From Plantibacter flavus (GTDB taxonomy: Bacteria; Actinomycetota; Actinomycetes; Actinomycetales; Microbacteriaceae), in contig NZ_FXAP01000005.1 of the NCBI RefSeq assembly GCF_900177615.1, forward strand, positions 1 to 64,000: a stretch of 64,000 nt of DNA. The letters run 5' to 3'. Position 1 is the stretch's first letter. Each line of letters begins with the position of its first letter. The notes under the pieces are model-generated. The model did not search any database. It was not told the DNA's origin and saw nothing but the letters and a program-made list of their open reading frames with translations. Shown in pieces: positions 1-64,000 of this stretch. Made by a program: the position numbers and the translations under genes.

Positions 1-40
1 TTTTGGCATTTGACATTGTGCACGCTGTTGAGTTCTCAAG
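1..40 (-). other. 5' leader of a 16S rRNA operon (gene itself lies left of the window)
   Basis: Read on the minus strand this edge carries the block CTTGAGAACTCAACAGCGTG followed by a short A/T-rich stretch. That block is the conserved leader element found upstream of 16S rRNA genes in actinobacteria, where it takes part in rRNA processing and antitermination. The 16S gene must therefore start just outside the left edge and be transcribed leftward. The identification rests on recognising the leader; no mature rRNA sequence is visible. Confidence 0.8.
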
Positions 41-94
41 GATCGGATGCTCCTGCCTTTGGCCATCACGACCGCCCTGCAGGGCAACTTCTCT

Positions 95-122
95 AACTTA
101 CCACTTCTTCGGCTCTTGTCAA
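95..122 (-). promoter_or_regulatory. proximal rRNA operon promoter
   Basis: On the minus strand TTGACA (117-122) is followed after 16 bases by TAAGTT (95-100). A consensus -35 box with a good -10 box this close to the 16S leader fits the main rRNA promoter. The transcript would begin near position 88. Confidence 0.7.
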
Positions 123-202
123 GTCGAACCAGGAGCCGATCTGAGTGGACCGGAGTCCGTCTGATCCTCACCGCTTCGATGACCCGAGAGCTGGGAAGTT
201 CC

Positions 203-231
203 AACCTAGTCTTGAAGTGAGACGATCTCAA
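203..231 (-). promoter_or_regulatory. distal rRNA operon promoter
   Basis: On the minus strand TTGAGA (226-231) and TAGGTT (203-208) are separated by exactly 17 bases, a typical vegetative sigma promoter. It lies about 100 bases upstream of the proximal promoter, giving the tandem arrangement common at rRNA operons. The stretch 232-378 shows no gene I can support. Confidence 0.55.
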
Positions 232-381
232 GTGTGAGTTTGACTCACGTGGAGATGCTCGGCTTTTGGCTGGGTATCAGTCCCACTTGAGGCCGGGAAG
301 CTCTTCCGCTTCCCGCACCTTTGGGGTGACGAGTGATTACTCTACGCAGACCGCCAGGGGCTGGCAAATCCTCGCTGCATC

Positions 382-398
382 CCGGGCGTGTCGCCCGG
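382..398 (-). terminator. candidate terminator hairpin
   Basis: CCGGGCG and CGCCCGG are separated by TGT, just downstream of the stop codon of the zinc-ribbon/PQQ gene on the minus strand. No T-run follows, as is usual in high-GC actinobacteria. The stem is short, so this is tentative. Confidence 0.4.
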
Positions 399-409
399 AT
401 CCACGCGCT

Positions 410-2311
410 TCAGTCCTGATCAGCGTCACCGATGCCGAGGACGGCCGCTGAGCCGGAACCGGCCGCGACGACCGTCGCGACGGCGAGTGGGCTTCCGCCC
501 CATGCGGTGAACGAGTACTCGTCTCCGGCGGAGTCGACCGACCAGCTGCGCTCGCCCGTGGTCGCGTCGATCCCGACGAGCGTTTCGTCGAGCGTGAGCA
601 GGAGGGTCCGGTCGCTGTATCCGACGAGGCTGCCCTCGGCGTCCTGCTCCTCGTATCGGATCTCGCCGTCTCGAGCGCCGACCCCGGTGTATCCGCCTTC
701 GCCGTCACCGAGCATGATCGTGTCGCCCACGGTGTAGGCGCCGTCCCACGTGCTCGTCAGTCCGCTGCGCCACTCGACCTCGCCGGATCGCGGGTCGAGT
801 CGGCGGACCCGCTCCCCCGACTGGTCGGCGACGACCAACAGCCCACTCGCGTCGAGCACCACCGGCAGCGCCCCGGTCGCCTTCCAGCGCTCGGCGCCGG
901 TGCGGTCGTCCACCCCGCGGATCGTGGTGTCGTTGCCGGAGTAGTCGATCGCGACGAGATCACCGCCCACCTGCTGGTAGTACCAGGAGAGGTCGCCCTG
1001 CCAGTCGATGGTCGATCCGTCGTCGAGCGAGTACACCGCACCGTCGTAGAAGAGCTTGTCGCCCGCGGTGGTCGCCCGCTCGCCGGCGTCACCGCTGACC
1101 TCCCAGACCGGGTCGGTCAGGTCCGTCGACCGATAGCGGCCGACCGTCCCGGTGCCGTCGGCCGTGGTCGACGAGATGAGCAGGTCACCCTCGAGACCCG
1201 GGACGAACGCCGCCGGTGCAGCGAAGTCGGCGAAGCCGATCCCCTCCACACTCGAGTGCTCTTGCGAGGTGGACACCACGTGCCCGTCGCGACGGCTCAC
1301 GGCGACCATGAGGTCACCCTGACTCAGCACGATCGCGGCCGCATCCGGTGGGGAGACGACCACCGGTGCGTCGAAGCGGTCGAACTCCGGAGAGAGCTCG
1401 GTGACGCGACGGTCCCAGAGGGTGTGGCCGTTCGCCGTGTTGACCAGGGAGACCACCGTCTCGCCCGGAGCGTCGTCGACGGTCGTCTGATCCAGTGGCC
1501 GGTCGGTCGACCACACGAGCAGCGCGGTGTTGGGGCTCGCGGTGTACCCGTTCAGGTAGAGCTCGTCGCCCGCGGGCACCTCGTCGTCCAGCGGATGTGC
1601 GAGTTCCCACGTTCCGACGGTCGGCTTCGTCGGGAGGTCGCGGAGGAGCGCGAGCCCCTCGACGCGGTGGGGAACGGCCGCGACCACGATGAGCACGACC
1701 GCGACGATCGCAGCGACCACGGCCAGAGCGAGTCCGCCGAGGAGGAACCATCGTCGGCGCGAGGGGGTCCGCTTGAGCGTGGTGGGCAACGAATCAGGGT
1801 GCCAGAGGGCGCGGGGCGCGGTCGCGGTCGGGTCCCCAGGTGCCTCCCCCGCGGCGGTTGCCGAGGCAGGTTCGGCCGCAGCGGCGGTTGCCGCGAGCGG
1901 AGTCGAAGCAGGGGCCGGGGCCGGGTTGGTGGACTCGGGATCTGGAACCGGTGTCGTCACCGCGCTCGCCGGGATCGACGTCGCGGTACCGGGTGGCGTG
2001 GGCTCAGTCGTGCCGACGTCCGGCGACGGCAGTCGAGCGGCTTCCGCTGCTGGGGCACCGGTCTCGACGTGGGGTGCATCGGTCTCGACGAGGTCGCCGT
2101 CGTCGGCCGGCGTGGGCCGGTCGTCCGTCGACTCCGACTCGAACTCGTCCGCCGGCTCCGGCTCGTCCGCCACCGCGGCCTCGGCCGGCGTCTCCACCGT
2201 CGACAGCTCGCCCGTGCGCAGCGGCAGCATGGCCCCACAACTCGGGCACACACCGTCGCGACGGTCGACGATCTCGGTCCCGCACGCCTCGCAGAGCTGC
2301 ACTCGGAGCAT
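410..2311 (-). CDS. zinc-ribbon, single-pass membrane protein with PQQ-like beta-propeller
   Basis: A 633-residue protein. Residues 7-25 form a zinc ribbon with two CxxC-type pairs (C7, C10, C22, C25). A long Pro/Ala/Thr/Glu-rich linker follows to about residue 185, then one membrane segment at about 188-213, then an outer region of about 400 residues with repeated blade-like motifs (for example 'GHTLWDRRV', 'GAERWKATG', 'GEVEWRSGL', 'GERSWSVDS') typical of PQQ-binding-like propellers. The fold suggests a cytoplasmic zinc ribbon coupled to an extracellular propeller, possibly for sensing or envelope assembly; the function is unknown. It lies 43 bases after tyrS on the same strand and may be co-transcribed. 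A GAAGGGG stretch abuts the ATG. Confidence 0.8.
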   Translation of the reverse strand: MLRVQLCEACGTEIVDRRDGVCPSCGAMLPLRTGELSTVETPAEAAVADEPEPADEFESESTDDRPTPADDGDLVETDAPHVETGAPAAEAARLPSPDVGTTEPTPPGTATSIPASAVTTPVPDPESTNPAPAPASTPLAATAAAAEPASATAAGEAPGDPTATAPRALWHPDSLPTTLKRTPSRRRWFLLGGLALAVVAAIVAVVLIVVAAVPHRVEGLALLRDLPTKPTVGTWELAHPLDDEVPAGDELYLNGYTASPNTALLVWSTDRPLDQTTVDDAPGETVVSLVNTANGHTLWDRRVTELSPEFDRFDAPVVVSPPDAAAIVLSQGDLMVAVSRRDGHVVSTSQEHSSVEGIGFADFAAPAAFVPGLEGDLLISSTTADGTGTVGRYRSTDLTDPVWEVSGDAGERATTAGDKLFYDGAVYSLDDGSTIDWQGDLSWYYQQVGGDLVAIDYSGNDTTIRGVDDRTGAERWKATGALPVVLDASGLLVVADQSGERVRRLDPRSGEVEWRSGLTSTWDGAYTVGDTIMLGDGEGGYTGVGARDGEIRYEEQDAEGSLVGYSDRTLLLTLDETLVGIDATTGERSWSVDSAGDEYSFTAWGGSPLAVATVVAAGSGSAAVLGIGDADQD

Positions 2312-2354
2312 CCCCTTCAGGTTCGATGACGACGACGATGCCGTCGTCGGCGGT

Positions 2355-3665
2355 TCAGGCGGGCGCTCCGTCGAGGAACAGCCCGGCGAGGGTGCGCTTG
2401 CCGCGGCGCAGCACGGCCACCCCGCCCGTGAGGAACCGGTCGTCCAGGGTCGCGTCGGCGTCGTCGATCTTGCGGTTGTTCACCGAGACGCCTCCCTGGG
2501 CGACCGCGCGTCGAGCCTCACCGAGGCTCGAGCACAGCTCCGTGTCGACGAGCGCCTGGATGACGAGGGTCTCCGCCGCAACCCGCGCGTTCGGCAACTC
2601 CGTGACGGCCGACCGCAGCGTGTCCGCGTCGAGTGCGTCCAGATCGCCCTGACCGAAGAGCGCGGCCGACGCGGCGATGGCCGCATCGGTCGCGGCGACC
2701 CCGTGGACGAGCGCGGTGACGGCGTAGGCGAGGGTCTTCTGCGCCTCCCGCTTGAACGGTTCCGACTCGGTCGCGGCCGCCAGTCGCTCGATCTCCACCC
2801 GATCGAGGAACGTGAACACCTTCAGCCGGGCGATGACGTCCGCATCGTCGGTGTTGACCCAGAACTGGTAGAACGCGTACGGGCTCGTCATGCTCGGGTC
2901 GAGCCAGACCGCGTTGCCTTCGCTCTTCCCGAACTTCGTGCCGTCCGAGTTCGTGATCAGCGGGGTTCCGATCGCGTGGACGGTGGCCCGCTCGACCCGG
3001 TGGATGAGGTCGGTGCCGCTCGTGAGGTTGCCCCACTGGTCGCTCCCGCCGGTCTGCAGGACGCAGCCGTGTTCGCGGTACAGCTCGAGGTAGTCCATCC
3101 CCTGGAGGATCTGGTAACTGAACTCGGTGTAGCTGATCCCCGCTTCCGAGTTGAGGCGGGCACTGACCGCGTCCTTCTTCAGCATCGTGCCGACGCGGTA
3201 GTGCTTGCCGATCTCCCGCAGGAAGTCGATCGCGGAGAGCGGTGCGGTCCAATCGAGGTTGTTGACCATGCGCGCGGCGTTGTCGCCCTCGAAGCTGAGG
3301 AAGCGTTCGATCTGCGCGCGGAGCGACTGCACCCACTCGGCGACGGTGTCCGGCGTGTTCAGCGTGCGCTCGGCGGTCGGTCGTGGGTCGCCGATGAGGC
3401 CGGTCGAACCGCCGACGAGCCCGAGCGGGCGATGTCCGGCCAGCTGCAGCCGACGCATTACGAGCAGCTGGACCAGGTTGCCCAGGTGGAGGCTCGCAGC
3501 CGTCGGGTCGAACCCGCAGTAGTAGGTGATCGGCGTTCCACCGAGCAGACGCTTCAGCTCCTGCTGATCCGTCGACACGTGGACGAGCCCGCGCCAGACG
3601 AGTTCGTCCCAGACGTCCTCGAAGGTCGGATCGTTGCGCTGGTCAGGAAGAGCGAGGTTCGACAC
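2355..3665 (-). CDS. tyrS: tyrosyl-tRNA synthetase
   Basis: Charges tRNA-Tyr with tyrosine in the cytosol. The 436-residue product has the class I signature HLGN (residues 60-63), the KMSKS-like loop KFGKS near residue 240, and a C-terminal S4 RNA-binding domain ending in 'RRGKRTLAGLFLDGAPA'. I chose the GTG at 3665, which gives 'VSNLALPDQRNDP'; a longer frame upstream reads as low-complexity arginine/serine and is not protein-like. The hexamer TAGCCT lies 7 bases before this GTG with no Shine-Dalgarno, suggesting a leaderless mRNA. Its position next to an rRNA operon and near argH and mpg is the usual actinobacterial arrangement. Confidence 0.95.
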   Translation of the reverse strand: MSNLALPDQRNDPTFEDVWDELVWRGLVHVSTDQQELKRLLGGTPITYYCGFDPTAASLHLGNLVQLLVMRRLQLAGHRPLGLVGGSTGLIGDPRPTAERTLNTPDTVAEWVQSLRAQIERFLSFEGDNAARMVNNLDWTAPLSAIDFLREIGKHYRVGTMLKKDAVSARLNSEAGISYTEFSYQILQGMDYLELYREHGCVLQTGGSDQWGNLTSGTDLIHRVERATVHAIGTPLITNSDGTKFGKSEGNAVWLDPSMTSPYAFYQFWVNTDDADVIARLKVFTFLDRVEIERLAAATESEPFKREAQKTLAYAVTALVHGVAATDAAIAASAALFGQGDLDALDADTLRSAVTELPNARVAAETLVIQALVDTELCSSLGEARRAVAQGGVSVNNRKIDDADATLDDRFLTGGVAVLRRGKRTLAGLFLDGAPA

Positions 3666-3739
3666 GCTTGCAAGGCTATCAGCGCGGCATCGGCTGCTGG
3701 ATCGGGCGCATCGGCCTCGGCGCGATCGCGGCGATCGTG

Positions 3740-3789
3740 ACATGCAGGAATTCCTCTCATTCGTCAGAGTTGTGGAAATACCTGCATGT
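3740..3789. promoter_or_regulatory. inverted repeat, candidate operator of the SatD-like pair
   Basis: ACATGCAGG (3740-3748) is repeated in inverted orientation as CCTGCATGT (3781-3789), with similar A/T-rich bases inside each arm. It sits in the divergent region between tyrS and the SatD-like gene, about 45 bases before the latter's GTG. Because the downstream protein has a helix-turn-helix, autoregulation through this site is a reasonable inference. A TAGGGT hexamer at 3796-3801 could be the -10 box. Confidence 0.5.
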
Positions 3790-3833
3790 TACGAGTAGGG
3801 TGATCGAGCCGAGCCACCGCCGAGAGGAGAGCC

Positions 3834-4466
3834 GTGTACGTGCTGACCGTCGATCAGATCGCGAGCCGGACCGGCCCTGATCGCGCCGCCGGTGTCATCG
3901 AGTCGATCAACGACCGGTTCCCGGAGAGCCTGCTGCTCCAGGCCGAACGCACGGCGGGCGACGAGTTCCAGCTCGCCACCGAGGACACCGAGGTCGCACT
4001 CACCATCGCCCTCGACCTCCTCCGGGATCGCGGCTGGAGCGTGGGCATCGGACAAGGCGACGTCCGGCGTCCGCTCCCCAATTCGACCCGAGCCGCGACC
4101 GGTCAGGCCTTCTACGCCGCGAGGGAGGCCGTCACGCGGGCCAAGCGGGCGCACTTCCGGTTCGCTCTCGAGGCGGCCGACCAACAGGGCGGCGCCGATG
4201 TCGAAGCGCTCATCGTGCTCCTCCTCCACCTCCGCGATCGAAGGACCGCCGGCGGATGGGAGGTCGCCGACCTGCTCGCGGCCGGCGTGACCCAGTCCGA
4301 GGCCGCGGCACGACTCGGCATCACCGAGAGTTCGGTCAGTCGCCGGGTCGCGGCCGCCGGCGTCCGAGCCGAAGCCGCGGCGACCACCGCGCTCATCCGC
4401 CTGCTGGCGAAGCTCGACCAGGACGCCTCCGTGCACCACCCCGACGACCGAAAGGACGAGCGATGA
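3834..4466 (+). CDS. SatD-like DNA-binding protein
   Basis: A 210-residue cytoplasmic protein that resembles the SatD family. The N-terminal 110 residues match the family layout, including 'ERTAGDEFQ' (38-46), 'GWSVGIGQGDVRRPLP' and 'TRAKR'. A helix-turn-helix lies at about 151-175 ('GVTQSEAAARLGITESSVSR'). The start is GTG with a clear Shine-Dalgarno (GAGAGGAG, four bases upstream). It overlaps the next gene by four bases (ATGA), so the two are translationally coupled. The family was named from a Streptococcus operon linked to acid tolerance, but its biochemistry is not established. A MarR-like or other HTH regulator is the alternative reading. Confidence 0.65.
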   Translation: MYVLTVDQIASRTGPDRAAGVIESINDRFPESLLLQAERTAGDEFQLATEDTEVALTIALDLLRDRGWSVGIGQGDVRRPLPNSTRAATGQAFYAAREAVTRAKRAHFRFALEAADQQGGADVEALIVLLLHLRDRRTAGGWEVADLLAAGVTQSEAAARLGITESSVSRRVAAAGVRAEAAATTALIRLLAKLDQDASVHHPDDRKDER

Positions 4467-5062
4467 ACCTCGTCACGCTCACGCCCATCACCTGGCCGAC
4501 CGTCATCGGCCTCCTCGGAAGCGCGCTCGTCTTCCTCCTGCTGGCCCGGGTGCTGAGCGCGCGTCTCGCGGATCGTCTCATGGTCGTGGCGGCGGCCCTC
4601 ATGGTGATCGGGGCCCTCCTGGTCGCACTCGTCCCCTCGGTTCCGCCGACCGGTCCGGCACTCGTGCTCCTCGGCGCCTTCGTCCTCGCCGTCGCGGTCG
4701 CCGGCGGTGGTCCGGTCGCCTCCTTCGCCCTCGCCCTCGCGACGAAGGGCAGCGTCGCCCCCGGGATCCACGGCGGCATCCTCGTGGAGCACCGGAACCC
4801 GAACGCCTCGCAGGTCGTCGGACGTCCCATCGAGGTGCTGCGCGGCGGGACCGCCATCGGGATCCTCGAACGGCTCGCCCTCGTCGCCGCGCTGTTCTCC
4901 GGCTATCCGGAGGCGATCGCGGTCATCGTCGCGGTCAAGGGTGTCGGACGCTTCACCGAACTCGACTCGGCCGAGGCTCGCGAGCGGTTCATCATCGGCT
5001 CGCTCGCCAGCCTCCTCTGGGCTGCCGGGGTGACGTCGATCCTGCTGCTCGAGCGAGGCTGA
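4463..5062 (+). CDS. DUF3307-like integral membrane protein, partner of SatD-like protein
   Basis: A 199-residue membrane protein starting at the ATG that overlaps the stop of the SatD-like gene. Three hydrophobic segments lie in the first 95 residues, then a soluble stretch ('IHGGILVEHRNP'), then the conserved-looking part 'GILERLALVAALFSGYPEA...VKGVGRF', which resembles the C-terminal region of DUF3307-type proteins that often neighbour SatD, and a last membrane segment. No catalytic motif is visible. The tight coupling implies a two-component unit of HTH protein plus membrane protein. Function unknown. Confidence 0.65.
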   Translation: MNLVTLTPITWPTVIGLLGSALVFLLLARVLSARLADRLMVVAAALMVIGALLVALVPSVPPTGPALVLLGAFVLAVAVAGGGPVASFALALATKGSVAPGIHGGILVEHRNPNASQVVGRPIEVLRGGTAIGILERLALVAALFSGYPEAIAVIVAVKGVGRFTELDSAEARERFIIGSLASLLWAAGVTSILLLERG

Positions 5063-5071
5063 GTCGGCGGG

Positions 5072-5689
5072 TCAGTCCACGGCCCTGGGCGAGCGGCGGT
5101 AGGGCGAGACGGTCCTCTCCCCCGGGAGCACGAACCGCCACGGGTAGGCGGCTCCCCCACCGACCCCGCTGACGCCCGTCCGCGGACCGGCCGCCGAGGC
5201 GAGCGGGCGCTCGGGGAGGAGCAGGTCGAAGGGCGGCTCGGCGAGGTCGTCACCCGACTGGTCGAGCGCGATCCCGAGCGACACGGTGAGCCGCGCCGGT
5301 CCTCTGGCCAGGTCGCGATCCGGCACCCGGTCACCGCGTCGCAGCCGCGCGAGCTCCAGCCCCGCGACGACCTCGCCGGCACGCAGGAGCACGGCCGACG
5401 CCGTGCCGACCGGTGAGCACACGACGTTGATGCAGACGTGCATACCGTAGCTGAAGTACGCGTACAGATGTCCGGGCGGGCCGAACATCGGACTCGTGCG
5501 CGGCGTCGGACCGCGGTGCGCGTGGGATCCGGGATCCTCGCCGACCCCGAGATAGGCCTCGACCTCCGTGAGGCGGACCGACACGGTGCCCTCGGGCGTC
5601 GTGTGGGACAGCACCGCTCCGAGCAGCGCGGGCGCGACCTCGAGAGCCGATCCCGAGGTCAGCGCCCGCAGCGGACCTGCCGTCGTCAT
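5072..5689 (-). CDS. DNA-3-methyladenine glycosylase (AAG/MPG family)
   Basis: Base-excision repair enzyme that removes alkylated purines such as 3-methyladenine. The 205-residue protein shows the family features 'LTEVEAYLGVGEDPGSHAHRG' region, 'YAYFSYGMHVCINVV' near residue 80 and 'VLLRAGEVV', plus 'ARGPARLTVSLGI'. Length is normal for bacterial members. It follows argH by 15 bases on the same strand, so it is probably the last gene of the arginine transcript, and it is convergent with the DUF3307-like gene (9-base gap). The same neighbourhood, mpg near tyrS, occurs in other actinobacteria. Confidence 0.92.
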   Translation of the reverse strand: MTTAGPLRALTSGSALEVAPALLGAVLSHTTPEGTVSVRLTEVEAYLGVGEDPGSHAHRGPTPRTSPMFGPPGHLYAYFSYGMHVCINVVCSPVGTASAVLLRAGEVVAGLELARLRRGDRVPDRDLARGPARLTVSLGIALDQSGDDLAEPPFDLLLPERPLASAAGPRTGVSGVGGGAAYPWRFVLPGERTVSPYRRSPRAVD

Positions 5690-5704
5690 CGGACCCCGCC
5701 CCGT

Positions 5705-9362
<3,658 letters not shown>

Positions 9363-9366
<4 letters not shown>

Positions 9367-10271
9367 GAGTCCTCCGGGACGACCTCGGTGCCGGAGCCGT
9401 TCTGGGTGAACACCTCGAGCAGGATGGAGTGGGGTACGCGGCCGTCGATGATGGCAGCCTTGGCGACCCCGCCGTCGACGGCGTCGAGGCAGGCGGTCAT
9501 CTTCGGGATCATGCCCGATTCGAGCGTGGGCAGCATGGCTCGGAGCTCACTCGTCGTGATCTGCGAGACGAGCGAGTCGCGGTTGGGCCAGTCGCTGTAC
9601 AGCCCGGCGACATCGGTCAGGATGACGAGCTTGGCGGCACCGAGTGCGACGGCGAGCGCCGCGGCGGCCGCATCGGCGTTCACGTTGAGCGTCTGGCCGG
9701 GCTGGTCGAGGTCGGGGGCGATCGAGGAGACCACCGGGATGTTACCGGCGTCGAGGTAGGCCTGCACCGAGGTCGGGTCGACGCTGACGACGTCGCCGAC
9801 GAGCCCGATGTCCACGGTCTCGCCGTCGACGACGATCGAGCGACGACGCCCGCCGAACAGGCCCGCGTCCTCGCCGGACAGTCCTGCGGCGAGCGGGCCG
9901 TGTTCGTTGATCCGCCCAACGAGCTCGGGGTTGACCTGACCGGTGAGGACCATGCGGACGACCTCCATGGCCTCGGGCGTCGTGACCCGATACCCGCCGC
10001 GGAACTCGCTGTGGATGTCGAGCCGCTCGAGCATCGCGGAGATCTGCGGGCCACCACCGTGCACGACGACGGGCTTCAGCCCCGCGTAGCGCAGGTAGAC
10101 CATGTCCTCCGCGAACGCCTGCGCGAGTTCGTCGCTCACCATCGCGTTGCCGCCGAACTTGACGACGATCGTCTGGTCGCGGAAGGTCTTCAGCCAGGGA
10201 AGCGACTCGATGAGGGTGGCGGCCTTGATCGCCGCCTCCTCGGGAGAGTTGTCTCGATACTGGGTCATCAT
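9363..10271 (-). CDS. argB: acetylglutamate kinase
   Basis: Phosphorylates N-acetylglutamate, second step of arginine synthesis. The 302-residue amino-acid kinase has 'VVKFGGNAM', '[10 protein letters not shown]' and '[13 protein letters not shown]'. An N-terminal helix of about 25 residues precedes the kinase core; such an extension marks arginine-inhibited hexameric forms, which fits a pathway using argJ recycling. The start codon overlaps the argJ stop by one base. A second in-frame ATG directly follows. Confidence 0.97.
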
Positions 10272-11440
10272 CAGCTCGCGTACGCGCTGTTCTCGTGCAC
10301 GTAGTCGTGCGTGAGGTCGTTCGTCCAGATGGTGGCGCCCGTGTCACCGGCGTGGAGGTCGATGAGCACGTGCACGGCGCGCGGTGAGAGGTCGACGAGG
10401 TCGCGCGACTGATCCGGCTCGCCGGCGGTGCACACCTGGACGCCGTTCATGGCCACGTCGATCCCGTACGGGTCGAACTCGGCGCCCGTGGTGCCGACGG
10501 CCGCGAGCACCCGGCCCCAGTTCGGGTCGTTGCCGAAGATGGCCGCCTTGAAGAGGTTGCTGCGGGAGACCGCGCGGGCGACCTCGACCGCGTCGTCCTC
10601 GGACACCGCGCCGACGACCTCGATCGCGACGTCGTGGGCCGCGCCCTCGGCATCGGCCTGCAGCTGCAGGGTGAGGTCGCGACAGACCTCTGTCAGCGCC
10701 TCGGTGAAGGCGGACAGCTCCGGGGTGACGCCGCTCGACCCGGACGCGAGGAGCGACACCGTGTCGTTGGTGGACATGCAGCCGTCGGAGTCGAGGCGGT
10801 CGAAGGTGACACGGGTCGCGCTGCGGAGCGCCTGGTCGAGCTGTGCCGGCTCGAGCACGGCGTCGGTCGTGATGACGACGAGCATCGTCGCGAGCCCGGG
10901 GGCGAGCATGCCCGCGCCCTTCGCCATGCCGCCGACGGTCCATCCGTCCGCGCTCCGCACGGCCTGTTTCGGCTTCGTGTCGGTCGTCATGATCGCGGTC
11001 GCCGCAGCGAGCCCAGCCGCTTCGCTCGCACCGTCCTCGTCGGCGACCGCGCGGGTGGCGTCCCAGACGCCCGCGGTCAGCTTGTCGAGGTCGAGCTGTT
11101 CGCCGATGAGCCCCGTGGAGCAGACGAGGACGTCGCCGGCCGAGATCGCGAGCCGCTCGGCGACGGCCTCCGCGGTCGCGTGCGTCGTCTGGAAACCGCG
11201 CGTCCCCGTGTAGCAGTTCGCGCCGCCGGAGTTCAGGACGATCGCCGAGACGATGCCGTCCTGCATGACCTGCTCGCTCCAGAGGATCGGGTTGGCCTTG
11301 CACCGGTTGCTCGTGAACACCGTCGCCGCGTGCTGCAGCGGACCGACGTTGTGGACCACCGCGAGGTCGAGGCCCCCGGAGGTCTTGAGGCCGCAGGCCA
11401 CGCCCGCCGCGAGGAACCCTACTGCTGCTGTCACACTCAC
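10271..11440 (-). CDS. argJ: bifunctional ornithine acetyltransferase / N-acetylglutamate synthase
   Basis: Recycles the acetyl group from N-acetylornithine to glutamate, so a separate argE is unnecessary. The 389-residue precursor contains the self-cleavage site '[14 protein letters not shown]', where the bond before T185 is cut to expose the catalytic threonine. The GTG start overlaps the argC stop (GTGA). '[10 protein letters not shown]' and '[11 protein letters not shown]' are family features. Whether it also uses acetyl-CoA is not decidable from sequence. Confidence 0.97.
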
Positions 11441-12480
11441 GGTGCCACTCCATTCACACTCAAGCCGGTCGTCTCGGGGAGCCCGAGCGCGATGTTCGCC
11501 GATTGGATCGCCGCGCCGGCGGTCCCCTTCACGAGGTTGTCGACGGCGGTCACGACGACGACCCGTCCCACCGTCTCGTCGACGGCGAGTCCGATCAGCG
11601 CGGTGTTGGCGCCGAGGACGTCGGCCGTCCGTGGGAACGACCCCTCAGGCAGCACCTGGACGAACGGTTCGTCGGCGTAGGCCGTCTCCCAGGCCTCGCG
11701 GACCGCTGCCGCCGTGGCGCCCTGGACGATGCGTGCCGTCGAGGTGGCCAGGATGCCGCGCGACATCGGGACGATGACCGGGGTGAACGAGATGGACGCG
11801 CGATCGGTACCGGCCGCCCGGAGGCTCTGCGTGATCTCGGGGATGTGCCGGTGGGTACCGCCGACGGCGTACGGGTTGGCCGTGCCGAGCACCTCGCTCG
11901 CGAGCAGGTTGACCTTCAGGCTCTTCCCCGCACCGGACGGCCCGACGGCGAGCACGGAGACGAGGTCGAGCGGCTCGATCACCCCCGCGGCGATGCCGGG
12001 CGCGAGGGACAGGGCGACGGTGCTCGCGTTGCATCCGGGAGCGGCGATCCGCTTGGCGCCCACGAGAGCGTCGCGCCCCCGACCGGTGGACGTCTGGAGC
12101 TCCGGCACGCCGTAGGCCCAGGCGCCGAAGTAGTCGCCGCCGTAGAAGGCGTCCCAGTCGGCTTCGTCGACGAGCCGGTGGTCGGCTCCGCAGTCGACGA
12201 CGAGGGTCTCCGGTGGAAGCGAGGCCGTGACCTCACCCGACTTGCCGTGCGGCAGGGCGAGGAAGACGACGTCGTGTCCCGCGAGCACCTCCGGCGTCGT
12301 TGCTTCGAGGACGAGATGCCGGAGCGATCGGAGGTGTGGCTGGTGGTCGACGAGCGGTTGACCGGCGTTCGCGTGCGCGGTCACCGTCCGGACGTCGAAG
12401 TCGGGGTGGTCGGCGAGCAGCCGAAGCAGCTCGCCTCCTGCGTAGCCGGATGCTCCGGCCACCGCTACAGAGAAGGACAT
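11437..12480 (-). CDS. argC: N-acetyl-gamma-glutamyl-phosphate reductase
   Basis: NADPH-dependent third step of arginine synthesis. The 347-residue protein has the nucleotide-binding '[16 protein letters not shown]' at the N-terminus and the active-site cysteine in '[12 protein letters not shown]'. It is the first gene of the argCJBDFH operon. TAAGGT (12487-12492) ends exactly six bases before the ATG, and no Shine-Dalgarno is seen, so transcription probably starts at the start codon. I could not find a convincing ARG box. Confidence 0.97.
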
Positions 12481-12537
12481 GGCTCTACCTTATTGAGTGG
12501 ACGCTCGAGGGGCGGAGGCGGCGACTCCTGGACGACT

Positions 12538-12558
12538 GCACGGTCACCTGGACCGTGC
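12538..12558 (-). terminator. hairpin between the two-component operon and argC
   Basis: GCACGGTC and GACCGTGC flank the loop ACCTG: an eight-pair perfect stem. It lies downstream of the response regulator gene and upstream of the inferred argC promoter on the same strand, so it most likely ends the two-component transcript. If argC were transcribed from further upstream it could act in its leader instead. The rest of the 12481-12681 gap shows nothing else clear. Confidence 0.5.
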
Positions 12559-12681
12559 GAGCACCGGGGTCGCCTATCGTCGCTCTGCGGTAGCGCGTGC
12601 GGACACGGGACGGCGGAGGGCGCGGAGCGTGATCGCCCGCGAAGAACCCTGTGCCTGGAAACGTGCCATGTCGAGAGCGTA

Positions 12682-13371
12682 CTACGACGACGAGGATGCC
12701 GACGAATCCGCGCCCGGAGCAGCCCGCTCCGCGATGAGCGCGGCCTGCACCCGCGACCGTGCGTCGAGCTTCACGAGGATCCGGGACACGTGCGTGCGGG
12801 CCGTCGCCTCGGACAGCCCGAGCGCGGTCGCGATCCCCGCGTTGCTCAGCCCCTCGCGCAGCTGCTCGAGGACCTCACGCTCCCGCGGCGTCAGCGTGGC
12901 CAGACCGGGGTGCGCCGGAGCCGGCGCCGGCGCGACCGGAGGTCTGGCCGCGGCGAGACGTTCGAGGACTCGGCGGGTCACCTCCGGGGCGAGCACCGCC
13001 TCGCCCGCGTGCACCCGTCGGATCGCATCGACGAGGCCGGCAGCGGAGACCGTCTTCACCAGGAAGGCGTTCGCCCCGGCCGCCAGCGCCTCGTCGACGT
13101 ACCGATCGAGTGCGAAGGTGGTGAGCATGATGATGCTCGGCGGTGGGGTGGCCGCGGCGAGGATGGCCGGGATCGCGTCGATCCCTGAGGCACGCGGCAT
13201 CTGGACGTCGAGCAACACGACGTCCGGTCGGTGTCGCACGGCTTGAGCGACGACGGCCTCCCCGTCCGCCGCCTCGGCGATGACCAGGATGTCGTCCGGC
13301 TCCTCGAGCAGCGCTCCGAGACCCGCTCTGACGGCCGCATGGTCGTCCGCGATGAGGACCGTGATGGTCAT
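12682..13371 (-). CDS. NarL/FixJ-family response regulator
   Basis: A 229-residue transcription regulator. Receiver domain at 1-120 with acidic pocket 'ADD' (8-10), phospho-acceptor D55 in 'DVVLLDVQMP' and the conserved lysine in 'FLVKTVSA'. A Pro/Ala linker leads to a LuxR-type HTH at about 155-215 ('LTPREREVLEQLREGLSNAG'). It overlaps the kinase gene by four bases (ATGA). The stimulus and targets are unknown; neighbours do not reveal them. The C-terminus is a serine-rich tail. Confidence 0.92.
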   Translation of the reverse strand: MTITVLIADDHAAVRAGLGALLEEPDDILVIAEAADGEAVVAQAVRHRPDVVLLDVQMPRASGIDAIPAILAAATPPPSIIMLTTFALDRYVDEALAAGANAFLVKTVSAAGLVDAIRRVHAGEAVLAPEVTRRVLERLAAARPPVAPAPAPAHPGLATLTPREREVLEQLREGLSNAGIATALGLSEATARTHVSRILVKLDARSRVQAALIAERAAPGADSSASSSS

Positions 13372-14651
13372 GACGCCCCTCCTGCGGTGACGACCGCGGG
13401 GGTGGCCGGCGACACCGGGGTCGGCACGGTGAGCGCCGTCCGCCAGTCGGGACCGTCCGGCCCCGCGACGAGGTCGCCTCCGACCAGACGTGCCCGCTCG
13501 GCCAGGCCGACGAGGCCGACCCCGCCGGACCCGGCGAGCGCCGAAGACGCGGTCGCCGTCGGCAGCGGGTTGCTGAGCGTGACGGACAGGGCACCGGGCG
13601 GGAGCGAGACCTCGACCCGCACGGAGGCTCCCGGTGCGTGCTTCGCGGTGTTCGTCAGGCCTTCGACGAGCGTGCGGAGCCCGACGATCGAGGTCTGCGC
13701 GGGCACCTCGGCGAGCGCCGCGTCGTCCGGTGCCCGTACCTTCACCTCCAGCCCATTGGCACGGGCGACCTCGACCGCGCGGCGGACCGACTCGGCCGTG
13801 AGTCGATCTGGTGCCTGGGCCAGGTCGTCGGCCGACTGGTCACCGCGGAGCACGTCGATCATCGTGCGCATGTCGGCGAGCGCGTCGAGACTGCTGGTCC
13901 GGACGAGTGCGAGGCTACGCCGCAGCGCCACCGGGTCGGTGCCGTCGCGTCGTTCCAGGGCCGCCGCCGACTGCATCGCGATCGCCGAGAGGTGACCGGC
14001 GATGACGTCGTGCAGCTCCCGGCTGAGCTCGAGCCGTTCACGGGTCACGGCGTCCTGCCGGAGCGCAGCCGCCGCCTGGGCGATCGTGTCCGCGCGCTCG
14101 CGCTGGCGTTCGGCCTCGAGACGGGGGTACCGGACCATCCTGCCGTACCAGATCGAACTCGCCAGGATGACCGGGACGATGATGAGCGAGCCGAGGACCA
14201 CTCCGCGACCGAGCCGGGTGACGGCCTCGACGTCGTCGGTGAACCAGATCACCGCGAAGACACCGACCGACACGACGGCGAGCGCGGTGCAGGCGAACGC
14301 GGCGACGTCCATGACCCGGGACCGCGAGTAGAGTGCCGCCGCATAGGCGAGGTCGGACACGACGATGAGCATCCCGAGGCCGCTGCCTCCGGTGGTGAGC
14401 GCCTCGGCGAGGGCGATCAGGACGCCGACGCCCAGCGTGGTCAACGGGCGTCGGCGGCGGAGCAGGTGCACCGCCAGGATGGCCGTGAGGAACGCGAGCG
14501 TGATGAGGAGCGGCGGTTCCGACACGGTCGTCCCCCAGGGGACATGGATCCCGAGGAGGGCGAACAGGAGTCCCATGGCCGCGCACACCGTGGTGATGAC
14601 CGGCTCGCGGTGTCGATCCACCCATGCGCGCGGTCCTTCGAGAGCAGCCAT
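13368..14651 (-). CDS. NarL-family sensor histidine kinase
   Basis: A 427-residue membrane sensor kinase. About six hydrophobic segments fill residues 18-170, without a large extracellular loop, then a HisKA_3 dimerisation region with phosphorylated H214 in 'SRELHDVIAGHL', then an ATPase domain with 'EGLTNTAKHAPGA' and 'GLVGLAERARLVGG'. The ATG at 14651 was chosen because residues upstream of it look non-coding; GGAGGT immediately before it is closer than ideal for ribosome binding, so the start is less certain. A sensor of this shape usually detects membrane or lipid-soluble signals. Confidence 0.88.
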   Translation of the reverse strand: MAALEGPRAWVDRHREPVITTVCAAMGLLFALLGIHVPWGTTVSEPPLLITLAFLTAILAVHLLRRRRPLTTLGVGVLIALAEALTTGGSGLGMLIVVSDLAYAAALYSRSRVMDVAAFACTALAVVSVGVFAVIWFTDDVEAVTRLGRGVVLGSLIIVPVILASSIWYGRMVRYPRLEAERQRERADTIAQAAAALRQDAVTRERLELSRELHDVIAGHLSAIAMQSAAALERRDGTDPVALRRSLALVRTSSLDALADMRTMIDVLRGDQSADDLAQAPDRLTAESVRRAVEVARANGLEVKVRAPDDAALAEVPAQTSIVGLRTLVEGLTNTAKHAPGASVRVEVSLPPGALSVTLSNPLPTATASSALAGSGGVGLVGLAERARLVGGDLVAGPDGPDWRTALTVPTPVSPATPAVVTAGGAS

Positions 14652-14791
14652 ACCTCCATCACACCAGCTCGCGCCGTGCGGCGCGAGCGTCGGAGGGACG
14701 AGCCCGCGTACGCAGTTCCGCTGACCCCGTCGCCGGAGGATCAGCAGCACGGTCGATGTGGCACGGCATCACCCCGCGACACCATCGGAAC

Positions 14792-15439
14792 ATGGACAGC
14801 TTCACTGAACTCTTCGGCACGAGCCCACTCATCTGGGCCATCCTCGGCGCGGAGGCCGCGTTCTGGATCCTCCTCTTCGGCGGGCTCGCGGTCCGCTACC
14901 TCCTCCGGCGGCGCCGGCTCAGCGCGATCATGTTGATCGGTGTACCGGTCGTGGACCTCGTCCTCCTGGTCCTGACCGCGACCGACCTCGCGTCCGGCGA
15001 GGAGCCCAACGTCACGCACCTCCTCGCGACCATCTACCTGGGCTTCACGGTGGCGTTCGGCCACGCGCTCATCACGAAGGCGGACGTCTGGTTCGCACAC
15101 CGGTTCGCGGGCGGTCCAGCACCGCGGCCGAAGCCGAAGTCCGGGCCAGCGTACGTCCGGGCCGCCTGGTCGGAGTGGCGTCGGGTGGTCCTCGCCGTCG
15201 CGATCGCGGTCGCCGGGCTCCTTGCGATGCAGGCCATGGTCGGCTGGACCGTCCCCGCGTCCTTCGCCCTCGCGAACGAGGACGTCATCTGGGGCATGAT
15301 CATCAAGCTCGTCGCGATCACCGGCATCTGGTTCGCCGCAGGCCCGGTGTACGCCGTCCTCTTCCGGAGCGCCGCGCCCGCTTCTGACACCACGGAGCGG
15401 GTTTCGGATTCCATTCCGACATCTCAGGGGCGTCCCTAA
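14792..15439 (+). CDS. polytopic membrane protein of unknown function
   Basis: A 215-residue protein starting at the ATG for 'MDSFTELFGTSPLIW'. Hydrophobic segments lie near residues 12-35, 44-65, 75-98, 133-155 and 168-195, so it is an integral membrane protein with five or six helices and a charged loop 'PRPKPKSGPAYVRAAWSEWRR'. No family motif is recognised. It is divergent from the histidine kinase (140-base gap) and could be its target or partner. It ends 36 bases before the HTH-MurA gene on the same strand. Confidence 0.75.
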   Translation: MDSFTELFGTSPLIWAILGAEAAFWILLFGGLAVRYLLRRRRLSAIMLIGVPVVDLVLLVLTATDLASGEEPNVTHLLATIYLGFTVAFGHALITKADVWFAHRFAGGPAPRPKPKSGPAYVRAAWSEWRRVVLAVAIAVAGLLAMQAMVGWTVPASFALANEDVIWGMIIKLVAITGIWFAAGPVYAVLFRSAAPASDTTERVSDSIPTSQGRP

Positions 15440-15444
15440 CGGCG

Positions 15445-15468
15445 CTCTATCTCATATCTGAGATAGAG
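15445..15468. promoter_or_regulatory. perfect palindromic operator before the HTH-MurA gene
   Basis: CTCTATCTCA (15445-15454) and its exact complement TGAGATAGAG (15459-15468) are separated by TATC. It ends seven bases before the ATG at 15476. TAGAGT (15464-15469) within the right arm lies six bases before the ATG and is the likely -10 box of a leaderless transcript, so a protein bound here would block transcription. The gene just downstream encodes an N-terminal XRE-type HTH, the obvious candidate to bind. Confidence 0.75.
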
Positions 15469-15475
15469 TGACGAC

Positions 15476-17035
15476 ATGGAAGACACGGCAACGTTTGAAC
15501 GAACGGACCCCGCGGCACCGCTTCGGCAGGTCGGAGCACTCATCCGCGGCGCCCGTCAGGGACGCAAACTCACCCAGGCCCAGCTGGCGGAACGCGTCGG
15601 CACGAGCCAGAGCGCGATCAACCGGATCGAGCAGGGCAGTCAGAACATCAGCATCGACCTCCTGAGCCGGATCAGCACCGCGCTCGAGAGTGAGATCGTC
15701 AGTTTCGGCGAACAGAAGAAGAACTCGCACCTCCGCGTGCAGGGCGGCCGACAGTTGCACGGGACCATCGCGGTGCGTTCGAGCAAGAACGCCTCGGTCG
15801 CGCTCCTGTGCGCCGCGCTCATGAACCGCGGCCGCACCACGCTGCACGGTATCGCCCGGATCGTCGAGGTCGACCGCATCATCGACGTCCTGCGCAGCCT
15901 GGGCGTCTCCGTGGTCTGGTCGCCGGACGGCCAGGACGTCGAGATCCACGTCCCGGACGACCTCTCACTCGAGAGCATCGACGAGGACGCCGGTCGCCGG
16001 ACCCGCAGTGTGCTCATGTTCCTCGGTCCGCTGCTCGGCCGCTACGACACCTTCGCCCTCCCCTACGCCGGTGGTTGCGACCTCGGGACCCGCACCGTCG
16101 AACCGCACCTCATCGCGCTCCGGCCGTTCGGCCTGTCCATCGAGGCGACCGCCGGCTGGTACCAGGCCACCGTCGCCCCCGACGTGCCCGAGGAGCTGAC
16201 CGTCGTGCTCACCGAGCGGGGCGACACCGTGACCGAGAACGCCGTCATGGCCGCCGCGGTACGCGACGGTGTGACGACCATCCGCAACGCCAGCCCGAAC
16301 TACATGGTGCAGGACCTCTGCTTCTACCTGGAGCTCCTCGGCATCACCATCGAGGGCATCGGGAGCACGACGCTCCGGATCACCGGCCGCAGCGTCATCA
16401 ACGAGGACGTGGACTACTGGCCGAGTGAGGACCCGGTGGAGGCGATGAGTCTGCTCACCGCCGGGATCGTCACCGACTCGGAGATCACCGTCACCCGGGT
16501 GCCGATCGAGTTCATGGAGATCGAGCTCGCGACGCTCGGCGAGATGGGACTGCGCTACACCCGCTCCCCCGAGTACGCGGCGGCGAACGGTCGAACCCGC
16601 CTCGTCGACGTCACCGTGCACCCCTCGAAGCTGCACGCCCCGATCGACAAGATCCACCCCATGCCGTTCCCGGGGCTCAACATCGACAACCTCCCGTTCT
16701 TCGCGGTCATCGCGGCCTGCGCCGACGGCGACACGCTCATCCACGACTGGGTGTACGAGGGCAGGGCGATCCACCTCACCGACCTGACGCGACTCGGTGC
16801 GAACGTCCGCCTGCGCGACCCGCACCGCATCGACGTCTCCGGGCCGACGCACTGGTCCGGCGCCGAGGTGAGCTGCCCTCCCGCGCTGCGACCGGCCGTC
16901 GTCATCCTGCTCGCCATGCTCGCCGCGAAGGGCACGAGCGTGCTCCGGAACGTCGACATCATCGCTCGGGGGTACGAGCAGCTGCAGGAGCGGCTCATCA
17001 CCCTGGGTGCGTCGATCGAGACCTTCCGCGACTGA
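15476..17035 (+). CDS. fusion of XRE-type HTH domain and MurA-like enolpyruvyl transferase
   Basis: A 519-residue protein. Residues 17-72 are a clear XRE/Cro HTH ('KLTQAQLAERVGTSQSAINR'), followed from about residue 85 by a full UDP-N-acetylglucosamine 1-carboxyvinyltransferase fold. MurA active residues are recognisable: K104/N105 in 'SSKNAS', R177, C201 and R206 in 'GGCDLGTRTVEPH', D404 in 'FPGLNIDNLP', R430 in 'EGRAIHL', R498 in 'ARGYEQL'. The usual 'TDLRAS' motif reads 'PALRPA' (469-474), so the Asp before the Leu-Arg is an Ala. Ordinary MurA is about 420 residues with no HTH. I infer either a cell-wall precursor enzyme that represses its own gene or a regulator using a MurA fold as ligand sensor. 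A separate standard murA is expected elsewhere. Confidence 0.88.
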   Translation: MEDTATFERTDPAAPLRQVGALIRGARQGRKLTQAQLAERVGTSQSAINRIEQGSQNISIDLLSRISTALESEIVSFGEQKKNSHLRVQGGRQLHGTIAVRSSKNASVALLCAALMNRGRTTLHGIARIVEVDRIIDVLRSLGVSVVWSPDGQDVEIHVPDDLSLESIDEDAGRRTRSVLMFLGPLLGRYDTFALPYAGGCDLGTRTVEPHLIALRPFGLSIEATAGWYQATVAPDVPEELTVVLTERGDTVTENAVMAAAVRDGVTTIRNASPNYMVQDLCFYLELLGITIEGIGSTTLRITGRSVINEDVDYWPSEDPVEAMSLLTAGIVTDSEITVTRVPIEFMEIELATLGEMGLRYTRSPEYAAANGRTRLVDVTVHPSKLHAPIDKIHPMPFPGLNIDNLPFFAVIAACADGDTLIHDWVYEGRAIHLTDLTRLGANVRLRDPHRIDVSGPTHWSGAEVSCPPALRPAVVILLAMLAAKGTSVLRNVDIIARGYEQLQERLITLGASIETFRD

Positions 17036-17055
17036 GTCCGTCCCGTCCGACGGAC

Positions 17056-17088
17056 GCGGCCCCGCAGATCATCGATCCGCGGGGCCGC
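17056..17088. terminator. bidirectional terminator between HTH-MurA gene and pheT
   Basis: GCGGCCCCGC (17056-17065) pairs with GCGGGGCCGC (17079-17088); inside, GATC pairs with GATC around ATC. It sits in the 73-base gap between two convergent genes, so it can serve both. Confidence 0.75.
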
Positions 17089-17108
17089 TGTCGTCCGGTA
17101 CGACCGGC

Positions 17109-19622
17109 TCAGTCCCGGATGCTCGCGCCGAAGCGCTCGGCCGCGACTGCCGCGCCGGCCAGCTTCGCGTCGCTCGCCTCCGCCGCGGTGAGCGTGCGGT
17201 CCGGCGCGCGGAACCGCAGGGCGAAGGTCAGGCTCTTGCCACCCTCGGGCACGCCCGAACCGCGGTAGTCGTCGACGAGGCGGATGTGCTCGAGTAGCGG
17301 ACCGGCTCCGATCCGGACGGCGTCGAGGACCTCACCGGCTGAGACCGTCACCGGGACGAGCAGCGAGAGGTCCTGCGTCGCAGCGGGAAGGGTTCCGATG
17401 CCGACGGCCTCGGGCAGTGCGTCGCCGAGCGCGATGATGCGATCCAGGTCGAGTTCCGCGACCGCGACGACGCGCGGCAGGTTCGCCTCCTCGGCGACGG
17501 CCGGGTGCACCTCCCCCGCGTACCCCACCAGGACGTCGCCGACATGCAGCGCCGCAGTCCGTCCGGGGTGCAGTGCCTGGTGGCTGCCCTGCGAGACGGT
17601 GATGTCGACGCCGGTCGCCACCGCGACGGCCTGGACAGCCTCGAGCGCGTCGGCGATACCGGCCGCGACCGCGGGCTGGCCCGGCTGCTTCGGGACGGCG
17701 TTGCCGACCGCGAGGAAGCCGAGATGACGCGGTTGAGCCGGGACGCCCGCCTCGAGTTCCTCGAGCTGGGCCTCGCTCGGACGGACCGCCGCCTGCGGGA
17801 GTTCGGCCTGGCCGAAGGCGCCGTGACGCGACGGACGGAACACCGCGCCGACCTCGAAGATCGAGAGGTCGGTCAGACCACGCGAGACGTTCCGGTGGGC
17901 AACCGCGAGGAGACCGGGCAGGATCGACGCGCGGAGGAATGGCGCCTTCGCGTCGAGCGGGTTCGCGAGCTTCACGGCCGGGAACTCACCTGGCTGCGGA
18001 GCACCGAACCGCGCGTTCTCCTCGGCGGAGACGAACGGGTAGGCCAACACCTCGGTCGCGCCGCCGTAGGCGAGCGCATCGGAGACCCCACGTCGCAGCC
18101 GCTGCGAACGCGAGAGCCCGCGTCCTGGAGGCGCGACGGGGAGCACCGACGGGATGCGGTCGTATCCGAGGATCCGCGCCACCTCCTCGGCGAGGTCCTC
18201 CTTGCCGGTGATGTCGTGGCGCCAGCTCGGCGGCGTCACGAGCAGGCCGCCATCGGTCGCCTCGACGGCCGCGCCGATCTCGGCGAGCGCGGATCGTGTC
18301 TCGTCCGCTCCGAACGTGACGCCGATGAGGCCGTTGATGTAGTCGTCGGGGAGCAGGATCGGCTCGCGATCCGGCGCCGTGGTGACGGTGGAGCCGAGGT
18401 CGTCCGTCCGGCCACCGGCCAGGTCGACGAGCAACTGCGCGACGCGACCGGCGGCCGCGACGGCGATCTGCGGATCGACACCGCGCTCGAACCGCTTGGA
18501 CGCCTCGCTCGGCAGCTTGTGGCGACGCGCGCTCCGCGCGATGGACACCTGGTCGAAGTTCGCGGCCTCGATGAGGACGTTGCGCGTGGCATCGGTGATC
18601 TCGGTGTCGAGGCCACCCATCACGCCCGCGAGCCCGATCGGGCCCGAGTCGTCGGTGATCAGCAGGTCCTCGTCGTGGAGCTTCCGCTCCTGGCCGTCGA
18701 GCGTGACGAAGGTCTCGCCGGTCCGCGCGCGCCGGACGACGATGCCGCCCGTGAGCTTGTCGAGGTCGTACCCGTGGATCGGCTGCCCGAGCTCGAGCAT
18801 GACGTAGTTCGTGATGTCGACGACGAGCGACAGCGAGCGGATGCCGGCGAGCTTCAACCGGGCCACCATCCACGGCGGGGTCGGCTTCGTCGGGTCGACG
18901 TCGCGCACGACGCGCGTGACGAAGACGCTCGACCCGACGCGACCGCGGATCGGCGCAGCATCCTCGATCGTGACGGGGAAGCCGTCGAGTGGTCCGGTGA
19001 AGGCGTCGGGAACGCTCGCCGCCGGGTCGCGGAAGGCCGCCCCGGTCGCGTGCGAGTACTCGCGTGCGACCCCTCGGATCGAGAACGCGTAGCCGCGATC
19101 GGGCGTCACGTTGAGCTCGACCGCAGCGTCGTCGAGACCGAGCAGGCTGATCGCGTCGGTGCCGACGGGTGCCTCGACCCCGATCGTCGAGAGGCGCAGG
19201 ATCCCGTCGTGGTCCTCACCGAGACCGAGCTCGCGAGCCGAGGCGATCATGCCGTCCGACACGTGGCCGTAGGTCTTGCGAGCGGCGATCGGGAACGGAC
19301 CGGGCAGGACGGCGCCGGGCAGGGTGACGACCACCTGGTCGCCGACGAAGAAGTTGCCGGCACCGCAGACGATGCCCCGTACGGCCCCGTCGGCGTCACC
19401 CTCGGCGACGCGGACCTGGCACCAGCGGATGGTCTTGCCGTTGGACTGCGGCTCCTCGACGAACTCGAGGACCTCGCCGACGACGATGGGACCGGTCAGC
19501 TCGAAGCGGTGGACGTCCTCCTCCTCGAGCCCGACGCGCACGAGCGCGGCGTGGACGTCTTCAGGGGTGGTCCCCGGGGCGAGTTCGACGAACTCCCCGA
19601 GCCAGCTCAATGGAACACGCAC
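17109..19622 (-). CDS. pheT: phenylalanyl-tRNA synthetase beta subunit
   Basis: Large subunit of the alpha2beta2 enzyme that charges tRNA-Phe. The GTG at 19622 gives 'VRVPLSWLGEFVELAPG' and an 837-residue protein of normal length. Domain order: N-terminal tRNA-binding EMAP-like domain (about 40-160, 'RWCQVRVAEGDADGAVRGIVCGAGNF'), B3/B4 and B5 domains, a catalytic-like core, and a C-terminal FDX-ACB domain ending in 'AGAAVAAERFGASIRD'. Two bases separate it from the pheS stop. A longer open frame upstream overlaps pheS and is not real. Confidence 0.96.
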   Translation of the reverse strand: MRVPLSWLGEFVELAPGTTPEDVHAALVRVGLEEEDVHRFELTGPIVVGEVLEFVEEPQSNGKTIRWCQVRVAEGDADGAVRGIVCGAGNFFVGDQVVVTLPGAVLPGPFPIAARKTYGHVSDGMIASARELGLGEDHDGILRLSTIGVEAPVGTDAISLLGLDDAAVELNVTPDRGYAFSIRGVAREYSHATGAAFRDPAASVPDAFTGPLDGFPVTIEDAAPIRGRVGSSVFVTRVVRDVDPTKPTPPWMVARLKLAGIRSLSLVVDITNYVMLELGQPIHGYDLDKLTGGIVVRRARTGETFVTLDGQERKLHDEDLLITDDSGPIGLAGVMGGLDTEITDATRNVLIEAANFDQVSIARSARRHKLPSEASKRFERGVDPQIAVAAAGRVAQLLVDLAGGRTDDLGSTVTTAPDREPILLPDDYINGLIGVTFGADETRSALAEIGAAVEATDGGLLVTPPSWRHDITGKEDLAEEVARILGYDRIPSVLPVAPPGRGLSRSQRLRRGVSDALAYGGATEVLAYPFVSAEENARFGAPQPGEFPAVKLANPLDAKAPFLRASILPGLLAVAHRNVSRGLTDLSIFEVGAVFRPSRHGAFGQAELPQAAVRPSEAQLEELEAGVPAQPRHLGFLAVGNAVPKQPGQPAVAAGIADALEAVQAVAVATGVDITVSQGSHQALHPGRTAALHVGDVLVGYAGEVHPAVAEEANLPRVVAVAELDLDRIIALGDALPEAVGIGTLPAATQDLSLLVPVTVSAGEVLDAVRIGAGPLLEHIRLVDDYRGSGVPEGGKSLTFALRFRAPDRTLTAAEASDAKLAGAAVAAERFGASIRD

Positions 19623-19624
19623 GA

Positions 19625-20665
19625 CTACACCACCATCCCGAACTGCTGGGAGAAGCGGACGTCGCCCTCCACCATCTCTCGCATGTCCTGCACGCCGTCG
19701 CGCAGCATCAGGCCGCGCTCGACGCCCATCCCGAAGGCGAAGCCCGAGTAGACCTCGGGATCGATACCGGCGGACCGGAGCACGTTCGGGTTGATCATGC
19801 CGCACCCGCCCCACTCGATCCAGCGCGGTCCGTCCTTGAAGGTCGGGTGCCAGAAGTCGAGCTCGGCGCTCGGCTCGGTGAAGGGGAAGTAGCTGGGACG
19901 CAGGCGGACCTTCGCGTCGTCGCCGAAGACGCTCTTCACGAAGTGGTCGAGCGTTCCGCGCAGGTGCGCCATCGTCAGGCCCTTGTCGACGGCGAGACCC
20001 TCGAACTGCATGAAGACGGGCGTGTGCGTCGCGTCGAGCTCGTCGGTGCGGTACACGCGCCCGGGGGCGAGCACGTACACGGGGAGCTCGCGCTCGAGCA
20101 GCGAGCGCACCTGGACCGGCGAGGTGTGCGTCCGCAGGACGAGGTGCGACTCCAGCGGCTCCACGAAGAAGGTGTCCTGCATCGCGCGGGCCGGGTGGTC
20201 GGCGTCGAAGTTCAGGGCGTCGAAGTTGAACCACTCGCTCTCGACCTCTGGCCCCTCGGCGATCTCCCACCCCATGCCGACGAAGATGTCGGACACCCGG
20301 TCCTGGAGCAGGGTGAGGGGGTGCCGGGCACCGGGCACACGTCGCAGCGGCACGGCGGTGACGTCGATCGCCTCGGCGGCGAGGCGTGCCTCCGTCTCGG
20401 CGGCGACGATCTCGCCCTCGCGCTCGCTCAACGCCTTCGCGACGCGCCCGCGAGCCTGACCGACCAGCTTGCCGAGCGCGGCCTTCTGGTCGTTCGGCAC
20501 GCTGCGGAGCGATCCGTTGAGGGCGGCGAGCGGTGACGCTTCGCCGGCGTGGGCTGATCGGACCGCTTTCAGGGCGGCCGAGTCGGTGGCTGCGGCGATC
20601 GCTTCGAGAGCGGCGTCGACCGCGGCGTTCACCGCTGGTTCGGAGATTGGGGATGCGTCGGACAC
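19625..20665 (-). CDS. pheS: phenylalanyl-tRNA synthetase alpha subunit
   Basis: Catalytic class II subunit that pairs with PheT. Motif 2/3 regions are seen as 'THTSPVQVRSLL', 'GRVYRTDELDATHTPVFMQFEGLAVD' and 'GFAFGMGVERGLML'. The GTG at 20665 gives 346 residues starting 'VSDASPISEPA'; TAGACT lies eight bases before it with no Shine-Dalgarno, so the mRNA is probably leaderless. A TTG nine bases upstream is the alternative. Normal actinobacterial length. Confidence 0.95.
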   Translation of the reverse strand: MSDASPISEPAVNAAVDAALEAIAAATDSAALKAVRSAHAGEASPLAALNGSLRSVPNDQKAALGKLVGQARGRVAKALSEREGEIVAAETEARLAAEAIDVTAVPLRRVPGARHPLTLLQDRVSDIFVGMGWEIAEGPEVESEWFNFDALNFDADHPARAMQDTFFVEPLESHLVLRTHTSPVQVRSLLERELPVYVLAPGRVYRTDELDATHTPVFMQFEGLAVDKGLTMAHLRGTLDHFVKSVFGDDAKVRLRPSYFPFTEPSAELDFWHPTFKDGPRWIEWGGCGMINPNVLRSAGIDPEVYSGFAFGMGVERGLMLRDGVQDMREMVEGDVRFSQQFGMVV

Positions 20666-20756
20666 GAGAGCCAAGTCTACCCAGGCGGTCGGCCCGCATG
20701 GGCGACCGTCCTCGCCCCGACGGGGACCCGGTCGCCCGGGCTCCGCCGGGACGACC

Positions 20757-21656
20757 TCAGATGCTCGCGCCGGACGACTGGTTCCCCGCCTGGATGCCGA
20801 GGATCTTGGTCGTCGTGTCCTCGGTCACGGCCTGCTCCTTCGGCGTCCGTGGCGATCGTCGGGTACGCACCTCGACGATCTTCGCGACGCCCGAGAGGAT
20901 CAGGCAGAGCACGATGTAGATCGAGCCCATCACGATGATCGAGGGGATGATCGGGCTACCGTAGAGCGCCTGCGACCCGAACTGCTTCGCGAGGTAGAGG
21001 AGCTCCTGATAGGTGATCAGGAAGCCGAGTGCCGTGTCCTTGAGGGCGACGACGAGCTGGGCGATGATGACCGGCAGCATCGCGCGGATCGCCTGCGGGA
21101 ACAGGATGAGGCGCAGGACGGCGGACTTCCGCAGGCCGATCGCGTACGCCGCCTCGCCCTGTCCCTTCGGCAGCGACTCGATGCCCGCTCGGAAGATCTC
21201 GGAGAACACCGCGCCGTTGTACAGCGTCAGCGCGATGGCGACGGCGACGAACGGCGTCACGAAGGTGAAGCCGAGGGGCGGCAACCCGTAGTACATGAGC
21301 ATCATCAGGATGAGCACCGGGACCGCCCGGAAGAACTCGATGAAGATCGTGAACGGGACGCTGATGATCTTGTGGTCGGACAGTCTGCCGATGGCCAGGA
21401 TCAACCCGAGGACGACGCTGCAGACCGCAGCCACGGCGAACGCGGACAGGGTCGCGCCCGTCGCCTGGAGGATCTGCTCCCAGACGCGCGGGAAGGTGAA
21501 GAGCTTCCACTTCGAGGCGGTGAACTGTCCGGTCTCGATGAAGCGGAAGACGACGAAGGCGAGGATGCCGGCAACGACGAGCACCGTCGCCGCACCGATC
21601 CAGCGATAGCGGACGATGGCCTTCGGGCCGGGGGTGTCGAACAGGACGGAGCTCAT
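20757..21656 (-). CDS. amino-acid ABC transporter permease (GluD-like)
   Basis: A 299-residue inner-membrane permease of the His/Glu/Gln/Arg family. After one N-terminal membrane segment (about 20-45) comes the transport domain with the EAA-type cytoplasmic loop 'AYAIGLRKSAVLRLILFPQAIRAMLP'. The C-terminus is charged ('RRSPRTPKEQAVTEDTT'). Its ATG overlaps the preceding permease stop by four bases. Gene order ATPase, binding protein, permease, permease matches the gluABCD glutamate uptake operon of Corynebacterium, so glutamate or a related amino acid is the likely substrate. Confidence 0.9.
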   Translation of the reverse strand: MSSVLFDTPGPKAIVRYRWIGAATVLVVAGILAFVVFRFIETGQFTASKWKLFTFPRVWEQILQATGATLSAFAVAAVCSVVLGLILAIGRLSDHKIISVPFTIFIEFFRAVPVLILMMLMYYGLPPLGFTFVTPFVAVAIALTLYNGAVFSEIFRAGIESLPKGQGEAAYAIGLRKSAVLRLILFPQAIRAMLPVIIAQLVVALKDTALGFLITYQELLYLAKQFGSQALYGSPIIPSIIVMGSIYIVLCLILSGVAKIVEVRTRRSPRTPKEQAVTEDTTTKILGIQAGNQSSGASI

Positions 21657-22300
21657 CGCGCGATCCTCCACTTCTTCTCGAAGGCCCGTTGGGCGAGGGA
21701 CAGGAGCGACACGAGGGCCACGAAGATGAGGGCCACCCACAGCAGTCCGATGAGGAGCGGCTCGCCGCGCTCGGACAGGTTCGCGCGGATCGCGCCCGCT
21801 TCGGCGACGGAGAAGCCGGCTGCGACCGTCGTGTTCTTGAGCAGGGCGATGAGCACGCTGAAGAGCGGAGGGAGCACGGCACGGAACGCCTGCGGCAGGA
21901 TGACGAGCGTCATGGTCTGTCCGAACGGCAGCCCGATCGCGCGTGCGGCCTCGGCCTGACCGATCGGCACCGTGTTGACGCCGGACCGCAGGACCTCTGC
22001 GACGTAGGTCGCGGTGTAGAGGCTCAGCCCGATGATCGCGAGCGTCGTGTAACTCACTTCGGGGAGCCCGAGCTTCGGGTAGCCGAAGGCGAAGAAGAAG
22101 AGGATGAGGGTCAGCGGGGTGTTGCGCACCGTGTTGACGTACACGGTGCCGAAGAGGCGCATCGCCGGGACCGGCGAGACCCGCATGGCACCGACGATGG
22201 TGCCGAGGATGAGCGCGAAGAACCCCGACACCACGAAGAGCAGCAGGGTGTTGCGGAAGCCCGTGACGAAGAGGTCGAGGTTGTCGAGCAGGACGTTCAT
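21653..22300 (-). CDS. amino-acid ABC transporter permease (GluC-like)
   Basis: A 215-residue permease with about five membrane helices and the EAA loop 'AARAIGLPFGQTMTLVILPQAFRAVLP'. I chose the ATG at 22300 ('MNVLLDNLDLF') because AAAGG lies ten bases upstream; a GTG three codons earlier is nearly on top of that site. Forms the channel with the GluD-like permease. A strong hairpin lies between this gene and the binding-protein gene. Confidence 0.9.
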   Translation of the reverse strand: MNVLLDNLDLFVTGFRNTLLLFVVSGFFALILGTIVGAMRVSPVPAMRLFGTVYVNTVRNTPLTLILFFFAFGYPKLGLPEVSYTTLAIIGLSLYTATYVAEVLRSGVNTVPIGQAEAARAIGLPFGQTMTLVILPQAFRAVLPPLFSVLIALLKNTTVAAGFSVAEAGAIRANLSERGEPLLIGLLWVALIFVALVSLLSLAQRAFEKKWRIAR

Positions 22301-22367
22301 GTCGCGCACGCCTTTCGGGAGGGGGACGCCCGTGGCGGGCGCCTGGGCGGAGTCGACGGGACAGCTC

Positions 22368-22401
22368 CCCCGGACGGCCGCTGGTCGGCGGCCGCCCGGG
22401 G
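22368..22401 (-). terminator. intra-operon hairpin between binding protein and permease genes
   Basis: CCCCGGACGGCCGC (22368-22381) and GCGGCCGCCCGGGG (22388-22401) pair with one mismatch around a six-base loop. It lies just after the binding-protein stop. Such structures commonly reduce read-through or protect the upstream mRNA, giving more binding protein than permease. No T-run. Confidence 0.55.
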
Positions 22402-22407
22402 CGCTGC

Positions 22408-23304
22408 TTAGTAGTCGTCGACCGCCGGCTGGGTCACCTTGGTGCCGGAGGCGCCGAGGGTGGCGTCGTAGATCTTGGTCCAGGTGTCGCCGCCATTGGT
22501 GAACATCGTGTTGATGAAGTGGCGGAGGGCGTCGTCACCCTTCGGCAGACCGATGCCGTACAGCTCGGTGCTGAACGGCTCGCCCACGACCTTGAGGTCG
22601 TCGGGGAACTGCGCCGCGTACCCGATCAGGATCGCTTGGTCGGTCGTGACCGCGTCGACCTTGCCGTCGTTCAGGGCCTCGACACACTGCGAGTAGGTGT
22701 CGAACTCCTCCGTCTTGGTGTCGGGGAAGTTGTCCTTGATGTTCTGGATGGGCGTGGAGCCCGTCGCCGAACACACGGTCTTGCCGGCGAGGTCGTCCTC
22801 GCCCTTGATGTCGTCGTTGTCCGCGGCGACGAGCAGACCCTGGCCGGTCTCGAAGTACGGTCCGGCGAAGTCGATCTGCTCCTTGCGCTTGTCGGTGATC
22901 GAGTAGGTGCCGACGTAGTAGTCGATGTCACCGTTCACGATGGCCGACTCGCGGTTGGCGCTCGGGATCGCCTTGAACTCGATCTTGTCGGCGTCGAAGC
23001 CGAGCGACGCGGCGATCCAGGTGGCCATCTCGACGTCGAAGCCGGAACGCTCGCCGGTGGCGGCGTCGAGGTAACCGAGACCGGGCTGGTCCTCCTTGAC
23101 GCCGATGCGGACCTTGTCGGCCTTCACCATCGCGTCGTACGTGGGGCTGCCCTCGAGCTGGACGTCGGTGGCGACCTCGAAGAGTGCGCCGCCGTCGGAC
23201 GCGCCGTCGGTCGATCCGGTGCCGGCGTCGCCGCCGCTGCACCCGCTGAGCGCGAGCGCTGCTGCAGCGACTCCCGCGGTGATGAACATGAGCCTCTTGC
23301 GCAT
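22408..23304 (-). CDS. glutamate-type amino-acid binding lipoprotein (GluB-like)
   Basis: A 298-residue extracellular solute-binding lipoprotein, family 3. Signal peptide and lipobox 'LALSGC' place the lipidated cysteine at residue 22. The mature domain has 'VRIGVKEDQPGLGYLD', 'GFDVEMATWIAASLG' and 'NGDIDYYVGTYSIT', typical of glutamate/glutamine binders. A purine-rich run (AAGGAAGGAAGG) precedes the ATG, a strong ribosome site. It feeds the two permeases downstream. Confidence 0.92.
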   Translation of the reverse strand: MRKRLMFITAGVAAAALALSGCSGGDAGTGSTDGASDGGALFEVATDVQLEGSPTYDAMVKADKVRIGVKEDQPGLGYLDAATGERSGFDVEMATWIAASLGFDADKIEFKAIPSANRESAIVNGDIDYYVGTYSITDKRKEQIDFAGPYFETGQGLLVAADNDDIKGEDDLAGKTVCSATGSTPIQNIKDNFPDTKTEEFDTYSQCVEALNDGKVDAVTTDQAILIGYAAQFPDDLKVVGEPFSTELYGIGLPKGDDALRHFINTMFTNGGDTWTKIYDATLGASGTKVTQPAVDDY

Positions 23305-23395
23305 GTTTTCCTTCCTTCCTTGGTGCCCGGGACGGGCCGATCGGTTGGTCAGTTCCGGGTCGCCGCGCGGGTCGCGCGATCCGGAGTCGGATGGG

Positions 23396-24244
23396 TCAGT
23401 GGGTGAGGAGCTTCGACAGGAAGTCCTTCGCCCGCTCGGACTGCGGGTTCGTGAAGAACGACTCGGGGTCGGTGTCCTCGAGGATCTCGCCGTCGGCCAT
23501 GAAGACGACGCGGTCGGCGGCCTTCCTGGCGAAGCCCATCTCGTGGGTCACGACGATCATCGTCATGCCCTCGCTGGCGAGCTGCACCATGACGTCGAGG
23601 ACCTCGTTGATCATCTCGGGGTCGAGTGCCGAGGTCGGCTCGTCGAACAGCATGACCTTCGGCTTCATCGCGAGGGCGCGGGCGATCGCGACGCGCTGCT
23701 GCTGCCCGCCGGACAACTGTGCCGGCAGCTTGTCGGCCTGCACGCCGATGCCGACGCGCTCGAGCAGCACCTTCGCCGCATCGTCGGCGTCGCGCTTCTT
23801 CTGCTTGCGCACCTTGATCGGGCCGAGGGTGACGTTCTCGCGGATCGTCTTGTGCGCGAACAGGTTGAACGACTGGAACACCATGCCGACGTCGGCGCGC
23901 AGCTCGGCGAGCTGCTTGCCCTCCTCCGGCAGTTTCTTGCCGTCGATCCGGATCTCGCCCGAGCTGATCGTCTCGAGCCGGTTGATCGTCCGGCAGAGGG
24001 TCGACTTGCCGGACCCGGACGGTCCGATCACGACGACGACCTCACCCTTGTTGACGGTGAGGTTGATGTCCTTCAGGGCGTGGAACTCGCCGTAGTGCTT
24101 CTCGACGTTCTCCATGACGACGAGGGGCTCGCCGCGCCCTGCCTGGATCGGGTTGCTCGTGGTCTCGTATGCGCCGGCGGCACCATGCGAGGCTGCTGCA
24201 TCGGGTTCCGTCGGGCCGGAGTTCGGGGACACTGTTGGCTCCAT
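23396..24244 (-). CDS. amino-acid ABC transporter ATP-binding protein (GluA-like)
   Basis: A 282-residue ATPase that powers the transporter. Walker A 'GPSGSGKST', Q-loop 'VFQSFNLF', signature 'LSGGQQQR', Walker B '[13 protein letters not shown]' and H-loop 'VVTHEMG' are all intact. About 40 extra N-terminal residues (Pro/Ala/Ser-rich) precede the usual start at '[13 protein letters not shown]'. The ATG at 24244 has TAGTTT seven bases upstream, consistent with a leaderless first gene; a TTG three codons earlier is possible but less likely. Confidence 0.92.
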
Positions 24245-24295
24245 GTAACCCAAACTAGGTGACCGTGTGTTTCGTGCGCATGACGGAAGCGCTAC

Positions 24296-24313
24296 GGTTA
24301 CCGTTTCGTAACC
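24296..24313. promoter_or_regulatory. inverted repeat upstream of the gluABCD-like operon
   Basis: GGTTAC (24296-24301) and GTAACC (24308-24313) flank CGTTTC. It lies about 52 bases before the first codon of the ATPase gene, between it and the trmH-like gene. The position suits an operator for an amino-acid or nitrogen regulator, which is inference. Confidence 0.45.
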
Positions 24314-24336
24314 TCGACGGTCGACGCTTCAGGCGC

Positions 24337-25137
24337 TCAAGCGTGCTGCGCGAACGCGCTCTCGAAGACGCACACCGATGCCGCCGTGGCCAGGTTCATG
24401 CTCTCGGCACGGCCGTAGATCGGTACCGTAACCGCACGGTCGACGAGCTCGAGGTGCTCGTCGGTGAGCCCCCTGGCCTCGTTGCCGAACACCCATGCCG
24501 TCGGCCGCGCGAGCACGCCTTCCGACCGGGCCACGAGGAGGTCCTCGCCCTTGATGTCGGCCGCGAGCGTCTGCAATCCCGCTGCACGGGCTCGTTCCAG
24601 CACGGCGGGCAGCTCGACACCGACCGCGACGGGCAGGTGGAAGAGCGAGCCGGTCGTGGAGCGCACGACCTTCGGGTTGTAGAGGTCGACGGTCCGTCCG
24701 CTCAGGACGACGGCGTCCGCGCCGGCGGCGTCGGCGGCTCGGATGATCGTCCCGAGGTTGCCCGGATCGCGGACCTCCTCCAGGATGACGACGAGCTGCG
24801 GCTCTCCGGCGAAGATGTCCTTGATCGAGGTCGGGAACTGCTGCGCGACCGCGATGAACCCCTGCGGCGTGACGGTGTCGGCCATCGATTCGAGGACCTG
24901 CTCGGTGACGAACTCGATCTCGAGTCCCGCATCGGTGGCCGCGGCCCCGATGTCGGTGTAGCGCTCGAGGGCCGTCGGCGTCGCGTACAGCTCGAGGATC
25001 AGGTCGGGCCGGAACTGCAGGGCCTCCGAGACCGCCTGTGGTCCTTCGAGGAGGAACAGGCCGGTCTCCTGTCTCGCCGGACGCTTGGCGAGTTTGGCGA
25101 CGGAACGGACGCGCGGTGACCGCGGATTGTCAAGCAC
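24337..25137 (-). CDS. TrmH/SpoU-family RNA 2'-O-ribose methyltransferase
   Basis: A 266-residue enzyme that methylates a ribose in rRNA or tRNA. A substrate-binding domain (1-95) precedes the knotted SPOUT domain with motif 1 'EEVRDPGNLGTIIRAADAAGA', motif 2 'AWVFGNEARGLT' and motif 3 'IPIYGRAESMNLATAASVCVFE'. The start is GTG with TAGGAT six bases upstream, a leaderless arrangement. It follows rplT, as in other actinobacteria where this position holds the tsnR-like gene. The target nucleotide cannot be deduced. Confidence 0.92.
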   Translation of the reverse strand: MLDNPRSPRVRSVAKLAKRPARQETGLFLLEGPQAVSEALQFRPDLILELYATPTALERYTDIGAAATDAGLEIEFVTEQVLESMADTVTPQGFIAVAQQFPTSIKDIFAGEPQLVVILEEVRDPGNLGTIIRAADAAGADAVVLSGRTVDLYNPKVVRSTTGSLFHLPVAVGVELPAVLERARAAGLQTLAADIKGEDLLVARSEGVLARPTAWVFGNEARGLTDEHLELVDRAVTVPIYGRAESMNLATAASVCVFESAFAQHA

Positions 25138-25172
25138 GCACCCATCCTATGGGTCGCGCTCCGGACAGACGA

Positions 25173-25204
25173 AACGGCCCGATCCCTGGTGGGATCGGGC
25201 CGTT
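25173..25204 (-). terminator. terminator of the infC-rpmI-rplT operon
   Basis: AACGGCCCGATCCC and GGGATCGGGCCGTT form a perfect 14-pair stem around TGGT, 36 bases after the rplT stop and before the trmH-like gene, which has its own promoter. Confidence 0.8.
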
Positions 25205-25239
25205 CGAACACGTCGTCCGTTCGGACGCAGGGCTTCCGA

Positions 25240-25626
25240 CTACGCGGAGACCTTGGGCGCCGAGGTGTCGGCGGGCAGCGCAGCCTTGGCCGACGCGACG
25301 AGGGCCGCGAAGGTGGCGGGCTCGTGCACCGCGAGGTCCGCGAGGATACGGCGGTCGACCTCGATCCCGGCGAGGCCGAGACCCTGGATGAAGCGGTTGT
25401 ACGTCATGCCGTTGGCACGCGAAGCCGCGTTGATGCGCTGGATCCAGAGGCGACGGAAGTCACCCTTGCGCGCACGACGGTCGCGGTACGAGTAGACGAG
25501 GGAGTGAGTGACCTGCTCCTTGGCCTTGCGGTACAGACGCGAACGCTGACCGCGGTAACCGGCGGCGCGCTCGAGGATGACGCGACGCTTCTTGTGAGCG
25601 TTGACCGCCCTTTTGACTCTTGCCAT
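25240..25626 (-). CDS. rplT: 50S ribosomal protein L20
   Basis: Binds 23S rRNA early in large-subunit assembly. The 128-residue protein begins '[15 protein letters not shown]' and has the family core '[22 protein letters not shown]'. Slightly longer than the usual 117-120 because of an Ala/Pro tail. Third gene of the operon, 27 bases after rpmI. Confidence 0.98.
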
Positions 25627-25653
25627 GTTCCTAGTTCCTTACGGGTAAACGGT

Positions 25654-25848
25654 CTAGCGACCGAGCAGCTTCTTCATGACCTTGGCGTCGGCGGGCGCCA
25701 GCACCTGGTCCTGGTTCAGGCGACGGGTGCGACGGCTGGACTTGCTCTCCAGGTTGTGTCGCATACCGGCCTGCTGCTTCATCAGCTTGCCGCTGCCGGT
25801 GACCTTGAATCGCTTCTTGGCCCCGGAGTGGGTCTTCTGCTTCGGCAT
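25654..25848 (-). CDS. rpmI: 50S ribosomal protein L35
   Basis: Small basic ribosomal protein of 64 residues with the family start '[20 protein letters not shown]' and C-terminal '[16 protein letters not shown]'. Lies between infC (15 bases) and rplT, the universal order. Confidence 0.98.
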
Positions 25849-25863
25849 GGGATTCCTCGTTTC

Positions 25864-26490
<627 letters not shown>

Positions 26491-26496
26491 GCGGAG

Positions 26497-26503
26497 CTCC
26501 TCT
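26497..26503 (-). promoter_or_regulatory. ribosome binding site deciding the infC start
   Basis: AGAGGAG on the minus strand, six bases before the ATC codon at 26490. No similar site precedes the internal ATG at 26316. This fixes ATC as the initiation codon. Confidence 0.85.
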
Positions 26504-26713
26504 GACTGGGTGGGATGCCACGCGACCAGGTCCGATACCTGCGCCGCGACGAAATCGGTTCACCACACACCCGTACCATCCGCCGGTGTTCAGAACACCT
26601 GTCGGAAGGCACCACACCCTGCTACCCGAAGCGGTGAAGCGACAGGCGGAGCGTGACAACCCGGTAACCTTATGAAGCGGTCAAGCGCGGGTGGGAGAAT
26701 CTCCTCTTTCGTA

Positions 26714-26729
26714 CCGAGACATGTCTCGG
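26714..26729. promoter_or_regulatory. 16-bp perfect palindrome between infC and the DUF1844 gene
   Basis: CCGAGACATGTCTCGG is its own reverse complement. It lies in the 270-base divergent region, 30 bases before the GTG of the DUF1844 gene. A site for a dimeric regulator or a small hairpin in the DUF1844 leader are both possible. On the minus strand TTGACC at 26683-26688 may be a -35 box for infC, with no convincing -10. Confidence 0.5.
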
Positions 26730-26759
26730 AGCACCGCACGAGTCTAACAGAGGATCCAC

Positions 26760-27131
26760 GTGAACAACACCACCAGCCCGTACGACCACGACGACGAGTC
26801 GGGAGGGGCAGATCAGGCCACCCGGGACATCGCCGACGTCCCCGCCGTCGAGGTCATCACCACAGCCGCCGTGCACCTCATGAGCGCAGCAGCGGTCAAG
26901 TGCGGCCTCGCGGACGCCCCCGACGCCCAGACGGACCTCGACGAAGCCCGCAAGCTCATCAACGCCCTCGCCGGGCTCATCACCGCGGGCGCCCCGGAGA
27001 TCAGCGACATGCACGCCCGGTCGCTGCGCGACGGCCTGCGATCCCTGCAGCTCGCCTTCCGGGAGGCGTCCACCATCCAGGATCCCATCGGCAAGGGTCC
27101 CGGCGAGAAGTGGACCGGCCCGGTCACCTGA
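26760..27131 (+). CDS. DUF1844 family protein
   Basis: A 123-residue protein starting at GTG after an AGAGGA ribosome site. The core 'HLMSAAAVKCGLADAPDAQTDLDEARKLINALAGLI' matches the DUF1844 pattern found next to infC in many actinobacteria. Acidic N-terminus, predicted helical, no membrane segment. Function unknown. Divergent from infC and convergent with sseB. Confidence 0.85.
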   Translation: MNNTTSPYDHDDESGGADQATRDIADVPAVEVITTAAVHLMSAAAVKCGLADAPDAQTDLDEARKLINALAGLITAGAPEISDMHARSLRDGLRSLQLAFREASTIQDPIGKGPGEKWTGPVT

Positions 27132-27158
27132 TCGCAACGCGGCGCTCCGCTTCGCCGA

Positions 27159-27986
27159 TCAGTCGGCGGGGCGGAGCGACACCGCGAGCGAGTCGACGCG
27201 CGTCGCGATGACCTCGTCCGCGGCCCAGCGCTGAGCGAGCCGCGCGAGCACCGCGTCGAGCTCCTGCTGGGTCAGTCCCTGCAGCAGGCCGAGCTCGACC
27301 ACGAGCTCGGATCCGGCGAGCTTCGCCTCCGGATCTCCGGCTCGCAGACGCACACTCACGACCGCGAGCTCCTGCTCGATCGACCGCTCGAACGCGTCGC
27401 CCACCAGCGGGTCCGCGAAGCTGGGCGTCCACGGCTGCGACTGCGCGATCGCCCACAGCGCTGGGCGGCGTACGGCGAACTCGGTACTCGACGTCGGATC
27501 GAGGACCACGACGTCCGTCTGCTCGCTCGCGGCCGCCAGAGCGACCCGGACGCCGTCGGCCGGGATCGGCCTCGCCGTCCGGTTCCACGCGGACATCGCC
27601 TGCACCGAGCTGAACACCGGGAGCACGGTGCGGCCGTCCGGACCCGTCACGGTCACGATGGACAGCTCCTGCGACTTGTCGACGAGCTGGCCGTGCTCGT
27701 TCTCGCCGGCCTCACCGAGGTGGGCCACGAGCGGGATGAGCAGGCGGGAGTCCCGGAACGCATCGACGACCTCAGCCTCCCCGACCTCGCCGGTCCGGAA
27801 ACGTCGGAGGGATTCGATCAGCCGCTCGGGCGCACTGCCGTCGTCACCGGAACTCGCGTTCGGCTGGAAGCTCCGACCAGCCCAGGGCTGGCCGGCCGAG
27901 TCGGCGCCACCCGCCGCATGGTGGTCATGCCCGCCCGACGGACCGTGCCGGTCGGGCTCGGAGGATTCGTCAGCGGCCCGAGACAT
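27159..27986 (-). CDS. SseB-family protein
   Basis: A 275-residue protein. After a His/Gly-rich disordered start (1-55, '[10 protein letters not shown]') comes the SseB N-terminal domain with '[11 protein letters not shown]', '[21 protein letters not shown]' and '[22 protein letters not shown]'. Its ATG lies inside the last codons of hisA/priA, a 17-base overlap, so expression is tied to the histidine genes. The SseB domain occurs in proteins of mixed or unknown function; no catalytic residues are apparent. Confidence 0.85.
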
Positions 27987-28716
27987 CCAGCGCCTCGGCC
28001 AGGGTGAACGCGCCGTTGTAGAGCGCCTTCCCGATGATGGCACCTTCGAGCCCCAGGGGGACCAGCTCGCGTAGCGCGACCAGGTCGTCGAGGCTCGAGA
28101 TGCCGCCGGAGGCCACCACCGGCCGCTCCGTGCGCCCGAGCACCTGTCGGAGCAGCTCGATGTTCGGCCCCTGCATCGTGCCGTCCTTCGTGACGTCCGT
28201 CACGACGTAGCGTGCGCAGCCCGCCTCCTCGAGGCGGTCGAGGACCGTCCACAGGTCGCCGGCGTCCTGCGTCCACCCGCGAGCGGCGAGCGTCGTGCCA
28301 CGGACGTCGAGGCCGACCGCGATCGCCTCGCCGTACTGGGCGATGACGCTCGCGGCCCACTCGGGGTTCTCGAGCGCCGCGGTCCCGAGGTTGACGCGTG
28401 CGACACCCGTCTCGAGCGCCTGCTCGAGGGAGGCGTCGTCGCGGATGCCGCCCGACAGCTCGATGTTGACGCCGCGCGCCTTCGAGATGACCTTGCGGAT
28501 GATCGACCGGTTGTCGCCACGGCCGAACGCGGCGTCGAGGTCGACGAGGTGGATCCACTCCGCCCCCTGACGAGCCCAGTCCAGGGCTGCGTCGACGGGC
28601 TCACCGTAGTTCGTCTCCGAACCGGCCTCGCCGCGCGTCAACCGGACGGCCTTGCCGTCCACGATGTCGATCGCGGGGAGCAGCGTCAGTCCGGCCGTCG
28701 TGTTGAACTCGTTCAT
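27970..28716 (-). CDS. hisA: phosphoribosyl isomerase (HisA or bifunctional PriA)
   Basis: A 248-residue TIM-barrel enzyme isomerising ProFAR in histidine synthesis. It starts '[29 protein letters not shown]', with the catalytic aspartate in 'AIDIVDG' and the second in '[15 protein letters not shown]'; phosphate sites 'ELSGGIRDD' and 'VVASGGISS'. In many actinobacteria this protein, PriA, also serves as TrpF in tryptophan synthesis; its strong similarity suggests this but trpF absence cannot be tested here. A longer open frame upstream is not coding. Confidence 0.93.
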
Positions 28717-28801
28717 GATCCACCGTTTCTTCGGGAGCTGCGAGCCCCTCGGTTCCCGGCGCACAGCATGCCTCGTGGCACAAGCACCTGATCCTAGTCG
28801 G

Positions 28802-29437
28802 CTACAGGGTGCCGAGCCAGTTGGACAGCAGGCGGATACCGGCGTCGCCCGACTTCTCCGGGTGGAACTGCGTCGCCGACAACGGACCGTTCTCGACGGC
28901 CGCGAGGAACGGCACGCCGTGGGTCGCCCAGGTGAGGCGCGGCTCGGGGAACGGAGGCATGACCTCGAGGGTCCACTGCTGTGCGGCATAGGAGTGGACG
29001 AAGTAGAAGCGCTCGTCGGCGAGGCCGTCGAAGAGCACGGACCCTGCGTCCGGCGACACCGTGTTCCAGCCCATGTGCGGCAGGACGGGCGCGTCGAGTT
29101 CCGTCACCGCTCCTGGCCACTCCCCCAGGCCGTCGGCCTCGGACCCGCGCTCCAAGCCGCGCTCGAACATGACCTGCATCCCCACGCAGATGCCGAGGAC
29201 CGGACGGCCTCCCGCGAGACGGCGGTCGATGACCTCGTCGCCGTGCGAGGAACGGAGGGCGCCGATCACCGCGTCGAAGGCACCGACCCCCGGCACCACG
29301 AGACCGTCGGCGGCCTGGGCGGCCTTGCGGTCACCCGTCAGTACGACGTCGGCGCCGGCGAGCTCGAGGGCCTTGACTGCGGAGTGCACGTTGCCGGAGC
29401 CGTAGTCGAGTACGACCACCGACGGGCGTGCGCTCAC
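28802..29437 (-). CDS. hisH: imidazole glycerol phosphate synthase glutaminase subunit
   Basis: Supplies ammonia from glutamine to HisF. The 211-residue class I glutaminase has nucleophile C84 in 'LGICVGMQ', and the His-Glu pair in '[11 protein letters not shown]'. GTG start overlaps the hisB stop (GTGA). hisF is not in the window. Confidence 0.95.
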
Positions 29438-30042
29438 AGCGCGCCCTTCGTCGACGGGATGCCCTGGACCAGGGGGTCGAACGCCTTCGCCTGCCGGAAG
29501 GCCCGCGCGAACGCCTTGAACTCCGCTTCGGCGATGTGGTGCGGATCGCGACCGCCGAGGACGTTCACGTGCACGGTGAGGCCCGCGTTGAAGGTGATCG
29601 CCTCGAAGACGTGACGCACCATCGAACCCGTGAAGTGCCCGCCGATGAGGTGGAACTCGAATCCGGCCGGTTCCCCGCCGTGCACGAGGTACGGACGACC
29701 GGAGATGTCGACCACGGCCTGCACGAGCGCCTCGTCGAGCGGGACCAGTGCGTCGCCGTACCGCGAGATGCCGGCCTTGTCGCCGAGCGCCTGACGGATC
29801 GCCTGGCCCAGGACGATCCCGACGTCCTCGACCGTGTGGTGGACGTCGATGTCGACATCGCCCGTCGCACGGACGGTCAGGTCGGTCAGCGAGTGCTTCG
29901 CGAAGGCCGTGAGCAGGTGGTTGTAGAACGGGACGGAGGTCTCGATGCTGCTCGTGCCGGTGCCGTCGAGGTTCAACTCCAGCTCGATGCTGGACTCGCT
30001 CGTCGCGCGCTGGATCCGGGCCGTGCGCTGCTGGGTGGTCAT
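29434..30042 (-). CDS. hisB: imidazoleglycerol-phosphate dehydratase
   Basis: Manganese-dependent dehydratase of histidine synthesis, 202 residues, monofunctional (no phosphatase domain). Metal-binding repeats '[12 protein letters not shown]' and '[16 protein letters not shown]' are intact. First gene of hisB-hisH-hisA-sseB. TACACT lies seven bases before the ATG, suggesting a leaderless start. Confidence 0.95.
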
Positions 30043-30152
30043 GGGATCCAGTGTATCGAGCGCACCGACGCTGCACGCCGCGTGTCGACGGGTGGGCATC
30101 GTCGCGTCATGCGGCTGCACCAGGCCGTGCCGACGCCTATCGTTGAGAGGTC

Positions 30153-31460
30153 ATGACTTCCACACCCAGCATCGCCCCGGCCGTCCCACTCGACCAGGCG
30201 GAGATCGCCGCTCTCCGTGAACGGTTCCCGATCCTCGCCCGGGAGATGAACGGACACCCGCTCGTCTATCTGGACTCCGGAGCCACTTCGCAACGCCCGA
30301 TCGAGGTCATCGACGCGGAGCATGACTACGCGACGCACCAGAACGCCGCCGTCCACCGTGGCGCCCATCTCCTGGCCGCCGAGGCGACGGAGCTCTTCGA
30401 GGACACGCGCGCGACCGTCGCCGCGTTCATCGGTGCCGACGAGCGGGAACTCGTCTGGACCTCCGGCGCGACCGCGGCCCTCAACCTCATCGCCGGGGCC
30501 ATCGGGAATGCGAGCGCCGGCCTCGGTGGTGCTGCCGCCGAGCGGTTCCGCCTCGGTCCGGGCGACGAGATCGTCGTCACGGAACTCGAACACCACGCGA
30601 ACCTCATCCCCTGGCAGCAACTTGCCGCACGCACCGGTGCGACCCTCCGTCACCTGCCGGTCGACGACCACGGCGTGCTGCGCTTGGACGCCGTGGACGA
30701 CATCATCGGCGAACGCACGCGCATCATCGCCTTCGCACACGTGTCCAACGTCACCGGGGCGATCGCGCCGGTCTCCGAACTCGTCGCCCTCGCCGAACGC
30801 GTCGGCGCGCTGACCGTGCTCGACGCCTGCCAGTCCGTGCCGCACCTGCCCGTCGACGTCGCGTCCCTCGGCGTCGACTTCCTCGTGTTCTCCGGTCACA
30901 AGATGCTCGGTCCGAACGGCATCGGGGCCCTGTGGGGTCGCCGCCGGCTGCTCGACGCCCTTCCCCCCTTCCTCACCGGCGGGTCGATGATCACGACCGT
31001 CACGATCGACGGCGCGGAGTTCCTGCCCGCCCCGCAACGGTTCGAGGCCGGGACCCAGCCGGTGTCGCAGGCGATCGCCCTCGCGAGCGCCGTCCGGTTC
31101 CTGCAAGCGGTCGGCATGGACCGTGTCCATGCCACCGAGGCGGCCTACGGACAGCGACTCGCGGCCGGACTCGCCGTCATCCCCGGCGTCACGCTCATCG
31201 GCCCGCCGCCCGGGACGCCTCGCGCCGGGCTGGCGAGCTTCGACCTCGCCGGTGTGCACGCCCACGACGTGGGTCAGTTCTTCGACGACCGGGGCATCGC
31301 GGTCCGCGTCGGTCACCACTGCGCGCAACCGCTCCACCGCCGGTTGGGCCTCACCGCGTCCACCCGCGCCAGCAGCTACCTCTACACGACGGAGGCCGAG
31401 ATCGACGCCTTCCTCGAGGCGACCACCCTCGTCGGTCCGTTCTTCGGGGTGTCCCGATGA
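30153..31460 (+). CDS. sufS: SufS-type cysteine desulfurase
   Basis: PLP enzyme that takes sulfur from cysteine for Fe-S assembly. The 435-residue protein has 'NAAVHRGAH', the cofactor lysine in 'FSGHKMLGPNGIG' and the persulfide cysteine C390 in 'VRVGHHCAQPL', class II type. TATCGT lies nine bases upstream and GAGAGG two bases before the ATG. Four-base overlap with sufU. No sufBCD nearby. Divergent from hisB. Confidence 0.94.
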   Translation: MTSTPSIAPAVPLDQAEIAALRERFPILAREMNGHPLVYLDSGATSQRPIEVIDAEHDYATHQNAAVHRGAHLLAAEATELFEDTRATVAAFIGADERELVWTSGATAALNLIAGAIGNASAGLGGAAAERFRLGPGDEIVVTELEHHANLIPWQQLAARTGATLRHLPVDDHGVLRLDAVDDIIGERTRIIAFAHVSNVTGAIAPVSELVALAERVGALTVLDACQSVPHLPVDVASLGVDFLVFSGHKMLGPNGIGALWGRRRLLDALPPFLTGGSMITTVTIDGAEFLPAPQRFEAGTQPVSQAIALASAVRFLQAVGMDRVHATEAAYGQRLAAGLAVIPGVTLIGPPPGTPRAGLASFDLAGVHAHDVGQFFDDRGIAVRVGHHCAQPLHRRLGLTASTRASSYLYTTEAEIDAFLEATTLVGPFFGVSR

Positions 31461-31894
31461 GCGGCCTGGAGAGCCTCTACCAGGAGCTCATCCTCGACCA
31501 CGCCCGCCAGCGCCACGGCTTCGGGTTGCGGGACGCGCCCGCCGCCGAGTCGCACCAGCTCAACCCCACCTGCGGCGACGAGGTCACCCTGCAGCTCCAT
31601 CCCGGGCCCGACGGTCGGCTCGCACCGATCGCCTGGGAGGGACACGGCTGCTCGATCTCGCAGGCGTCGAGCTCCTGCCTGAGCGACCTCGCGGCAGGCC
31701 TCACACCGTCCGAGCTCCAGGCCCTGGTCGACGAGTTCCGGACGGTCATCCGCTCGCGGGGCACGCTCGAGTTCGACGAGGAACGGTTCGGAGACGCCGC
31801 GGCGTTCAGTGGCGTCTCGCGCTACATCGCGCGCGTGAAGTGCGCCATGCTCCCCTGGGTCGCCGCCGAGGAGGCCATCTCCCGCCTGCCGTGA
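31457..31894 (+). CDS. sufU: SufU-type zinc-dependent sulfurtransferase
   Basis: Partner of SufS, accepting its persulfide sulfur. The 145-residue protein has the conserved C39-G-D41, C65 and C129, the zinc/sulfur ligands of the SufU group, in 'NPTCGDEV', 'GHGCSISQASSSC' and 'VKCAMLPW'. Translationally coupled to sufS by an ATGA overlap. Ends 34 bases before convergent hisC. Confidence 0.93.
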   Translation: MSGLESLYQELILDHARQRHGFGLRDAPAAESHQLNPTCGDEVTLQLHPGPDGRLAPIAWEGHGCSISQASSSCLSDLAAGLTPSELQALVDEFRTVIRSRGTLEFDEERFGDAAAFSGVSRYIARVKCAMLPWVAAEEAISRLP

Positions 31895-31928
31895 GCAGGC
31901 GCACCACCGCCGCCCGGCCGAGGGCTGA

Positions 31929-33008
31929 TCAGGCGGGGCTGATCGCCGCCAGGGCCTCGAGGAACGAGGTCGTCTCCGCTTCGGTGCCCGCGGTCACCCG
32001 CAGGTGGTTCGGGATGCCCACGTCACGGATGAGGATCCCCCGCGCGAAGAGCGCCTCGAACGCCGCGTGCGGATCGGCGACGCCGCCGAACAGCACGAAG
32101 TTGGATCCGCTCCGCTTCGGGTCGTAGCCGAGACGCCCGAGCTCGACGACGAGGCGATCGCGCTGGGTCCGGATGTCATCGACCATCGCCAGCATCTCGT
32201 CGGCGTGCCGGAGTGCGGCGGTCGCGGCCGCCTGCGTCAGGGCGCTCAGGTGGTATGGGAGCCGGACGAGTCTCAGTGCGTCGACGACCGCGGGGTCGGC
32301 GGCGAGGTACCCGAGACGGACCCCGGCGAAGGCGAAGGCCTTGCTCATCGTCCTGGAGACGATCAGGCGCGGACGCCCCTCCAACAGCGTGAGCGCGCTC
32401 GCCTCGTCGTCCGGAGCGAACTCCGCATACGCTTCGTCGACGATCACCATGCCCCTCGACGCCTCGTACACCGCGGTGATGGTCTCGAGCGACAACGGTG
32501 TTCCGGTGGGGTTGTTGGGCGAGCAGAGGAACACGAGGTCGGGATCCGCCTCGGCCACCTGACGCGCGGCGGTCTCGGGCGAGAGCTCGAACTCGGCGTC
32601 ACGCGTCGCAGGGATCCACCTGGTGCCGACGCCGGCGGCCAGGAGCGGATACATCGAGTACGTCGGCGTGAACCCGAGGAGCGAGCGCCCGGGACCGCCG
32701 AAGGCCTGCAGGATGTGCTGCAGCACTTCGTTCGACCCGTTCCCCGCCCACATCTGCTCCGGGGTCACCCCGTGACCCAGGTAAACCGCCAGTGCCTCCC
32801 GGAGTTCCGTGAACTCGCGGTCGGGGTACCGGTTCACGGTGAGGACCGCCGAGGCGAGCGATGCGACGATGTCGTGCGCGACCACCTCAGGGATCGGGTG
32901 CGTGTTCTCGTTGACGTTGAGCGCCACCGGCACCAGGGCCTGGGGAGCGCCGTACGGGCGCTGTCCTCGGAGGTCGTCGCGGATGGGCAGGTCGTCGAGA
33001 GCGGTCAC
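31929..33008 (-). CDS. hisC: histidinol-phosphate aminotransferase
   Basis: PLP-dependent step seven of histidine synthesis. The 359-residue protein has 'NENTHPIP', 'LCSPNNPTGTPL', the cofactor lysine in 'SRTMSKAFAFAG' and 'RLGYLAA'. GTG start with TAGCAT exactly six bases before it: a leaderless promoter of its own. It is separated from hisB by the suf pair on the opposite strand, and hisD, its usual upstream neighbour, is absent. Confidence 0.94.
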   Translation of the reverse strand: MTALDDLPIRDDLRGQRPYGAPQALVPVALNVNENTHPIPEVVAHDIVASLASAVLTVNRYPDREFTELREALAVYLGHGVTPEQMWAGNGSNEVLQHILQAFGGPGRSLLGFTPTYSMYPLLAAGVGTRWIPATRDAEFELSPETAARQVAEADPDLVFLCSPNNPTGTPLSLETITAVYEASRGMVIVDEAYAEFAPDDEASALTLLEGRPRLIVSRTMSKAFAFAGVRLGYLAADPAVVDALRLVRLPYHLSALTQAAATAALRHADEMLAMVDDIRTQRDRLVVELGRLGYDPKRSGSNFVLFGGVADPHAAFEALFARGILIRDVGIPNHLRVTAGTEAETTSFLEALAAISPA

Positions 33009-33039
33009 TCCACAATGCTAGCCACTCCGACCGGCGCGC

Positions 33040-34500
33040 TCACTCCGCCTGACGCTCCCGACGAAGGACCTCGTGCCGGGGGCTCGCCGGGTTCAACAGC
33101 GAGTGGCGTCGCCCGTAGGCGAAGTACACGATGAGACCGATCACGAGCCAGACCCCGAAGCGCAGCCAGGTCTCCCAGTGCAACTGCAGGATCAGGAAGC
33201 CGGACGCCAGGACGCCGAACGCCGGGACGAACGGCATCAACGGCAACCGGAAGGAGCGGGGCTCGTCCGGCTTCGTGTACCGGAACACGATCACCGACAC
33301 GCAGACCACGATGAAGGCGGCCAGGATGCCGATGTTCGTGAGGTCGGCGACCTGCTTGATCGGGAACACACCGGCGAAGACGGCTGCCGCTCCGCCGGCG
33401 ATCCAGGTCACCCGCTGCGGCACGCCTCGCCGATCCGTGCGCGAGAACCACCGCGGAAGAAGACCGTCGCGACTCATCGAGAACCAGACGCGGGTGACGC
33501 CCAACAGGAACGTCAGCATCACGGTGAGGATCGACAGGACGGCGAAGACGGAGATGATCGTCGCGACCACGGGCAGGCCGACGCTCTGGAACGCCGATGC
33601 GAACCCGGCCGTGGGGTCGATGTCGGTGTAGTTCTGCATGCCGGTCAGCACGAGGGTGGCCGCGACGTACAGGAGCATGGCGACGATGAGGGAGAGGATG
33701 ATCGCCTTCGGCATGTGCTTCTTGCCGTCCTTCGCCTCCTCGGCCGCCGTACTCATCGCGTCGTATCCGAAGACCGCGAAGAAGACCGTCGCGGCACCGG
33801 CGAACACCGGCCCGAAACCGCTGGGGAGGAACGGATCGTAGTTCTCCCCGTCGATGTAGAAGACCCCGAGGCCGATGATGAACAGGATGAGCAGGACCTT
33901 GATCCCGACCGCGACGAGCTCGAATCGACCGAAGGCCTTCGTCCCGCGGCTCAGGATGAAGGTCACGAGGAGACAGACGAAGATGGCGGGGAGATTGACG
34001 AGGCCGCCCTTCCCCTCGTCGGCGGTCGAGGTCATCCAGGCCGGCATGTGGATCCCGATGCCCGACAGGAAGGCGTCGAAGTAGCCGGAGATCCCGATCG
34101 CGACCACCGCGACGATCGCGATGTACTCGAGCAACAGGTCCCAACCGATGAACCAGCCGATGATCTCGCCGAGCGCCACATACCCGTAGGTGTACGCGGA
34201 CCCGGCTCTCGGGATCATGCCGGCGAACTCCGCGTACGACAAGGCTGCGGCCGCGGAGGCGAGACCCGCGATCAGGAAGGAGAAGAGGACGGCCGGCCCG
34301 ACAGCGGGCGAGGTCTGGCTCCCATGAGCGACGAGTCCGGCGAGTGAGAAGATCCCCACCCCGATGATGCCACCGACCCCGATGGCCGTGAGTTGCCAGA
34401 GCCCGAGGCTCTTGAACAGCTTCGAACCGGAGGTCTCATCCTCGATCTCCGCGATCGGCTTCTTCCGGAGCAGCGAGCGGCTCCGATCGTCTGTACTCAT
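33040..34500 (-). CDS. APC-family amino-acid permease (cationic amino-acid transporter type)
   Basis: A 486-residue secondary transporter with about twelve membrane helices. Family features: 'IGVGGIIGVGIFSLAG' in helix 1, 'ALSYAEFAGMIPRAGSAYTYGYVALGEIIGW' and 'GILAAFIVVCVSVIVFRYTKP' near the end. The sequence resembles the CAT/YfnA branch that moves basic or branched amino acids; substrate not determined. ATG preceded by GGAGG. Confidence 0.9.
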   Translation of the reverse strand: MSTDDRSRSLLRKKPIAEIEDETSGSKLFKSLGLWQLTAIGVGGIIGVGIFSLAGLVAHGSQTSPAVGPAVLFSFLIAGLASAAAALSYAEFAGMIPRAGSAYTYGYVALGEIIGWFIGWDLLLEYIAIVAVVAIGISGYFDAFLSGIGIHMPAWMTSTADEGKGGLVNLPAIFVCLLVTFILSRGTKAFGRFELVAVGIKVLLILFIIGLGVFYIDGENYDPFLPSGFGPVFAGAATVFFAVFGYDAMSTAAEEAKDGKKHMPKAIILSLIVAMLLYVAATLVLTGMQNYTDIDPTAGFASAFQSVGLPVVATIISVFAVLSILTVMLTFLLGVTRVWFSMSRDGLLPRWFSRTDRRGVPQRVTWIAGGAAAVFAGVFPIKQVADLTNIGILAAFIVVCVSVIVFRYTKPDEPRSFRLPLMPFVPAFGVLASGFLILQLHWETWLRFGVWLVIGLIVYFAYGRRHSLLNPASPRHEVLRRERQAE

Positions 34501-34589
34501 GCGTGCCTCCGACGATGCTGCGGGCGTCGTTGCACCGCGCCATCGACGATAGCTGAGAACCAGCGCGAAGTGACCCGCCGATTGTCGGC

Positions 34590-34982
34590 CTACTCGGCCG
34601 CGTACCGCTGCGGGATCGCCAGGCGCTGCCCGGGCTCGACACCGGCGGTACTGAGCTGATTGAGGTTCATGATCTCGGCGATGACGTCGCGCGGGTCGGC
34701 GTCGGGTGCGATGGACTCGGCCAGCTGCCAGAGCGACTCGCCCGGGTCGACCGTGATGTACGTGAACGTGGCTCCAGCCGCCGCCGTGTTGGCCGCGGCC
34801 CCGCCTGCCGAGAGTCCGACGACCGCGACGCCGATGACCAGCGGGATGGCGGCGAGCGTGGTGAAGACGACGCGACCGCGCTTCGTCAGGCGGAGCCGGC
34901 GTTTGGACGGTGCGTCCGACGTCGGTGCCTGCGCCGTCCGTGCGGGAAGCGCCCGGTGGGACCCGATCAGTGCTGCGCTCAT
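34590..34982 (-). CDS. LysM-domain membrane protein, SOS-controlled
   Basis: A 130-residue protein: basic N-terminus, one membrane segment at about 38-62, and a LysM peptidoglycan-binding domain at about 73-126 ('[21 protein letters not shown]'). It is divergent from lexA with LexA-type boxes over its promoter. The same position holds a LysM protein in Mycobacterium (Rv2719c) and the division inhibitor YneA beside lexA in Bacillus, so the likely role is to delay cell division after DNA damage by acting at the septal wall. Ribosome site GGAGGG is six bases before the ATG. Confidence 0.85.
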
Positions 34983-35054
34983 GTCAACCCTCCAAGAGTG
35001 TGCTCATCGTGTGATGAGGACTCGTACCCGACACTCGACCAGGAGTGCCGGATA

Positions 35055-35068
35055 CGAACCTGTGTTCC
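35055..35068. promoter_or_regulatory. LexA box 1
   Basis: CGAACCTGTGTTCC matches the actinobacterial/Bacillus SOS box CGAAC-N4-GTTCG with one mismatch. It borders the -10 of the LysM gene promoter. Confidence 0.65.
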
Positions 35069-35081
35069 GAATATATCTTCG
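35068..35081. promoter_or_regulatory. LexA box 2 (degenerate)
   Basis: CGAATATATCTTCG keeps the outer CGAA and TTCG halves of the SOS box, with both inner bases changed. It covers the -10 box of the LysM gene and abuts box 1. Confidence 0.45.
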
Positions 35082-35098
35082 ATTGTTCGAATACTCAA
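35070..35098 (-). promoter_or_regulatory. promoter of the LysM gene
   Basis: On the minus strand TTGAGT (35093-35098) and TATATT (35070-35075) are exactly 17 bases apart. LexA boxes 1 and 2 overlap the -10 end, so LexA binding would block it. Confidence 0.7.
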
Positions 35099-35140
35099 CC
35101 CTGTCTTCGTACCTGAGACGCGCGGGATCGGCGACACGCT

Positions 35141-35154
35141 CGAACAGATGTTTG
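35141..35154. promoter_or_regulatory. LexA box 3, over the lexA promoter
   Basis: CGAACAGATGTTTG, preceded by T, matches the SOS box CGAAC-N4-GTTCG at nine of ten defined bases. It overlaps the first bases of the lexA -35 box, consistent with autorepression. Confidence 0.75.
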
Positions 35155-35180
35155 TCTGGACGAGCTCGTGCGGATACAGT
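35152..35180 (+). promoter_or_regulatory. promoter of lexA
   Basis: TTGTCT (35152-35157), 17-base spacer, TACAGT (35175-35180). It is overlapped by LexA box 3 and gives a leader of about 65 bases with a GGCAGGAG ribosome site before the ATG. Confidence 0.7.
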
Positions 35181-35253
35181 TTCGAGTGTTGGAAGCAGTA
35201 CACCACCACCCACCGACATCGGTCACCGACAGCCGATCAGGGCAGGAGCGAAG

Positions 35254-35952
35254 ATGGCAGCGAACACGGCGGGCGACGGAGCCCGGGAGCGCCAGATCGG
35301 CGGCACCCGGCGACGGAAGAGCCTGAGCGACAAGCAGCTGGCGATCCTCGACGTCATCCAGCGCTCGGTCTCGCAGCGCGGGTATCCGCCGAGTATGCGA
35401 GAGATCGGCGACGCCGTCGGGCTCGCCTCCCTGTCGAGTGTCACGCACCAACTCGGACAGCTCGAACTCAGCGGATACCTCCGACGCGATCCCAACCGTC
35501 CCCGCGCCATCGAGGTGCTCATCGACCTGCCGAGCGCCGTCGAGGGCAGCGATCCCGACTCCGCTCCCCCGGTCGGCGACGCCGCCATGGTCCCGCTCGT
35601 CGGCCGCATCGCCGCCGGCATCCCGATCACGGCCGAGCAGCAGGTCGAGGAGATCTTCCCACTGCCCCGCCAGCTGGTCGGCAAGGGCAGTCTGTTCATG
35701 CTGAAGGTCGTCGGCGACTCGATGGTCGACGCCGCGATCTGCGACGGCGACTGGGTCGTCATCCGCGAGCAGAAGACCGCCGAGAACGGCGAGATCGTCG
35801 CGGCGATGCTCGACGAGGAGGCGACCGTGAAGGTGTTCCGCCAGCGCGACGGCCACACCTGGCTGCTCCCCCGGAACTCGGCCTTCGAACCGATCCTCGG
35901 CGACCACGCCGAGGTCCTCGGCAAGGTCGTCGCCGTGCTCCGAACGGTCTGA
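35254..35952 (+). CDS. lexA: SOS repressor LexA
   Basis: Represses DNA-damage genes until RecA filaments trigger its self-cleavage. The 232-residue protein has a winged helix domain (about 22-90, '[24 protein letters not shown]'), the cleavage site A121-G122 in 'RIAAGIPI', catalytic S156 in 'VGDSMVDA' and K193 in 'ATVKVFRQ'. I chose the ATG at 35254 because a ribosome site precedes it and an open upstream extension would run through the promoter. Confidence 0.97.
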
Positions 35953-35976
35953 CCGCCCGGACCACTCCGCGACAGC

Positions 35977-36018
35977 GACGAGGGCCGGGACGATCCACGG
36001 ATCGTCCCGGCCCTCGTC
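35977..36018. terminator. bidirectional terminator between lexA and metE
   Basis: Two arms of 19 bases (35977-35995 and 36000-36018) are perfectly complementary around CACG; the arm begins GACGAGGGCC. It occupies the gap between convergent lexA and metE and can stop both. Confidence 0.85.
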
Positions 36019-36036
36019 CGTGCCGGACCGACGACG

Positions 36037-38364
36037 TCAGCCGGTCGCACCGACCCGTGCGCGAACCGCACGCGTGGCCTCGACGATGTTGGCGAGGGAG
36101 GCGACCGTCTCCTCGTACCCTCGCGTCTTGAGTCCGCAGTCCGGGTTCACCCAGACCTGTCGCAGCGGGATCCCCTCCAGCGCGATCTCGAGCAACGCGG
36201 CCACCTCCGCGACGCTCGGCACCCGAGGCGAGTGGATGTCGTAGACGCCCGGGCCGATGCCGTGGTCGAAACCACTCGCTCGGATGTCGGACACGACCTC
36301 CATCCGAGACCGTGCCGCCTCGATGCTCGTCACGTCGGCGTCCAGCCGTCGGATCGCGTCGATCACCACACCGAACTCGGAGTAGCAGAGGTGGGTGTGG
36401 ATCTGCGTCTCGGCGCGCACGCCCGCGGTCGCCAGCCGGAAGGAGCCCACCGACCAGTCGAGGTACCGCCCCTGGTCGGCCCGCCGGAGCGGGAGCAGTT
36501 CGCGGAGTGCGGGTTCGTCGACCTGGATGATGCGGATGCCGGCCCGCTCCAGGTCGGCGATCTCGTCACGCAGGGCGAGGGCGACCTGGTTCGCCGTCTC
36601 GGCGAGCGGTTGGTCGTCGCGCACGAACGACCAGGCGAGGATCGTCACCGGACCCGTGAGCATGCCCTTCACCGGCTTGGTGGTCAACGACTGCGTGTAG
36701 GCCGACCATTCGACCGTGATCGGCGCCGCCCGCGAGACGTCACCCCACAGGATCGACGGACGGGTGCATCGCGAACCGTAGGACTGCACCCACCCGTGCT
36801 CCGTCACGGCGAACCCGTCCAGGTGCTCGGCGAAGTACTGGACCATGTCGTTGCGCTCAGGCTCACCGTGGACGACGACGTCGATCCCGAGATCCTCCTG
36901 CAGCGCCACGACGCGCCCGATCTCCGCGCGCATCGTCGCGACGTAGGCCTGCTCGTCGAGCGTCCTGGCGACCCGCTGCGCGCGGGCACGACGGATGTCG
37001 CCGGTCTGCGGGAAGGAGCCGATCGTCGTCGTCGGGAGGAACGGCAGGCCGAGCGCCTGCTTCTGCGCCGTGGCGCGCTCCTGGTAGTCGTCTCGGGTGA
37101 AGTCCGCTGGGACGAGCGCTGCCGTCCGTGCACGGATGGCGGCATCGACGACCCCGGGCGCGGCGAGCCGATCGTCGAGCGCCGCCGACGCTGCGGTGAG
37201 CTCGGCCGCGATGGACGCAGGTCCCCGGGTGAGACCACGTGCGAGGACCGCGATCTGATCCACCTTCTGGTCGGCGAAGGCGAGCCAGCTCCGCAGACGC
37301 GGGTCGAGCTTCGTCTCCACCGACACGTCGTGCGGGACGTGGAGGAGGGAGGTCGAGGTGGACACCGCGAGCTGCGGGAAGCGCTCCGCCGCGCGCGCCA
37401 GGAGATCGGCCGCGGCCGCCAGGTCGCCACGCCACACGTTGTGGCCGTCGATCACCCCCGCGACGACGGTCTTCGACGCGAGCCCGGCCGACGACTCCGG
37501 CAGGCCGCCTCGGACGAGGTCGACACCGACAGCCTCGACGCCCGAGGCGGCGAGCACCGGGACGGCGTCACCCAAGGCGCCGTAGGGAGCCGCGACGAAG
37601 ATCGCCGGGCGGTCGGACAAAGCGGACAGGACCGCCGTCGATCGCTCGATCGCCGCGAGGACCGTCGCCCTCGGCACGTCGAACGTCTCCGACACGAGTG
37701 CGGGTTCGTCGAGCTGCACCCAGGGCGCGCCGGCAGCGGCCAAACGCTGGAGGAGTTCCGCGTAGACGGGCAGCACCGCCTCCAGTCGGTCGATCGGGGC
37801 GAATCCCTCGGAGGCCCCGTCGGCCGCCTTCGACAGCAGCAGGAACGTCACGGGGCCCACGATGACCGGCCGCGTCACGTACCCCTCGGCGAGGCCCTCG
37901 CGGAACTGCTCGACCACTCGGTCGTCGGAGAGCGCGAACGGCGTCGACTCGCCGATCTCCGGGACGAGGTAGTGGTAATTCGAGTCGAACCACTTCGTCA
38001 TCTCGAGCGGGGCGAGGTCGCCGGCGCCACGAGCGATCGTGAACGCCCCGGAGAGATCGACCCGACCGTCGGCCCCGACGAGCGACGAGAAGCGCTCCGG
38101 GACGGCGCCGACGGTGAGCGCGGCGTCCAGGACCTGGTCGTAGAACGAGAAGCTCTCGGGGATCGCGGCGTTCGTCGGGTCGAGGCCGAGCTCCGCGAGG
38201 CGGGCACGCGCGGCGGCGCGCAGCTCGGAGGCCGTCCGCTCGAGCGCCTCGGCGTCGATGCGGCCGGCCCAGAAGGACTCGACGGCGCGCTTCAACTCCC
38301 GGTTCGGCCCGATGCGCGGGTAGCCGAGGATGGTGCCGACGGGGAATGCGGAGGTGGGGTTCAT
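36037..38364 (-). CDS. metE: cobalamin-independent methionine synthase
   Basis: Transfers a methyl group from methyltetrahydrofolate triglutamate to homocysteine. The 775-residue protein shows the two-barrel layout, with the zinc site in the second half: His and Cys in 'QIHTHLCYSEF' and the distal Cys in 'VNPDCGLKTRGYEE'. 'GYPRIGPNRELKRAVE' at the N-terminus is typical. The ATG overlaps the metF stop by four bases. Confidence 0.97.
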   Translation of the reverse strand: MNPTSAFPVGTILGYPRIGPNRELKRAVESFWAGRIDAEALERTASELRAAARARLAELGLDPTNAAIPESFSFYDQVLDAALTVGAVPERFSSLVGADGRVDLSGAFTIARGAGDLAPLEMTKWFDSNYHYLVPEIGESTPFALSDDRVVEQFREGLAEGYVTRPVIVGPVTFLLLSKAADGASEGFAPIDRLEAVLPVYAELLQRLAAAGAPWVQLDEPALVSETFDVPRATVLAAIERSTAVLSALSDRPAIFVAAPYGALGDAVPVLAASGVEAVGVDLVRGGLPESSAGLASKTVVAGVIDGHNVWRGDLAAAADLLARAAERFPQLAVSTSTSLLHVPHDVSVETKLDPRLRSWLAFADQKVDQIAVLARGLTRGPASIAAELTAASAALDDRLAAPGVVDAAIRARTAALVPADFTRDDYQERATAQKQALGLPFLPTTTIGSFPQTGDIRRARAQRVARTLDEQAYVATMRAEIGRVVALQEDLGIDVVVHGEPERNDMVQYFAEHLDGFAVTEHGWVQSYGSRCTRPSILWGDVSRAAPITVEWSAYTQSLTTKPVKGMLTGPVTILAWSFVRDDQPLAETANQVALALRDEIADLERAGIRIIQVDEPALRELLPLRRADQGRYLDWSVGSFRLATAGVRAETQIHTHLCYSEFGVVIDAIRRLDADVTSIEAARSRMEVVSDIRASGFDHGIGPGVYDIHSPRVPSVAEVAALLEIALEGIPLRQVWVNPDCGLKTRGYEETVASLANIVEATRAVRARVGATG

Positions 38365-39359
38365 CGTGCGTCCTTGCTGGTGAGTGGATCGGGGATGGGA
38401 TGACGGACCGTTCGGTCGCCTTGCACGGGGATGCCGGCACGGTGCAACACGTCGAGCACCGTCCGATGCTGGTTGAAGGCGTAGAGGTGGACGCCGGGCG
38501 CGCCGCCCGCGACGACGTCGCGGATGAGTCGAGCGGAGTAGTCGGTGCCGATGTCGATCCGTCCCGCTTCGTCCGGCTCGACCTCGAGCGCGATGGCCAG
38601 GTCACTCGGGAGCGCCTCGCCGCTGAGCTCGAGCACCCGACGCAGCCGTGCCGGACTCGTGATGGGCATCACGCCCGGCAGGATGGGCATGGTGACGCCG
38701 TGACGTCTCGCACGTTCCGCGAAGGCGAGGTAGTCGTCGGCATGGAAGAAGAGCTGGGTGATGGCGAGCGTCGCCCCCGCCGCCTGCTTCGCCAACAGGG
38801 TGTCGAGGTCCTGCGTCGTCGACCGTGAGCGGGGGTGTCCGTTGGGGAAGGCGGCGACGGCGATCCGCGGCCGATGGCGTCGCCCGAGCTGCACCGCGCC
38901 CGGGAGGCCGACCAGCGACCCCTCGGCGTACGGCTCGTGCTCGGCACTGACCCGGCCGATGAGCTGCACGAGTTCCGCAGCACTCCCCAGATCACCGAGG
39001 AAGGCGTCCCCCTCGACGGCTCCGGCGGGCGGGTCGCCGCGGAGCGCGAGGAAACTGTGCACCCCGGCATCGAGGAAGTCCTTGATGAGTCGGCTGGCCT
39101 GCGCGTGCGTCGAACCGACGCAGGTGAGATGGGCCATCGGATCCACCGAGGTCGACGTCCGGATGCTCCGCAGCACGTCCAGGCTCGCCGTTCGCGAGGA
39201 ACCACCGGCGCCGAAGGTGACCGAGATGAACTCCGGGCCGGCGGCGGCCAGGTGCTCGACCGTCCGTGCGAGCGCGAGGCCGCCGTCGAGCGTCTTGGGC
39301 GGGTACAGCTCGAACGAGAAGGGGGTACGCCTGGGACAGGCCGGCTCCGTCGTGGTCAT
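38361..39359 (-). CDS. metF: 5,10-methylenetetrahydrofolate reductase
   Basis: Flavin enzyme that makes the methyl donor for MetE. The 332-residue TIM-barrel protein starts 'MTTTEPACPRRTPFSFELYPPK', with 'FISVTFGAGGSSR', 'HLTCVGST', 'ALRGDPP' and 'ITQLFFHADDYL'. The ATG at 39359 was chosen over a long upstream open frame that lacks family similarity. First gene of metF-metE; I saw no convincing S-adenosylmethionine riboswitch upstream. Confidence 0.95.
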   Translation of the reverse strand: MTTTEPACPRRTPFSFELYPPKTLDGGLALARTVEHLAAAGPEFISVTFGAGGSSRTASLDVLRSIRTSTSVDPMAHLTCVGSTHAQASRLIKDFLDAGVHSFLALRGDPPAGAVEGDAFLGDLGSAAELVQLIGRVSAEHEPYAEGSLVGLPGAVQLGRRHRPRIAVAAFPNGHPRSRSTTQDLDTLLAKQAAGATLAITQLFFHADDYLAFAERARRHGVTMPILPGVMPITSPARLRRVLELSGEALPSDLAIALEVEPDEAGRIDIGTDYSARLIRDVVAGGAPGVHLYAFNQHRTVLDVLHRAGIPVQGDRTVRHPIPDPLTSKDAR

Positions 39360-39595
39360 GAGGTCTCGTCTCGGTGGCAGCGGATCGAGAGCCGGCGACC
39401 ACGCAGCACGCAGCGGATCCGCTGGTGTGTCGTGGGCGGGTGCCGGGCTCGGCTGTCGCTCCGATTCCGCCGGTGAGGGCGGGTACGATGCGCACGACGA
39501 TAGCAACGCCCGACGATCGGCGCGACGGACATCTGTCCGACAGCGTCATCCTGCGACACATTCCCCCGGCGGCGCTCCGGTCCTACGCTGATGCC

Positions 39596-40510
39596 ATGAC
39601 CGTGGGTACCAGGCACCGGAGCGCCGAGCGCCGAGTACTCGGCTCGCGCGTCATCGCGTCCTGCGTGGCGGTGATGATCGCCCTGTCCGGGTGCACGACG
39701 GCCGGATCGCCCGTACCGACGGCGACACGCACAGCCTCAGCGGAGGGCCTCGTGATCGAGTTCCGTCAGAACCGGGACCAGTACGCGAGCGACGCCGCGA
39801 TCGTCCGGGTCGGCAACGGCGGCGACCACGACATCACGATCGTCGGACTCGAGCTGTCGGGGTCGGCGTTCAGCGCGCCGACCGTCCGGGACCGATCCTC
39901 GACGATCCGCGCCGGACAGACCACGGACCTCGCCGTCGAGCTGCCCCCGATCGACTGCGACGCACGCGACGGGGAGTCGCAGGTCGATCTCCTGCTCCGA
40001 CTCGACGACGACTCGGTCCTGTCCGCCGCCGACCTCCCCGATCCGACGGACGCGCTGCAGCGGATCCGCTCCGCAACGTGCACGGTGGCGGCGGTGCAGC
40101 GCATCGCCAAGGTGGCGGCCGCACCCGGGATCCGCCTCGAGGGAGCCGGGTCCACGACGGTCGCCGTCCTGACGATCACGGCCGTACCGACCGGCGCTCC
40201 GGGCCGGCTGGAGCTCGTCGCGCTGCGGTCGACGGTCCTGCTGCGACCGGCGCCGACGGACGGCGGCGGTGGCCCGCCCCAGGACTGGCCGCTCAGCCTG
40301 ACCGTCGACGCCGCCGACGGCCCGCAGTCCATCGAACTGCGGATCATGCCGACGCGGTGCGACCCGCACGCTCTGGCGGAGGACAAGGTGGGGACCCTCT
40401 TCCCACTCGTCGTACGGATCGACGACGGCCCGGAGGCCGTCATGACCCTGCCGCTCGACGCCGACACGGCGGAGGCGCTCAAGGATGCCGTCCGCGCGCG
40501 GTGCGCGTGA
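39596..40510 (+). CDS. secreted lipoprotein of unknown function
   Basis: A 304-residue protein with signal peptide and lipobox 'IALSGC' (lipidated C33), so anchored outside the membrane. The mature part holds beta-rich stretches such as 'VRVGNGGDHDITIVGLELSGSAFS', reminiscent of immunoglobulin-like folds, and three later cysteines. TACGCT lies six bases before the ATG, suggesting a leaderless mRNA. Divergent from metF, convergent with hflX (nine-base gap). No family recognised. Confidence 0.8.
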   Translation: MTVGTRHRSAERRVLGSRVIASCVAVMIALSGCTTAGSPVPTATRTASAEGLVIEFRQNRDQYASDAAIVRVGNGGDHDITIVGLELSGSAFSAPTVRDRSSTIRAGQTTDLAVELPPIDCDARDGESQVDLLLRLDDDSVLSAADLPDPTDALQRIRSATCTVAAVQRIAKVAAAPGIRLEGAGSTTVAVLTITAVPTGAPGRLELVALRSTVLLRPAPTDGGGGPPQDWPLSLTVDAADGPQSIELRIMPTRCDPHALAEDKVGTLFPLVVRIDDGPEAVMTLPLDADTAEALKDAVRARCA

Positions 40511-40519
40511 GGGGTCGGG

Positions 40520-42124
40520 TCAGCCGGCCACGGCGGGTGCCGGGACGACCTCCGCGAACGGCGCGAGGGCGGCGGCGAGCTCCGCACCGACCAGGGCGTG
40601 CACGATCGTGCCACGCTCGTCGTAGTCCGTCGACAGCACCTTGCCGCGTTCGTGCAGCAGCGTGACCAGGTCTCCGCGGTCGAAGGGCACGATGACGTGG
40701 ACCTCGTTGCTCGGCGACGGGATCAGCGTCTCGATGCGCTCCATGAGCTCGTCGATCCCGAGACCGGTCCGGGCCGACACGAAGACGGCGTCCGGGACGA
40801 GACCGCGGAGCACGAGCAGCTGGCCGTCGTCTACGAGGTCGGCCTTGTTGAACACGACCAGCTCGGGGATGTGCCGAGCTCCGACCTCGCCGATCACATC
40901 GCGCACGGTGGCGATCTGGCCGGCAGGGTCGGGGTGCGCGGCGTCGACGACGTGCACGATGACGTCGCTGTCGGCGACCTCCTCGAGCGTCGAGCGGAAG
41001 GCCTCGACCAGCTGGTGCGGCAGGTTGCGCACGAACCCGACCGTGTCGGCCAGCGTGTATTCGCGTCCGTCGGAGGTCACGTTGCGGCGGACCGTCGCGT
41101 CGAGCGTCGCGAAGAGCGAGTTCTCGACCAGGACGCCGGCCTTCGTGATGCGGTTCAGCAGGCTGGACTTGCCGGCGTTCGTGTACCCCGCGATCGCGAC
41201 CGACGGCACCGTGTTGCGGCGACGGTTCGCCCGCTTGGCCTCGCGCGCCGGCTTCATCGCCGTGATCGACTTGCGCAGTTTCGCCATCCGGGTGTGGATG
41301 CGGCGTCGGTCGAGTTCGATCTTCGTCTCACCGGGTCCCCTCGACCCCATGCCGGCACCGGCACCACCGACCTGACCACCGGCCTGACGGCTCATGGACT
41401 CACCCCAGCCGCGGAGGCGGGGCAGGAGGTACTCGAGTTGGGCGAGCTCGACCTGTGCCTTGCCCTCTCGACTCTTCGCGTGCTGGCTGAAGATGTCGAG
41501 GATGACCGCCGTGCGGTCGATCACCTTCACGCCGACCGCGTCCTCGAGGGCGCGACGCTGGCTGGGTGCGAGTTCCGTGTCGGCGATGACCGTGTCGGCG
41601 CCGAGCGCCTGGACGATGGACTTCAGTTCCTGGGCCTTGCCGCGACCGAGATAGGTGCTCGGGTCGGGGTGCGGTTTGCGCTGCAGGAGCCCGTCGAGGA
41701 CGACGGCGCCGGCGGTCTCCGCGAGCGCTGCGAGTTCGCGCAGGGAGTTCTCCGCGTCGTGGAGCGCACCCTGCGGGTAGACGCCGATGATGACGACGTT
41801 CTCCAACCGGAGCTGCCGGTACTCGACCTCGGTGACGTCCTCGAGCTCGGTCGAGAGCCCGGCGACGCGACGGAGGGCTTGTCGGTCCTCGCGGTCGTAC
41901 TGTTCGCCATCGTCGGAACTGCCGCCCGAGGTATCGCCGGTCTGCAACGCCGCGGCACCGCTGCCGAACAGGGTGTACCCGCTCGATCGGGACGCGGCGC
42001 TCGTGAGCACGCGTGCGACGACGTCGTCGGGATCGGTGACCGAGGCGTCGTCCACCACCGCCTCGACATCGACATCGGTGTCGTCTGCGTTGTCCTGGGG
42101 TGCGTCCATCGGTGGTCTAGGCAT
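40520..42124 (-). CDS. hflX: GTPase HflX
   Basis: Ribosome-associated GTPase that rescues stalled or heat-damaged ribosomes. The 534-residue protein has an acidic N-terminal extension (1-100), the HflX domain with 'GVYPQG...AALAETAGA' and 'GRGKAQELK', then the G domain: P-loop 'AIAGYTNAGKSSLLNRIT', 'DTVGFVRNLPHQL' and 'VFNKADLVDD'. TAGGGT lies seven bases before the ATG at 42124; a second ATG five codons later is possible. Confidence 0.95.
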   Translation of the reverse strand: MPRPPMDAPQDNADDTDVDVEAVVDDASVTDPDDVVARVLTSAASRSSGYTLFGSGAAALQTGDTSGGSSDDGEQYDREDRQALRRVAGLSTELEDVTEVEYRQLRLENVVIIGVYPQGALHDAENSLRELAALAETAGAVVLDGLLQRKPHPDPSTYLGRGKAQELKSIVQALGADTVIADTELAPSQRRALEDAVGVKVIDRTAVILDIFSQHAKSREGKAQVELAQLEYLLPRLRGWGESMSRQAGGQVGGAGAGMGSRGPGETKIELDRRRIHTRMAKLRKSITAMKPAREAKRANRRRNTVPSVAIAGYTNAGKSSLLNRITKAGVLVENSLFATLDATVRRNVTSDGREYTLADTVGFVRNLPHQLVEAFRSTLEEVADSDVIVHVVDAAHPDPAGQIATVRDVIGEVGARHIPELVVFNKADLVDDGQLLVLRGLVPDAVFVSARTGLGIDELMERIETLIPSPSNEVHVIVPFDRGDLVTLLHERGKVLSTDYDERGTIVHALVGAELAAALAPFAEVVPAPAVAG

Positions 42125-42165
42125 CGCGTTAACCCTACTTCCTCCTGGTCCGGTACCGTTCCTGT

Positions 42166-42789
42166 ATGTCGAACGAGCACTACTTCACCGCCGAACCCGC
42201 GAGCGAGTTGCAGCTCAAACCCATCACCGCACGCCTCGGCGGCGTCGACCGTTCGCTCGTCTCGGCGGGTGGCGTGTTCAGTCCGGGCCACCTCGACCAG
42301 GGCACCCAGGTGCTGCTCGCGAACACCCCTCCTCCCCCGCCGACCGGCGACCTCCTCGACATCGGCTGCGGCTGGGGCCCGATCGCCCTGTCGCTCGGGC
42401 TCGCGTCGCCGGACGCGACCGTCTGGGCGGTCGACGTCAACGAACGGGCGCTCGACCTGACGCGGATCAACGCGGAACGCCTCGGGCTCGCCAACATCCG
42501 TGCCGTCCTCCCCGACGACGTCCCCGACACGGTCCGCTTCGCGACCATCTGGTCGAACCCGCCGATCCGCGTCGGCAAGGACGAGCTGCACCGCATGCTG
42601 ATGCACTGGTTGCCGCGGCTCGAGGACGAGGGTGACGCCTGGCTCGTCGTGCAGAAGAACCTCGGCTCGGACTCACTGCAGAAGTGGTTGCAGGAGCAGC
42701 TGCCGACGTCGTTCCACGTCGGACGTGCGGCCATGGCCAAGGGATTCCGCGTCCTGCACGCCCGGCGCCGGGAGCTCCGTTCGGCCTGA
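42166..42789 (+). CDS. class I SAM-dependent methyltransferase, RsmC-like
   Basis: A 207-residue enzyme of the 16S rRNA guanine-N2 methyltransferase group (small methyltransferase domain). 'HYFTAEPAS...GVFSPGHLDQGTQVLL', SAM motif I 'LLDIGCGWGPIALSLG' and catalytic 'SNPPIRVGK' are present. TACCGT lies six bases before the ATG. Divergent from hflX by 41 bases, convergent with dapF by five. The exact base modified cannot be read from sequence. Confidence 0.9.
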   Translation: MSNEHYFTAEPASELQLKPITARLGGVDRSLVSAGGVFSPGHLDQGTQVLLANTPPPPPTGDLLDIGCGWGPIALSLGLASPDATVWAVDVNERALDLTRINAERLGLANIRAVLPDDVPDTVRFATIWSNPPIRVGKDELHRMLMHWLPRLEDEGDAWLVVQKNLGSDSLQKWLQEQLPTSFHVGRAAMAKGFRVLHARRRELRSA

Positions 42790-42794
42790 CCGGC

Positions 42795-43676
42795 TCAGGC
42801 CAGGGTGATCGTCCCGGAGTAGACGAGGGTCGCCGGGCCGGCCAGCACCACATGCTCGCCGTCTGCGCCGGGAACCATGCGCACCCCGAGCACTCCGCCC
42901 GGCACCTCGACGCGCCAGTCGTTCGGAGCCGCCGCGCCCGCCCAGTGGCGGAACGCGAGCGCCGCGGCAGCCGTCCCGGTGCCACAGCTCAGGGTCTCGC
43001 CGCTCCCGCGCTCGTGGACGCGCATGCGGATCCGTGCCACGCCGTCGGCGATCAGCGGCTCACCCGGGACGACCAGCTCGACGTTGGCGCCGTGCGGCGG
43101 TACGGGGTCGAGCTGTGGGACGTACTCCAGTTCCGCTCCGTCGAGTTCGGCGGCGTCGGCGACCGCGACGACGATATGCGGGTTGCCGACGTCGATCCCG
43201 ATCCCCGGGCGGGCCACGGGCAGCCCCTTCACCCGGACGAGCGTCTCCCGCTCGACGAGGCTCCAGCGGCCGAGGTCGACGACGTAGCCGAGCGGGTCGT
43301 AGCCGACCATCCGGACGCCGGCGCGGGTTCCGATGGCGAGCTGTTCGCCGGGGGCCAGCTCCACGAGCCCGCTCTCGAGCAGGTAGTGGAGGAACACCCG
43401 GATGCCGTTGCCGCACATCTCCGCGACCGAACCGTCGGCGTTGTGGTAGTCCATGAACCACTCCGCGGCAGGGTCTTCAGCGAGCACGGCCGCCCCGGCA
43501 TCGAGGTGCGCGGACCGGACGGCGCGGATGACGCCGTCGGCCCCGATCCCGAAGTGCCGGTCGCAGAGCGCCGCGATCTGGCCAGGATCGAGGGCCTCCT
43601 GGCCGTCGGGGTCGGAGAAGAGCACGAAGTCGTTGCCCGTGCCGTGGCCCTTCGTGAAGGAGAGTGTCGACGCCAT
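42795..43676 (-). CDS. dapF: diaminopimelate epimerase
   Basis: Converts LL- to meso-diaminopimelate for peptidoglycan and lysine. The 293-residue protein has both catalytic cysteines: C88 in 'EMCGNGIR' and C231 in 'LSCGTGTAA'. TAGACT lies six bases before the ATG, a leaderless promoter. Confidence 0.96.
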
Positions 43677-43685
43677 CAGACCAGT

Positions 43686-44600
43686 CTACGGGCGCACCCG
43701 GCGGGCCAGCTCACTGGCCTCGGTGCTGCCGCCCTCCACCCAGGTGATCGCCGGATAGCGCTTGAACCAGCTGACCTGACGGCGCGCGTACCGCCTCGTC
43801 AGACGCTGGGTCTCGGCGATCGCCTCCGCTTCGGTCAGCTCCGACCGCAATTGCGCCACCGCTTGCGCGTACCCGATCGCACGGGCGGCGGTCACACCCT
43901 GCTCGAGGCCGTGCTCGAGCAGCTCGGCCGTCTCCGCGACGAGTCCTGCGTCCCACATCATCTCGACGCGCCGGTCGAGGCGCTCGACGAGGACCTCTCG
44001 CGGCGTCGAGACCCCGATGACCTCGACCGGCCGCCAGGGGACGGGGCGTTCCGGAAGCGCTGCACCGTGGCCGCGCTCGGCCAACTCGTGGACTTCGAGT
44101 GCGCGCACCACCCGGCGGGCGTTCGCCGCATCGATGCGGTCGGCGGTCGCCGGGTCGGCCAGGCGGAGCCGCTCGATGAGCGCCGGGAGCCCCTCCTCCT
44201 CGAGTTCCCGTTCCAGGCGCTCGCGCAGGGCGCGGTCTCTCGGAGGGAATCGGAAGTCGTGGATGACGCTCGAGACATAGAGCCCGGAACCGCCGACGAG
44301 GATCGGTGTCACCCCACGCGCGGTGAGCTCGTCGATCACCGCACGAGCCGTCGGCTGGTACCAGGCGACGGACGCCTCCTCCGTGACGTCCAGGACGTCG
44401 AAGAGGTGGTGCGGGATCCCGCGCCGCTCCTCCATGGGCAGCTTCGCGGTCCCGATGTCCATGCCGCGATAGAACTGCATGGCATCGGCGTTGACGATCT
44501 CGGCTGGACGCCCCGCCTCGCGGAGAGCGGTCGCCAGCTCGAGCGACAGTGCGGACTTCCCCGTCCCGGTCGCTCCGACGACCGCGAGGAAGCCGGTCAC
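43686..44600 (-). CDS. miaA: tRNA dimethylallyltransferase
   Basis: Adds an isopentenyl group to A37 of UNN-reading tRNAs. The 304-residue protein has P-loop '[15 protein letters not shown]', '[17 protein letters not shown]' and '[12 protein letters not shown]'. Its start overlaps the miaB stop by four bases, joining the two steps of ms2i6A formation in one transcript. Confidence 0.96.
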
Positions 44601-46198
44601 CGACGTTCGCCGTCGCTCGGGTCGTAGATGGGAGACGTGGTCACGCCGACGGTCGGCGCCCCGATGCGCAGGCCCGGCAGGCCGAGCGAGATCCGGCCGG
44701 GCTCGGCCGCACCGGCCGGCGTCGGCACGCCGCAGGAGTCGGCCTGAGCTCGATCCCAGGCGTCTCCGGCACGCGTCCGACGGACCCGCAGGGGTTCTCC
44801 GCCGCGTGCGTCGGCGATGAGGTGGAACGACGCTGCCTCGGTGATGGTCACGGTCACGACGTCGCCCGGTCGCGGCACCTCGGAGCCCGCCGGCACCTCG
44901 AAGTGGACGAGCCGGGAGTCCTCGGCCCGCCCGCTCAGTCGATGCGTGGCGTCGTTCTTGCGACCCTCGCCAACCGCGACGAGCAACTCGACCTGCCGGC
45001 CCACCTGGCGCTGGTTCTCCTCGAGACTGATGCGGTCCTGCAATGCGATGAGGCGCTCGTACCGCTCCTGCACGACGGCCTTCGGGACCTGATCGGCCAT
45101 GGTGGCCGCCGGTGTACCGGCACGGATCGAGTACTGGAAGGTGAAAGCGCTGGCGAACCGTGCGGCCTCGACCACGCGGAGGGTCTCCTGGAAGTCCTCC
45201 TCCGTCTCGCCGGGGAACCCCACGATGATGTCGGTGGAGATGGCCGCATGCGGGATCCTGGCACGGACCCGCTCGAGGATCCCGAGGAAGCGCTCGGACC
45301 GGTAGGAGCGACGCATCGCCTTGAGGATGCGGTCGGACCCCGATTGCAGCGGCATGTGGAGTTGCGGCATCACGTTCGGCGTCTCGGCCATCGCGTCGAT
45401 CACGTCGTCGGTGAAGGCGGCCGGGTGCGGGCTCGTGAACCGGACGCGCTCCAAGCCCTCGATCGTCCCGGCCGCCCGCAGGAGCTTGCCGAACGCCTGA
45501 CGATCCCCGAACTCGACACCGTAGGAGTTCACGTTCTGCCCGAGCAGCGTCACCTCGATGGCGCCGTCCTCGACGAGCGCGCGCAGCTCACCGAGGATCT
45601 CGCCCGGGCGACGGTCCTTCTCCTTGCCACGGAGCGACGGCACGATGCAGAAGGTGCACGTGTTGTTGCACCCGACGGAGATCGAGACCCAACCGCTGTA
45701 GCTGGAATCGCGTTTGGTCGGGAGGGTGGAGGGGAAAGTGTCGAGCGACTCCAGGATCTCCAGCTGGGCCTCGTCGTTGTGTCGGGCCCGCTCCAGCAGC
45801 GACGGCAGTGAGCCCATGTTGTGCGTTCCGAAGACGACGTCCACCCACGGGGCCTTCCGGAGGATGACCTCTTTGTCCTTCTGCGCCAGACAACCGCCGA
45901 CGGCGATCTGCATGCCGCTGCGCTGCTTCTTGATCGATGCCAGGTGGCCGAGGTTGCCGTACAGCTTGTTGTCGGCGTTCTCTCGGACCGCGCAGGTGTT
46001 GATGACCACGATGTCCGCCTGCTCGCCTTCCGCCTTGACGTAACCGGCGGCCTCGAGTGACCCGCTGAGCCGCTCGGAATCGTGCACGTTCATCTGGCAC
46101 CCGTAGGTGCGGACCTCATAACTCCGCTGTCGACCTGACTCGTCGATCGCGGCAGGTGAGGCGCTGATGACCGTGGGCGTCTCGACGATGCTGCTCAT
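44597..46198 (-). CDS. miaB: tRNA-2-methylthio-N6-dimethylallyladenosine synthase
   Basis: Radical-SAM enzyme adding a methylthio group to i6A37. The 533-residue protein has the N-terminal cluster cysteines C34, C69, C103 and the radical SAM triad C177, C181, C184 ('GCNNTCTFC'), then a TRAM domain. About 60 C-terminal residues beyond TRAM are extra. TAGACT lies six bases before the ATG. Confidence 0.96.
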
Positions 46199-46233
46199 AC
46201 CGGCAGTCTACGCGCGGCCCGAGATGCCTCCGG

Positions 46234-47112
46234 TCAGCGGAAACTCACGCCGGAACGCTTCGACCCCGACAGGGCGCGCGAGCACGCCTCACGGATGATC
46301 GCCGAGCCGTATCCGCGTCTCGCGAGATAGGCCGACAGACGTCGCTCGGCCGTCGCCTGATCGAGGGAGCGCAGTTGACCGGCACGTTTTTCGGCGACGA
46401 CCAGCGCTCGTCGGAGCTCATCGTCGTCGTCGATGGCCTCGAGGGCCTCGGAGACGATCGAGGCGTCGATGCGTCGCGAGGAGAGCTCGCGACCGATCAC
46501 CGCACGGGACTGCCCTTTGCGGGTGTGCAGGCTCTCGACGAGCTGACACGCGAGCTCGGCGTCGTCGAGGTAGCCGCGTCGGCGGAGTTCGGCGAGGACG
46601 TGCTCGACTTCGTCGGGTGCTGCGTCGTGGCCGCGGAGGAGTTCCGCGATCTCCCACTCGGAACAGCCGCGGCGGGCGAGCCGTCGCACCGCAAGCAGGT
46701 CGAGTTCGGCCAGCCGGACCTCCGGATCGACCGGAGCCTCGACCTCGTCGGCTTCGGCGCGGTCGTCTGCGTCGTCGTCTTCCGGCGCCTCGACGACCGA
46801 GGTCCAGGCGAGCGTCCGCGGGGCGGGCGCGGGTGGTGTCGTCGGGCTCGTCGCCGCGGGGGCATCGCTCGATGCATCGCCCGGCGGGGTGGTCTCCGTG
46901 TCGGCGCGCCCGGTGGACATCCGCCGCAACGGAGCGACGGGACGCACGACGGGCGCGGCCACGACCGGTGCGTCCTCGGTCTGCCCGACGAACCAGCCGT
47001 CGGGCTCGGCAGCTGCATCGGGCGCCGGACGGCGCCCGAACAGCGAGGTCACGGGGGCCACGTGCTCCGACGACTCGTCGGCCGGACCGGCGGAAGGGAA
47101 GGAGACGACCAT
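46234..47112 (-). CDS. recX: regulatory protein RecX with long disordered N-terminal extension
   Basis: Inhibits RecA filament growth. The RecX fold occupies the last 165 residues ('VRRLARRGCSEWEIAELL', 'YLDDAELACQLVESLHTRKGQSRAVIGREL', 'AYLARRGYGSAIIREACSRAL'). The first 125 residues are Pro/Ala/acidic-rich and look disordered; typical RecX is about 160 residues, so this is nearly twice as long. 26 bases after recA on the same strand. Confidence 0.92.
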   Translation of the reverse strand: MVVSFPSAGPADESSEHVAPVTSLFGRRPAPDAAAEPDGWFVGQTEDAPVVAAPVVRPVAPLRRMSTGRADTETTPPGDASSDAPAATSPTTPPAPAPRTLAWTSVVEAPEDDDADDRAEADEVEAPVDPEVRLAELDLLAVRRLARRGCSEWEIAELLRGHDAAPDEVEHVLAELRRRGYLDDAELACQLVESLHTRKGQSRAVIGRELSSRRIDASIVSEALEAIDDDDELRRALVVAEKRAGQLRSLDQATAERRLSAYLARRGYGSAIIREACSRALSGSKRSGVSFR

Positions 47113-47138
47113 GGTGACCTCGCTGTTCGGGGCGCGCG

Positions 47139-48281
<1,143 letters not shown>

Positions 48282-48496
48282 GGTGTGCTTCTCTCTGCTC
48301 GGTGTCGGGTGCCTATAGGCTGTCGCCGCGTGTTCCGGGACCCGCTTCTGCTGAAGGTCGGGGCCCGAGGGCGACAAGGCGTCGGTCGTTCCTGATGTCT
48401 CCGACGGTACGCGCCACCACCGACATGCACCGGTGGACGGCTCGATCCGTGCAGAACGCACTCACGAATGATCCTGTGGAGGACACTAGCACCACT

Positions 48497-48510
48497 AGAA
48501 CGGATGTTCG
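48497..48510 (-). promoter_or_regulatory. LexA box upstream of recA
   Basis: On the minus strand CGAACATCCGTTCT, preceded by T, matches CGAAC-N4-GTTCG at nine of ten defined bases. It lies about 216 bases before the recA ATG; TAGTGT at 48481-48486 on the minus strand is a possible -10 box, giving a long leader. Links recA to LexA control. Confidence 0.7.
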
Positions 48511-48562
48511 ATACCGATCGGGCGGCGTGTCGAAGACCGCTTCGCCCGTGGCGTGGGACGCG

Positions 48563-48787
48563 CTACGCGCCCGGCTGCAACCGTCCGACGCCGTGGCGTC
48601 GCTCATCCGGCACGTCGGTCGCGGTACAGAGCGCCATCCAGACGTCGCGGGGCGGGACACCGGCGCGCAACGCCTCCTCGGCGGTCTTCGAGCCGAACTC
48701 GGTGAGTCCGAGGTCACCGGTGAGCACCGCTCCGTACGCCGCGCCGAACTCGTCGGCGACGGCCGTCCTGAACTCACTCAGCTTCAT
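48563..48787 (-). CDS. DUF3046 family protein
   Basis: A 74-residue protein starting 'MKLSEFRTAVADEFG' after a ribosome site (GGAGCAGGA). Small DUF3046 proteins lie upstream of recA in many actinobacteria; function unknown. It ends in 'GRLQPGA', with no membrane segment. Confidence 0.85.
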   Translation of the reverse strand: MKLSEFRTAVADEFGAAYGAVLTGDLGLTEFGSKTAEEALRAGVPPRDVWMALCTATDVPDERRHGVGRLQPGA

Positions 48788-48829
48788 TCCTGCTCCTGTC
48801 CCTTCCTCCGTCGCCCGTCCGGACGCGGA

Positions 48830-48859
48830 AACGCCCCGGGAGAGGGATCCCGGGGCGTT
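48830..48859 (-). terminator. terminator after clgR
   Basis: AACGCCCCGGGA and TCCCGGGGCGTT form a perfect 12-pair stem around GAGGGA, 20 bases after the clgR stop on the minus strand. Confidence 0.75.
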
Positions 48860-48879
48860 CTGCTACCGTGCTCGCTCGA

Positions 48880-49188
48880 TCAGCGGGAGACGAGTTCGTC
48901 CAGCTCGTTGACCAGTTCGTCCGGAACGGTGTCCGGGATGTTCGGGGAGAGACCCTCGATGACCGCGAGGCGGTCTCCGACCTCTCGCATGATGACGGAG
49001 ATGGGGGTGTCGAGGGCGTCGGCCACCGAGGCGAGGATCTCGCTCGACGCCTCCTTCTGGCCTCGTTCGACCTCGCTCAGGTATCCGAGTGCGACGCTCG
49101 CCTTGCTCGCCACCTGGCGCAGCGTGCGACCCTTCTGCAACCGGAAGTCCCTCAGCACGTCGCCGATCTCTTGACGGACTAAAACCAC
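48880..49188 (-). CDS. clgR: ClgR-type XRE regulator
   Basis: A 102-residue HTH regulator ('QKGRTLRQVASKASVALGYLSEVERGQKEASSEIL', about 18-52). Position after cinA/pgsA and sequence match ClgR, the activator of clp protease and other proteostasis genes in actinobacteria. GTG start with GGAGGG before it. Its own 220-base upstream region holds a vegetative-type and a stress-sigma-type promoter. Confidence 0.88.
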   Translation of the reverse strand: MVLVRQEIGDVLRDFRLQKGRTLRQVASKASVALGYLSEVERGQKEASSEILASVADALDTPISVIMREVGDRLAVIEGLSPNIPDTVPDELVNELDELVSR

Positions 49189-49296
49189 GTGACCCTCCCT
49201 CTGTGCTCTACGACCTCGTGTCGTACAGCGCTCTGCTTCTGCAACGCGGATTCACGTCGTCCCAGCTGATCGCCGTCTCGTTCGTGGATGGCCAAC

Positions 49297-49324
49297 ATTA
49301 CAACCACCGTATGCCGAACAGTAA
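49297..49324 (-). promoter_or_regulatory. vegetative-type promoter of clgR
   Basis: Minus strand TTACTG (49319-49324), 16-base spacer, TGTAAT (49297-49302). Leader of about 100 bases before the GTG. Confidence 0.5.
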
Positions 49325-49363
49325 CCAGGATCACTGGGCTTTTCTTGTGAATACGTCATCTGT

Positions 49364-49389
49364 AACGCGATGGAAACGGACGGTATTCC
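49364..49389 (-). promoter_or_regulatory. candidate SigR/SigH-type stress promoter of clgR
   Basis: Minus strand GGAAT (49385-49389), exactly 18 bases, then GTT (49364-49366), the consensus of Streptomyces SigR and related ECF sigmas. clgR is known to be under such sigmas in Corynebacterium and Mycobacterium. Confidence 0.5.
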
Positions 49390-49407
49390 GCCGATCGGAG
49401 TCGGCGT

Positions 49408-49923
49408 TCACTCGAGTGCGCCGAGTTCGCGCACGAGGGCTTCCAACGCCAGCTCCACGGTCCGGTGTCGGATCTCCTGACGGCCGCCGTCCAGGGTGAG
49501 CGGCACCACCCGTCCACCCGCTCGCGTCACGATGCCGACGAAGACCGTCCCGACGGCCTGGCCGTCCTGCGGGTCCGGTCCTGCGACGCCGGTCGTGGCG
49601 ATGCCGACGTCGGCAGGAAGCCCATCGATCGCCAGGGCACGGCGCACGCCGTCGGCCATCTGGAGGGCCACCTCCGGGTGCACGGCGCCATGGAGCGCGA
49701 GGAGGCCGGCGTCGACTCCGAGCAACGAGTGCTTCAGACGGGTGTCGTACGCGACCACACCGCCTCGGACCGTGGCGGACGCGCCGGGGACGCTGATGAG
49801 CGCCGCGGCCAGCAGCCCGCCGGTCAGGGACTCCGCGACACCGATCGTCAACCGGGCGTCGATGAGGGCATGGACCGCCGAGGCGGCACCGGCGTCGGCC
49901 GACTCGACGGCATCGGACGTCAT
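49408..49923 (-). CDS. CinA-family nicotinamide-nucleotide amidase (PncC-like)
   Basis: A 171-residue protein equal to the C-terminal CinA domain alone; the N-terminal MoCF part is absent, as in other PncC proteins. Motifs 'TIGVAESLTGGLL', 'VRGGVVAYDTRLKHSLLGV' and 'IATTGVAGPDPQDG' are present. The enzyme deamidates NMN for NAD recycling. Overlaps pgsA by four bases. Confidence 0.92.
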   Translation of the reverse strand: MTSDAVESADAGAASAVHALIDARLTIGVAESLTGGLLAAALISVPGASATVRGGVVAYDTRLKHSLLGVDAGLLALHGAVHPEVALQMADGVRRALAIDGLPADVGIATTGVAGPDPQDGQAVGTVFVGIVTRAGGRVVPLTLDGGRQEIRHRTVELALEALVRELGALE

Positions 49924-50528
49924 CGCTTGACCTGCCGGTCGGCGCGCGACCCTCGGACGGCGGTGACGACGTAGTCGATGCCGCTCGCGATGGTCAGGAG
50001 CACGGCGATGGTCATGAAGACCCCATTCACCCAGAGCACCCAGTCACCGAGGAGCACCCAGAACGGCGCGAGGGCGAGTGAGATCGCGACGGCCTGTGCG
50101 AGGGTCTTGAGCTTCCCCATCCACGCGGCGGCGACGACATGGTCGGAGATCACGATGAAGCGGTGGACGGTGATGCCGATCTCGCGCACGAGCACGACGA
50201 TCGTGACCCACCACGGCAGTTCGCCGAGGATCGACAACGCGACGAGCGCTCCGCCCGTCAGCACCTTGTCGGCGATCGGGTCGAGGATCTTGCCGAGGTC
50301 CGTCACGAGGTTGCGACTGCGGGCGATGTGTCCGTCGATGCCGTCGCTCGCGATCGCGACGACGAAGAGCAGGGCAGCCCACCACCGCAGTGCACCGTCG
50401 GAACCGTCGTCCGCCAGCAGCATCCACATGAACACCGGCGCGAGCACGATCCTCGCGACGGTGATCGCGTTCGGGAGGTTCCAGTTCGAGATGCGCGGCT
50501 CAGCAGCCGACGCGTTCGATGCCGTCAT
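49920..50528 (-). CDS. pgsA: CDP-diacylglycerol-glycerol-3-phosphate 3-phosphatidyltransferase
   Basis: Makes phosphatidylglycerophosphate in the membrane. The 202-residue protein has the CDP-alcohol transferase motif in 'ASDGIDGHIARSRNLVTDLGKILDPIADK' region (DG, AR, G, D, D) and about five membrane helices. Two bases after the ftsK stop. Confidence 0.94.
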   Translation of the reverse strand: MTASNASAAEPRISNWNLPNAITVARIVLAPVFMWMLLADDGSDGALRWWAALLFVVAIASDGIDGHIARSRNLVTDLGKILDPIADKVLTGGALVALSILGELPWWVTIVVLVREIGITVHRFIVISDHVVAAAWMGKLKTLAQAVAISLALAPFWVLLGDWVLWVNGVFMTIAVLLTIASGIDYVVTAVRGSRADRQVKR

Positions 50529-50530
50529 GT

Positions 50531-53425
50531 CTACTCCCGACCGGTGAGACTCCAGGCGTCTTCGTCAGAACCGCCCTCGACCTCAGGATAGTCCTGGAAC
50601 TGGGCCTCGACCGGGTCCGCACCGTAGCGGTCGGGCTCGACGCCGCCGGCAGCGCCGACGACCGGGGCTGCCGCGGCGGCTGTCGAGGGCGCCGCTGCGG
50701 GGGCCGGAGCGGCCGGACCGTCGTCTTCGCCGCGCAGACGGGCCAGGACACCCGGCAGCTGCTCCGCGGTGACGAGGACGTCGCGGGCCTTCGAGCCCTC
50801 GGACGGGCCGACGATCTCACGCGACTCCATGAGGTCCATGAGCCGGCCGGCCTTCGCGAAACCGACCCGGAGCTTCCGCTGCAGCATCGAGGTCGATCCG
50901 AACTGCGTCGACACCACGAGCTCCGCTGCGGCGAGCAGGAGTTCGAGATCGTCGCCGATGTCCGCGTCGATCTCCTTGCGCTCCGCGACGGCCTGGACGT
51001 CCTTCCGGTACTCCGGCCGCGCCTGGTTCGTGACGTGTTCGACGACCCGCTGGATCTCGTTCTCGCCGACCCACGCACCCTGCACGCGGATGGACTTGTT
51101 CGCACCCATCGGCAGGAACAGTGCGTCGCCCTGACCGATGAGCTTGTCGGCACCCGGCTGGTCGAGGATGACCCGCGAGTCGGTGACGCTCGTGACGGCG
51201 AAGGCGAGGCGGGACGGCACGTTCGCCTTGATGAGGCCGGTGACGACATCGACCGACGGACGCTGCGTCGCGAGGACGAGGTGGATACCGGACGCACGGG
51301 CCAGCTGCGTGATGCGGACGATGGAGTCCTCGACGTCGCGGGGGGCGACCATCATCAGGTCGGCGAGCTCGTCGACGACGACCAACAGGTACGGGTAGGG
51401 CTTCAGGACGCGCTCGCTGCCCGCGGGGAGGACGATCTCGCCTGCCACGACGGCCTTGTTGAAGTCGTCGATGTGTCGGTAGCCGAAGCTCGCGAGGTCG
51501 TCGTAGCGCATGTCCATCTCCTTCACGACCCACTGCAGCGCTTCCGCCGCCTTCTTCGGGTTCGTGATGATGGGCGTGATGAGGTGCGGGACGCCCGCAT
51601 ACGGCGCGAGCTCGACACGCTTGGGGTCGATGAGGACCATGCGCACCTCGCTCGGCTTGGCACGCATGAGCAGCGAGGTGATCATGGAGTTCACGAAGAC
51701 CGACTTACCGGAGCCGGTCGACCCGGCGACCAGGAGGTGCGGCATCTTCGCGAGGTTCGCGACCACGTAGCCGCCGCCGACGTCCTTGCCGACGCCGATC
51801 GTCATCGGGTGGTTGCTGTTCGTGGCCGCCGTCGAGCGCAGGATGTCGCCGAGGGTGACGATCTCGCGGTCGGTGTTCGGGATCTCGATACCGATGGCGC
51901 TCTTCCCCGGGATGGGCGAGAGGATGCGGACCTCGTTGGACGCCACAGCGTAGGAGAGGTTCTTGCTGAGCGCCGTCACCCGCTCGACCTTGACGCCCGG
52001 GCCGAGCTCGATCTCGTACTGCGTCACGGTCGGCCCGCGGGAGAAGCCCGTGACCTTCGCGTCGACGCCGAACTGGTCGAGGACGCTCGTGATCGCGGCG
52101 ACCGCTTCGTCGTTGGCCGCGCTGTGCGTCTTCGCGGGCTCCCCCGCCGCCAGGGTCCCTGCGGACGGGAGACGGTACGGTGTGTCGTCCTGTCCCTGCT
52201 GTGCCATGGGGCGCGCCGAGAAGTCGATCTGGTCGGGTGCGCCGAGGAGCGCCGGGTCGAGGTCTTCGATGACCTCGGTCGCGCCGGGGATGCTGTCGTC
52301 GTGCAGACCCGTCTGCGGCTTGATCTCGCCCGTGTTGAATCGCTTGACGGCGCTCTCCGCCGCTTCGAGGTCGCCGAGGAGCTCGGAGCCGAAGGCGTCG
52401 TGCACCGGCGCGGCTTTCGGCGACACGGCAGGCACGGCCACCGGTTCGAGCGGCGAGTCGAACCCGCCGGACGGCTTCTCGAGGCCGAGGAGCTCGGTCA
52501 TGTTGTCGCCCATGAGCGGGTCCTCGAACGTCGGGTCGTCCTCGCGACGGCTCGTGTTGCGACGCCACCACGGCAGGGCCGCCGGCTCGTCGGGTTCCTC
52601 GTCGAGGTCGTCGAGTCGCTTCGTCCGCGCGCTCTTCGGCTCTGCGGGCTCTCCTTCTGGTGCCTCCGGCTGCTCGCCGAACATCCAGGTGGAGAACTGC
52701 CGCACGCGGGCACCGACGCGGTTCGGCGGCGTCTTGGTCACGATGAAGAGGCTGAGGAGGATCAGGAGCGAGATGAGGACGGTCGCGCCGATCGGGGTGA
52801 TGATCGCGGCGAGCGGAGCGCCGAGGATCCACCCGAGGAGACCACCGGCCTGAGCCAACGCGGGCAGGCCCTGACTCGGGTTCGGCTGACCGCCGTGGAT
52901 GTGGCAGAGCGCCGAGATGCTGATCAGGAGCAGACCGAGGCCGATGCTGATGCGGCCGTTGTCGTCGACCGAGGCCGGGTGCCGGAACAGCCAGACCGCG
53001 AACACGATCATGATGACCGGGAGTACGAAGGCGAGTCGGCCGAAGAGGCCGCCGAACGACCAGGCGTCGAAGGTCTGGGCGACCGGGTCCGCCGCGCCGA
53101 ACCACTCGACGACGGCGCCGACGACGGCCAGCAGGAAGAGCAGGAAGGGGAAGCCGTCGCGACGGTCCTCTTTGGCGATGCGCTCGGGACCGAGGGCGCG
53201 GACCGCTCCACCGACGCCGTGCGCGAGACCGAGCCACATCGAGGTCAGCACACTGCGCTGCTCCTCGGCGGCCGGATAGGCGACGGTCTTCTGCTGCTTC
53301 GTCGTCGACGCACCCGCCTTGGGGCCGGGCTTGGTGTTCGTCTTGGTGCTCGTGGTGCGCGACGAAGCGCCACTCGGCGAGGAAGCGCTGCGCGAACGGC
53401 TGGTCGAGTTGGAACGTGCGGCCAT
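50531..53425 (-). CDS. ftsK: DNA translocase FtsK
   Basis: Septal motor that moves chromosome ends and activates dif recombination. The 964-residue protein: basic Ser/Thr-rich start, four membrane helices (about 60-230), an acidic linker, and the C-terminal motor with Walker A '[12 protein letters not shown]', Walker B '[12 protein letters not shown]', and a gamma winged helix ('[33 protein letters not shown]'), followed by an Ala/Pro tail. TACCGT lies six bases before the ATG at 53425; an open frame upstream overlaps the GNAT gene and is not coding. Confidence 0.96.
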
Positions 53426-53502
53426 GCGTTCACGGTACTCGTCGCCACCGACGCAGCCCGGCAAGCTGGCGGGGTGTCCACGATCCGCGATCCGCCGGGC
53501 GG

Positions 53503-53994
53503 TCAGCGCAGATTCAGGACCATCGTGTCGCGGGTCCCCCGCCGGTCGACGGTCGCGAACCCCTCCGTGCGGTACAGCGAGACGGCGTGGTTCGCCCGCT
53601 CCACGCTCAGGCTGATGCGCTGGTACCCGGCTGCTCTGGCGAGCTGCACGGTCGCACGGAGCAACTGCCGTCCGACGCCCTGGGCGCGGTGGATCGGACT
53701 GACCCCGAGGATGAGTTCGGGGACCCCGCCCGCCACATACCCGAACCCGGGTGCATCGGACGGGAAGAGTCGATACCAGCACGCGCCGACGGGGGCACCG
53801 TCCTGCCCGACGGCGACGACCCCGGCGTCGCCGGGTCGACGCCAGCCGTGCACATAGCGGGTGTGCTGCGCATCGGCGAGGACGGCGGACCTGGGACGGG
53901 GCGCGACGGCGTTCCAGTTCGCCGCCTCGACCATCATGTCGGTGAGGACGCGCACATCAGCCACCGCGGCTTCGCGGATCGAGTAGACCGCCAT
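53503..53994 (-). CDS. GNAT-family acetyltransferase
   Basis: A 163-residue acetyltransferase with the acetyl-CoA motif '[26 protein letters not shown]' and '[24 protein letters not shown]'. ATG at 53994 chosen because TACCAT lies exactly six bases upstream. Substrate unknown. Upstream of ftsK on the same strand, separated by 77 bases. Confidence 0.88.
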
Positions 53995-54052
53995 GGACGG
54001 ATGGTACGCCACCGGTGTTTCGAGCAGATGACGCGTGGGGGGACACCGGCGC

Positions 54053-55291
54053 TCAGTACCGGATGGCGTCGATCACCTTCACGCGGACGGCGACGAGGGC
54101 TGGGAGGAGCCCGGCGATCGCCCCGACGGCCGTGGCGCTGACCAGCCCGAGGACCGCCGCCTCGATGGGGAACGGCGGGAAGTCCGTCACGAGCCCTTGA
54201 CCGATGAACTGCTCGACGATCGGACTCTTCACGACGGCCACGGCGAGCATGACGCCGATGACCCCGGCGACGAACGTGGCGACGACACTCTCCATCATCA
54301 CGGCGAAGAACACCCGCGGCGCGGTCGCCCCGAAACTGCGTCGGATCCCGATCTCGCGGATCCGCTGGCGGACGGTGACGAGCGAGAGGTTGATCAGCCC
54401 AAGGGCTCCGAGCAGGAGGATGAGCCCCGCGACCGCGCCGACCACGAGCTTCAAGGACAGGAGCGGGTCCTCCCCCGTCTGGCCGAAGTCGTTACGGAAG
54501 ACGTCGACGCTGTACGCGTCACCGAGTTCGGCACGCAGGTCGGACTGGATCCGCTGGGTGAATGCCTCGGCGTCCACGTTCGGGACCCAGAACTCGAACT
54601 GCGGCAGCTGACCGGGTTGCCCCATGCCCTCCTCGGCGCCGGACACCGGACCGATGAGCGCCGTCCCCGCGGGCAGGATCGACAGCTGCGGTTCGGTGTC
54701 CCACTCGTTGCTCGCGTACACCCCGACGATCACGGCCGTGACCGGGTGCTCACCGTGGACCGTGACCGTGGGGTGCGTGTCGATGGGTGGTGACCCCAGG
54801 CGCTGCCAGAACACCGGGTTCACGACGATCGCGGGTGCGAGGCGGTCGCCGTCGTCGTCCTGGAACCAGGCACCCTCGTCGAGTCTGATGCGGTGCATCT
54901 CGCCGTACGGGACGTCGACGACGGTGGACTGCACCGGCACCGTCCCGTCGGCGAACTGCACGTTCAACTGGGTGCTGCCGGATTGCGAGACGTACCCGAT
55001 GCCGTACCGCTCGGCGAGGTCGTGCACCGCCGTGATGTAGGTCTCCGGGTCGGGTTGCTCCGTTCCGGTGCCGTAGGCCGACGCCATGAGCGTGGCGGGT
55101 CGGCCGCCATAGCGTTCCTGCGACTCGGTCTGGGCCTGCGCCGCGAGCGACGACATGCCGACCATGCTCGTGAGGGCGCACACCGCGACGCCGACGCCGA
55201 TGAGCGACAGGATGACCCGGCCACGATGGATCCGCAGCTCCTGGGCGGCCTCGACGACCGCTCCGACGATCGAGGTCAGGATCCTAGACAT
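54053..55291 (-). CDS. MacB/FtsX-type ABC transporter permease
   Basis: A 412-residue protein: membrane helix at about 22-45, an extracellular MacB-like core domain, then three helices with 'GLINLSLVTVRQRIREIGIRRSFGATAPRVFFAVMMESVVATFVAGV', the FtsX domain. Overlaps the ATPase gene by eight bases. Forms an export or mechanotransmission complex; cargo unknown. Confidence 0.9.
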   Translation of the reverse strand: MSRILTSIVGAVVEAAQELRIHRGRVILSLIGVGVAVCALTSMVGMSSLAAQAQTESQERYGGRPATLMASAYGTGTEQPDPETYITAVHDLAERYGIGYVSQSGSTQLNVQFADGTVPVQSTVVDVPYGEMHRIRLDEGAWFQDDDGDRLAPAIVVNPVFWQRLGSPPIDTHPTVTVHGEHPVTAVIVGVYASNEWDTEPQLSILPAGTALIGPVSGAEEGMGQPGQLPQFEFWVPNVDAEAFTQRIQSDLRAELGDAYSVDVFRNDFGQTGEDPLLSLKLVVGAVAGLILLLGALGLINLSLVTVRQRIREIGIRRSFGATAPRVFFAVMMESVVATFVAGVIGVMLAVAVVKSPIVEQFIGQGLVTDFPPFPIEAAVLGLVSATAVGAIAGLLPALVAVRVKVIDAIRY

Positions 55292-55988
55292 CCGCGGCCT
55301 CCAGCTCGTGATCGGGGGTGAGTACGCCGTGGTCGAGACGGTGGTGGGTCGTCGCGAGTCGGGCGATCGCCCGGTCGTGGGTGATCGTCACGAGGGCGGC
55401 ACCCGTGGAGGTCGCCACCTCGTCGAGCAGGGACATGACGGAGGTGCCGGTCTCGACGTCGAGAGCGCCGGTCGGCTCGTCCGCGAGGATGAGCCGTGGC
55501 CCGCGGACGAGCGACCGGGCGATGGCGACGCGCTGCTGCTCACCGCCGGACAGTTTCGCGGGCATCGCGTCGAGGCGGTCGCCGAGTCCGACACGTTCGA
55601 GCATCGCGGCGGCGATCTCCCGGCGGCGCCAGAACGAGCGTCCGCTGGCGTACAGGAGCGGCGTCGTGACGTTCTCGAGCGCGGTCCGTCCCGGCAGGAG
55701 GTTGAACTGTTGGAAGACGAAGCCGATCTGGGCGCCGCGCAGTCGGTCGCGCGCACCGGAGCCGAGGCGTTCCGCCGGTCGTCCGTCGAAGACGAGCGAC
55801 CCGGAGGTCGGCTTGTCGAGCAGGCCGAGGAGGTTCAGGAGCGTCGACTTGCCCGAACCCGATCGGCCGACGATGGAGACGCGATCGCCCTCGTGCACCT
55901 CCAGGTCGACACCGTCGAGGATCGTCAGCGGCGGCGCATCGGGGATCTGGACGACCCTGGTGACCCCGCGGAGTTCGAGGAGCGTCAC
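55284..55988 (-). CDS. MacB/LolD-type ABC ATP-binding protein
   Basis: A 234-residue ATPase with Walker A 'GRSGSGKST', 'VFQQFNLLPG', signature 'LSGGEQQR' and Walker B 'LILADEPTGALD'. GTG start overlaps the adaptor stop (GTGA). A longer frame upstream is non-coding. Powers the FtsX-type permease. Confidence 0.93.
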   Translation of the reverse strand: MTLLELRGVTRVVQIPDAPPLTILDGVDLEVHEGDRVSIVGRSGSGKSTLLNLLGLLDKPTSGSLVFDGRPAERLGSGARDRLRGAQIGFVFQQFNLLPGRTALENVTTPLLYASGRSFWRRREIAAAMLERVGLGDRLDAMPAKLSGGEQQRVAIARSLVRGPRLILADEPTGALDVETGTSVMSLLDEVATSTGAALVTITHDRAIARLATTHHRLDHGVLTPDHELEAADV

Positions 55989-56977
55989 CCGACCGACCCG
56001 TCGCAAGCCATGCTGCCGTCCGGGAGCGTGGTGCACCCCTCGGGCGCCGGTGCGACGGCGCCAGGGACGAACTGGAGCACCGAGTCGCCCTCGGCGACAC
56101 CGTCGACGATCTGCACCTGCTGTCCGTCGTTCAGTCCGAGCGTGACCGGCCGTTCCTCCTGCGCACCGTCGGCCCCCACCACCCAGACGGTCCCGGTTCC
56201 GGCCGAGCCCTTGACCGCGGTCGTCGGGAGCACGAGGACGTTCTCGGCGACGCCTCCCGCGAGTTCGATCGTCGCGGCGAGTCCGGCGAAGACCCGGACG
56301 TCGCCGGGCACCGCGCAGGTGACGGAGGTTCCGCCGGCACCGGGTGTCTGCCCGGATCCACCGCCCGTCGTCGGCTCCTCCTCGTCGCCACCGCTCGACG
56401 GCGTCGTGACGCGGACCGCCGGACAGACGAACGGGGCCGGGCCGCCGTTGATGGTGACCGTCGCCTCGCCGGGGATGGTGAGCAGACGGTACTGCTTGTC
56501 GGCGCTCAACGCCCCGGTGATGGAAAACGTGGCCGGCGACACCTGCGCCACCGCGTCGCCGATCTGGACGGACTGTCCGTGGATGAGCTTGACGTTGCCG
56601 AGGGTGCCCGCGACCGGTGCGGTCACCTGCACGTACCGCTCCTTGCCCTCCTCGTCGATCGTCTTGACGTCGAGGATCGGATCGCCCTCCGCGAGGACGG
56701 CCCCCTTGGCGGCGAACACCTCGTCGACGGTGCCGGCGACGGTCGACTTCGCCGTGCTGGCCGGGTCGGCCACGACCTGGCCCTCCACCGAGACGGTGTT
56801 GACCACGGTGCCGAGCGCCGCCTGGACCTGCGGCTCCACGAGGCTCCCGGTCGGCTGCGTCGGCCCCTCCTCCTGCGGCGCGTCCGGGAAGAACGCGACC
56901 TTGACGAGCGCCACCGCGATCGCGGCGAAGACGAGCAGTTTCAGAATGGGGAACACCCAGGTGCGGACAATGCCCAC
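55985..56977 (-). CDS. HlyD-like membrane-fusion (adaptor) protein
   Basis: A 330-residue protein with one N-terminal membrane helix and a barrel-sandwich region ('KSTVAGTVDEVFAAKGAVLAEGDPILDV' ... 'VTAPVAGTLGNVKLIHGQSVQIGD'). A Gly/Glu-rich insert and four cysteines lie in the outer part. GTG chosen because GGAGGT precedes it. Gene order adaptor-ATPase-permease mirrors MacA-MacB, but with no outer membrane the adaptor would reach the cell wall. Confidence 0.85.
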   Translation of the reverse strand: MGIVRTWVFPILKLLVFAAIAVALVKVAFFPDAPQEEGPTQPTGSLVEPQVQAALGTVVNTVSVEGQVVADPASTAKSTVAGTVDEVFAAKGAVLAEGDPILDVKTIDEEGKERYVQVTAPVAGTLGNVKLIHGQSVQIGDAVAQVSPATFSITGALSADKQYRLLTIPGEATVTINGGPAPFVCPAVRVTTPSSGGDEEEPTTGGGSGQTPGAGGTSVTCAVPGDVRVFAGLAATIELAGGVAENVLVLPTTAVKGSAGTGTVWVVGADGAQEERPVTLGLNDGQQVQIVDGVAEGDSVLQFVPGAVAPAPEGCTTLPDGSMACDGSVG

Positions 56978-57124
56978 GCCGACCTCCGGAATCCACCGCA
57001 GTCGGAGTGACGAGCGGCTATAAGGGATTCCACGGTAGCAACGCGGAAGGCGGCCGGACATCACCCTCGCGAATGATGTTCGACCGCCTCCTGGCGGGTG
57101 GGACCGAGCAGCCCCGTCCGGTGA

Positions 57125-58801
57125 TCAGGCCTCGATGACGAGCGGGACGATCATCGGGCGGCGACGGAACGACGTGTTGACCCAGCGGCCGACGGTCCGA
57201 CGGATCACCTGCGACAGCGCGTGCGTGTCGCGGACGCCGTTCTCCGCCGCCTCGGCGAGTGCCTTGGCGACCTTCGGCTTGATGTCGGCGAAGACCTTGT
57301 CGTCCTCGGCGAAGCCCTTGGCGTGCACCTCGGGGCCGGAGATGATGTGCCCGGTCTTCGAGTCGACGACGACGATGACCGAGATGAAGCCCTCCTCCGC
57401 CAGGATGCGACGGTCCTTGAGGTCGGCGTCGGTGATCTCGCCGACGGTCGAGCCGTCGACGTAGACGAGCCCGACGTCGAGCTGCCCGACGACCTTCGCG
57501 ACGCCGTCCTTCAGGTCGATGACGATGCCGTCCTCGCCGATGAAGGTGTTCTGCGCCGGAACGCCGCTGTCGATCGCGAGCTTCTGGTTCGCGACGAGGT
57601 GACGGTACTCGCCGTGGACCGGCAGCACGTTCTTCGGCTGGAGGATGTTGTAGCAGTAGAGCAGCTCACCGGCGGCCGCGTGCCCGGAGACGTGGACCTT
57701 CGCGTTGCCCTTGTGGACGACGTTGGCTCCGAGCTTCGTCAGGCCGTCGATGACCCGGTAGACCGCGTTCTCGTTGCCCGGGATGAGGCTCGAGGCGAGG
57801 ATGACGGTGTCGCCCGGGCCCGGCTCGATCGCGTGGTCGAGGTTCGCCATCCGGCTGAGGACGGCCATCGGCTCGCCCTGAGAACCGGTCGACATGTAGA
57901 CGATCTTGTCCTCGGGGAGGTCCTTCGCCTTCTTGTAGTCGATGAGCAGGCCCTCGGGGACGTTCAGGTACCCGAGGTCGGCCGCGATCCCCATGTTGCG
58001 CACCATGGAACGACCGAGGAACGCGACCCGGCGGCCGTGGGCGTGTGCCGCGTCGAGGACCTGCTGGACGCGGTGCACGTGACTCGAGAAGCTCGCGACG
58101 ATGACGCGGCGCTCGGACTTCGCGATGACCTGGTCGAGGACCGGCCCGATGGACCGCTCGAGCGGTGTGAATCCTGGGACGTCGGCGTTCGTCGAGTCGA
58201 CGAGGAAGAGGTCGACGCCTTCTTCACCGAGGCGGGCGAAGGCGCGGAGGTCCGTCAGGCGGCCGTCGAGTGGCAGCTGGTCCATCTTGAAGTCACCGGT
58301 CACGAGGACGGTGCCGGCGTCGGTGTCGATGAACACCGCGAGTGCGTCCGGGATCGAGTGGTTGACCGCGACGAACTCGAGGTCGAACGGACCGAGCGCC
58401 TCGATCTGGCCCTCCTTCACCGGGAGGGTGTAGGGGACGATGCGGTGCTCCTTGAGCTTCGCCTCGATGAGCGCGAGCGTCAGGCCGGAACCGATCAGCG
58501 GGATGTCCTTGCGGAGCTTCAGGAGGTACGGCACGGCGCCGATGTGATCCTCGTGACCGTGCGTGAGCACGACCCCGACGATGTCGTCGAGCCGGTCCTT
58601 GATGGAGGTGAAGTCGGGCAGGATCAGGTCGACGCCCGGCTGGTGCTCTTCGGGGAAGAGCACGCCGCAGTCGACGATCAGGATCTTGCCGTCGATCTCG
58701 AAGCAGGTCATGTTCCTGCCGATCTCGCCGAGTCCTCCGATGGGGATGACGCGGAGCGTCCCCGGCTCGAGGACTGGCGGATCGATGATGGTATTGGGCA
58801 T
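57125..58801 (-). CDS. rnj: ribonuclease J
   Basis: RNA exo/endonuclease for mRNA turnover and rRNA maturation. The 558-residue protein has the metallo-beta-lactamase site 'HGHEDHIGA' (81-86), a beta-CASP domain ('STGSQGEPMAVLSRMA', 'VSGHAAAGEL') and a C-terminal domain. 20 bases after dapA, typical for actinobacteria. Confidence 0.96.
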   Translation of the reverse strand: MPNTIIDPPVLEPGTLRVIPIGGLGEIGRNMTCFEIDGKILIVDCGVLFPEEHQPGVDLILPDFTSIKDRLDDIVGVVLTHGHEDHIGAVPYLLKLRKDIPLIGSGLTLALIEAKLKEHRIVPYTLPVKEGQIEALGPFDLEFVAVNHSIPDALAVFIDTDAGTVLVTGDFKMDQLPLDGRLTDLRAFARLGEEGVDLFLVDSTNADVPGFTPLERSIGPVLDQVIAKSERRVIVASFSSHVHRVQQVLDAAHAHGRRVAFLGRSMVRNMGIAADLGYLNVPEGLLIDYKKAKDLPEDKIVYMSTGSQGEPMAVLSRMANLDHAIEPGPGDTVILASSLIPGNENAVYRVIDGLTKLGANVVHKGNAKVHVSGHAAAGELLYCYNILQPKNVLPVHGEYRHLVANQKLAIDSGVPAQNTFIGEDGIVIDLKDGVAKVVGQLDVGLVYVDGSTVGEITDADLKDRRILAEEGFISVIVVVDSKTGHIISGPEVHAKGFAEDDKVFADIKPKVAKALAEAAENGVRDTHALSQVIRRTVGRWVNTSFRRRPMIVPLVIEA

Positions 58802-58821
58802 GTAGCCCCCCTCTGGTTTGT

Positions 58822-59799
58822 CTAGCGAGTCGTACCGGCGACCTTGGGCAGCGCGCCACCGGCGGCGGCGTTGCGGTCTGGCCGGAAGTTGCGGAAGTCG
58901 ACGCCTGGGATGTCCTTCACCAGGTCGATCTCATCCTCGATCTGCGCGGCCTCCCACTCCTCCGGACCGACCAGCGGAAGACGTACCCGCGGGCTCTGGA
59001 TCCGGCCGAGGCCGTGCAAGATGTATTTGGCGGCGACGGTGCCGGGGACGTGGGTCATGACCGCACGCACGAGCGGCTCGAGCTGCCGGTGCGCCGCGGT
59101 CGCCGCGACGAGGTCGCCGGAGTTCACCGCGTCGACCATGTGTCGGTAGGGCGTCGGCGCGATGTTGGCCGTGACGCCGATGAGGCCGGTGCCGCCGATG
59201 GCGAGCGTCGGCAGTGCGTTGGCGTCGTCGCCCGCGAAGTACATGAGGTCCGTCTGGTTCATGACCCGGCTCACCTCGCTGAGGTCGCCCTTGGCGTCCT
59301 TCACCGCGAGGATGTTGGGGTGCTTGGCCGCACGCAGGATCGTCTCGTAGGTGATCGGGATGCCGGTTCGCCCCGGGATGTCGTAGAGGATGACGGGCAG
59401 ATCCGTGGAGTCGGCGATCATGCGGAAGTGGGTCAGCACGCCGGCCTGGGTGGGCTTGTTGTAGTACGGGGTGACGATCATGTTGCCGTCGGCGCCCGCC
59501 TGCTCGCTCTTCTTCGCGAGCTCGATCGCGTGGGCCGTCTCGTTGGAGCCACCACCGGTGATGATCTTCGCGCGCCCGCCCGCGACGGCTTTACCGACCT
59601 CGACGAGCTTGACCTTCTCCGGGTCCGTCAGCGTGGACGTCTCACCCGTGGTGCCGGTGACGACGATGCCGTCGGCGCCAGCGGTCACGACGTCGTCGAT
59701 GTGTCGCTCGACGGCCTTCCAGTCGACCTCGCCGTCGGCGGTGAACGGCGTCACCAGGGCGACGAGGACTTGACCGAAGGGGTTCTCTGCACGCGACAC
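58822..59799 (-). CDS. dapA: 4-hydroxy-tetrahydrodipicolinate synthase
   Basis: First committed step to diaminopimelate/lysine: joins pyruvate and aspartate semialdehyde. The 325-residue protein has 'TGTTGETSTLTDPEK', Schiff-base K167 in 'ILAVKDAKGD' and 'YYNKPTQAG'. GTG start with TAGCCT six bases before it. Confidence 0.96.
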   Translation of the reverse strand: MSRAENPFGQVLVALVTPFTADGEVDWKAVERHIDDVVTAGADGIVVTGTTGETSTLTDPEKVKLVEVGKAVAGGRAKIITGGGSNETAHAIELAKKSEQAGADGNMIVTPYYNKPTQAGVLTHFRMIADSTDLPVILYDIPGRTGIPITYETILRAAKHPNILAVKDAKGDLSEVSRVMNQTDLMYFAGDDANALPTLAIGGTGLIGVTANIAPTPYRHMVDAVNSGDLVAATAAHRQLEPLVRAVMTHVPGTVAAKYILHGLGRIQSPRVRLPLVGPEEWEAAQIEDEIDLVKDIPGVDFRNFRPDRNAAAGGALPKVAGTTR

Positions 59800-59980
59800 C
59801 CTCTCAGGCTATCGGGTTTCCCTCTTGCGGGTCACCACCCGACGGGCATCGGCGGGTGGCCGAAGGCACACCATACGGCTCCCGTCGACGGGGTGACCAC
59901 CCAGGTCGATCCGGTTAGGCTGACCCCACGAACACCAGCGCCGATGCGCTTCTGCACGGCCCGACGATGGAGGTTGCACC

Positions 59981-60406
59981 ATGGCGGTAACAAGCGAAGC
60001 CACGACGGTCTGGAACGGCACGCTCTTCGAGGGATCCGGGCACACGAGCCTCGACACCTCCGAGGCGGCCGAGTTCGCCGTCGACTGGAAGGCCCGCTCC
60101 GAGGGCTCCAACACGACGACGACACCCGAGGAACTGCTCGGGGCCGCGCACGCATCCTGCTACTCGATGGCGTTCGCCAACGAGCTCACGAGCGCCGGCT
60201 TCCCGCCGGAGCGCATCCAGGCGACCGCAGCGGTCTCCTTCACCCCCGGCACCGGGATCACCGGTAGCCACCTGCTCGTCAGCGCGGTCGTGCCCGGCAT
60301 CTCCGAGGCCGACTTCGAGCGCATCGCCACGGCGGCGAAGGACGGCTGCCCGGTCTCGCAGGCGCTCGCCGGCATCCCGATCACCCTCGAGGCCAGCCTC
60401 GCGTAA
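59981..60406 (+). CDS. OsmC-family peroxidase
   Basis: Thiol peroxidase of the OsmC/Ohr family, 141 residues, with both catalytic cysteines C60 ('AHASCYSMAF') and C123 ('KDGCPVSQAL'). Ribosome site GGAGG before the ATG. The core matches the OsmC subgroup rather than Ohr. Confidence 0.92.
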   Translation: MAVTSEATTVWNGTLFEGSGHTSLDTSEAAEFAVDWKARSEGSNTTTTPEELLGAAHASCYSMAFANELTSAGFPPERIQATAAVSFTPGTGITGSHLLVSAVVPGISEADFERIATAAKDGCPVSQALAGIPITLEASLA

Positions 60407-60445
60407 CCACCACCGTCCAGCAGCACGACCAGGAAGGCGACGCGC

Positions 60446-61336
60446 ATGCGCATCGTGATCGGCGGAGCCTCCGGGCTCATCGGAACGGCGCTCGGGCGCT
60501 CCCTCGAGACCGAGGGCCATGAGGTCGTCCGGCTCGTGCGACGTCCGGCGCGCGGTGCCGGAGAAGCGGAGTGGGATCCACTGGCAGGCGTGCTGGATCC
60601 GGCGGTCGTGAGCGGCGCCGACGCGGTCGTCAACCTCTCCGGCGCCTCCCTCGGCAAGCTGCCGTGGACGGCGGCCTACCGGTCCACGATCCTCTGGTCA
60701 CGACTCAGCGCGACCCGGACCCTCGTCGACGCCATGAACCGGGCCGAGCAGCCACCGGCCGCCTTCCTCAGCGGGTCGGCGGTCGGGTACTACGGCGACC
60801 GTCCCGGAGAGACCCTCACTGAGGACTCCTCCAGAGGGGCCGGATTCCTCGCCGACGTCGTCGTCGCCTGGGAGGACTCGGCGCTCGCGGCGCCCGACGC
60901 CGTCCGCACCGTGCTGCTCCGCAACGGCATCGTCGTCGACCTGGCCGGCGTGCTCAAGCCGCTGGCACCGCTCACCCGGTTCGGGGTCGCCGGTCCGCTC
61001 GGTTCGGGCCGCCAGTTCTGGCCGTGGATCGGGTTGCAGGACGAGGTCCGGGCGATCACCCACCTCCTGACCTCGACGCTCTCCGGACCGGTGAACCTGT
61101 GCGGTCCGCAGGCGGCCCGCGCCGACGACCTCATGTTCGAGCTCGCCAGACGGATGAACCGGCCCTACCTGCTCCGCGTCCCGAAGTTCGCCCTCAAGGC
61201 GCTCCTCGGAGACGCCGCCGACGGACTGCTGCTGAGCGATCAGCGCGTCGAGCCTCGTCGACTCCTGGACGACGGCTTCACGTTCAGCACGCCGACCGTC
61301 GAGCAGGCGTTGGCCGAAGCACTCGCCCGCGACTGA
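60446..61336 (+). CDS. TIGR01777-family NAD-binding epimerase
   Basis: A 296-residue short-chain-like protein with 'VIGGASGLIGTALGRSLE', 'VVNLSGASLGKLPWTAAY' and the C-terminal DUF1731-like end 'VPKFALKALLGDAADGLLLSDQRVEPRRLLDDGFTF'. Function of the family is not established. AGGAAGG ribosome site; 39 bases after the OsmC gene, probably co-transcribed. Confidence 0.9.
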   Translation: MRIVIGGASGLIGTALGRSLETEGHEVVRLVRRPARGAGEAEWDPLAGVLDPAVVSGADAVVNLSGASLGKLPWTAAYRSTILWSRLSATRTLVDAMNRAEQPPAAFLSGSAVGYYGDRPGETLTEDSSRGAGFLADVVVAWEDSALAAPDAVRTVLLRNGIVVDLAGVLKPLAPLTRFGVAGPLGSGRQFWPWIGLQDEVRAITHLLTSTLSGPVNLCGPQAARADDLMFELARRMNRPYLLRVPKFALKALLGDAADGLLLSDQRVEPRRLLDDGFTFSTPTVEQALAEALARD

Positions 61337-61359
61337 ACGAGGGGACGCCTCCGCTCTGG

Positions 61360-61797
61360 TCAGCTCCGCGAGAGCCGGATCGCCTGCCGGATGGCCTGCC
61401 GTGCGCGGCGACGGTCTCCGGCGCCGTCGTAGACGAGTCCGAGGCGGTACCAGGATCGCCAGTCGTCGGGAGCGGCCTCGGCCGCGTCACGGTACTTCGG
61501 GAACAGCTCGTCTGCGGCATCACGCATCGGCCGGCCGCTCTCGCGGGTCTCGACCTGCTCGGGCGGAAGGCCGCCCTCGGCCTCGAGGCGGACTCCGAGT
61601 CGCTCGGCGCCCACCCCGAAGGCGATCTCGCGCCAGAGCGCCCAGACGCCGAGGATCGGCAGGACGATGAGCGCGGCACCCATGGCGATGCCGACAGGCT
61701 CGCCGGTGCCGAGGAGGACGACCGCACGGTACCCGACGAGGACGATGTAGAGGACGAGCAGGGCCGCGATGATCGCGACCATGACGCGGGTCTTCAC
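61360..61797 (-). CDS. small membrane protein with TPR-like C-terminus
   Basis: A 145-residue protein: two membrane helices (about 5-25 and 37-58), then a soluble part with a tetratricopeptide-like repeat ('AEAAPDDWRSWYRLGLVYDGAGDRRRARQAIRQAIRL'). GTG start overlaps the dapB stop (GTGA). Function unknown. Confidence 0.82.
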   Translation of the reverse strand: MKTRVMVAIIAALLVLYIVLVGYRAVVLLGTGEPVGIAMGAALIVLPILGVWALWREIAFGVGAERLGVRLEAEGGLPPEQVETRESGRPMRDAADELFPKYRDAAEAAPDDWRSWYRLGLVYDGAGDRRRARQAIRQAIRLSRS

Positions 61798-62612
61798 AGG
61801 GCGCTGGCCGCCGCGGCTTGACCGGAGACGTGCTCGGGCGCCCCCTGGGCGGGCCGCCGACCCGCCGGCCCTGGGCGGTCGAGTCCGAGGTCGAGCAGAC
61901 TGTCGAGACCGACGGTGACCCCCCGGGCGTCGCGAGCGGCCACGAGGGCGAGCCGGATGCCCCGCTCGTAGGACGCGGGCGAGATCGTGTCGTGCGTGAT
62001 CGTGACGAGTTCGTCGACGCCACCGAACACGACCTCCTGGCGGGCGACGACACCCTGGAGCCGCAGGCTGTGGATCGGGATGCTCGAGACCTGCTGTCCC
62101 CTCGCCCGCTGGTCGGTGTGCGGGGCGGCGACCGGCCCACGGTCGCCACGCGCGGCCATCATCAGCTCGGCGGTGCGCACGGCGGTTCCGGAGGGCGAGT
62201 CCACCTTCGTGTCGCGGTGGGACTCGATGATCTCGATCGAGTCGAAGAAGCGGGCCGCGACGGTCGCGAGACTCGTCGACAGGACGGACCCCAGCGAGAA
62301 GTTGGGGATGATGACGACGCCCTGCTCGGGCAGCTCGGCGAGCCGGCGGTCGAGTCGCTGAATGCGCTCGGCCGACCAACCGCTCGTCCCGACGAGCACG
62401 TTGATCCCCTGAGCGACGGCGTGGTCGACGATCCGCTGGCTGACACCCGGCACCGTGACGTCGACGACGAGGTCCGCCCCGTCCATCTCGCTCAGCTCGC
62501 TCGACGAACCGAGCGACGCGACCAGCTCGAAGTCGTCGAGTGAACCGATGATGCTGGTGAACAGTCGGCCCATCTTGCCGCTCGCGCCGGCCAGCGCCAC
62601 TCGTGTCGTCAT
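61794..62612 (-). CDS. dapB: 4-hydroxy-tetrahydrodipicolinate reductase
   Basis: Second step of the DAP branch. The 272-residue protein has 'VALAGASGKMGRL', 'GTSGWS' and the substrate region 'IIESHRDTKVDSPSGTA', where H132 and K136 are kept but the second histidine is R133. TAAGCT lies six bases before the ATG. Confidence 0.94.
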   Translation of the reverse strand: MTTRVALAGASGKMGRLFTSIIGSLDDFELVASLGSSSELSEMDGADLVVDVTVPGVSQRIVDHAVAQGINVLVGTSGWSAERIQRLDRRLAELPEQGVVIIPNFSLGSVLSTSLATVAARFFDSIEIIESHRDTKVDSPSGTAVRTAELMMAARGDRGPVAAPHTDQRARGQQVSSIPIHSLRLQGVVARQEVVFGGVDELVTITHDTISPASYERGIRLALVAARDARGVTVGLDSLLDLGLDRPGPAGRRPAQGAPEHVSGQAAAASAL

Positions 62613-62659
62613 GCCCTCAGCTTACGTGCTGCCCGCCCGGGAGGCGGCGGGCCGCCCGG

Positions 62660-63262
62660 CTAGACGATGTGCGGCTCGGGAAGGCCCGTGCGGAGCTCCA
62701 TGGGGAGGTGCGCGAGGTCGTTGTGGGTGATGAGGCTCCACGGACGCCCGGCGCGCTGGTGCAGCACCGTCAGTCCGCCGTTGGCCTGGTTGATGCTCAC
62801 CCAGCGCCATGCGGGCGCCTGGAGCGCCTCGCGGACGAGCCACCCGATGACGAAGTTGTGCGTGATGAGCAGCTCGTGATGATCACCGCGCTTCGGCGAG
62901 AGGAACTCGGCGGCGGCGTCGGCCATCTGCGCTTCGCCAGCCTCGATCTCCGCCTCGGTGATCGAGCCGAAGAAGGGGTCGAACGCCGACGGCGTCTCCG
63001 GTGTGCGACCGCTCGGGACGCAGTCGAAGAGCAGTGACGACGGCTCCGGTATGACGGCCGGCATCCGCTCGGCGATGATCTGGGCGGTCTCCGCGGCACG
63101 CTGCAACGGCGAGTGCCACGCCGCGGTCATCGGGACACCGCCGAGGCGCTCCGCGAGCAACTGAGCCTGCCGCCGACCGCGTGCCGACAGTGGTCCGTCG
63201 GGCAAGCCGTGCTCAGCGTGCTGCTGCTCGCCGTGTCTGACGAGATACAGGTAATGGGACAT
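62660..63262 (-). CDS. histidine phosphatase family protein
   Basis: A 200-residue phosphoglycerate-mutase-like protein with the phospho-histidine H10 in 'LVRHGEQQH', 'HSPLQRAAETAQ' and the second His in 'LLITHNF'. Follows the M16 peptidase with no gap. Substrate unknown. Confidence 0.9.
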   Translation of the reverse strand: MSHYLYLVRHGEQQHAEHGLPDGPLSARGRRQAQLLAERLGGVPMTAAWHSPLQRAAETAQIIAERMPAVIPEPSSLLFDCVPSGRTPETPSAFDPFFGSITEAEIEAGEAQMADAAAEFLSPKRGDHHELLITHNFVIGWLVREALQAPAWRWVSINQANGGLTVLHQRAGRPWSLITHNDLAHLPMELRTGLPEPHIV

Positions 63263-64000
63263 TCAACGCACCCCCGCGATGATCGGAGCGAAGGTGTCCT
63301 CGTCGACGGCTCCGACCGCCGACACCGTGATGGGCTGCGCGGCGAGGTGCTGCGCGAGCTGCTGGACATCGTCCTGACCGACGGACTGCAGGCGACGGAT
63401 GCTCTCGTCGAGGTCGATGAACTCGCCGAGGGTCAGCTCCGCTCGACCGAGGCGACTCATGCGCGAGTCCGAGTCCTCCAGGGCCAGCGCCGAGGCGCCG
63501 CTCAGCTGGCCGAGCGCGCGCGACAACTCCTCGTCCGTCACGCCGTGCTCGGCGAGCCGGTGGAGCTCGGCGAGCATGAGCTCGGCCACGGTCGCCGCCT
63601 TCGCCGTGGAGCAGGCGGCAGCGAGGCCGAAGACGCCGGCGTCCGAGTAGCTGCCGGCGAACGAGTACACCGAGTAGGCGAGCCCACGCCGTTCTCGGAT
63701 CTCCTGGAACAGGCGGCTGGACATGCCGCCGCCGAGGATGGAGTTGAGCATGCTCATGGCGAATCGTCGCTCGTCGCCCGCGATGAGGCCCGCTCCGCCG
63801 ATCTGCAGGTGGACCTGCTCGGTGGGTCGGTGCACGACCGAGAGCGGCGAGCCGCCGACGATGGCAGCAGGAGCGAGGGTCCGACGCGCGACCGGTGCGG
63901 CCACCGCGTCCGCCGGCCAGCCCGCTTGCACGAGCGCCCCCGACACCTGGGCGACGAGCGCGTCGTGGTCGACGGCGCCGGCCGCCGTCACGATGACGTC
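63263..64000 (-). CDS. M16-family zinc peptidase, C-terminal part (cut by window edge)
   Basis: The frame is open to the right edge; 245 codons are visible. The C-terminal M16 features are 'MLNSILGGGMSSRLFQEIRERRGLAYSVYSF' and 'ALGQLSGASALALEDSDSRMSRLGR'. The N-terminal zinc motif HxxEH would lie outside the window. Stop codon is adjacent to the phosphatase ATG. Confidence 0.88.
   Translation of the reverse strand, partial: DVIVTAAGAVDHDALVAQVSGALVQAGWPADAVAAPVARRTLAPAAIVGGSPLSVVHRPTEQVHLQIGGAGLIAGDERRFAMSMLNSILGGGMSSRLFQEIRERRGLAYSVYSFAGSYSDAGVFGLAAACSTAKAATVAELMLAELHRLAEHGVTDEELSRALGQLSGASALALEDSDSRMSRLGRAELTLGEFIDLDESIRRLQSVGQDDVQQLAQHLAAQPITVSAVGAVDEDTFAPIIAGVR

Follow-up and report, generated by a model that had tools for sequence, protein, structure and literature searches.

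An XRE helix-turn-helix fused to MurA in actinomycetes: a probable enzyme and autorepressor with a conserved putative operator

The window, the whole 64,000-nucleotide stretch of Plantibacter flavus DNA analysed here, contains a gene whose product joins an XRE helix-turn-helix (HTH) to a complete MurA-like enzyme (Table 1). The initial annotation had read this fusion, called HTH-MurA below, from the letters alone, and Pfam and an AlphaFold model confirm it. The Pfam family HTH_3 matches residues 23-73 with 49.3 bits (cut-off 23), as expected of an XRE domain. EPSP_synthase (PF00275) matches residues 88-507 with 138.5 bits (cut-off 22.8), and its profile is covered end to end (1-417 of 417). 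The AlphaFold model has a mean pLDDT of 87.7 and is confident except at residues 1-10 and 75-82. Its HTH helices span residues 14-29, 34-41, 45-52, and 60-70, and the recognition helix is taken, from the HTH fold, to lie at about residues 43-52 (TSQSAINRIE). The MurA part overlays on MurA 1eyn with a Z score of 46.2 and an rmsd of 2.0 over 414 aligned residues; the query for the VIA list of structural matches was residues 82-519 only.

Table 1. Coordinates of the features discussed. Positions are those of the window unless a genome and contig are given.
Feature	Position	Strand	Detail	Basis
Putative operator, perfect palindrome	15445..15468	.	10+4+10	Sequence; orthologue comparison
Operator core TATCTCA-N4-TGAGATA	15448-15465	.	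Within the palindrome	
Predicted -10 element TAGAGT	15464..15469	+	Overlaps right half-site; start codon 6 nt later	
HTH-MurA gene	15476..17035	+	519 aa; starts with ATG; coordinates include stop	ORF reading, Pfam
XRE helix-turn-helix domain	15524..15694	+	Residues 17-73	Pfam HTH_3, HTH_31
Linker, probably flexible	15698..15721	+	Residues 75-82	pLDDT <50 in AlphaFold model
Complete MurA (enolpyruvyl transferase) domain	15722..17032	+	Residues 83-519	Structural match to 1eyn
Codon of Cys201	16076..16078	+	Equivalent to E. coli MurA Cys115	Alignment, Cys in 188/188
TATCTCGA-like sites, family f21	G423:C1:6635292, G505:C22:58612, G526:C1:2346217			

Just upstream of HTH-MurA, a putative membrane protein is encoded at 14624-15439 on the + strand; this open reading frame has no Pfam or NCBIfam match in the region from 14792 on. 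A response regulator (receiver and LuxR-type HTH) and a HisKA_3 sensor kinase, both recognised by Pfam, lie at 12682-14750 on the - strand. Downstream, a G+C-rich inverted repeat at 17056-17088 (GCGGCCCCGC ... GCGGGGCCGC) separates HTH-MurA from convergent genes resembling pheT/pheS by eye, and it is possibly a shared terminator.

The gap between the previous stop codon and the HTH-MurA start is 36 bases and is mostly filled by a 24-bp palindrome, CTCTATCTCA-TATC-TGAGATAGAG. The perfect 10+4+10 palindrome reported before the start in the initial annotation is indeed there, exact by direct reading and by script, although a repeat finder run over 15200-15700 did not list it. Taken alone, perfect arms of 10 bp are fairly common in this DNA (12 listed matches, about six of them distinct, vs 0-3 in five shuffles). 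The weight of the operator palindrome comes from the comparison of orthologues. Its G+C content is 38%, and that of the other palindromes with 10-bp arms is 68-86%.

The comparison drew on 195 orthologous loci, seven from species of the genus Plantibacter, 108 from further genomes of the order, and 80 from named genera, the best 80 of 590 listed (Mycetocola, Curtobacterium, Cellulomonas, Geodermatophilus, Nocardioides, Streptomyces, and others). These loci encode 191 distinct proteins, and TATCTCA-N4-TGAGATA was sought in the 250 bp before codon 18, allowing up to three mismatches. The initial annotation had tied its case to a palindrome upstream of orthologues, and such a site is kept in 180 of the 191: 62 are exact, 65 have one mismatch, 30 two, and 23 three, with 11 worse. 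The reversed pattern found none of the 191 at up to four mismatches, and shuffled upstream regions gave none at up to three. As a further control, the opening 250 bp of each gene were searched, with three matches (two at two mismatches and one at three). The conserved core is shorter than the 10-bp arms in the window, and the outer pairs vary within the genus, being changed on both sides in L037 and L040. Against the reading as an autorepressor, several of the 11 proteins lacking a site at up to three mismatches have an ordinary-looking HTH (e.g., L171, L228, and L235). In 82 of the 195 loci (flanks of 1.5 to 4 kb), no conserved operon partner was seen, and the commonest neighbour cluster occurs in nine. 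Shared synteny therefore does not explain the conservation of the operator.

HTH-MurA is present in 109 of 396 genomes of the order. In a phylum sample it occurs in six of 159 genomes, all in the window's class: G000, G005, and G034 within the window's order, and three in family f21 outside it. All seven species of the window's genus carry it, and it is absent from the family's 33 other genomes in the order sample. Loci from Curtobacterium, Mycetocola, and Pseudoclavibacter also carry HTH-MurA; at a guess based on similarity, these genera would belong to the window's family.

The palindrome also holds a largely fixed position relative to the predicted promoter. The initial annotation had placed it over a predicted -10 box, and the same register recurs among orthologues: TAnnnT begins at operator offset 16 in 160 of the 180 sites, and a start codon in frame follows after 6-8 nt. 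Conservation reaches 92% for the T at offset 21, which lies beyond the conserved core. No clear -35 element was seen for the HTH-MurA promoter; the -35 region would overlap the 3' end of the membrane-protein frame. Since the start codon in the window follows the predicted -10 element by 6 nt, the transcript is likely leaderless. Repression is the natural reading of this arrangement because a dimer on the site would cover the -10 element and the spacer.

The predicted operator appears to serve one gene. The exact site has one copy in the 4.3-Mb genome, where one further site with two mismatches lies elsewhere; a control pattern likewise finds one. When the 396 genomes of the order are compared, a site with no more than one mismatch is present in 73 of 109 carriers vs 23 of 287 non-carriers (p = 6e-32), and in 69 of the 109 carriers such a site lies within 250 bp upstream of HTH-MurA. 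Outside that interval the rate is equal in the two groups (nine sites in 109 carriers, 24 in 287 non-carriers), so no wider regulon is seen at this threshold. A search at two mismatches covered 19 carriers, each with exactly one site at zero or one mismatch, and a twentieth genome, G215, which is a non-carrier. The HTH-MurA gene thus looks like essentially the sole target of its predicted operator-binding head.

Changes in the recognition helix and in the operator go together. All five proteins with S46G in the helix have a symmetric operator of the form AACTCA..TGAGTT, which precedes none of the other 183 (Fisher 5e-10 for 188 proteins, a statistic that ignores relatedness). The family tree places three operator changes among the S46G cases, all within one clade, which limits their independence. 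L096 combines a unique helix (TTQSVV) with the symmetric operator TATCGCA..TGCGATA. L232 and L242, the only two full-length proteins with a rewritten helix, both lack an operator, and in L246 HTH and operator are both gone and the MurA frame is open. Together, the conservation of the operator, its register with the -10 element, the near-unique site, and the co-variation of helix and operator make autorepression very likely, and they give strong support to the self-repression put forward in the initial annotation.

The enzyme half was compared with E. coli K-12 MurA in an alignment of 188 family members. Nine residues, K22, N23, R91, C115, R120, D305, R331, R371, and R397 in E. coli numbering, are invariant in all 188; we take them to have catalytic or PEP-site roles. 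The PEP site is intact, and the loop presumed to contact UDP is changed. The MurA half would be more than a sensor and is very probably a working enzyme, because these residues are invariant and because the searches turned up no other MurA homologue in many genomes.

A search for a second, standard murA in the window's genome, as suggested with the initial annotation, found one (G000:C10:696628-697917). In this organism, HTH-MurA is proposed to be a second, regulated MurA beside the standard one. Many other carriers differ. Canonical MurA, counted as absent when the assembly gives no match better than E 1e-100, is missing from 47 of 109 carriers vs four of 287 non-carriers, and those four are assemblies of 170-580 contigs. 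In 42 of the 109 carriers of the order, HTH-MurA is the only MurA homologue found at 1e-10. These carriers fall in families f9, f11, f14, f15, and f18, and single-contig assemblies among them include G386, G242, G120, G077, G223, and G359. The search scored at most four candidates per genome, and scoring every candidate agreed for 18 of the 42. For 12 of the 42, all PF00275 proteins were counted, and each genome has exactly two, HTH-MurA and a far stronger one (E <1e-100), presumably AroA. G000 and G116, which keep the standard MurA, have three PF00275 proteins each. Among the 42, G034 and G266 have HTH-MurA in two pieces, maybe through assembly error, and G010 is only 91% complete. Five carriers (G004, G213, G333, G368, and G395) have no canonical MurA and a divergent second homologue (E 1e-53 to 1e-63); they were left out of this count. 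In the sole-MurA bacteria, HTH-MurA would make enolpyruvyl-UDP-GlcNAc, unless peptidoglycan is absent or a MurA escaped the searches. A decay of the operator once HTH-MurA is the only MurA was considered and set aside, as operator quality does not differ significantly between these and other carriers (p = 0.15; 0.07 for sites with at most one mismatch).

We favour, with a probability of about 0.74, the reading that HTH-MurA is bifunctional, both an enzyme and an autorepressor. Its C-terminal domain would catalyse enolpyruvyl transfer, with PEP as the donor and UDP-GlcNAc as the acceptor. As a dimer, the N-terminal XRE domain would occupy the palindrome over the -10 element of its own leaderless promoter, where the bound dimer would block RNA polymerase. 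With its own gene as essentially the sole target, the circuit would set the level of HTH-MurA itself. DNA binding, dimerisation, repression rather than activation, the transcript start, and catalysis are all parts that we infer from sequence and model. Occupancy of the MurA site by PEP, UDP-GlcNAc, or product might further alter the predicted DNA binding, such that the enzyme would be made on precursor demand; this addition stands close to an even bet, on its lower side. UDP-GlcNAc or PEP is a plausible signal to the predicted repressor.

MurA catalyses the first committed step of peptidoglycan synthesis and is the enzyme that fosfomycin targets. It is a tentative extension, with chances short of even, that in many actinomycetes the committed step of this pathway is run by a trigger enzyme whose MurA active site gates an HTH on the promoter of its own murA gene, in some genomes the sole one. 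If so, the first enzyme of the cell wall would read precursor supply directly and adjust its own amount without needing a separate sensor, and occupancy by fosfomycin might also gate the HTH. A sole, self-repressing MurA in many actinomycetes would change how murA control is read there, and the list of essential cell-wall genes would likewise have to be reread. When the protein is annotated simply as a second MurA, the DNA-binding head is lost from view, and so are the genomes in which no other MurA was found. The proposed circuit of one protein and one site can be tested in vitro.

The most serious alternative, credible at odds clearly below even, is plain negative feedback, in which the HTH simply caps the amount of this MurA and receives no signal from the enzyme domain. 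This explanation accounts for the operator and promoter evidence equally well, and the low-confidence, probably flexible linker makes coupling between the two domains less than obvious. However, a separate small repressor would suffice for such feedback, and the HTH is kept on the same polypeptide as MurA in 108 of the 109 carriers in the order sample.

It is unlikely that the enolpyruvyl transferase uses an acceptor other than UDP-GlcNAc and that the operator controls the corresponding side pathway. This idea draws on the differences from ordinary MurA. E. coli KVSVG (160-164), residues that are presumably UDP contacts, is replaced by ERGDT, E188/E190 by N/M, and D369 by P, each in all 188 family members. 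HTH-MurA also scores 281.1 bits on TIGR01072, the NCBIfam MurA equivalog, below the cut-off of 392.7, which the standard MurA of the same genome passes with 421.8; it scores just above the threshold of the PRK09369 subfamily model (298.7 vs 297). The replaced residues and the low TIGR01072 score also weigh against the favoured reading. The structural matches include NikO (4fqd), an enzyme that acts on a uridine nucleotide. However, the same invariant loop is present where HTH-MurA is the only MurA homologue found (42 of 109 carriers), and the flanks covered show no accompanying pathway genes. The view that HTH-MurA is not a UDP-GlcNAc enzyme, drawn from the loop changes, was demoted once the sole-MurA genomes were found.

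It is very improbable that the palindrome is the site of another regulator or a DNA or RNA structure with no connection to HTH-MurA. A+T-rich palindromes of this form could bind other dimeric factors, but helix and operator co-vary and are lost together, and the site stands beside the HTH-MurA gene and occurs elsewhere only at the background rate. An RNA structure would also conflict with a transcript that seems to begin at the start codon or close to it, which would leave the site outside the mRNA. Least probable of all is a catalytically dead MurA domain that only gates the repressor, for which BzdR and its reported loss of activity offer a precedent (PMC3602430), since the nine PEP-site and catalytic residues are invariant, 42 genomes have no other MurA homologue found, and a dead sensor whose sole target is its own gene would have no output.

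BzdR of Azoarcus is a fusion of an XRE head to shikimate kinase, and its evolution reportedly required the enzyme activity to be lost; it shows how an enzyme fold with an XRE head can turn into a repressor that responds to a metabolite (PMC3602430). Like HTH-MurA, it has an XRE head, a linker, and the fold of a small-molecule enzyme. Unlike HTH-MurA, which keeps its catalytic residues and apparently targets only itself, BzdR controls a catabolic operon and is reportedly enzyme-dead. The NCBIfam model for the BzdR-like group, NF006015, matches HTH-MurA at residues 11-88 only, with 36.9 bits vs a threshold of 204. Ordinary MurA shares the fold and the PEP-site residues with HTH-MurA but lacks the HTH and differs in the UDP-contact loop and at D369. 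PutA, BirA, and NadR are active enzymes that repress their own gene or operon. Their folds and pathways differ from those of HTH-MurA, and none of the three is known to work in the committed step of peptidoglycan synthesis.

Among the literature matches listed, neither the HTH-MurA fusion nor its operator is described, and the gene appears only as a Streptomyces 'MurA2'. SCO5998 of Streptomyces coelicolor is called MurA2, adjoins the aconitase gene SCO5999, and has a predicted DmdR1 box (PMC12161575); a SigB-dependent promoter is also reported for it (PMC8346170). The passages on SCO5998 in these two accounts mention neither an HTH nor the operator. SCO5998 very probably belongs to the HTH-MurA family, since an aconitase gene (named by eye) lies upstream of HTH-MurA on the opposite strand in five of seven Streptomycetaceae loci. 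The reported SigB promoter and the predicted DmdR1 box suggest that self-repression would not be the sole input at SCO5998. The SigB promoter was also sought in 16 Streptomycetaceae loci, where the best match has 9 mismatches in 36.

Two other kinds of palindrome were noted near carriers' genes. Different palindromes, TATCTCGA-like and of the CTCGA..TCGAG type, precede an icd-like gene in each of the three g32 genomes that the order sample contains; by eye, this gene encodes a monomeric isocitrate dehydrogenase (L252, L253, and L254). In three genomes of family f21, which are probably Streptomyces, TATCTCGA-like sites also lie at a distance of 0.7-5 kb from HTH-MurA. They were considered as second targets of HTH-MurA and rejected: they look like another regulator's sites and persist in G034, although its HTH-MurA frame is broken and its own operator gone. 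We suspect TamR, a MarR protein, as their regulator. TamR is reported to repress the aconitase gene among others (PMC5487221).

The second kind, TATCTCACACGTGAGTTA, occurs in genus g62, where HTH-MurA is the only MurA found. G122 and G224 of this genus have no such site. In three species it precedes a gene that by eye resembles sdhC (succinate dehydrogenase cytochrome b), at about 2051 in L249, 2009 in L250, and 2045 in L251; a fourth genome, G359, also has a second site. This sdhC-side site is possibly a second target of HTH-MurA or a site of another regulator.
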